Shown here piece by piece: positions 1 through 30,536 of a stretch of 30,536 nucleotides of DNA. Each line of letters begins with the position of its first letter. Within the stretch, counting starts at the first letter, position 1. This DNA is from a virus. Below the pieces are notes generated by a model. It saw nothing but the letters and a program-made list of their open reading frames with translations, searched no databases and was not told the DNA's origin. The translations under genes were made by a program, and so were the position numbers. The stretch spans positions 1 through 30,536 of the IMG/VR virus record IMGVR_UViG_3300021956_000056. One strand, 5' to 3'.

Positions 1-133
1 TTTTTTCATGCGTTCACTATGTTCAGGTCGTTTCTTTCCTTTACTCCAAGGAATATTTCCTTTGCGTGATTGACTAATCTTTGCTTTTGATTCAGGTGTA
101 TGCTTTGGTTTACCTTTAACCTTTTCGCTAATT
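1..133. repeat. Terminal overlap, left copy (pairs with 30404-30536)
   Basis: Positions 1-126 are identical to 30404-30529. Position 127 is G here and T at 30530, and the last six bases match again. A reading frame continues without a break from position 1 into 30403 and downward, which is what a circular or circularly permuted molecule of about 30,403 bases would give. A true short direct terminal repeat is possible but less likely, because the repeat ends fall inside a gene. Confidence 0.9.
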
Positions 134-348
134 TGTGGCATCTCTTTACCACGATTAGGTGACACTTTCCCCTTCATTGGATTATTCTCAAGCATCATTT
201 GCTTTTGGTCAGGTCTTGTTTTACCAGTCAATTTTTTTGCTTGTTTTGCCCTGCCTATAATCTGATTATCGCTAATAGATTGAGTTTTTCTAGCTCTTTC
301 ATTATAGGCATCTAACTCAGCACGAATTTGTTCAATAGATTTTTTCAT
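1..348 (-). CDS. NUMOD3/zinc-finger protein, N-terminal part (continues at 30403)
   Basis: ATG at 348-346 overlaps the stop of the upstream gene in an ATGA arrangement, so translation is probably coupled. The frame stays open to position 1 and continues at 30403 to a stop at 30287-30289, giving 154 residues in all, the same length as the upstream neighbour. The first residues (MKKSIEQIRAELDA) match the neighbour's start. The middle holds basic NUMOD3-like repeats (KHTPESKAKIS, KRPEHSERMKK). NUMOD3 is a DNA-binding module usually attached to homing endonucleases, but no GIY-YIG or HNH nuclease motif is visible here. DNA binding is inferred; function is unknown. Probably a tandem duplicate of the 345-809 gene. 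Confidence 0.75.
   Translation of the reverse strand, partial: MKKSIEQIRAELDAYNERARKTQSISDNQIIGRAKQAKKLTGKTRPDQKQMMLENNPMKGKVSPNRGKEMPQISEKVKGKPKHTPESKAKISQSRKGNIPWSKGKKRPEHSERMKK
307..338 (-). repeat. 32-bp direct repeat shared with 765-796
   Basis: Identical 32 bases occur at 765-796, 458 bp away, at the same place in each of the two tandem NUMOD3 genes (encoding SIEQIRAELDA-like residues). This is direct evidence that the two genes arose by duplication, or are kept alike by recombination. Confidence 0.85.
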
Positions 349-809
349 TTGTGTTTACAATTATCAAAATGCCAACGCAACATAATGCCACCAGCACCTT
401 CAAATTTACAATGTGGGCAAGTTTTTTTAGCACGAGGTTTACGCATATTTGCTTTACCTTCTTCGCTACGAGGTTTACGCATATTTGCTTTAGCTTCTTC
501 TGTTTGAGGTCCTGTGCGGCCTACTTTACCTTTGCGATTTTTACTAATTTGTTTTTTACTTTCCTCTGTATGTTTTCTACCATGCATTGGATTGCCCTCG
601 CCCTTAAGACGCATCGACATTTTTTTTCTACCTTCAGGTGTATATTTTGTTGATATACCTTTTCGACCATCGCTCAAACTTTTACGATATGCTTCTGTTT
701 GTCTACGATTTGCCGCAATATATTGAAGGTCACTACCACGCTTATTAGCCATCTTTTCATTGAGGGCATCTAACTCAGCACGAATTTGTTCAATAGTTTG
801 TTTAGCCAT
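345..809 (-). CDS. NUMOD3-repeat protein with C-terminal zinc finger
   Basis: 154 residues. I start at ATG 809 rather than the in-frame TTG at 833, because AAAGG lies seven bases upstream of 809. An N-terminal helix (IEQIRAELDALNEK) is followed by basic NUMOD3 repeats (GEGNPMHGRKHTEESK at about 70-85), a 12-residue unit repeated in tandem (EEAKANMRKPR / EEGKANMRKPR, about 104-126), and a zinc finger C131, C134, H147, C151. NUMOD3 modules normally give DNA contacts to homing endonucleases; no catalytic domain is visible. It sits just behind the AAA+ gene and its stop overlaps the start of its own paralogue. It could be a nuclease remnant or a DNA-binding regulator. Confidence 0.75.
   Translation of the reverse strand: MAKQTIEQIRAELDALNEKMANKRGSDLQYIAANRRQTEAYRKSLSDGRKGISTKYTPEGRKKMSMRLKGEGNPMHGRKHTEESKKQISKNRKGKVGRTGPQTEEAKANMRKPRSEEGKANMRKPRAKKTCPHCKFEGAGGIMLRWHFDNCKHK
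432..503 (-). repeat. 36-bp tandem repeat (two units) inside the NUMOD3 gene
   Basis: Units 432-467 and 468-503 are near identical and each encode 12 residues of the EEGKANMRKPR type. In-frame units of this kind can expand or contract without breaking the gene. Confidence 0.85.
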
Positions 810-811
810 AT

Positions 812-1717
812 TTAACCTTTCAGTTTTTCCCAACGAGTACGGTATGCTGATTTAGTAGGATGATTTTTCATAATCTCCCACATTTGTTCTTCAACAAAAC
901 GCAAACTTGTTTCACTTGCTACATCCCAGTTGTCCCACAACCATGTCATCATTTCATAACGCTGGTCTTCTGTTGCACCAACACACATACTAGTTGGATT
1001 GTGCCAAACAACATCACAGATCCAACCCCAATATGTTTTTTTATCCATTACGAGGTCTTCGTATGTTGTACGACTACGAATAGCCGCACGATTATTTAAC
1101 TTGATCCATTTATCGCTACCAATTTCAAGTTTGTCCATTTCTTGTTTGCCGGGCAATGGTGTATTCATTGTAAAAATAAACTTTACACGACCGTCAAATG
1201 GAATTCTAAAACCTGTGCGATCAGGATCAAGAGATTTCCAATAATCAATTGCTTCTTTTTCAAAATCTTCACATGCCTGATATTGTGCGCCCAAGCTTGT
1301 ATTGTATTCCAGACAATCACCGGATACTTTATCCATAGCAATTTTAAAGATATCTAGGAATTCACTACTAGCTTTGAACATGTGATTAAAGTCATCAGTA
1401 TAAACTACTAATTTCATATCTTTAGGTAATTTATAAAGATTTACTGCGATAGTTTTAATGAAGGCCCAAGGTTTCAATTGACCTTTTAATGTCAATAGAT
1501 AAATTTTGGGATAGTTTTTTGCTAATAATTCAACGGTGTATGTTTTACCAACACCCGGCTGACCTGCAATATAAAGATGATGATTCATTCTAGTGAAGAA
1601 GTTTTCTACTGCTTCAATGAACAAATCACGATAATTTTGACCCATTACATGGGCGCTGATTTGTTCAGCACCAAACACTTTTGCAATAGGAGTAAGTTTT
1701 AGTTTTTTAGTTGCCAT
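812..1717 (-). CDS. AAA+ ATPase, probably a replication or DNA-remodelling ATPase
   Basis: 301 residues. Walker A GQPGVGKT (52-59), Walker B LVVYTDDF (103-110, DD in place of the usual DE), sensor 1 IFTMN (181-185, N185) and a possible arginine finger in RAAIRSR (210-216). This set is typical of AAA+ proteins that load or act with replication proteins, but the exact family cannot be told by eye. It is the second gene of the minus-strand operon, five bases after the lipoprotein gene, and is divergent from the polymerase-like gene at 2230. The two together may form a small replication set; this is inference. Confidence 0.8.
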   Translation of the reverse strand: MATKKLKLTPIAKVFGAEQISAHVMGQNYRDLFIEAVENFFTRMNHHLYIAGQPGVGKTYTVELLAKNYPKIYLLTLKGQLKPWAFIKTIAVNLYKLPKDMKLVVYTDDFNHMFKASSEFLDIFKIAMDKVSGDCLEYNTSLGAQYQACEDFEKEAIDYWKSLDPDRTGFRIPFDGRVKFIFTMNTPLPGKQEMDKLEIGSDKWIKLNNRAAIRSRTTYEDLVMDKKTYWGWICDVVWHNPTSMCVGATEDQRYEMMTWLWDNWDVASETSLRFVEEQMWEIMKNHPTKSAYRTRWEKLKG

Positions 1718-1721
1718 GATA

Positions 1722-1928
1722 TTAACGCTTAATTAAGCCCATAATGATTGTTTGACCAACTTGTGCTTCAATGTTGCGGACACTTTGCGAACATTGGGCA
1801 TGATTAGCAAAGTCACCTTTGTCGTGAAAACCTTGACAGATAGGAACCATGTAACCATAGTTTGGGCGTTGAATGTTACTTGCACAGCCTGTAAGCAATG
1901 CGACTGTAATTAGTAGAATATATTTCAT
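1722..1928 (-). CDS. Small lipoprotein
   Basis: 68 residues with a clear lipoprotein signal: Lys2, hydrophobic stretch 3-13, and a lipobox LTGC with the lipidated cysteine at C15. The mature part has two further cysteines (C31, C46) that could form a disulfide. TGGAG lies seven bases before the ATG. It is the first gene behind the promoter at 1962-1990, so likely expressed early. Phage-coded early lipoproteins often block superinfection at the outer membrane (T5 Llp is an example). An outer-membrane spanin is the other option. Neither can be proved from sequence. Confidence 0.75.
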   Translation of the reverse strand: MKYILLITVALLTGCASNIQRPNYGYMVPICQGFHDKGDFANHAQCSQSVRNIEAQVGQTIIMGLIKR

Positions 1929-1961
1929 TTATTAACTCCATTAATTAATTTCAATACATGT

Positions 1962-1990
1962 ATTGTATCACAGGACCGATTTATTGTCAA
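1962..1990 (-). promoter_or_regulatory. Sigma70-like promoter for the minus-strand operon
   Basis: On the minus strand TTGACA (1990-1985) is followed after exactly 17 bases by TACAAT (1967-1962), a near-consensus host promoter. It reads into the lipoprotein, AAA+ and NUMOD3 genes. Confidence 0.8.
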
Positions 1991-1998
1991 ATTTTTGG

Positions 1999-2041
1999 TT
2001 GTTGTATTTTAACAACAATTAGTGTTGTTTTAATGCAACAT
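1999..2041. promoter_or_regulatory. Two operator-like palindromes TGTTG-N8-CAACA
   Basis: Site 1 is TTGTTG (1999-2004), 8 bases, CAACAA (2013-2018). Site 2 is GTGTTG (2022-2027), 8 bases, CAACAT (2036-2041). Their centres are 23 bp apart, about two helical turns. They lie between the minus-strand -35 box (1985-1990) and a plus-strand TTGACA (2049-2054), where a repressor would control both directions. No repressor gene is recognised in the window. Confidence 0.6.
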
Positions 2042-2048
2042 TCAAAAC

Positions 2049-2113
2049 TTGACAAAAATACCCAAAAAACATAGTATTTTTTATTGTTTTTGTCTATAAT
2101 GACTAAATACATT
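2049..2113 (+). promoter_or_regulatory. Plus-strand promoter region for the polymerase-like gene
   Basis: Holds TTGACA (2049-2054) with TAGTAT 17 bases later (2072-2077), then a perfect TATAAT (2095-2100) with a poor -35, then the genome's recurring ACTAAATACATT motif (2102-2113). Which of these is used cannot be decided by eye. A start near 2113 would put the whole hairpin and pseudoknot region in the leader. Confidence 0.5.
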
Positions 2114-2207
2114 GTCAGTTTTAGAACTACTGACATTCGTTTCTCTCAAATAGAAGTCCCCGGATTAGACCCCGGGGCTTCATCTCAGGTCTAAGAGTTT
2201 TTGAGAG
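2113..2207 (+). ncRNA. Structured, pseudoknotted leader of the polymerase-like gene
   Basis: A hairpin TGTCAG (2113-2118)/CTGACA (2130-2135) comes first. An outer 8-bp stem CTCTCAAA (2143-2150)/TTTGAGAG (2200-2207) encloses a GC-rich 10-bp stem GAAG-t-CCCCGG (2153-2163)/CCGGGGCTTC (2172-2181). Its loop TTAGACC (2165-2171) is fully complementary to GGTCTAA (2188-2194), making a 7-bp pseudoknot. The ribosome site GAGGG (2221-2225) and ATG (2230) follow directly. All pairings are seen in the sequence; a regulatory role is inferred. I do not recognise a known riboswitch class. Confidence 0.65.
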
Positions 2208-2229
2208 CAGTAAAAAATTTGAGGGAATT

Positions 2230-4050
2230 ATGAAAAAAAATTTTACACAAAAAGTCACGGGACATGTAGGTCCTGAAAATAGCAAAAGTCACGGGACAAT
2301 AATAGATAATCTTACAGATTACTCAGATGACAAGAACAAGACATATCAGAAAAATATGGGGGCATCTGATAATTGGAAAGATGCATATCTCCGAGTGCCT
2401 CATGAATTTTTGGATAAGTTCCCAGAACTATCGCAAGAAAAAGCACAAAAACATTATAATACATATCTAGATTCAGTAAGACAATTACTAATTAAACGAT
2501 TGCCATATATCACAAGTAGTTATACACATCTATCACTAGATAAATTATGGGCAAAAGAATTTCAATATAAAAATCAACGGTACTACATATATAAAGAATT
2601 TAATACAATCAGACCATTCTTTTATGCACCAGAAGAAAAAAAGGGCAATGGTCGTAAAAAAGGTAATCCATTTGAACTTAACTCAGAGGTATACATGTTC
2701 AATCAAAAACTCATCGATATATTAATTGATTCAGCAAATACAGATGAATTGGTATCACTATATTATGGTGACATCACAGATCCAGATCAATTAGAAGTAG
2801 TTCCAATTGACATACATAGTTTAAATGCTTTCATTGAAAATACATTGAGAGAAATTGAACTTTCAACTAAAAACTCAAAACATGAAGCTACATTGTACCG
2901 TAATCTAAGACAAGCAAAATACATCAAAATCATCAGTGAATTTTTTAGTCAAGCATATGGTAAACCTGTATTACCACAAATACCTAACTTAAGTCCATAT
3001 GGTCGTATGTACTATAAAGGTATCAATATACAAAATATTACTAAAGAAGTTCGCACAGCATGTTTGGGTAATCATTGTGTCTATGACTTAAATGCCGCAG
3101 TCTATGCTATCAAATTAATGATGGTTCGCAATATACTAAAAAAGAATAGTATTGACGATTATGGTCACTTTACATACACTAAAGAATACCTCGATTGGAA
3201 GAATCCTATCAGAAAGAAACTAGCACTACATATTACAAAATATCCAGATCCAGAGAAATTAGTCAAAGAAGCAATTACAGCAATTGGATTTGGTGCACGA
3301 ATCGGTGGAGGTAGTTGGCAAGTTGATGGTGAATGGCAAACTACTAGCATTGAAGATATCATTATGAATCCAGTTGATAGAATGAATTTTATGAACGATC
3401 CCTGGATTAAAGGTTTCGTCAGAGAACAACATGCAATTACCACAATCATTACTGATGAATACAAAAACGACAAAACTTTTGTTGAAAGTGTAAAAAATGT
3501 ACCAAATATGTTTAAGAACAATAAGATACGCAGAAGTCAGATTATGAGTTATGTGTTTCAACATACAGAAAAATTGATTATGGATCAGATTACAAGTAAT
3601 ATTCCTGTAGTTGCAAGAGTGCATGATAGCTTTATTACATTTAATAAATTGTCAAATGAACAGATTACAGATATCAAATATCAATTGAATAATCTAGAAC
3701 CATTGATGACATTAGATTGTCAAGAATTCCATGCATGGATAAGCAAAGACAATTATGACGATGAAAGTGACATTGATGAACAATTTAGTAAATTGACAGG
3801 TGTATATCATACTAAACCCAACATTAAATTATCTCGCAGTAACGGTAAAAAATCAGTTGATGGTTACTATGATAGTGAATGTGATTATGGTCAACAAGAA
3901 TATGATCCAGAAAATGATGATTATATTGAAGCAATGACACATGAACAACGCAGAGAACATTATAGAATTATGGGATACAATCCAAATAATCTACCAGACT
4001 TTACTTCAGATAAAGATATGGATCTAGGTAGAATGTTTGAATTTAAATGA
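2230..4050 (+). CDS. Divergent family-A / single-subunit-type polymerase
   Basis: 606 residues, GAGGG before the ATG. Three palm/fingers motifs are recognisable: motif A YDLNAAVYAI (D286), motif B KEAITAIGFG (K346, F354, G355) and motif C RVHDSF (H465, D466), with FQHTE before motif C where family-A enzymes have QGTAAD. The spacing (60 residues A to B, 120 B to C) is close to Pol I-type DNA polymerases and much shorter than in T7 RNA polymerase. However, HDS instead of HDE, and no aromatic residue at K+4, are more like T7-type RNA polymerases. No 3'-5' exonuclease motif was seen in the first 250 residues, and the C-terminal 130 residues are acidic and unknown. It is most likely the phage replicative polymerase; an RNA polymerase is the alternative. 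Confidence 0.6.
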   Translation: MKKNFTQKVTGHVGPENSKSHGTIIDNLTDYSDDKNKTYQKNMGASDNWKDAYLRVPHEFLDKFPELSQEKAQKHYNTYLDSVRQLLIKRLPYITSSYTHLSLDKLWAKEFQYKNQRYYIYKEFNTIRPFFYAPEEKKGNGRKKGNPFELNSEVYMFNQKLIDILIDSANTDELVSLYYGDITDPDQLEVVPIDIHSLNAFIENTLREIELSTKNSKHEATLYRNLRQAKYIKIISEFFSQAYGKPVLPQIPNLSPYGRMYYKGINIQNITKEVRTACLGNHCVYDLNAAVYAIKLMMVRNILKKNSIDDYGHFTYTKEYLDWKNPIRKKLALHITKYPDPEKLVKEAITAIGFGARIGGGSWQVDGEWQTTSIEDIIMNPVDRMNFMNDPWIKGFVREQHAITTIITDEYKNDKTFVESVKNVPNMFKNNKIRRSQIMSYVFQHTEKLIMDQITSNIPVVARVHDSFITFNKLSNEQITDIKYQLNNLEPLMTLDCQEFHAWISKDNYDDESDIDEQFSKLTGVYHTKPNIKLSRSNGKKSVDGYYDSECDYGQQEYDPENDDYIEAMTHEQRREHYRIMGYNPNNLPDFTSDKDMDLGRMFEFK

Positions 4051-4111
4051 ATCTCACGCTCAAACAAACGCCATGGTGAGAGTGGCATTTGTAAAATGAT
4101 GTTTGTAGAGC

Positions 4112-4139
4112 AATAGGCAGCCCTATGCTGCCTATTTTT
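4112..4139 (+). terminator. Intrinsic terminator after the polymerase-like gene
   Basis: Perfect 10-bp stem AATAGGCAGC (4112-4121)/GCTGCCTATT (4127-4136), 5-base loop, then a T run. Upstream, 4065-4073 and 4083-4091 can form a further 8-of-9 bp hairpin in the same 3' region. Confidence 0.85.
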
Positions 4140-4155
4140 ACGGCTAAAATTTTAT

Positions 4156-4181
4156 ACAAATACATTATGGGTGTAAATACA
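4156..4181 (+). promoter_or_regulatory. Recurring TAAATACA-type promoter motif, two copies
   Basis: ACAAATACATT (4156-4166) directly abuts ATG 4167, and TGTAAATACAAC follows at 4173-4183 just before ATG 4188. The motif lies right after the terminator, where a new transcription unit must begin. Confidence 0.5.
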
Positions 4182-4544
4182 ACTACTATGAAACAGAAAA
4201 GTTATATGAGATATCACAGATACGATACCAATAATGTAAAATACATCAAGCGTTTTGAATTGGGTGAAACACCTACTAGTATCAATGAGCCGGGGTATAC
4301 ACCTTGGATGCGTGGTACTGGACCCCATAATCCAGAGGCATTAAATAATGTACGCAACGGTGTTCGTAAGGCTTGTAAAGGAGTACCAAAAACTCCTGAA
4401 CAAAAAGAAAAAATGCGTCTTGCTAAATTGGGTGTACCAAAGAGTCAAGAACATAAAGAAAACATGAGAAAATCATGGGAACGCCGTAGAGATATAATGC
4501 TACAAGGAACCCATGATAAAACCCTCAATTCAATCACTACATAA
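4167..4544 (+). CDS. NUMOD3-like DNA-binding protein
   Basis: 125 residues from ATG 4167; ATG 4188 is an alternative, while the upstream ATG 4125 lies inside the terminator and is rejected. No clear ribosome site precedes either start. Residues 74-106 carry two NUMOD3-like units (KTPEQKEKMRLAKLG and KSQEHKENMRKSWERR). No nuclease motif is visible. The related proteins at 345-809 and across the join end in a zinc finger; this one stops short, but the overlapping frame that starts at 4513 contains the missing finger. A frameshifted or split gene is therefore possible. Confidence 0.6.
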   Translation: MGVNTTTMKQKSYMRYHRYDTNNVKYIKRFELGETPTSINEPGYTPWMRGTGPHNPEALNNVRNGVRKACKGVPKTPEQKEKMRLAKLGVPKSQEHKENMRKSWERRRDIMLQGTHDKTLNSITT

Positions 4545-4899
4545 AAACTTCTATCACTTTGAAGATCCATCTATCATGTTGTTGATTCAACAATTTGATA
4601 ATAAAATTAAAGAATGGAAATTTGTTCACTATCGCTGTAAATTATGTGATGGTAGCTTTAAAACTATTAATAGTGCTACTAAACATCGTGCGGTTTGTAA
4701 ACAACTAAATACTATAAAGAAAAAACAATCAAAGGAGAATGAGATGCCAATACAAGTAGTTACAATTAAAGGTGAACGCTATTATCGTTGGGGTGATAGT
4801 GGCAAGCCATATAAGAACCGTGCTGATGCAGAAAAGCAAGCAGCCGCGGCTTATGCCAGTGGGTACAAAGATCCCAAGAAAGATATGACTAAAAAGTGA
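4513..4899 (+). CDS. Zinc-finger ORF running in frame into a small conserved-type protein
   Basis: 128 residues from ATG 4513 with AAGGA just upstream, overlapping the NUMOD3 gene by 32 bases. Residues C42, C45, H58 and C62 form the same CxxC-x12-HxxxC finger found at the ends of the NUMOD3 and HNH proteins of this phage. After residue 77 the frame passes without a stop into a second start (ATG 4744) that has its own strong ribosome site. The long form may be real, a fusion left by insertion of a NUMOD3 gene, or the detached tail of the preceding gene. Moderate confidence that the 4513-4743 part is translated. Confidence 0.45.
   Translation: MIKPSIQSLHKNFYHFEDPSIMLLIQQFDNKIKEWKFVHYRCKLCDGSFKTINSATKHRAVCKQLNTIKKKQSKENEMPIQVVTIKGERYYRWGDSGKPYKNRADAEKQAAAAYASGYKDPKKDMTKK
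4704..4715 (+). promoter_or_regulatory. Recurring motif ACTAAATACTAT before the 4744 start
   Basis: Inside the zinc-finger frame, 29 bases before ATG 4744. It resembles the T4 late promoter (TATAAATACTATT) and would place a transcript start just ahead of the AAAGGAG ribosome site. Confidence 0.4.
4744..4899 (+). CDS. Small protein of unknown function (internal start)
   Basis: 51 residues from ATG 4744, with AAAGGAG six bases upstream, the best ribosome site in this neighbourhood. It begins MPIQVVTIKGERYYRWGDSG and is rich in Lys/Ala further on. Short phage proteins of this look are common near packaging genes, but I know no function. It is in frame with the longer ORF from 4513. The strong ribosome site and the motif at 4704-4715 make an independent product likely. 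Confidence 0.6.
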   Translation: MPIQVVTIKGERYYRWGDSGKPYKNRADAEKQAAAAYASGYKDPKKDMTKK

Positions 4900-5495
4900 C
4901 TATTGCTTGCGTAATAGGTAATGGACCTAGTAGATTACAGTTTGACCTAGCAACGATTGGTCGACAAATGACGACATATGGTTGCAATGCATTGTACCGT
5001 GATTACATGCCAAATTACTTAATTGCCATGGATCAAGCGATTGTTCAAGAAATATTAACTAAAAAAATACAACACAAAACTAATTTCTATACACAAGAAA
5101 AACATAATTTTGACCATATGTGTATTGATAGTAGCGAAAAGATTAACTGGTTAAAACCTTTAGATAAAAGATTAGACAGTGGTAACAGTGCATTAGAAGT
5201 AGCATTAAATCACAACTACGATATCATTTATATGATTGGCTTTGATTACAATACCGGTGATTGTAAATTAGATAATGTATATCATGGTACAATACATTAT
5301 GCAAGAAATGCACACAACAATAGTGCTATAGAAATGGCAAATGAATGGAAACAAAGATTAAGACAATTAATAAGAAAGTTTCCAAACACACAAATCATTA
5401 GAGTGAATGGTTCAAATACAATTGTTAACATTGACCAAACAAATTATAGTGAAATAACCTCAGAACAATTTAAGGAAATATATGAGCGAAATTGA
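4896..5495 (+). CDS. Rossmann-like protein with VIGNGPS motif, unknown function
   Basis: 199 residues from GTG 4896, which overlaps the preceding stop by four bases (GTGA). The N-terminus reads ACVIGNGPSR, followed by TYGCNALYRDYMPNYLIAMD, a pattern seen in nucleotide-sugar-binding folds (sialyltransferase- or DUF115-like) and in uncharacterised phage proteins. A later segment IIYMIGFDYN fits another beta-strand with a ligand loop. A glycosyltransferase-like role, for example modifying host or virion glycans, is only a suggestion. It lies at the head of a chain of overlapping small genes leading to the terminase. Confidence 0.55.
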   Translation: MTIACVIGNGPSRLQFDLATIGRQMTTYGCNALYRDYMPNYLIAMDQAIVQEILTKKIQHKTNFYTQEKHNFDHMCIDSSEKINWLKPLDKRLDSGNSALEVALNHNYDIIYMIGFDYNTGDCKLDNVYHGTIHYARNAHNNSAIEMANEWKQRLRQLIRKFPNTQIIRVNGSNTIVNIDQTNYSEITSEQFKEIYERN

Positions 5496-5802
5496 ATATA
5501 CATACAAACTATACCGTGACAACGAACAATTAGTTGTCACAGTTGACCCATTAGTTAAAGACATTGAAACTTCATTAGAAAAAATGATGGATATTGACAT
5601 TACTAAATTAAGTGATGAAAACAAACAAGCCTTCGAAATGAAGATACTTGGATTAAGAACCATTCATCAATTCTTAGGTGCATTACAGCAAGAAAACTAT
5701 TTGAAAGAATATAAAGCCGGTCTTACTACTGAATTAAAAGGTAAGATTAACATTGATGTCAATGAACGACTAGATGGATTAACTCAAGGAATGGTACACT
5801 AA
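5482..5802 (+). CDS. Hypothetical protein
   Basis: 106 residues, ATG 5482 with AAGGA upstream, overlapping the previous gene by 14 bases. Acidic and probably helical in its middle (DIETSLEKMMDIDITKL, NKQAFEMKILGLRTIHQFLG). No signal peptide, membrane segment or known motif. The tight overlap puts it in the same transcription unit as the packaging genes. Confidence 0.7.
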   Translation: MSEIEYTYKLYRDNEQLVVTVDPLVKDIETSLEKMMDIDITKLSDENKQAFEMKILGLRTIHQFLGALQQENYLKEYKAGLTTELKGKINIDVNERLDGLTQGMVH

Positions 5803-5803
5803 A

Positions 5804-6163
5804 ATGCATCAATTAATTGACAAGCCCATGTATGTTGGGCACATACAAAACTTTGACAAAATGGTCACTGAACTTAGTCCTTACATGACTGAAATTGAGA
5901 TTGACCAATGCATCAGTTTTATGCATACACTTAAAGATACAAAGAACGATATCAATCCAAGCCCAGAAGATTGCAAAACACAACTGCAAATTATGTTTGG
6001 TCGTGATAGATTCTTAGAATTAACACAACAATGGGGACAGAAAAATCAAAAGTTTCTATCAATATTTGGTTCATTGAAATTCAAAGAAAAAAGTACTGGT
6101 AAGTTCTACGATGGACTAGATGAAACTGATAACCCAGAAGATTACGAGAAAGTTTATATATGA
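5804..6163 (+). CDS. Hypothetical protein
   Basis: 119 residues, beginning one base after the preceding stop. No recognisable domain. The central part (EIEIDQCISFMHTLKDTK) looks helical and the C-terminus is acidic. Its stop overlaps the start of the next small gene in an ATGA arrangement. Confidence 0.7.
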   Translation: MHQLIDKPMYVGHIQNFDKMVTELSPYMTEIEIDQCISFMHTLKDTKNDINPSPEDCKTQLQIMFGRDRFLELTQQWGQKNQKFLSIFGSLKFKEKSTGKFYDGLDETDNPEDYEKVYI

Positions 6164-6324
6164 TTGATAAGTTACAAAATTTTGTAAAATGGGCTGGTGA
6201 ACAAATGTTTAAAACTAACCCACCAAAAATACAACACATGGATCATGTAATTGTTCAAGAAACAATTACAAAGAAGCCTAAGCGCAAGTATACAAGGAAA
6301 ACAAAAGATGTTACCAATCAGTGA
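6160..6324 (+). CDS. Small hypothetical protein, 54 residues
   Basis: ATG 6160 overlaps the previous stop (ATGA) and the frame is open to TGA 6322-6324. The product starts MIDKLQNFVKWAGEQMF and ends in a basic tail (KKPKRKYTRKTK), suggesting nucleic-acid contact. Without it there would be a gap in an otherwise overlapping chain of genes, which supports it being real. Confidence 0.6.
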   Translation: MIDKLQNFVKWAGEQMFKTNPPKIQHMDHVIVQETITKKPKRKYTRKTKDVTNQ

Positions 6325-6487
6325 AAGATTAAACAATCCGCAAATCGTTAAAGTATATCGTCAAATGATTGAAAATGCTCCAACAGATATTGTCATAGCA
6401 TTAAGAGAGAACATTAATAAAGAAGCTCCAGATCATGCAAAAACTAAAGTACTAGAAGAATATTTTATTCAGCGATTAGGCAAATGA
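6308..6487 (+). CDS. Small hypothetical protein, 59 residues
   Basis: I start at ATG 6308 (MLPISERLNNPQ) with AAGGA nine bases upstream, not at the TTG 6251, whose extension would run across most of the previous gene. Probably helical, with an acidic and a basic patch; no motif known to me. Overlaps its neighbours at both ends. Confidence 0.6.
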   Translation: MLPISERLNNPQIVKVYRQMIENAPTDIVIALRENINKEAPDHAKTKVLEEYFIQRLGK

Positions 6488-6663
6488 GTATTAAAGAGTT
6501 TATGGGTCATTGCTTTTGTGATTCACGCTTCCAACAATTGCGTGAAATGATTAGTAATGGTTCATTAGAATTAGTATTGAATATACAACAACTTAACAAT
6601 GATTTAAAAAGAAATCATAGACACCAAGAAATTAATAGTCTATTGAAGGAGAGATTAGGATGA
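6484..6663 (+). CDS. Small hypothetical protein, 59 residues
   Basis: ATG 6484 overlaps the previous stop (ATGA), and the stop at 6661-6663 overlaps the ATG of the terminase small subunit in the same way. The product begins MSIKEFMGHCFCDSRFQQLR and continues as a likely amphipathic helix ending LLKERLG. The H-C-F-C cluster near the start is the only notable feature. Translational coupling into the terminase gene is its clearest contextual role. Confidence 0.65.
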   Translation: MSIKEFMGHCFCDSRFQQLREMISNGSLELVLNIQQLNNDLKRNHRHQEINSLLKERLG

Positions 6664-7070
6664 AACAAGTACATTATGACCAAAATATTGTCAATGATAG
6701 TTTAACCAATGCGTTCGAGATGGAGCCAATGAAAAACAATCAGACAGAAACCAAACTTAAAGTAAGTAAGCGTGGTGGAAAAAGACCTGGCTCTGGTAGA
6801 AAAGTTGGTTCAACTAATAAGATTCAAGGCGTAGAGTTCTTAGAAGAATATAGAAAAGTACATGGATCTAGTTTAAAAGAAGATTTAGCCAGAGATATGC
6901 ATGAAGCTAGAATGCGTGGTGACTATGAGATGTTATTCAAGTACCAAACAGCATTTGCCAAATATTACTTTGCTGATGTAGCAACACAAGATATCACAAG
7001 CAAGGGTGAAGCATTAGGTGCTTCATTCACCTTTCCAACTACGGAGCTAATTGACTGGAAAGATGCGTAA
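6660..7070 (+). CDS. terS: Terminase small subunit (probable)
   Basis: 136 residues. A GGKRPGSGRKVGSTNK segment (about 39-54) is the classic glycine/arginine linker seen near the N-terminus of many phage small terminases, followed by helical sequence (EFLEEYRKV, LKEDLARDMHEARMR) suited to DNA binding and ring assembly. It directly precedes and overlaps the large terminase gene, the usual order. The role would be recognition of the packaging site and loading of the motor onto concatemeric DNA. Confidence 0.8.
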   Translation: MKQVHYDQNIVNDSLTNAFEMEPMKNNQTETKLKVSKRGGKRPGSGRKVGSTNKIQGVEFLEEYRKVHGSSLKEDLARDMHEARMRGDYEMLFKYQTAFAKYYFADVATQDITSKGEALGASFTFPTTELIDWKDA

Positions 7071-8499
7071 TGTAACGATTCCTTTATATGGCGAACAAAA
7101 AACCGTCCTAGCAGACTGGCTTACCACGGATAAGCATTGTATTGATATTGTTCCAGTTGGTAGTGGCAAAACATTTCTTGCGGCTATCGCACTCCCTATT
7201 TTTGCTAGTGACCCTCGTTATCATAAAGGCAAGGATGTAATTTACAGTGCTCCAACAGGTGCCATGATTAAATCCTTGATCTGGGAACCATTAAAGAAGT
7301 CATGTATAGAATACTTTGGCTTAGTAGATGGTAAAGACATTAACAACAGCGAACTAACTATACGCTTTCCTAATGGTACATTCATTCGTTGTAAATCAGC
7401 AGAGCAAAGAGAAAACTTAAGAGGTCTTAATGTTGGCGTATGGGTAGCAGACGAAGCCGCATTATACACACAAGATACATTACAAGAGATAACAAATCGA
7501 CTACGACCTAAAGTTGGTCAGCCAGATACTGCAGGTCGATTGATTGTTATTAGTACGCCTAATGGTACAGGTCCATTACACGATTTGTTTCAGTTAGCAA
7601 AGAGTAACCCAGAGAAATATGTTGTTCGTCATTACAATTACCTAGAGATGCGTAGTGGTAACAAACAATTTATTGAAGAACAAAAACGCATTATTAGTCC
7701 ATTAAAGTTTGGACAAGATTACATGTGTCAATGGGAAAGTGTTGCCGACATGTTTTATTACAGTTGGGACAAGAACAAATACACTAGAGAGATAAAAGAT
7801 TTCGGTGGCGATTTATATACATTCCATGACTTTAACAAACGAGTCATGTGCGCCACAGTAGCCCAGGTTAAAAAACCCGGGCAACTAGATGGTTCAATTG
7901 AGATATTGAAAAGTTATGCAATACCAGACTGCTCCACAGAAGGTATTGCGAGTGCTATTCGTGAAGACTTCCCGAAACGCAGAATCAATAGTATCATAGA
8001 TATGTCAGGCACACAAGTAAATCGGGATACAACAAGTCCCTTTGGTGTAACTGATAAAATTATCTTAGAGAAATATGGATTCAGTATTGTTAACACAAGG
8101 AAAAGTAACCCACTCATCACTGATACAGATAATACAAGTAATGCTTTCATAGCAAGAGGTGGATTAGTTGTACAACCAGATGATAAGTTTTTACTTGAAG
8201 CCTTGCAAACATATCATTTTGAAGATGCTTCACGCAAACGCTTAGTAAAATATACTGAGCAGAAATATGCACACATTGACGGTCTCGGTGACTGTATCCG
8301 TTATGGCATACATCACTTGTTCCCAATCACACATCAATCAGTAGGAATACCTGAGTATGTTGGTATGGATCCACGATTAATGAATAGAGCTAAGCCAGGT
8401 TTAGAACATATGCCTGATAGTCCTCTATATCCAGGTGGTCCAACATGGGAAGAGATTATGAATGACGAACAAGTGGAGGATTATCAAGTATGGAGTTAA
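7063..8499 (+). CDS. terL: Terminase large subunit
   Basis: 478 residues from ATG 7063; the TTG at 7051 is less likely. ATPase domain: Walker A PVGSGKT (31-37), Walker B VWVADE (126-131, D130 and E131), coupling motif STPNG (164-168). RNase H-like nuclease domain: D256 in FHDFN, D313 in IIDMSG, and D407/D410 in HIDGLGD. All key acidic residues are present, so it should be an active packaging motor and headful or site-specific nuclease. The start overlaps the small subunit gene by eight bases and an HNH gene follows after one base. Confidence 0.95.
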   Translation: MRNVTIPLYGEQKTVLADWLTTDKHCIDIVPVGSGKTFLAAIALPIFASDPRYHKGKDVIYSAPTGAMIKSLIWEPLKKSCIEYFGLVDGKDINNSELTIRFPNGTFIRCKSAEQRENLRGLNVGVWVADEAALYTQDTLQEITNRLRPKVGQPDTAGRLIVISTPNGTGPLHDLFQLAKSNPEKYVVRHYNYLEMRSGNKQFIEEQKRIISPLKFGQDYMCQWESVADMFYYSWDKNKYTREIKDFGGDLYTFHDFNKRVMCATVAQVKKPGQLDGSIEILKSYAIPDCSTEGIASAIREDFPKRRINSIIDMSGTQVNRDTTSPFGVTDKIILEKYGFSIVNTRKSNPLITDTDNTSNAFIARGGLVVQPDDKFLLEALQTYHFEDASRKRLVKYTEQKYAHIDGLGDCIRYGIHHLFPITHQSVGIPEYVGMDPRLMNRAKPGLEHMPDSPLYPGGPTWEEIMNDEQVEDYQVWS

Positions 8500-8500
8500 C

Positions 8501-8938
8501 ATGGCGAGACCAAAAAGTGGTTATACATTGTTGGAACGATTGTTGAATAAAGTAATCGTTAATAATGTAACAGATTGTTGGGAGTGGCAAGGTGGTAAAA
8601 ATAATCTTGGTTATGGATTAATCCGTGACGAAAAGAGAATGCGTACAGTACACCGTGTCAGTTATGAAGAACATAACAATACAAGTATACCAAAACATCT
8701 TGTAGTGATGCACAGTTGTGACAACCCAAAATGTACCAACCCCTCTCATTTGAGTTTAGGTACACGCAAAGATAACACACAAGATATGATGAATAAAAAT
8801 CGTGGTGTACCATGGGGAGGTATAGGCATGAAAGGTAAAAAACAACCTAGGTCAATATGTCCACACTGTAAAAAAAGTGTTGCCAATAATCTATATCCTA
8901 GATTTCATGGTGATAAGTGCAAGAGTAAATTACCATAG
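8501..8938 (+). CDS. Free-standing HNH homing endonuclease with zinc finger
   Basis: 145 residues from ATG 8501 with GGAG five bases upstream. An in-frame ATG at 8462 lies inside terL. N-terminal CWEWQGG (27-33) and HR at 51-52, then the HNH core MHSCDNPKCTNPSHL (70-84, with H71, N80, H83 and cysteines 73 and 78). The C-terminus carries C120, C123, H136 and C140, the zinc finger shared with the phage's NUMOD3 proteins. Such genes spread by cutting alleles that lack them; HNH proteins next to terminase can also help packaging. Its placement one base after terL and its end in a promoter-like motif suggest insertion between terL and portal. Confidence 0.88.
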   Translation: MARPKSGYTLLERLLNKVIVNNVTDCWEWQGGKNNLGYGLIRDEKRMRTVHRVSYEEHNNTSIPKHLVVMHSCDNPKCTNPSHLSLGTRKDNTQDMMNKNRGVPWGGIGMKGKKQPRSICPHCKKSVANNLYPRFHGDKCKSKLP

Positions 8939-8954
8939 ATAAATACATTATCTA
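8936..8954 (+). promoter_or_regulatory. Recurring motif ATAAATACATT within a palindrome, before portal
   Basis: ATAAATACATT (8939-8949) lies inside the inverted repeat TAGATAA (8936-8942)-N5-TTATCTA (8948-8954). It begins in the stop codon of the HNH gene and is 38 bases before the portal start. No clear -35 is seen. Confidence 0.55.
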
Positions 8955-8987
8955 CTAAATGCCTATTTATGTGAGAAAAATAAAAAT

Positions 8988-10610
8988 ATGAAAACAAAAG
9001 CAGAACTACTAAAGCGTAACCCAATATATTCTAGCATCTACAATGAGATGTTGGCATATCAATATGCATATCTTGGGGGACTACCTTTCAAGATGTTTGT
9101 GCGTAAGAAAAGACCTAGTGAAGATAGTACACTTTATCAAGACCTAGTTGCTAATACAATTGCACAACCAATCTGTCGTTACATTGTTGACACAATCAAT
9201 GATGTATTGTTCGAACCAGGCATTAAGCGTAACATGCAATTCTGCACTCCAACTGGCACTCAGATTAATCCTAAGAACACTGAATGGGCTGATTTACTAT
9301 TGTTAGATGCTGACCTTACAAATCGTTCAATGAATGGCTTCATGGAAAACATTGGTGATCTAACAAGTATATATGGACATTGTTGGGTAGCAGTTGATAT
9401 GCCACAACAAGGTCAAGGTAGTTTAGGCAGACCTTATGTTTGCGCTATCAATCCACTAAATGTATGGGACTGGGAGTTTGATTATTATGGTGGTCGCCCA
9501 ATGCTTAAGTGCGTTAAAGTAATGGAGATGGAAGAAGAAGATTGCTACTACATTAAATGCTATCATTTAGGTGACGCAAACACACCATCATATTGGGAAA
9601 GCTATGAAGTAAGTAAAGGTCCTAGCGATACAGAAGAACCTGCTGAATTGATTGGCAGTGGTACATTCCCACCAGGCATGAGCTTACCAATATTCATTGC
9701 ATATGGTCGCAGAGATCCTCGCACAATGGATATAGGCATTAGTGATATTGACGCAGCCAGTGATGGTATGCGTGAATATTACAAACTAGAATGCGAAAAA
9801 TACACAGCATTACAATTTGCACATACATTGATTCGTGCAGACAAAGGCATTTCTATTCCAGTTCACGCGGGAGCTATCGTGAGAGCGAATGAGGGACAAG
9901 TGGAAGCTATCCCCATTGACACCGGCGATGTTGATGCGATTATTAAAGCGCAACAAGATATCCTTGAACAGATTGAAGCACTTACGGGCTTAGGTGGACT
10001 AAGGAATAGCAAGAACCAAATCGCATCAGGTGTTGCTATCATCGAAGAACGCAAACAATTACACCGCGTTGCAAAAGCTAAAGCACGATTGATGGAAATT
10101 ACAGAAGAAATGATTTACACATATGCCGCAAGATTTATGGATCAAAGATGGGCTGGCGAAGTCAATTACAATACTGACTATGAGGCACATGATACAAATT
10201 ACAGAATGGCCTTAATTAAATCTGCAAAAGAATTAGTTGGTGATAACCAAATGATTCAAGCATTGATTACAAAAGAAATTATTGGTATGCTTGCACCAGA
10301 CACAAGTATTCCAGAATATGAATCAGCATACATTCAAACAATACCTGATGTAGATTTACGCAATTTAATGACTGAGCAAAACAATGAAGTCCTCAGCCGT
10401 GATCTAACACCAAGTATGATACCAGAACATGAAATGTATGGTGAAGATGATACTAATGAAACAACTGATAATGGTGATGGTATCGCTGAAAATGGTGACA
10501 ACACTAGTTTATTAGGTGGAGCTGGTACTCCAGTTACTAATGTAGGTATGACATATTATACGCAACAAGTTGCGCCTGTCATGCTTAATAGTTTAAGTAC
10601 AGGTAGGTAA
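8988..10610 (+). CDS. Portal protein
   Basis: 540 residues. Identified by position (after terL, before scaffold and capsid), by length typical of portals, and by its make-up: an N-terminal body with RYIVDTINDVLFEPG, a middle segment like the crown/stem of dodecameric portals, the long helix SGVAIIEERKQLHRVAKAKA (about 346-365) and an acidic, flexible C-terminus. It forms the ring through which DNA enters the head and which anchors the connector. No strong ribosome site is seen before the ATG. Confidence 0.85.
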   Translation: MKTKAELLKRNPIYSSIYNEMLAYQYAYLGGLPFKMFVRKKRPSEDSTLYQDLVANTIAQPICRYIVDTINDVLFEPGIKRNMQFCTPTGTQINPKNTEWADLLLLDADLTNRSMNGFMENIGDLTSIYGHCWVAVDMPQQGQGSLGRPYVCAINPLNVWDWEFDYYGGRPMLKCVKVMEMEEEDCYYIKCYHLGDANTPSYWESYEVSKGPSDTEEPAELIGSGTFPPGMSLPIFIAYGRRDPRTMDIGISDIDAASDGMREYYKLECEKYTALQFAHTLIRADKGISIPVHAGAIVRANEGQVEAIPIDTGDVDAIIKAQQDILEQIEALTGLGGLRNSKNQIASGVAIIEERKQLHRVAKAKARLMEITEEMIYTYAARFMDQRWAGEVNYNTDYEAHDTNYRMALIKSAKELVGDNQMIQALITKEIIGMLAPDTSIPEYESAYIQTIPDVDLRNLMTEQNNEVLSRDLTPSMIPEHEMYGEDDTNETTDNGDGIAENGDNTSLLGGAGTPVTNVGMTYYTQQVAPVMLNSLSTGR

Positions 10611-10625
10611 AATCTATCTATAACC

Positions 10626-10645
10626 GTAATGCATAAATACATTAC
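10626..10645 (+). promoter_or_regulatory. Recurring motif ATAAATACATT in a palindrome, before scaffold
   Basis: GTAATG (10626-10631)-N8-CATTAC (10640-10645) is a perfect inverted repeat whose spacer is CATAAATA; the motif spans 10633-10643. It sits in the gap between portal and scaffold, suited to drive the head genes. Confidence 0.55.
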
Positions 10646-10683
10646 ACAATCGGTGATTACGATACAATCAAGGAAAAAATTAA

Positions 10684-11466
10684 ATGGATAATCAATTCGT
10701 TGGCAACGACAGCCAGACTAATAGCAACCAGTCAGCCCCAGGGCAAGAAGGTGCTGATGAGCAAAGCGTTAACCCAGGTGCTATTCGTAAAAGCACAACT
10801 CAGTCATTGTTAAACGCATTAAGCAACGCTTCAGGAACTCAGTTCCAAAGTGTTGAAGATGCATTAGCTTTTATGGCAAGAGTAGGGGCTCAACAAACTT
10901 CCGGTGGCAACGCACAGCCAAGTGGACAACCAAAAACTCAACAGAGTTCTAACGGTCGTGTTACAACAAATGACTTGCATGAGCAGTTTAGTAAACTTCA
11001 ACAAGATTTAGCTATGAAAGAGCAAAGATTGCGTGAGAAGGAATTAGACAGTGATATTCAGCGAGCTATGGGTGACAGATTCGATTCAGACCTACTTGAT
11101 TACGCATTGAACAAAGTTAAATCTAACATTCAATGGAACGATGATGGCAGTTATGCTATTGTTAATCAGAAAGGTCAAGAACGCTATGGTAGTGATGGCA
11201 TGCCACTTACAATCCAAGGATTAGTACAAGAAGTAGCTCAGGGTAATCCTAAGCTATTAAGACAGAGTAACACTAATTCTGGATCTGGTTTAAGACCTGG
11301 ACAAGGTTCTTTCACTGGTGCACAAGATGAAGCTATTCCTGACTATAGCCGCGATCCAGCCGCATTTAATGCATGGGCAAATCGCAATGGCTTAGGTAAG
11401 GGAGTAGGCTTAAAAGGTCTTGGTGTATCAGCGACAGTATCAAGTTCAAGTCGTAAAGTACTCTGA
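10684..11466 (+). CDS. Scaffold-like head assembly protein
   Basis: 260 residues, AAGGA upstream. Ser/Gln/Asn-rich, low-complexity N-terminus (1-95), then a charged coiled-coil stretch (LHEQFSKLQQDLAMKEQRLR, 98-117) and a Gly/Ser-rich end. Composition and position between portal and major capsid gene are those of scaffolding proteins, which shape the procapsid and leave before DNA entry. No protease is recognised in the window. Confidence 0.7.
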   Translation: MDNQFVGNDSQTNSNQSAPGQEGADEQSVNPGAIRKSTTQSLLNALSNASGTQFQSVEDALAFMARVGAQQTSGGNAQPSGQPKTQQSSNGRVTTNDLHEQFSKLQQDLAMKEQRLREKELDSDIQRAMGDRFDSDLLDYALNKVKSNIQWNDDGSYAIVNQKGQERYGSDGMPLTIQGLVQEVAQGNPKLLRQSNTNSGSGLRPGQGSFTGAQDEAIPDYSRDPAAFNAWANRNGLGKGVGLKGLGVSATVSSSSRKVL

Positions 11467-11496
11467 AATTGCCAATTTATATAAAGGAAAAATATT

Positions 11497-12543
11497 ATGG
11501 CTTATGTTCTCGGCGGTCCAAATAATGAAGGCGATGGCTTTACAACAGCTATCAGCAACTTCGCACTCCGTGCTATGCACGAATCTAATGGTTTAGTGAA
11601 CTTCACAAATGTAGTTGCACCTACACAAGGCCAAACATTTTTGGTCCCGAATTTCGCGCCCATAACCTACCAAGACTACAATGCTAACGGCACTGGTGGT
11701 ACATATGGTACAGGTAACGCAGTTGTACAAAACCCTGCATTGGGACAAGGTACAATTACAGCAACTCCAGCAGTTGCACAAACAGCATTCGATATCTTCT
11801 ACGGCTGGACAACATCTTTCACATTGGCTGCAACGCTAGGTGCTGAATTGGGTGAGTCTTTTGCTGAAAAGGTTGACCAGCGTGTTACAGCGGCTTTCTT
11901 GAGCTTCAAAGCAACTCCTGGTAACACATACTACGCAACTAGTGCTGACGGTTTCCAGCGTGTTTTACAATTAGGCGCTATGGAAGTTGTTGCCGCTGGT
12001 ACTGATCCTGCAGGTTCTACAGCTGGTTTCACTTCAAACTCAATCTTAGAATTGATTCGTAATGTTAAGCAAAACTTCAAGAAGGCTCGTATGCCTGGTG
12101 CTCCAGTCATCGTTCTTGACAGTAACGGTAATGCTAACTATACTTCTGCAACTCCAGCAGGTCAAACAGGTTCTTCATTAACTCGCTTGTTAGCTGAGTT
12201 AACCGGTGGTGCTGTTTCTCAATCTGGTGGTTCTAACCTATCTGCACTTGGTAACGAATTGTTATCAACAGGTAAGATTGAAAGTGTTTATGGTTGTATG
12301 GTAATGTTCACAACATTCTTGCAAGACGCTACTCGTACTGTTGCTGGTGTTGCTACACAGCCAGTATTAGTTGGTGCTTATTTCGGTGACAGTGCATTGT
12401 TCACTGTTATGAAAGAAGGCTTGCAGTTGAAGACTGGTGAAGTACCAGGTGGATTGCAGATTTGGTTAACAGGTGTTGGATACTTCGGTTCTGGCGTTGG
12501 TGACCTTCGTCGTGGTGGCGCAATTAACATTCAACAGGCTTGA
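11497..12543 (+). CDS. Major capsid protein (HK97-fold type, probable)
   Basis: 348 residues with AAAGGA upstream. Starts MAYVLGGPNN, has an alpha-helical spine region (SNSILELIRNVKQNFKKA) and a C-terminal part (VGAYFGDSALFTVMKEGL) suited to the A-domain and P-domain strands of the HK97 fold. Codons here are richer in GC third bases (GCT, GGT, AAC, TTC) than in neighbouring genes, as expected for the most strongly expressed gene. It is followed by a perfect hairpin rather than a gene overlap. Confidence 0.85.
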   Translation: MAYVLGGPNNEGDGFTTAISNFALRAMHESNGLVNFTNVVAPTQGQTFLVPNFAPITYQDYNANGTGGTYGTGNAVVQNPALGQGTITATPAVAQTAFDIFYGWTTSFTLAATLGAELGESFAEKVDQRVTAAFLSFKATPGNTYYATSADGFQRVLQLGAMEVVAAGTDPAGSTAGFTSNSILELIRNVKQNFKKARMPGAPVIVLDSNGNANYTSATPAGQTGSSLTRLLAELTGGAVSQSGGSNLSALGNELLSTGKIESVYGCMVMFTTFLQDATRTVAGVATQPVLVGAYFGDSALFTVMKEGLQLKTGEVPGGLQIWLTGVGYFGSGVGDLRRGGAINIQQA

Positions 12544-12552
12544 TTTGAATAA

Positions 12553-12578
12553 GAGAGAATGTCTAAACACATTCTCTC
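12553..12578 (+). other. Perfect 10-bp hairpin after the capsid gene
   Basis: GAGAGAATGT (12553-12562)/ACATTCTCTC (12569-12578) with a 6-base loop. There is no T run, so it is not a standard terminator. It may stabilise the capsid mRNA end, serve as a processing site, or partly attenuate transcription. Confidence 0.7.
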
Positions 12579-12600
12579 ATTGTCTAGGAAATAAAATAAT

Positions 12601-13128
12601 ATGTCAGTACCTTATCAACGAATCTCAAATGCAACAGTAGAGGATATACTATTCTACGATCCGGCAGCGGAGCGCAGAGCTAGTGCCTTGAATGTTGATT
12701 GGGCTCCATACTTCAAAGTTGCTTCACAAGAGTGGCTTTATAAATTAGAGTTTGGCTGGTGGCAGAAATACTGCGACACAGTTCTTGGTGCTTACTATTA
12801 TGCTAATCTGCCAAATGGTCAATTGATTTCAAGTTTCAATCCTAGTTTGCTCATTAAGAATGACCAAACATTAATTCGTTTAGACACATTCGGTGCTATT
12901 CTTGTTTTTTACGAGAGTCTTGTAACCGATGTGTCTAACATGAATGAGGTTGATGTTCAGAACTATGAATTCGCTAAAAAGCGTTGCGATAGTGAATGGA
13001 CAAAAGCGTTAGAACTTATGAACTTCTATGATTTATATCAAGATAGCCCACAAGGACCAACGACAAAACTTGAGGAGAATTGGACTGCGGATACCGATTA
13101 TTTTAACGGTGATAGGAGATATTTCTAA
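12601..13128 (+). CDS. Head-tail connector / head completion protein (probable)
   Basis: 175 residues, rich in Trp and Tyr. Position right after the major capsid gene and size fit the adaptor proteins that bind under the portal. I recognise no sequence motif, so the call rests on gene order. The stop TAA shares its last base with the next ATG. Confidence 0.55.
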   Translation: MSVPYQRISNATVEDILFYDPAAERRASALNVDWAPYFKVASQEWLYKLEFGWWQKYCDTVLGAYYYANLPNGQLISSFNPSLLIKNDQTLIRLDTFGAILVFYESLVTDVSNMNEVDVQNYEFAKKRCDSEWTKALELMNFYDLYQDSPQGPTTKLEENWTADTDYFNGDRRYF

Positions 13129-13586
13129 TGGCTGAAGTAACTTACTATGTATTGAACGAACCAACTGTTACTGAAACACAAATCAGTGATGTGTTGCGCC
13201 GTGATATACCTAAAGCATGGAACATACCAATATTCAGTGACTTCCCTAGCGATAGTGAAGTTGTTCGTTATGGTATCTATGTAAGTGATGTACATACAGT
13301 TGAAAGAAATCCTCATCAGCTTGGAATACAATATTGCGGTTCTATATATCACGCATATGATGAGTTTGGAATAACATATATTTCATATCAGGATGACCCA
13401 TACAATACAGCAGTGAATGCTATTATTGCAAATTTAGTTACAGCTATCAAAGACGATGGCGTACAATTATTTGATGGTTATTTTGAAAGAGATTTTGACC
13501 AAGTTCGTACATATGGACCAACACAAGCAGAAAAGCATACCTGGACATTCAGAATGCTAAGAATGGAATTTAATACGCCTAACTAA
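13128..13586 (+). CDS. Neck / tail-completion protein (probable)
   Basis: 152 residues. The order capsid, adaptor, this gene, tail tube matches the place of tail-terminator or stopper proteins in siphoviruses (lambda U/Z-like). Segments such as VRYGIYVSDVHTVERNPH and HTWTFRMLRMEFNTP look like a compact beta-sheet protein. No direct motif; call based on context. Confidence 0.5.
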   Translation: MAEVTYYVLNEPTVTETQISDVLRRDIPKAWNIPIFSDFPSDSEVVRYGIYVSDVHTVERNPHQLGIQYCGSIYHAYDEFGITYISYQDDPYNTAVNAIIANLVTAIKDDGVQLFDGYFERDFDQVRTYGPTQAEKHTWTFRMLRMEFNTPN

Positions 13587-13597
13587 GGAGAAATCAA

Positions 13598-14071
13598 ATG
13601 GCAAGAATTACGGTAAACACAACAGGTACTCAACCAATACTATTGGTTAGTACAGACACAGCCAATGTTGCAAATGGCGCATTGTCTGTTACTTGCTTGC
13701 AAGATATCACTGTTACAAACTCAACAGGCATTTACTCTTATACAGACTTCTGTTCACCAGATATGAATAAAGTAACTACACCTGCTGACAATGAAATCAG
13801 TACTAATATGGTACTAGATGGCACAGTATATTTTGGTAATGCAAGTGCAACAGCTAACACAGCACCATTCTATGGTGTCGCAGGCTTAAGCGAAAACAAA
13901 GTAAATATTTCATGGAAATTGTATTTGAATGGTAACGCTAATGGCGCATTCTACTACACTGGTACAGGTTATATTTCTAGTCTAGCACCAACAGTAGCTC
14001 CAGAGAATCCAGTATGGATCTCTCCAATGAGTATCGCTGTTGATGGCGCTATCACTAGCGGTGTTGTTTAA
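13598..14071 (+). CDS. Major tail tube protein (probable)
   Basis: 157 residues behind a strong AAGGAG. Thr/Asn/Gly-rich beta-strand sequence throughout, consistent with the tube-protein fold, and a C-terminus ending IAVDGAITSGVV. It stands just before the tail chaperones and tape measure, and a strong terminator follows, as often behind this highly expressed gene. Confidence 0.7.
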   Translation: MARITVNTTGTQPILLVSTDTANVANGALSVTCLQDITVTNSTGIYSYTDFCSPDMNKVTTPADNEISTNMVLDGTVYFGNASATANTAPFYGVAGLSENKVNISWKLYLNGNANGAFYYTGTGYISSLAPTVAPENPVWISPMSIAVDGAITSGVV

Positions 14072-14090
14072 TTAATTAAGCAAACATAAG

Positions 14091-14112
14091 AGGGGCTTTA
14101 TGCCCCTTTTTT
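14091..14112 (+). terminator. Intrinsic terminator after the tail tube gene
   Basis: AGGGGC (14091-14096)/GCCCCT (14102-14107) with loop TTTAT and a following run of T. Flanking A/T pairs can lengthen the stem. Confidence 0.85.
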
Positions 14113-14130
14113 AACATTGAAGGAAAACAA

Positions 14131-14319
14131 ATGAATGAAGAACATGATGTATGGTTAAAAACCGATATAGAAAAATTACGCAGTTTAATTGCTGATGAGG
14201 CTAAAGCAATGCCCATGCTTGATGCAATGCAAGCAACAGTCAAACAATTAAAAGCAAAACAAACATTTAGATTAGCATTACTTAATCAGTTACTAGAAGA
14301 TGCTATTGACAAAGAATAA
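14131..14319 (+). CDS. Small helical protein of unknown function
   Basis: 62 residues, AAGGA seven bases upstream of the ATG. Strongly helical and charged (LKTDIEKLRSLIADEAKA, ATVKQLKAKQTFRLALLNQL). It sits between tail tube and tail chaperone, just after the terminator, and its stop codon overlaps a copy of the recurring promoter motif. It may be a tail-assembly accessory; function unknown. Confidence 0.65.
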   Translation: MNEEHDVWLKTDIEKLRSLIADEAKAMPMLDAMQATVKQLKAKQTFRLALLNQLLEDAIDKE

Positions 14320-14326
14320 ATACAAT
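14316..14326 (+). promoter_or_regulatory. Recurring motif ATAAATACAAT before the tail chaperone genes
   Basis: Begins in the stop codon of the 62-residue gene and is 25 bases before ATG 14351. A TTGACA also occurs at 14306-14311, but the matching -10 at 17 bases (AACAAT) is weak. Confidence 0.5.
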
Positions 14327-14350
14327 ACAACAATTTAAAGGATAAAATAA

Positions 14351-14695
14351 ATGAAAATTACAGAATTAGCAAGTGTACCAAAACTAATTGAAATCACATT
14401 AGATGATGATGCGTTATTTGAAAAGTATGGCGACACAATCACATTTCACACATATGACATTGTAGGCTTGAGTACATACTTTGAGTTTTTCAATGCCCGT
14501 TCAGACCAGCAATATGAACAATTAGATAAAATGATTAAGAAACTTATTCTTAATGAACAAGGTAAGCCTGCATTACAAGCTAATGAAGATTTACCTATTG
14601 ACATTGCCGCAGCCGCAATCAATAAGATTGGTGAAATCTTGGGAAAGTCACAAAGCAAGACATCAACCCAGACGAGTGGAGAACAGCCAAAATGA
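14351..14695 (+). CDS. Tail assembly chaperone (lambda gpG position)
   Basis: 114 residues. Starts with a short beta-strand part (LIEITLDDDALFEKYG), followed by helices and an Ala-rich, then Ser/Thr/Gln-rich, C-terminal tail. Size and place between tail tube and tape measure are those of gpG-like chaperones that coat the tape measure during assembly. Its stop overlaps the start of the next gene (ATGA). Confidence 0.6.
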   Translation: MKITELASVPKLIEITLDDDALFEKYGDTITFHTYDIVGLSTYFEFFNARSDQQYEQLDKMIKKLILNEQGKPALQANEDLPIDIAAAAINKIGEILGKSQSKTSTQTSGEQPK

Positions 14696-14904
14696 TTATG
14701 ATAGGTCGTATGGCTAAAGAGTATGGTATGTTGCCAAGTCAAATTGAGCGAGAAGCCACTACATACGACATTATGATAACGGATGTTCTTGCTTCATATG
14801 AAAACTACCAACAACAAAAAGCGTCTGGTAAAATTGATCCTAGTGTTTATGAGTTCAGTCAAGATGAGTTAGAGAAAATGATGGAGAAGAGTCGTGGCAA
14901 ATAA
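14692..14904 (+). CDS. Second tail assembly chaperone (lambda gpT position, probable)
   Basis: 70 residues with RMAKEYGMLPSQIEREATTYD near the start, a pattern common in the T part of G/GT chaperone pairs, and an acidic helical end (YEFSQDELEKMMEK). In lambda this part is made by a -1 frameshift from G. Here a -1 slip at CCAAAAT would join the frames, but there is no good slippery heptamer and the ATGA overlap suggests simple coupled initiation. Confidence 0.6.
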   Translation: MIMIGRMAKEYGMLPSQIEREATTYDIMITDVLASYENYQQQKASGKIDPSVYEFSQDELEKMMEKSRGK

Positions 14905-15205
14905 CATAGTTGATAGATTAAACAAAGTGTTAAACACATTGAATACCAATAATATTGCTAGAGAAGCATATAACAAATTCAAAGATGTAACACCTGAAAA
15001 ATCTGGTAATGCCAAACGCAGTACTAAATTACAAGGTAATCAAATCAACGCAAACTATGCTTATGCTAATGTACTTGATAAAGGTCGTCACATGACACGC
15101 AGAGGTATGCGTGGTAGTGAACAAGCACCAACAGGTATGACCGAACCCACAATTAAACATATAAGAGAATATGTCAAGCAAAAACTTGGCATCATAATAA
15201 AATAA
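14894..15205 (+). CDS. HK97-gp10-like / minor tail completion protein (probable)
   Basis: 103 residues from GTG 14894, with GGAG seven bases upstream and an 11-base overlap. The core TPEKSGNAKRSTKLQGN, then YAYANVLDKGRH, fits the pattern of HK97 gp10-like proteins (a Gly/Asn turn, then YA..hE.G-like segment). Such proteins usually finish the tail or neck. The place directly before the tape measure is slightly unusual but not rare. Confidence 0.55.
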   Translation: MANNIVDRLNKVLNTLNTNNIAREAYNKFKDVTPEKSGNAKRSTKLQGNQINANYAYANVLDKGRHMTRRGMRGSEQAPTGMTEPTIKHIREYVKQKLGIIIK

Positions 15206-15214
15206 GGATTAACA

Positions 15215-17440
15215 ATGGCAACCATTGACAATTATAAAATTCAAGTTGATGTCGAAGGTCAACAAGCAGTTGATAAACTAAAGTCTAGTCTTGGTGGATT
15301 AGGCACAGTTATTGCTGGAATTGGCGTTGGCGCATTTGCTCGTAGTGTATTACAATTAGCAGATGCAGTAACAGACTTAGCAAGTGCAACTGGATTAGCA
15401 ATTGGTGATATTGCCGCGTTTGGTGGTGCATTACAACAGGCAGGTGGTCGTGCTGAAGATGCAAGCAAAATGATTGCCGCATTCTTTCAACAAATTGATA
15501 AAGCCGCGCAAGGTAATGAACAAGCACAAAAAGCATTAGAGCGTGTAGGAATTACATTCCAAGATTTAGGTAATTTAAGCGAAAAAGATTTATTAGCTAA
15601 AGCATTAAGTGGCTTAAAAGAAATGGGGCCAGGTGCCGAACGAACAGCCGCTGGTATGGAAATATTAGGTAAAGCGTTCAGAAATATTGATCCTAAGATG
15701 CTAGAAGAAGCATTCGCCAGTGGTGATTTTAGTAAAGCACAAGAAGCATTACAAAAGATGGGTGACTTAGCAGATAAAATGGCTGCTAACATGCATACAT
15801 TACAAATCGCTGGTGCCCAAGTATTCAGTGACATGGCTACTGCAATTGAACCATTCATTGGTAAGATTGAAGAAGGTCGTTTAAGTTTAGAGCAAGCTGA
15901 AAAGATTATAAAAACAGTTGGTATAGGTCTTGCTATAGCATTTGGTGCTAAAACAGTTGCAACCATTATTGAAATCGTTAGCGTTGTAGGCAAGTTAACT
16001 ACAGCATTAAAAGGTACTGTAATTGTTCAAACAGCATTGACAGCATTGAGTGGTCCTCGAGGTTGGGCAATGATTGCCGCAGGTGCATTAGCCGCTACAG
16101 CCGCAGTAGTTGGATTGAATAAAGCATTAGGTGATACTAACGCAGAAGCGGCAACTGCAACAGGTGGTGCAACTGATACTGGCCCCGCTACTGCAGGACC
16201 TAAACGCAAGACTCAATTCTATAGTGATGAAGAATTAAAAGCTAGAAAAATAGCAGTAGAAACTGCAAAACAAGCCACTGAAATGATGGCTAAACAAAAT
16301 GAAGAAGCCAATAAATTGCGTCAGACTACAATTGACACAATTGGAATGGAAAGTAATTTCTCAGGCTTAATTAAATCTAATGCTGATGCAAGAGCAAAAG
16401 CCGCGAATGAGATACAAGATTTAGAAGGCAAGATTCAAATTGAACAGTCTAAAGGTCGTGGTACTAACCAAGAAGTTATTGCACAATATCAAAAACAGAT
16501 TGGTCTTAAAAAGGATCAATTAGCCGCGTCACTACAGTTAAACAAAGCTGAGTTTGATGCAATGAATGCTCAACAAAAGTTTGTTACAGGTGTCAATACA
16601 GATGCAATGTTAGCTTCTCGTCAAGCAGATTTAGATTTGATGAAACAACAAATACAATTTGGTACTGCGATTACATTAGAAGACCAAACTCAATTGAAGT
16701 TAATGGCACTTGCAACTGAAGAAACCAAAAAGCGTATTGATTTAGAAAAAGAATTGACATTAGCAAGAGCTAGTGGTAATCAAGTTGCAATTGACGATAT
16801 TAATAAACGCATGGCTGCTGATACACAATATTATGCATCTCGCAAACAATTAGAACAAGATGCATATGATGTACAAATTGCTCGTAGACAAGATACAGTA
16901 GCCGGTGCAAAAACAGCAATGGAATCTATTGCAAGAAGTATGGATCCATTTACATTAGCACAAAATGCTACTACTACTATGTTTAGTAATATGAATAATG
17001 CTATTGATACATTTGTAACTACTGGTAAATTTAAGTTCAGTGATTTTGCCCGTAGTGTTATACAAGACTTAGCAAAAATGGCATTGAAAGCGCAAGCAAC
17101 TAAACTATTTGGTAGTATATTTGGTGGTGCCGGAGATTTATTTGGTAGTTTGTTTAAAGCTGAAGGTGGACCAGTTAAAGGTAATCAACCATATATCGTT
17201 GGTGAAAAAGGTCCTGAATTGTTTGTACCACCAAGCGCAGGTAAGATTATACCTAACAATCAAATGGGTACCAAAGGTGTTGCAACTGGTGCTGTCAATG
17301 CTCCAATTACAAATACATATGTTACAAATAATATTAGTGCGTTAGATGCAAAGAGTGTTGCTCAGTTATTTGCTGAGAATCGTAGAACATTACTAGGATC
17401 TGTGTCATTGGCACAAAAAGAAATGAGTTATAGCAGATAA
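15215..17440 (+). CDS. Tape measure protein
   Basis: 741 residues, the longest gene of the head-to-tail block. N-terminal YKIQVDVEGQQAVDKLKSSL, hydrophobic segments near 31-43, 230-255 and 287-300, long Ala/Gln/Lys-rich helical stretches, and the conserved-type end KAEGGPVKGNQPYIVGEKGP ELFVPP (about 647-672). It sets tail length. At the usual rough figure of 0.15 nm per residue this predicts a tail of about 110 nm. The hydrophobic segments may enter the host membrane on infection. No peptidoglycan-cleaving domain is recognised in it. Confidence 0.92.
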   Translation: MATIDNYKIQVDVEGQQAVDKLKSSLGGLGTVIAGIGVGAFARSVLQLADAVTDLASATGLAIGDIAAFGGALQQAGGRAEDASKMIAAFFQQIDKAAQGNEQAQKALERVGITFQDLGNLSEKDLLAKALSGLKEMGPGAERTAAGMEILGKAFRNIDPKMLEEAFASGDFSKAQEALQKMGDLADKMAANMHTLQIAGAQVFSDMATAIEPFIGKIEEGRLSLEQAEKIIKTVGIGLAIAFGAKTVATIIEIVSVVGKLTTALKGTVIVQTALTALSGPRGWAMIAAGALAATAAVVGLNKALGDTNAEAATATGGATDTGPATAGPKRKTQFYSDEELKARKIAVETAKQATEMMAKQNEEANKLRQTTIDTIGMESNFSGLIKSNADARAKAANEIQDLEGKIQIEQSKGRGTNQEVIAQYQKQIGLKKDQLAASLQLNKAEFDAMNAQQKFVTGVNTDAMLASRQADLDLMKQQIQFGTAITLEDQTQLKLMALATEETKKRIDLEKELTLARASGNQVAIDDINKRMAADTQYYASRKQLEQDAYDVQIARRQDTVAGAKTAMESIARSMDPFTLAQNATTTMFSNMNNAIDTFVTTGKFKFSDFARSVIQDLAKMALKAQATKLFGSIFGGAGDLFGSLFKAEGGPVKGNQPYIVGEKGPELFVPPSAGKIIPNNQMGTKGVATGAVNAPITNTYVTNNISALDAKSVAQLFAENRRTLLGSVSLAQKEMSYSR

Positions 17441-17448
17441 GGAATAAT

Positions 17449-18147
17449 ATGGCAGGTTTACAAACAATATTAAATTACTGTAATGGTCTAGCAATTGATA
17501 GACGCAGAGTAGTGGGCATTCAATATACAAGAAATGAAATACCAAGAGTTAGTGCTACACCAACAAAGAATCCATGGAAGTTTTCACTTGATATAGCTAA
17601 TCGTTTTAAATATAGTCAAGCACGAGATTTGATGGAAGCATTAGATAAGTTAGATAGAATTACACCACAAATAATTACATTTAGTAATTTACCTAGCTTA
17701 AGTTGGGTATTTAAATATCAAGGTGCAATGACTGCACCACAATTAGCAACAATTACTGTTACTAGTTTCGTGGGCGACCAATTGGTACTCAATGTTAGTG
17801 GCATTACAGCAAGCCCAACAGCAGTTATTTTCGAACCAAACGATTTAATTCAAATTGGTTCAGCTGGTGTTCATCCTTATCCATTCACAAGCACAACACA
17901 AATATTGCGTGGATCTGGATCAACAGTTACAGTTACGACAAATAGACCAAACATATTAACAGGTTCACTAACAGGTTTAGGTATCATTGTTGGTAACAAT
18001 TGTCAATTCAATATGTTTTGCCCTAACATGCCAACATATAAATTGATACCAGGTGGATATATCGGTAATGGCAGTACAACAACTAGTAATGCGTTGCTTG
18101 AATTTAGTGATACCTTTGACTTGTATGAGTTTGTGGGAGACGCATAA
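17449..18147 (+). CDS. Distal tail / tail-tip protein (lambda gpM position)
   Basis: 232 residues. N-terminal part (NGLAIDRRRVVGIQYTRNEI) and a mid part with DLMEALDKLDRITPQIITF fit the tail-tip protein that follows the tape measure in lambda-like phages. A central Val/Thr-rich stretch (about 100-160) looks like an inserted beta domain. Its stop shares a base with the next ATG. Confidence 0.6.
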   Translation: MAGLQTILNYCNGLAIDRRRVVGIQYTRNEIPRVSATPTKNPWKFSLDIANRFKYSQARDLMEALDKLDRITPQIITFSNLPSLSWVFKYQGAMTAPQLATITVTSFVGDQLVLNVSGITASPTAVIFEPNDLIQIGSAGVHPYPFTSTTQILRGSGSTVTVTTNRPNILTGSLTGLGIIVGNNCQFNMFCPNMPTYKLIPGGYIGNGSTTTSNALLEFSDTFDLYEFVGDA

Positions 18148-18842
18148 TGGATAATATCCCAGCAGTAGCAAATAATAAAGCATTTGTAAATAATGCTGAA
18201 TTTGTTAAATTAACAATTTATAATGAGTATGGTAACACAGCAAACAATAATGTCTATACATTTAGCTCCAGTTATCAACCAGAAACTATTAGTGGACAAA
18301 CATATAGCCCATTAGGTGGTTTATTAACAGTAGGTGTACAACAAAGGGATATCCGTGTTACCAGTGCTGACACAAGTATTAGTTTAAGTGGTATCGATGG
18401 TAATAACATTTATACAGTATTGGCTAATAAAATTAGTGGTAGTAAATTAGAAATTACTCGAGGATTTTATGGTGGAGATGGTAATGTTGCAAACAATTAC
18501 AATCTTACAAGTAATGCACATCGCTTTACTGGTATTGTTACTAATTACCAAATTACTGAAGAACGAGTAGACCAAGACGACAAGTTTGTTGTTACATTGA
18601 TGGCTAGTAGTTTTAAAACTGTATTAGAAAATCGTATTGCAGGAAGAAAAACAAATAGTGAAAGTTGGAAAGAATTTAATCCAACTGATACTAGTATGGA
18701 TCGTGTACCAAGTTTAGCTGATAGAAGTTTCAGTTTCGGTATGGAACCAAAGCAAGGTGCAACTACACAAAGTCAAGCAAAAACAGATTCAAGTCAAATT
18801 GCACAAGATACAAATACAGATACTTCATATAGAACTTTTTAA
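18147..18842 (+). CDS. Tail-tip protein (lambda gpL position, probable)
   Basis: 231 residues. The segment FKTVLENRIAGRKTN followed by DRVPSLADRSFSFG is like the end of several gpL or DUF2163-type tail-tip proteins. In lambda, gpL joins the tip to the hub and binds an iron-sulphur cluster; no cysteine cluster is present here, so that feature is absent. The last 30 residues are Gln/Thr/Asp-rich. Confidence 0.55.
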   Translation: MDNIPAVANNKAFVNNAEFVKLTIYNEYGNTANNNVYTFSSSYQPETISGQTYSPLGGLLTVGVQQRDIRVTSADTSISLSGIDGNNIYTVLANKISGSKLEITRGFYGGDGNVANNYNLTSNAHRFTGIVTNYQITEERVDQDDKFVVTLMASSFKTVLENRIAGRKTNSESWKEFNPTDTSMDRVPSLADRSFSFGMEPKQGATTQSQAKTDSSQIAQDTNTDTSYRTF

Positions 18843-18845
18843 CAA

Positions 18846-19313
18846 ATGAAAATAAGATTAGCAAATAAATTCGATCAACCATTTTTAATAAATGTGTTGA
18901 AACAATATCAAGAACAATTAGATTTACCAGAAACAAGTTTAAGTTCAGAAATTGTAGTTAAAGATGAACACATTAGTAAGTTGTATCATCATATATTATT
19001 AGGTGCTGGATTGGCATTAATTGCAGAAGAAAACAATAAACCAATTGGTATATTGTTAGCAATTAAAAATGGTAACATATGGGATCCAGAAGTTAAAACA
19101 TTGAATCATTTATTATTATGGGTAGTACCAGAACATCGTAATAGTTCTGCCGCATTGCGATTGATTCGTTCATACAATGAGCATGGTAAAAAAATGATTG
19201 AAGAAAAAGAAATTAAAATGTTTTCAATGACAAAAGCATATCATCTAGGTAAATTAAACTTAGAAAAATTAGGTTATACGAAAGCAGAAGAAACATGGTG
19301 TATAGGAGTATAA
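18846..19313 (+). CDS. GNAT-type N-acetyltransferase
   Basis: 155 residues, full GNAT length. N-terminal IRLANKFDQPFL strand-helix, ALIAEENNKPIGILLAI (beta2-beta4), acetyl-CoA loop region LLLWVVPEHRNSSAALRLIR (motif A, about 88-107), and the end LGKLNLEKLGYTKAEETWCI (motif B, strand 7). The R/QxxGx(G/A) loop is degenerate here (HRNSSA). It stands where lambda has gene K (a peptidoglycan peptidase). It may modify a tail-tip protein or a host target; the substrate is unknown. Confidence 0.75.
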   Translation: MKIRLANKFDQPFLINVLKQYQEQLDLPETSLSSEIVVKDEHISKLYHHILLGAGLALIAEENNKPIGILLAIKNGNIWDPEVKTLNHLLLWVVPEHRNSSAALRLIRSYNEHGKKMIEEKEIKMFSMTKAYHLGKLNLEKLGYTKAEETWCIGV

Positions 19314-19314
19314 A

Positions 19315-21870
19315 ATGGCAGAATTAATCGCAGCCGGCGTGGCATTAGTATCAGAGTGGTGGGCAGGTGTTTCTGTTGCCAGTGTAGCTACGGCCGCAGT
19401 TCGACTAGCAGGTACTGTTGTTCTTAGTGCATTAGTATCTAATAGGGCAAATAAGAAAAGCACAGGAGCACAAGATGTTGGCTCAAGAGTTCAATTAGGC
19501 CCAGCAACAAATAATAAATTACCAGCAACATATGGTACAGCATTTTTAGCGCCTATAATGACAGATGCTAAAATTACCACAGACCAAAAAACAATGTATT
19601 ATGTTTTTAGTATTTGTGAAGCTACTTCAGGTTCAATGGATATAGGTAAAATATTCTGGAATGGTAAAGAAGTAACATTGGGTGCCCCTACATTCCCTGC
19701 TCAAGTTGTAAGTCTAACGACAAATGCAACTCCACCACAAGTAGATGATACTATAAACAACTACGCTTTCATTTATAAGTTTCCTAATGGTAGCTATAGT
19801 GGTACAAACACAGGTGGATTAAGTGCTATTGATATTTTATCTGATACAAGTATTCCTGTTGCTGATAGATGGACAACTACAGATGTCATGACGGATACAT
19901 GTTTTATTATTGTAAAAGTTATATACAATAAAGATGTACAAGATGCTCAAAATGATCCTAAATTAAGCATACAGGTTACAAATACTTTAACTAAACCAGG
20001 CGAAGTATTATATGATTACATGACTGATGTACAATATGGCTGTGCTATTGATCCAGCAAATATTGATACAGCTAGTTTAACTGCGTTAGATGCATATAGC
20101 GATGAATTAATTACATATCATCCAGTAGGATATCCTACAGTACCTGCAACTACGCAACCTAGATACCGCATCGATGGTCCAGTTAACACAGGTGATAATT
20201 GTTTAAGCAATTTACAACAACTGGTTGATAGTTGTGATAGTTGGTTGCAATACAGCGAATTATTAGGCAAATGGACTATTGTTATCAATAAACCATATAG
20301 TGGTACATTGAGTAGTTTATATAGTATTGACAGCTCAACATTGATTGGTGGTATTGATATTAACCCAATTGATTTGAATCAAACATACAACAGTTTAGAA
20401 GTTCAATATCCAAATAGTAATATTAATGACCAAACAGATTACAAAGTTGTTGATTTAACAACTGTAGGTACTGCATGGTATAACCCAAGTTTGTTGTCAC
20501 CAAATGAACCAGACAATCGTTTAGTCATTCAGTATCCACAGATTAATAATTACATCCGTGCAGTATATTTGGGCGTGCGCAGATTGTTACAAAGTCGTGA
20601 AGATTTAACCATTACTTGCAACTTAGACTATAGTGGTATACAAATTGTTGCAGGTGATGTTGTGCGTGTTACATTAGAAGATTATGGTTGGACAGATAAA
20701 TTATTCCGTGTATCACAAGTACAAGAAACTAAAACAACTGATGGATTCTTGGGTGCAAAAATTATAGCGTTTGAATATAATCCAAGTGTTTATGCTGACA
20801 ATGCATTAGAAGATTTTATACCAGAAGCGAATACAGGATTAAGTGATCCTAATATTATTGGTTTACCAAGTACACCTGTTGTAGCAAATGGTCCTATTGC
20901 AAATGGTTCTGTTAATTATTATACTGTAAGCAGTAATGTTCCTGCGTCCGGATCTGTGTTGTACATGGATTTTAATATAGGTAATAGTAGTAATGTACAA
21001 ACACATAAATCATATAGCAGTGTACAAATTGGAGATGGAACACCATATGGTGCCAATTCAACTATTACAATTAATGTTGCCGATAGTACCGCGGGTACAT
21101 ATTATTGGTCAACAACTGCAAGAAATGAACAAGCAGGTAGACAATCATATGCCAGTAATTCGTTTGTTTGGAATGGACCTAGCGTAAGTACATACGATCC
21201 TACATCTAATATAGGTGGAGTTGGTTATGTTAATATTAATCCAACAGCAAGTCCTGAAGAAAGAATTGGATTGGTTGCGTTTGGTATAGCAGATGCTAGT
21301 GCAAATACAGTTACATTGCCTGTACAAATTGACGCAAATACCATACTTAACAATCCTGTATACATCGATGGTTTTAATTTAAATGCAAATTATTATTATC
21401 CATACTATCAAGGTACATCAACTACTGCAAATGGATATTTGGCAACAAGTACATCAAGTTTTCAACCAGCAAAAGCATCATATCAAGTATTAGTTAACGG
21501 TGACGACAATTGGTATGTTTTTATATATGATACATTTACATCTACTAGTAGTTACCCATTAGATCCTACAGAATATTTTAAATTAGAATTAAATGCAACA
21601 TTTATTGCAAATACTGATTCAGTTATTCAGTTAGGAGCATTTTATACAGCTAACAATACTGGACTTACACTATATCATGATACTACAATTGATGGTACTT
21701 ATATATTGCCTGCGAATGTGCCAACTGAAATAAATTTTGCACAAGCATATGAAGGCAGTGCCAACAACCAAACTGATGGTGGTGGATTTATTATTAAAAA
21801 CATAATAGGTAACACAAGAGTAACCACACTCTATACTAAATTAGAATTATTTAAAGGAAGAATATCATGA
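19315..21870 (+). CDS. Central tail hub / host-specificity protein (lambda gpJ-like)
   Basis: 851 residues. Begins with a hydrophobic Ala/Val-rich stretch (1-44), as in many J-like proteins, then LGPATNNKLPATYGTAFLAP, which resembles the conserved front of gpJ/GTA hub proteins. The middle (about 270-500) is the hub domain, including DYSGIQIVAGDVVRVTLEDY. The last 300 residues are Thr/Asn/Ser-rich, fibronectin-like beta sequence that probably reaches the receptor or fibres. It ends four bases into the next gene. Confidence 0.8.
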   Translation: MAELIAAGVALVSEWWAGVSVASVATAAVRLAGTVVLSALVSNRANKKSTGAQDVGSRVQLGPATNNKLPATYGTAFLAPIMTDAKITTDQKTMYYVFSICEATSGSMDIGKIFWNGKEVTLGAPTFPAQVVSLTTNATPPQVDDTINNYAFIYKFPNGSYSGTNTGGLSAIDILSDTSIPVADRWTTTDVMTDTCFIIVKVIYNKDVQDAQNDPKLSIQVTNTLTKPGEVLYDYMTDVQYGCAIDPANIDTASLTALDAYSDELITYHPVGYPTVPATTQPRYRIDGPVNTGDNCLSNLQQLVDSCDSWLQYSELLGKWTIVINKPYSGTLSSLYSIDSSTLIGGIDINPIDLNQTYNSLEVQYPNSNINDQTDYKVVDLTTVGTAWYNPSLLSPNEPDNRLVIQYPQINNYIRAVYLGVRRLLQSREDLTITCNLDYSGIQIVAGDVVRVTLEDYGWTDKLFRVSQVQETKTTDGFLGAKIIAFEYNPSVYADNALEDFIPEANTGLSDPNIIGLPSTPVVANGPIANGSVNYYTVSSNVPASGSVLYMDFNIGNSSNVQTHKSYSSVQIGDGTPYGANSTITINVADSTAGTYYWSTTARNEQAGRQSYASNSFVWNGPSVSTYDPTSNIGGVGYVNINPTASPEERIGLVAFGIADASANTVTLPVQIDANTILNNPVYIDGFNLNANYYYPYYQGTSTTANGYLATSTSSFQPAKASYQVLVNGDDNWYVFIYDTFTSTSSYPLDPTEYFKLELNATFIANTDSVIQLGAFYTANNTGLTLYHDTTIDGTYILPANVPTEINFAQAYEGSANNQTDGGGFIIKNIIGNTRVTTLYTKLELFKGRIS

Positions 21871-22067
21871 AAACAAGTCAACTAATCACAGATCAAGTTA
21901 CAGAATTATTTGATCTTATCGATAATGGTGATCTAAATAAATTTATAGAATTTGCTAAAGCTTATGATATTTTTCAAGAAAGCAATAGTAAATTTTATAC
22001 GCAAATGGTTCAACGAATTAAAGATAGATTAGAGCGTGAAAATTTAAGCGTAGACATTTTGCGTTAA
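21867..22067 (+). CDS. Small helical protein of unknown function
   Basis: 66 residues, coupled to the hub gene by an ATGA overlap. Acidic/basic helix (ITDQVTELFDLIDNGDLNKF, then RIKDRLERENLSVDILR). It may be a chaperone or fibre-attachment protein because it lies between hub and fibre, but no motif supports this. Confidence 0.65.
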   Translation: MKTSQLITDQVTELFDLIDNGDLNKFIEFAKAYDIFQESNSKFYTQMVQRIKDRLERENLSVDILR

Positions 22068-22080
22068 TAGGAAATAAAAT

Positions 22081-23583
22081 ATGACAACAGGTTTAATTAA
22101 TTTTGTAGCTAATGGTACAGTAACAGTCAACACACAAAGTAATATTACTAGCGTAGGCACATTAGCACAATTGTCCGTTGCCGGTAATAGCAATCTTGGC
22201 GCAGTAGGTAATGTACATATTACTGGAGGTAGTGCCAATTATGTATTGATAACAGATGGATCAGGTAATTTATCATGGGTAGCAGGTGGAAATGTTACCG
22301 GTAATGGAACTGTTACAAATGTTAATACTAGCGGTAGTGGTTTAGGTTTTACTTTAACAGGTGGCCCAATTACTACCACTGGTACAGTAACATTAACTGT
22401 TCCAAATGCCGCAACATTAAGAACTAATTTAACAATTGGTAATGTTGCAAATTTAAATTTAAATGGTAATGGTAGTACATATCTTGCAGGTAATGGATCG
22501 TTTACTGTGCCTGATGGTACATATTCAAATAGTAATGTAGCAAGTTACCTTCCAACTTACACCGGTAATATTGGATCATTTGGCAGTAGAATTAATTATT
22601 TGTATGCCAATGTGGTGAATGGTACTACAGTTACAGGTACGAATGGTAATTTTACTACTAGTAATATTGCAGGAAACTTAACTGCAAATAATGTCACTAT
22701 TACAAATATATTAAGTGGTAATGTAGGTAATTTTACAGGTAACATAACATCATTAAATGCCAACTTAGGTAATCTTGCAAAGGCAAATTATTTTCAAGGT
22801 GATGGTAGTTTATTAACTAATTTACCAATACCTAACTATGCAAATTTTGCAGGTACATTAATCAATGGTAATAGCAATGTTAGAATTAGTGCAAATAGTA
22901 ATGTTACAGTTAGTGTTGCTGGCAACAGTAATGTAATTACTTTTACAGGTACTGGTGCTAACATAACCGGTACACTTAGCTCATCCGGTAATTTAACTGC
23001 AGGTAATGCCCAACTTGGTAATTTAGCTACTGCAAATTATTTGCAAGGTACATTAATAACCTCAGCACAACCAAATATTACAAGCGTTGGTACATTGGCT
23101 AATTTATCTGTTACTGGTAATATTAATAGCAATGGTATAGTTAGTGGTATAGTAGGTAACTTTGTAGGTAATAGTTCAACATTATCACAAACAATAATTA
23201 ATGCTGGTGAAAATGTAACAGTTGTAGCATCAGGAGCAACAGGCACTATTAATTTTAATGTTACTTCACAATCACTTGTATATTATACTGCTAATGCATC
23301 TAACAATTGGACTATTAATTTTCAAGGAAGTAATGGATCTTCATTGAATGATGTTTTACCATCAAATAATAGCATCACTGTTGCATTTTTAGCTAAAATA
23401 GGTAACACAGGTTATTTTGCAAACAATCATACCATCGATGGTGTTACTGTGACACCTTTATGGCAAGGTAACAGTTCACCAACATTAGGCGATGTTAATA
23501 GTATTGATGCATATACCTATAGTATTATTAAAACGGCTGCAAATACATATACAGTATTGGCTGCTATTACTCAATACAAATAA
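22081..23583 (+). CDS. Tail fibre built of short G/N/T-rich repeats
   Basis: 500 residues, AGGA eight bases upstream. Most of the chain is made of beta-strand repeats around the patterns NITSVGTL-x-x-LSV-x-GN and GNxTxxN, as in trimeric fibres. SQ/AQPNITSVGTL units also occur in the fibre at 25627, so the two genes share building blocks. The last 100 residues (from about 400) form a different, globular domain beginning YYTANASNNWTINFQGS, likely the tip or trimerisation part. Fibre proteins of this make are known from T4-like phages of aquatic bacteria. Confidence 0.8.
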   Translation: MTTGLINFVANGTVTVNTQSNITSVGTLAQLSVAGNSNLGAVGNVHITGGSANYVLITDGSGNLSWVAGGNVTGNGTVTNVNTSGSGLGFTLTGGPITTTGTVTLTVPNAATLRTNLTIGNVANLNLNGNGSTYLAGNGSFTVPDGTYSNSNVASYLPTYTGNIGSFGSRINYLYANVVNGTTVTGTNGNFTTSNIAGNLTANNVTITNILSGNVGNFTGNITSLNANLGNLAKANYFQGDGSLLTNLPIPNYANFAGTLINGNSNVRISANSNVTVSVAGNSNVITFTGTGANITGTLSSSGNLTAGNAQLGNLATANYLQGTLITSAQPNITSVGTLANLSVTGNINSNGIVSGIVGNFVGNSSTLSQTIINAGENVTVVASGATGTINFNVTSQSLVYYTANASNNWTINFQGSNGSSLNDVLPSNNSITVAFLAKIGNTGYFANNHTIDGVTVTPLWQGNSSPTLGDVNSIDAYTYSIIKTAANTYTVLAAITQYK

Positions 23584-23595
23584 TAGGAATTATAA

Positions 23596-24780
23596 ATGAG
23601 TTTAATTGAAACTAGAGGAGCGGCATCTTCACGAGGTACTGGTGAATTTTTAGGTGCTAGAACTAATCCACCGTGGCCTGGTGGTAGCATGTGGGCGGCA
23701 TGTGCATCAGGGGGCGCACGATTTGTTGGTTTAGGTTCTACTTCAACAAATGTGTTAACTCAGGTAGGTACTGATACTGATTGGAAATACATTGCATATT
23801 CACCGAACACATCTTCATTTACATTAGCAATTAAAAACAATGGTACATTATGGGCAACAGGTGATAATGGTTTAGGTCAATTAGGTTTAGGTGATACAAC
23901 AGATAGGACAACATTTACTCAAGTAGGTACTGATACCAATTGGGCATATGTATCAACTGGTGAATCATTTACATTAGCAATTAAAACCAATGGTACATTA
24001 TGGGCTTGGGGTAGAAATAGCGAAGGTCAATTAGGTTTAGGTGATACAACTTTGCGCACCTCACCGGTGCAAGTAGGTACTGGTACCAATTGGAAAACTG
24101 TAGCTGGTGCTGGTCAAACATCATTAGCTATTAAAACTGATGGTACTCTTTGGACATGTGGTAATAATTTCTTTGGTCAATTAGGTCAAGGTATAGTACC
24201 TAGCACGACTCCATATACCACATTTGCTCAAGTTGGCAGTTCAACCAATTGGGATAAAGTATTTGGTTCTTTATTTACAGCATTTGCAATAACAACAACC
24301 GGCGAAGTATATGGTTGTGGACAAAATGCAACTAAAATGATTGAAAATTCTAGCACAGCTAAAATTTATAGTTTTATAGATTTAAGTGTTCCTTATCCAT
24401 GCAAATGGGTAGCGGCAGATATTTCTACAACTGCAAGTTTTTTAGCAGTAGTAACTACAGATGGTGCAGTATATGGAAAAGGTAATGGTTTACCTTATAT
24501 GCCCGGTGGAGTACCTGGTTGGTATCCATCAACTGTATATGTATGGACTAATACTACAATTAGAAATGTTAAAGATTTTACATTCGGATCAACTAGTACA
24601 GGTAGGCATAACAATGATGGTTCTGTACAATTTGCAGGTTTTCCAAGTGACAGTATGGGTATAGGTGTAACTAGTGGTCCTACTCCATTAGCTACTATAC
24701 AAACCATGGGTAATGGAAGATATTGGCAAAACGGAGTATATAATGGCTCTAGAGGTATATGGATTAGTTTGTTTCCCTAA
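23596..24780 (+). CDS. RCC1-repeat beta-propeller protein, probable tail-fibre component
   Basis: 394 residues. At least three clear RCC1 blades, each with FTLAIKxNGTLWAxGxN followed by GQLGLGDTT and a QVGT turn (about 75-112, 125-162, 173-205), then weaker ones (FAITTTGEVYGCGQN; AVVTTDGAVYGKGNG). RCC1 propellers bind proteins or sugars; in phages they are found on fibres. The place between two fibre genes makes a receptor-binding or accessory fibre role likely. Its repeats closely resemble bacterial and marine-phage copies, so exchange between phages is plausible. Confidence 0.8.
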   Translation: MSLIETRGAASSRGTGEFLGARTNPPWPGGSMWAACASGGARFVGLGSTSTNVLTQVGTDTDWKYIAYSPNTSSFTLAIKNNGTLWATGDNGLGQLGLGDTTDRTTFTQVGTDTNWAYVSTGESFTLAIKTNGTLWAWGRNSEGQLGLGDTTLRTSPVQVGTGTNWKTVAGAGQTSLAIKTDGTLWTCGNNFFGQLGQGIVPSTTPYTTFAQVGSSTNWDKVFGSLFTAFAITTTGEVYGCGQNATKMIENSSTAKIYSFIDLSVPYPCKWVAADISTTASFLAVVTTDGAVYGKGNGLPYMPGGVPGWYPSTVYVWTNTTIRNVKDFTFGSTSTGRHNNDGSVQFAGFPSDSMGIGVTSGPTPLATIQTMGNGRYWQNGVYNGSRGIWISLFP

Positions 24781-24784
24781 AAGC

Positions 24785-24863
24785 ATAAATACAATATCAC
24801 ACACACGAACTACCGCGAGTCAGCAGTAGTTTGTTATGATGCGAGACAGCAGAGGAAAATAGA
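24785..24863 (+). promoter_or_regulatory. Recurring motif ATAAATACAAT plus folded leader before 24864
   Basis: The motif is at 24785-24795. The leader can form a hairpin AACTAC (24808-24813)/GTAGTT (24826-24831) and carries the 12-mer GCGAGNCAGCAG twice (24815-24826 and 24841-24852), the second copy just ahead of the ribosome site AGAGGA. The repeat could be a binding site or a switch that alters access to the ribosome site. Confidence 0.5.
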
Positions 24864-25625
24864 ATGGCAAAATTCACGCAAGCCACACTTAATCAAGTGG
24901 CAGGTTTTGATGCACAAGTACTAGCACAAAACTTAATATACAATCAAAAAGACTTTTGGAACTTTGAATGGTCAACCATTACAAGTTATACAAGCGGATG
25001 GCAAACTGGCACAACACCAGTAGATTTAACTGGAGCAACAATTGATGCAACAATCGTGCGTAGAGCAATTGTTGATTATCAAGATAGTCGTACAGGAATA
25101 GATTTTAAAATCTATGATTACCCGCTTGTGCCTCTCATCACAATAATTTCAGCAACAGAAACGACAAATGATACATTAACTTGTGTCACAACTAAGGATT
25201 TATTTGTTGACCAACCCGTTCAATTTGTAGGATCTGTATTTGGTAATGTAGCAATCAATACAACATATTATGTTAAAACAATTATTGATGAAACAACATT
25301 TACAATTAGTGCTACACAAGGTGGAAGTACATTTAATTTAGCTACAGCAAGTGGTACAATGCGTATGAACCGTGTAGCTCCTACTCCAATAACATTACCG
25401 ATCACTAATGTCAATAACAGTGCAGGTACTTTTACCATGACTATTGACGATGATGCATGGGATTTAATCGCCGGTGATCCTGATTTAGATATCAGTGCAA
25501 GTGAACCAGCATGTTTCACAGGTAGAATTAAGATTAGTTTTCCTGCAGTTGGTAGTCAACCAGCTTATGACCAAGCAGTATTCTTATTGTTCTTGGTAAA
25601 TTCAGATGGGGTAATCAATTATTAA
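24864..25625 (+). CDS. Virion structural protein (probable)
   Basis: 253 residues, AGAGGA upstream. N-terminal KDFWNFEWSTITSYTSGWQT and a central YYVKTIIDETTFTISATQGG segment, a pattern I know from structural proteins of T4-like phages of aquatic bacteria, where it occurs as a fibre or baseplate domain. Beta-rich, no membrane part. It lies between the RCC1 gene and the large fibre, and starts a unit with its own motif and leader. Confidence 0.6.
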   Translation: MAKFTQATLNQVAGFDAQVLAQNLIYNQKDFWNFEWSTITSYTSGWQTGTTPVDLTGATIDATIVRRAIVDYQDSRTGIDFKIYDYPLVPLITIISATETTNDTLTCVTTKDLFVDQPVQFVGSVFGNVAINTTYYVKTIIDETTFTISATQGGSTFNLATASGTMRMNRVAPTPITLPITNVNNSAGTFTMTIDDDAWDLIAGDPDLDISASEPACFTGRIKISFPAVGSQPAYDQAVFLLFLVNSDGVINY

Positions 25626-25626
25626 T

Positions 25627-28600
25627 ATGGCTAATCAAGTAATCGTAACAAACACAGGCAATGTACAAGTTGCATTGACACCACCACCAAATGTACAAGT
25701 ACAGATTAGTCGTGCGGCGATCGGTACTGTAAGCAATGTACCTACAGCAAATTACGCAAACTTTGCTAATTATTCAAGTTATGCTGGCAATGTTACAACT
25801 GCAAATCAACCTAACATTACTAGTTTAGGTACATTAACTGGATTGAATGTATCTGGTAATGGTACTATTGGTAATCTAACTGTATCAGGTAATTTATTAG
25901 TTGGTAATTTATTTGCCAACAATGCTAATTATGCAAACTTTGCAAACATAGCCAATATTGCTAATGTCGCAAATAGTGTTGCAGTAGCCAATGTTGTTGG
26001 ATTAGGTAATATTGCAACTATCAATTTAGATGGTAGCGCAAGCAATGTATTATATGGTAATGGTACTTTTGCTCCGGGTGGATCAGGCTCAAATGCTAAT
26101 TACGCAAACTTTGCTGGCAGTGTAGTTAATGCTTCACAGCCAAATATTACAAGTGTTGGTAATCTTGTAGATTTAAGAATCAACAATGCCAATATACATT
26201 TAGGTACTAATGCAGGTTTAACAACACAAAGTGCAAATAGTGTTGCTATTGGTACAAACGCAGGTCAAACAAATCAAGGTAATGGTATCACTAATGCCCG
26301 TGCAGTTGCAATTGGTTTTAACACTGCTAACTTAAATCAAGGTGATAGTGCTGTTGCTGTTGGTCGTGGTTCTGGTCAAAACACGCAAGGTAATAGTGCT
26401 GTTGCTATTGGTTGGAGCGCGGCTGGTAATAATCAAAGTGCTAATGCAATCGCTATTGGTACTGTTGCGGGTAATACCTTGCAAGGTTTAAACAGTATTG
26501 CTATTGGTATGAGTTCTGGTCGTATTAGTCAAGGATCTAATAGTGTTGCGATTGGCATGAACGCAGGTTATAATAACCAAGCAAATAACAGCATCATATT
26601 GAACGCAACTGGTGCAAATTTAGATTTTACAACTGCAAATAGTTTTGTTGTAAAACCAGTACGCAATATATTGACTGGTAACGCAATGTTTTATGATACC
26701 ACTACTGGTGAAATTAGTTATGATGCATTAGGTAATGTTAATGTTGGAAATGCTAACTATGCCAATATTGCTGGTACTGCGTATAGTGTCAGTGGATCTA
26801 ATGTTGTTGGTATGGTAAGTGATGCCAATATTGCACAATATGTAAATGTTGCAATTGCCAATACATCAGTTACATCTTATCGTTTAGCAATGGTTGATTG
26901 GCTAACTGGCAATCATAGAATTGAAGTTGAATCATTTGATTTAGCATATAATGCCAATACACATACATTAAACAGTATTAATTTTTCTGCAAATGGAAAT
27001 ATCAGTGGTGGAAACATCAGTGGTAACGGTGCTGGCTTAACAAATATCAATGGTGCTAATGTAAGCAATGTAGCAAATGCAAATTATGCAAGTTACGCTG
27101 CCAATGTTACACTTGGATCACAGCCAAATATTACCGCAGTAGGTAATCTTGTTGACTTGCGTGTTGAAAACAACTCAATACATTTGGGTGCTAATGCAGG
27201 TGTTACAACTCAAAGCGCAAATAGCGTTGCAATTGGTACAAATGCAGGATTGACAAATCAAGGTAATGGCATTACAAACGCTCGTGCAGTCGCTATTGGT
27301 TTCAATACAGCTAACTTGAATCAGGGTGATAGTGCAGTTGCTATTGGTCGTGGATCTGGTCAAAATACACAGGGCAATAGCGCAGTAGCTATTGGTTGGA
27401 GTGCGGCTGGCAATCAGCAAAGTGCTAATGCAATTGCTATAGGTACAGTTGCAGGTAATACAACACAAGGTATACAATCAATTGCGATTGGACAAAGTGC
27501 AGGCCGTATCAATCAAGGTGCCAATTCAATAGCATTAGGTGCAAACGCTGGTTATACAAATCAAGCAAATAACAGCATCATATTGAATGCAACTGGTGCT
27601 AATTTAGACTTTACTACAGCAAATAGTTTTGTTGTTAAACCAGTGCGTCAAGCTAATACAGCAAACATAATGTATTATAACAATACTACTGGTGAATTAT
27701 CATATGATGTCATACCAACTAGTTCAATCATTGCAAATGGTACAAGTAATGTTAGTATTCCAGTCGCAAATGGTGTTATAACATTCAGTGCAAATGGTAA
27801 TGCAAACATTGCTAACTTAGATGGTAATGGCACATTGTTCTTGTTACCAAAAGCTGGTGGTTTCAATAACGCATTGCGTATTGACAATTATGGTACAAGC
27901 AATCCTGCTACAGCAAGTCGTCTTGCAAGTTTCAGATATCGTGGTAATAGTTCAGCACAATTAAGTGTTCAGCCAAATGATACTACAATAGATATTTTAA
28001 CATTAGGTCATAATGGTAGTGGATTAGCAACAAGTAGTGTTGCTAAAATTACAGCGCAAGTTGACAGTAGTTATACTGCAAATACTGCAAACATACCAAT
28101 TGGTTGGAACATTCAAGTTAATGACACTAATGGTGGAACTAACAACCAATCTAAAGTACATCAGTTTTATAGTAATGGTACTGTTAGTTTTGCTAATAGC
28201 ATTAGCACTACAGGTGCACTAAGCGCAGGTAATACAGTTAGCATCAATATTAACAATAGTACAACACAGGGTCTATTCCAAACTGTTTACAACAATGCTA
28301 ATTTACAAACTGCTCAATGGACTAGTTGGAGATTTAGAGGTACTAGTTCTAGCCCAGCTCCAGTACAAGCAGGTGATGAAATAAGCAAATTCGCAAGTAT
28401 TGCATATGGTGATAGTGGTAATAGTTATGTACCAGTCTTTCAACAAATTACTAATGTAAGTGAAAATGATTTAGCAGGTAATGTCAGTGGTGCATATCAA
28501 GTTGTAGGTTTCGGTGCTAATAGCGTTACACAATTCTATGCAAAAGAGCATCAATTTGGTAATATTGGATTCTCAACAAATGCTACAATTTATGGTAACG

Positions 28601-28815
28601 GTACTGCAAATGTTGCAAATCTTTCTATTCAAACTAATGGATTCGTTAAACTTGCAAATTATACTGCCGCGGCATTAACAGCAATTACTGGTCAGATTGG
28701 TTGGATGGCGGCAGTAAGTGATAGTGCCCAAGGTAGCAATCCTAATGGTATGCTTGCTTATTGGGATACAACAAATGGTCGTTGGAGTTATGTCCACGAT
28801 AATAGCGCGGTATGA
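25627..28815 (+). CDS. Long tail fibre with two YadA-like head blocks
   Basis: 1062 residues. An N-terminal ANYANFANY-rich part is followed by the first YadA-head-like block (170-346: SVAIGTNAG, AVAIGFNTA, SAVAIGWSA and similar 14-15-residue repeats), a linker, and a second block (498-674) that is nearly the same. After that come mixed beta segments and a C-terminal domain ending with GMLAYWDTTNGRWSYVHD, a common fibre end. YadA repeats fold into a trimeric left-handed beta-roll, so this should be a long trimeric fibre. It is one base after the previous stop and its own stop overlaps the next start. Confidence 0.85.
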   Translation: MANQVIVTNTGNVQVALTPPPNVQVQISRAAIGTVSNVPTANYANFANYSSYAGNVTTANQPNITSLGTLTGLNVSGNGTIGNLTVSGNLLVGNLFANNANYANFANIANIANVANSVAVANVVGLGNIATINLDGSASNVLYGNGTFAPGGSGSNANYANFAGSVVNASQPNITSVGNLVDLRINNANIHLGTNAGLTTQSANSVAIGTNAGQTNQGNGITNARAVAIGFNTANLNQGDSAVAVGRGSGQNTQGNSAVAIGWSAAGNNQSANAIAIGTVAGNTLQGLNSIAIGMSSGRISQGSNSVAIGMNAGYNNQANNSIILNATGANLDFTTANSFVVKPVRNILTGNAMFYDTTTGEISYDALGNVNVGNANYANIAGTAYSVSGSNVVGMVSDANIAQYVNVAIANTSVTSYRLAMVDWLTGNHRIEVESFDLAYNANTHTLNSINFSANGNISGGNISGNGAGLTNINGANVSNVANANYASYAANVTLGSQPNITAVGNLVDLRVENNSIHLGANAGVTTQSANSVAIGTNAGLTNQGNGITNARAVAIGFNTANLNQGDSAVAIGRGSGQNTQGNSAVAIGWSAAGNQQSANAIAIGTVAGNTTQGIQSIAIGQSAGRINQGANSIALGANAGYTNQANNSIILNATGANLDFTTANSFVVKPVRQANTANIMYYNNTTGELSYDVIPTSSIIANGTSNVSIPVANGVITFSANGNANIANLDGNGTLFLLPKAGGFNNALRIDNYGTSNPATASRLASFRYRGNSSAQLSVQPNDTTIDILTLGHNGSGLATSSVAKITAQVDSSYTANTANIPIGWNIQVNDTNGGTNNQSKVHQFYSNGTVSFANSISTTGALSAGNTVSININNSTTQGLFQTVYNNANLQTAQWTSWRFRGTSSSPAPVQAGDEISKFASIAYGDSGNSYVPVFQQITNVSENDLAGNVSGAYQVVGFGANSVTQFYAKEHQFGNIGFSTNATIYGNGTANVANLSIQTNGFVKLANYTAAALTAITGQIGWMAAVSDSAQGSNPNGMLAYWDTTNGRWSYVHDNSAV
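26134..26664 (+). repeat. First copy of a 531-bp (177-residue) internal duplication
   Basis: Matches 27118-27648 with a constant shift of 984 bp and no gaps. By eye the protein copies differ at about 21 of 177 residues, while many third codon positions differ, so protein sequence was kept as DNA drifted. Confidence 0.85.
27118..27648 (+). repeat. Second copy of the 531-bp internal duplication
   Basis: Partner of 26134-26664. The central QGNGITNARAVAIGFNTANL segment is identical in protein but encoded by differing synonymous codons. Confidence 0.85.
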
Positions 28816-29012
28816 TTATGGAATTTACACTCAAACAACTAAGCTGGATAGTCATCGGTGCATTAGGCATCGGTGGCACTGGCTATATTACAATGAATAG
28901 TAAAATTGATGAATTAGCTACCAAAGTAGCAGTAGTTCACAATCAAGTCAATACATTAACAAAACAGTTAGACCGTATTGAAGATAAACTAAATACAATA
29001 CAAGGAAAATAA
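28812..29012 (+). CDS. Small membrane protein with coiled coil (holin- or spanin-like)
   Basis: 66 residues from ATG 28812 (ATGA overlap with the fibre stop); ATG 28818 is an alternative. One transmembrane helix (about 10-28, LSWIVIGALGIGGTGYI) and then a coiled coil (SKIDELATKVAVVHNQV... NTLTKQLDRIEDKL). One membrane helix plus coiled coil at the end of the late genes suits an inner-membrane lysis factor of XhlA, holin or i-spanin type. There is no endolysin beside it, so the lysis role is an inference. Confidence 0.6.
   Translation: MIMEFTLKQLSWIVIGALGIGGTGYITMNSKIDELATKVAVVHNQVNTLTKQLDRIEDKLNTIQGK
28988..28999 (+). promoter_or_regulatory. Recurring motif ACTAAATACAAT before the Dps-like gene
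   Basis: Lies in the last codons of the membrane-protein gene, 16 bases before ATG 29016, and is followed by CAAGGAAAAT as ribosome site. It is nearly the same as the site at 14316-14326 (both continue AATACAA). Confidence 0.5.
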
Positions 29013-29015
29013 AAA

Positions 29016-29450
29016 ATGGATAAATTAGTAGAAGCAATGAAAAGATTGTTCGCAACAAACTTTCAATATTATGTAAAAGCACATGGATTCCATGTCAATG
29101 TAAATGGACCTGACTTTAGCGAATATCACGCATTGTTTAGTGAAGTATATACAATGGCTGATGATGCAACTGATACAATCGGTGAGCATATCCGCGCTAT
29201 TCAAGGTATTGCACCATTCAGCTTAAAACGCATTATGGAATTGGGCGATATTAAAGATAGCGCAGAACGCCCAGACGCAATGAAGATGACCAAAGACTTA
29301 TTAGCTGATAGTCAAGTGTTGATGAATCACTATGAAGAATGCCACGATATGGCTGTAGAATATAAAGTTTACGGATTGATAAACTTCATCGAAGGTGAGA
29401 TGGACAATCTTGCTAAGATTATGTGGAAGTTGCGTAGTACTACAGAATAA
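29016..29450 (+). CDS. Dps-like mini-ferritin (DNA-protecting iron-storage protein)
   Basis: 144 residues, a compact Dps length. The signature KAHGFHVNVNGPDFSEYHAL (21-40) matches the Dps family. The ferroxidase set H26, H38, D53, E57 has exactly the spacing of E. coli Dps H51, H63, D78, E82 (12, 15, 4). Dps proteins form 12-mers, oxidise Fe(II) with peroxide at subunit interfaces, and protect DNA. It lacks a long Lys-rich N-terminal tail, so DNA binding through such a tail is unlikely. It is the last gene of the plus-strand late block and has its own motif upstream. Confidence 0.85.
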   Translation: MDKLVEAMKRLFATNFQYYVKAHGFHVNVNGPDFSEYHALFSEVYTMADDATDTIGEHIRAIQGIAPFSLKRIMELGDIKDSAERPDAMKMTKDLLADSQVLMNHYEECHDMAVEYKVYGLINFIEGEMDNLAKIMWKLRSTTE

Positions 29451-29481
29451 TTTTTTATTCTATTAAGTGGAATAAATACAT

Positions 29482-29665
29482 GTGTAGACGGTTGTATCTC
29501 AAATGCATATTTGTTATCCAATCTACTACCTAAATCAACGCCATGATGAAGGTCCTTTAGCAACCGTCTACACTTTCGTTTAGTTCATAAAAATTAGTTT
29601 GTCTATCAGTTTCAGCAATTGAAACTTTAAAGCCCTCAAGTTTTAGTCATCTTGGGGGCTTTTTC
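29482..29665 (+). ncRNA. Probable structured small RNA with its own motif and terminator
   Basis: The gap from 29451 to 29646 has no open frame of note. ATAAATACATG (29472-29482) is followed at once by GTGTAGACGGTTG (29482-29494), which pairs perfectly over 13 bp with 29561-29573 and closes a 66-base region with small inner hairpins (CAAAT 29500-29504/ATTTG). A second hairpin AGTTTCA (29608-29614)/TGAAACT (29620-29626) and a strong terminator (29629-29665) follow. A discrete RNA of about 180 bases, or a long stable 3' region of the Dps mRNA, is implied. Structure is seen; function unknown. Confidence 0.6.
29629..29665 (+). terminator. Intrinsic terminator at the end of the plus-strand genes
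   Basis: AAAGCCCTCAAG (29629-29640)/CTTGGGGGCTTT (29651-29662), 12 pairs with one T-G, 10-base loop, then T run. It also covers the last codons of the convergent minus-strand gene. Confidence 0.9.
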
Positions 29666-29877
29666 TTTTCTTCATCCATTAACCAATCAAAGCGATTTAG
29701 TTCTATAAACATATCACGCTCACCCTTATAATTTGGGATACATGCACAAATATCTAATTCTCGTTTGCGAACATATTGAGCACTACAAATAAATTTATAT
29801 AAGGGATAGTTGTCCCATAGTGTTTTCAGTTCACTAATCATCTGTTCACGACTTTTAATGAATTGATATTTTGTCAT
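29647..29877 (-). CDS. Hypothetical protein, last gene of the minus-strand operon
   Basis: 76 residues. ATG 29877 overlaps the preceding stop (ATGA). Acidic/basic mixed sequence with WDNYPLYKFICSAQYVRKRE in the middle and a Lys/Pro-rich end (EEKKKPPR) that is encoded inside the shared terminator. No known motif. It converges on the Dps/small-RNA region. Confidence 0.6.
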   Translation of the reverse strand: MTKYQFIKSREQMISELKTLWDNYPLYKFICSAQYVRKRELDICACIPNYKGERDMFIELNRFDWLMDEEKKKPPR

Positions 29878-30191
29878 TTAAGTAATTGAACCAACATATG
29901 TATTTTTTGAAATTCTTCTCGTATCATTGGGTTGTTATTTGCGACACGCATTAAATCAATATAATTGTTCCAATTTTTCATGAACAATTGATATTCATCT
30001 AATGGCATTTTGATGCTGATTTCATCGACTTCTTTATATGTGATTGGGTGACTAGGATCCATAGGTATTGCATATGGTTCAAGTTTGCGTATTTTCTTGC
30101 CAGTGAGTTCCACTTTACAACGATAGAGGTCTGAGAACTTTTTGAATAATTCAAACAGTTGTTCTTCTTGTTCATGTTTTGATATTGCCAT
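29874..30191 (-). CDS. Hypothetical helical protein
   Basis: 105 residues from ATG 30191; an upstream in-frame TTG at 30236 is less likely because it would read through the promoter motif. Charged helical N-terminus (KHEQEEQLFELFKKFSDLY) and a later VDEISIKMPLDEYQLFMKNW; no known motif. There is no ribosome site before the ATG, and the recurring motif ends exactly at it, so the mRNA may be leaderless. Confidence 0.65.
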   Translation of the reverse strand: MAISKHEQEEQLFELFKKFSDLYRCKVELTGKKIRKLEPYAIPMDPSHPITYKEVDEISIKMPLDEYQLFMKNWNNYIDLMRVANNNPMIREEFQKIHMLVQLLK

Positions 30192-30202
30192 AATGTATTT
30201 AT
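30192..30202 (-). promoter_or_regulatory. Recurring motif ATAAATACATT on the minus strand
   Basis: The only clear minus-strand copy upstream of a gene, directed at the two genes 30191-29647 and ending at their ATG. Directly upstream lies a 7-bp hairpin, TGTACCG (30208-30214)/CGGTACA (30229-30235), and further up a GGGGG (30253-30257)/CCCCC (30272-30276) pairing in the gap behind the zinc-finger gene. Confidence 0.55.
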
Positions 30203-30286
30203 GAAAGTGTACCGTTTCGTGCCTACTACGGTACAAGAGTAGTCGGAGTTATGGGGGAAGTAATGAGCAAACCCCCTGACTTGCAT

Positions 30287-30536
30287 TTATTTTAATTTAC
30301 AATTGTCACCATGCCAACGCACATAATTGCTTGAACCAACACCTTGTTTACCGCAATGTTCGCATATCCAGGGTTGTCTAGTTTTTTCTAATCCAGGATT
30401 ATCTTTTTTCATGCGTTCACTATGTTCAGGTCGTTTCTTTCCTTTACTCCAAGGAATATTTCCTTTGCGTGATTGACTAATCTTTGCTTTTGATTCAGGT
30501 GTATGCTTTGGTTTACCTTTAACCTTTTCTCTAATT
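30287..30536 (-). CDS. NUMOD3/zinc-finger protein, C-terminal part (continues at 1)
   Basis: End of the protein whose start lies at 348. Within the full 154-residue chain this part carries C130, C133, H147 and C151, a CxxC-x13-HxxxC zinc-binding pattern. The same pattern ends the 345-809 gene and the HNH endonuclease at 8501-8938. In this copy of the overlap one codon reads Arg instead of Ser. The gene is followed on the minus strand by about 95 untranslated bases with two possible hairpins before the next gene. Confidence 0.75.
   Translation of the reverse strand, partial: IREKVKGKPKHTPESKAKISQSRKGNIPWSKGKKRPEHSERMKKDNPGLEKTRQPWICEHCGKQGVGSSNYVRWHGDNCKLK
30404..30536. repeat. Terminal overlap, right copy (pairs with 1-133)
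   Basis: Second copy of the end overlap. The single difference (T30530 against G127) changes a serine codon to arginine in the gene that spans the join. It may be a population variant or an error near a contig end. Confidence 0.9.

Follow-up and report, generated by a model that had tools for sequence, protein, structure and literature searches.

The DNA analysed here (hereafter the window, meaning the whole stretch of 30,536 nucleotides) is an uncultivated virus record. Its ends carry a 133-bp direct repeat (positions 1–133 and 30404–30536, 99% identical), which makes it probable that the contig represents a whole genome, either circular or terminally redundant. The first gene of a rightward operon encodes a 606-aa protein, whose relatives came from IMG/VR only; no relative of this polymerase-like protein was found in bacterial and archaeal genomes. 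No isolated phage was close to the window by DNA, and the best matches among isolated phages were 22% over 39% of the protein for the polymerase and 28% for the terminase. The 606-aa protein received no Pfam or PHROG assignment, and its AF2 model was of low confidence (pLDDT 50). Residues 186–507 of this low-confidence model matched family A DNA/Klenow-type polymerases (VIA Z up to 9.2), Foldseek listed RNA polymerases of T7 and of mitochondria without reaching a significant E-value, and the motifs YDLNAA and VHDSF were noted by eye. The protein is probably polymerase-like as judged from model and motifs, and a DNA or an RNA type would be possible alike.

Upstream of this gene lies a structured leader (Table 1). 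The earlier note had described an outer stem (P1), a GC-rich hairpin (P2) and a 7-bp pseudoknot at this place, and all of these pairings were present, exact to the base. In folding, the window leader surpassed all 200 of 200 dinucleotide shuffles (z = −4.1), and the combination of a hairpin of at least 5 bp, a loop pseudoknot of at least 6 bp and an enclosing stem of at least 6 bp was found in 8 of 20,000 shuffles of the same leader. The 5′-proximal hairpin probably sits at or near the 5′ end of the RNA, and relatives have a hairpin of other sequence at the equivalent position. The earlier note knew of no family with this layout. Consistently, Rfam 15 at the gathering threshold gave no match for the window, the six first relatives or eleven further relatives; the best sub-threshold match was PsrR1 (23.5 bits, with 42 needed), and lax thresholds gave nothing credible.

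Table 1 Features of the leader and of the gene behind it, in window coordinates
Feature	Position	Strand	Remarks
Candidate sigma-70-like promoter, TTGACA-17-TAGTAT	2049–2077	+	10 of 12 consensus matches
TAAATACA motif, T4-late-promoter-like	2104–2111	+	Consensus match
5′-proximal hairpin, TGTCAG...CTGACA	2113–2135	+	From fold
Anti-Shine-Dalgarno (anti-SD) strand, TTCTCTCAAAT	2141–2151	+	Pairs with 2217–2227
P1, outer stem	2143–2150/2200–2207	+	8 bp; 3′ strand (2200–2207) is TTTGAGAG
P1 5′ strand, core of the anti-SD strand	2143–2150	+	Pairs with 2200–2207
P2 5′ strand, GAAG-T-CCCCGG	2153–2163	+	2153–2156 and 2158–2163 paired; T2157 bulged
P2 loop, ATTAGACC	2164–2171	+	2165–2171 is the pseudoknot 5′ strand
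P2 3′ strand, CCGGGGCTTC	2172–2181	+	P2 is GC-rich, 10 bp with one bulge
Linker, ATCTCA	2182–2187	+	Initial AYYU kept in most leaders
Pseudoknot 3′ strand, GGTCTAA	2188–2194	+	7 bp with TTAGACC (2165–2171)
Ribosome-binding site, ATTTGAGGGAA	2217–2227	+	Partner of the anti-SD strand 2141–2151
First operon gene, 606-aa polymerase-like protein	2230–4050	+	Weak AF2 model and motifs

Two promoter candidates precede the leader. The sigma-70-like element is, by consensus match, a possible early promoter; the relative L003 has a perfect TTGACA-18-TATAAT at the equivalent place. The TAAATACA motif is the probable promoter of the leader transcript. In relatives, (T/C)TAAATA stands upstream of the leader; in the window it also occurs at many intergenic places. 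Both candidates would put the whole leader into the transcript. The earlier note had made its leader depend on transcription starting no further downstream than 2200, and promoter-like motifs, by consensus match, indeed lie upstream of it.

T4-late-promoter-like motifs are intergenic in many places in this 30-kb phage. AAATACATT occurs 7 times in the window, a number that none of 100 shuffles reached, and TAAATACA occurs at window positions 2104, 4174, 8940, 10634, 14317, 24786, 28990 and 29473 (+) and 30201 (−). Another H-type pseudoknot of different make-up, GACTACTCTTGTACCGTAGTAGGCACGAAACGGTAC, also shows compensating changes; it lies at window 30240–30205 (−) and in relatives at L002 about 75 (−), L003 4764 (+) and L004 3594 (−), as well as in L041 and L039. 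It is located just upstream of a TAAATACA motif in several relatives and after an HNH/NUMOD3-type gene in some, and gave no Rfam match.

Homologous leaders and conservation of the fold

Six relatives had contigs extending upstream of the polymerase-like gene and, with the window, provided the first seven leaders. All seven carried P1, P2 and a perfect pseudoknot of 6–7 bp. Because MAFFT alignments displaced the helices, counts were taken from hand-set or scripted alignments. In the structural alignment of the seven leaders, fitted by hand to the structure, 98.3% of cells paired, a value reached by none of 500 shuffles. Both-sided changes occurred at 24 of the 30 pairs, P2 was 100% paired, and shifting the 3′ partners by one column lowered pairing to about 50%. 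Since this alignment had been fitted to the structure, an independent test was needed.

The covariance model R1 comprised P1 and P2 only, and the pseudoknot was absent from both R1 and a second model, R2. When run on relatives fetched via other genes (a second DNA motif; terminase, 80 loci), R1 found further leaders, and R2 added more; terminase relatives numbered 238 in one collection. Exact DNA patterns of the leader were also tried and rejected, the matched contigs being mostly unrelated. The resulting set held 22 parsed leaders (20 distinct), 13 of which were blind matches of the models lacking the pseudoknot. A search by script detected a perfect match of 6–7 nt to the loop in all 22 parsed leaders, with a chance of 0.0006–0.011 per leader. 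In the 20 distinct leaders, all 136 of 136 pseudoknot pairs were Watson-Crick, the strands had 12 distinct sequences, and both-sided changes occurred at every pair counted. Homologues that failed to keep the pairings would have spoken against the structure, according to the earlier note; they retain them through compensating changes. On comparative grounds we regard it as settled that the leader fold is real and under selection, because leaders found blind carry this fully Watson-Crick, covarying pseudoknot.

The leader was present in one copy per genome in the genomes searched. Loop and helix sequences vary freely, even between the close relatives L002 and L006, and few unpaired positions are conserved overall, an unpaired A before P2 and AYYU after P2 being largely kept. 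The P2/pseudoknot module has been exchanged as a block between the otherwise near-identical leaders L002 and L006, and the loop types TTAGCG and CTGACAG recur in distant phages. A kissing-loop reading, in which a stem P4 (UCUY/RAGA) flanks the pseudoknot 3′ strand, was rejected: the two hairpins would be joined by 0–1 nt, a joint so short that P4 and a full loop–loop helix probably cannot coexist in cis. P4 is present in many nested folds and may belong to the off state described below.

Pairing of the P1 strand with the ribosome-binding site

While the structure in the earlier note stands, a second pairing had been overlooked there. The strand 2141–2151, which contains the 5′ strand of P1, matches the ribosome-binding site 2217–2227 over 11 contiguous pairs (−13.1 kcal/mol; equalled in 1 of 1000 shuffles). 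Indeed, the nested minimum-free-energy fold of the window is this competing state, without P1. For five of the first seven, the window included, no other stretch of the leader pairs better with the SD than the P1 5′ strand does, and the energies of the two states were computed to be close in all seven before any pseudoknot penalty.

To examine this coupling across the family, the 20 nt before P2 were scored for pairing with the SD region against 2000 composition-preserving shuffles per leader. With the SD and P1 test windows placed around features already seen, the anti-SD/SD match beat the shuffles at p<0.05 in 17 leaders of the 20 and at p<0.1 in 19. Fisher combination gave 5e-21 for all leaders and 2e-17 for the 16 less related ones, assuming independence. 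The match was borderline in L002 and L006 (p about 0.05), and L008, where the polymerase start is 64 nt away and the anti-SD pairing is absent, is the exception in the set. The pairing of the P1 5′ strand with the P1 3′ strand likewise reached p<0.05 in 17 of 20 leaders; P1 alone gave p 0.07–0.11 in the window (p=0.07), L006 and L105. The anti-SD match reaches past the SD core and covaries, as in ATTTGAGGG/CTCTCAAAT and ACATTTAGGA/TCCTAAATGT, and in L041 the P1 3′ strand and the SD region share the identical 9-mer GATTGAGAA. The start codon of the window lies 35 nt downstream of the pseudoknot, and this distance was 31–45 nt in 19 of 20 leaders. The SD that would be switched stands before a short ORF, and not before the polymerase ORF, in L002, L004 and L006.

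Because one strand has two conserved partners, one of them the SD, the leader appears to have the anatomy of a translational switch, in which P1 with the pseudoknot and the anti-SD/SD helix would be mutually exclusive alternatives. We consider it likely that the leader is a new cis-acting RNA switch at the 5′ end of a rightward replication/early operon, setting translation of the first gene. That the leader controls translation of the next gene, as the earlier note had proposed, is probable in view of the conserved anti-SD/SD coupling. In the on state, P1, P2 and the pseudoknot would form, P1 would hold the anti-SD strand, and the free SD would permit translation; in the off state, the 5′ strand of P1 would leave P1 and pair with the SD, shutting translation off. 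New transcripts probably begin in the on state, because P1 is transcribed ahead of the ribosome site. The balance could be set by slow refolding alone, as in a timer, or by a factor that stabilises or melts the pseudoknot. We infer control of translation by the two states, and the direction in which the pseudoknot corresponds to on would follow from the anatomy.

Genes behind the leader and alternative explanations

The first genes after the leader fell into at least seven unrelated clusters. The polymerase-like gene was the downstream gene for seven leaders, with a short ORF intervening in L002, L004 and L006. Among leaders found blind, a protein of ~250 aa without known family came next in seven contigs and a 56-aa ORF in three, followed in two of these three by 287-aa and 554-aa ORFs. 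Further first genes were a 401-aa ORF with an HDGF motif (L074), a DUF5710 protein and a 105-aa ORF, and in L105 a small ORF was followed, 0.3 kb downstream of the leader, by a 36% polymerase relative. Where a contig allows the comparison, the terminase follows a few kb downstream of the leader, or the leader occupies the equivalent place. Operon position, rather than any one gene, is what the leader goes with; because unrelated genes follow it there, we assign it to the head of a modular replication/early operon, in front of the first rightward gene of a replication cassette that changes.

Several side observations concern the start of the polymerase gene. Short ORFs (MSKVLK... and others) lie between leader and polymerase start at L002 693, L006 311, L004 4944 and L008 4936, and could be leader peptides or serve translational coupling. 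A 14-nt direct repeat, AAAGTCACGGGACA, occupies window 2251–2264 and 2285–2298 (+), with counterparts at L002 755/789, L003 5013/5047, L004 5001/5035, and L007 and L008 5010/5065. Its copies stand in different reading frames, spaced by 34 or 55 nt, and are more alike within a genome (13.3/14) than between genomes (10.3/14), which points to concerted change, whether of the DNA or of the RNA. Programmed bypassing of the 34-nt repeat by ribosomes was considered and rejected, the required upstream frame being stopped or start-less in most relatives. At L004 4992–5125 a separate ORF of 44 codons encodes the N-terminal part of the polymerase; it overlaps the main ORF close to a stretch of six G, where the window has five, and may reflect a frameshift, a slippage site or an assembly error.

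An antisense or other small phage RNA could pair with the hairpin loop and block the pseudoknot, as in the replication of IncI/IncB plasmids (repZ), and the block swap between L002 and L006, the recurrence of loop types in distant phages, and a pseudoknot ahead of a replication gene, accompanied in several members by a short leader ORF and resembling ColIb-P9 repZ as cited in PMC10724649, would fit such a trans-acting RNA. However, no convincing conserved antisense promoter was found, the best minus-strand matches being weak and within conserved coding sequence, and the genomes searched contained no further copy of the module. We consider this explanation unlikely, though worth keeping in sight; if true, the interchangeable loop types would be immunity or incompatibility groups.

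A small-molecule riboswitch, in which a metabolite would bind the pseudoknot or the junction and stabilise the on state, is in our view decidedly unlikely. The compact aptamer-like fold is joined to a textbook anti-SD expression platform, and the unpaired A and AYYU on either side of P2 are largely kept; yet an aptamer would not usually have so few conserved unpaired positions and such freely varying helices, none of the Rfam riboswitch classes matches, and the downstream genes share no common metabolic pathway. A shade more doubtful still is a portable switch whose pseudoknot 'alleles' would confer specificity in trans through loop–loop pairing between leaders of the same type or with a matching phage RNA. 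Such a switch would gauge phage mRNA or genome dose and discriminate against phages of other types.

The earlier note had thought first of autogenous control by the polymerase. Under such repression the protein encoded at 2230–4050 would bind the leader pseudoknot and shut off its own translation, like T4 gp32 or gp43. Seven leaders precede homologous polymerase ORFs, the polymerase relative behind L105 and the HDGF-bearing ORF with which L074 starts fit this idea, and T4 genes 32 and 43 provide the precedent (PMC3014915). Leaders of the same architecture, however, precede at least seven unrelated first-gene clusters, in most of the newly found contigs the stretch from leader to terminase lacks any relative of this polymerase, and the free variation of loop and helix sequences is not what a sequence-specific protein operator would show. 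Because the leader heads operons with unrelated first genes, polymerase autogeny cannot be the shared mechanism; it is possible for the polymerase-bearing members only, and as an explanation of the leader we find it improbable. Equally improbable is an element for stability or processing that protects the 5′ end, with the SD match a by-product of a pyrimidine-rich strand: the 5′-proximal hairpin is also present in relatives, but the match exceeds the SD core, covaries and survives composition-preserving shuffles. The origin-linked RNA primer offered as an alternative in the earlier note is extremely unlikely, for although the leader heads a replication operon, no evidence for a primer and no origin feature were found, and the conserved ribosome-site coupling would be left unexplained.

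Relation to known regulatory RNAs

The preferred reading, a translational switch in cis, has partial parallels in several systems. Like the T4 gene 32 leader, ours places an H-type pseudoknot upstream of a phage replication gene, where an effect on the initiation of translation is likely (PMC3014915, PMC535899). A leader pseudoknot ahead of the start codon is a feature of gene 32, and here one lies about 35 nt upstream of it. In T4 the single-stranded DNA-binding protein (SSB) binds cooperatively along an unstructured A+U-rich stretch, whereas here the closing stem shares a strand with the anti-SD and the downstream genes vary. No match to an SSB family was found among the first genes, which are polymerase-like or belong to other families. 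The gene 43 operator of T4 and RB69 is likewise a leader RNA, placed close to the ribosome site of a gene for a polymerase. In T4 it consists of one hairpin whose loop is conserved and of the UAAC type, and a pseudoknot is not in evidence there (PMC3014915). In contrast to its UAAC/CAAC loop, the loops here vary, with 12 distinct pseudoknot strands, and find their partners downstream, and only some of the genes behind them encode a polymerase.

In repZ of ColIb-P9 (IncI) and repA of IncL/M, as cited in PMC10724649, a pseudoknot between a loop and a downstream strand is the translation switch of a replication gene. Leader ORFs, variable loops and a pseudoknot near the ribosome site of a replication gene are common to those systems and ours, so far as that source cites them. 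There, by the same citing account, antisense RNA competes for the loop, whereas here no antisense gene was found: a search for an antisense covering the hairpin gave only weak minus-strand promoter matches, within coding sequence. The switching helix also differs from that in the systems so cited, being P1 versus anti-SD:SD here.

With translational riboswitches the leader shares the use of one strand by both an upstream fold and SD sequestration, and mutually exclusive SD sequestration, as in a riboswitch-type expression platform, is found in the leader. Unlike in riboswitches, a conserved ligand-pocket core is not apparent, few unpaired positions being kept, and none of the known classes fits. 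The leader of the MS2 maturation gene, from an RNA phage and without a pseudoknot, is a kinetic folding timer; here too, action by folding kinetics without a ligand could be conceived. Overall, the leader resembles the T4 gene 32 and IncI/IncL/M pseudoknots and the riboswitch platform, and on the features tested membership in none of these groups is shown.

A 2010 review regarded the T4-type gene 32 pseudoknot as possibly the only viral one known to autoregulate translation (PMC3014915). The leaders described here, about 20 in number, constitute an undescribed, well-supported family of cis-regulatory RNA in uncultivated tailed phages without a close cultivated phage. The leader joins a pseudoknot to what would be an anti-SD switch and persists while the replication genes behind it are exchanged, raising the question of what common signal might be read by phages with different replication machines.
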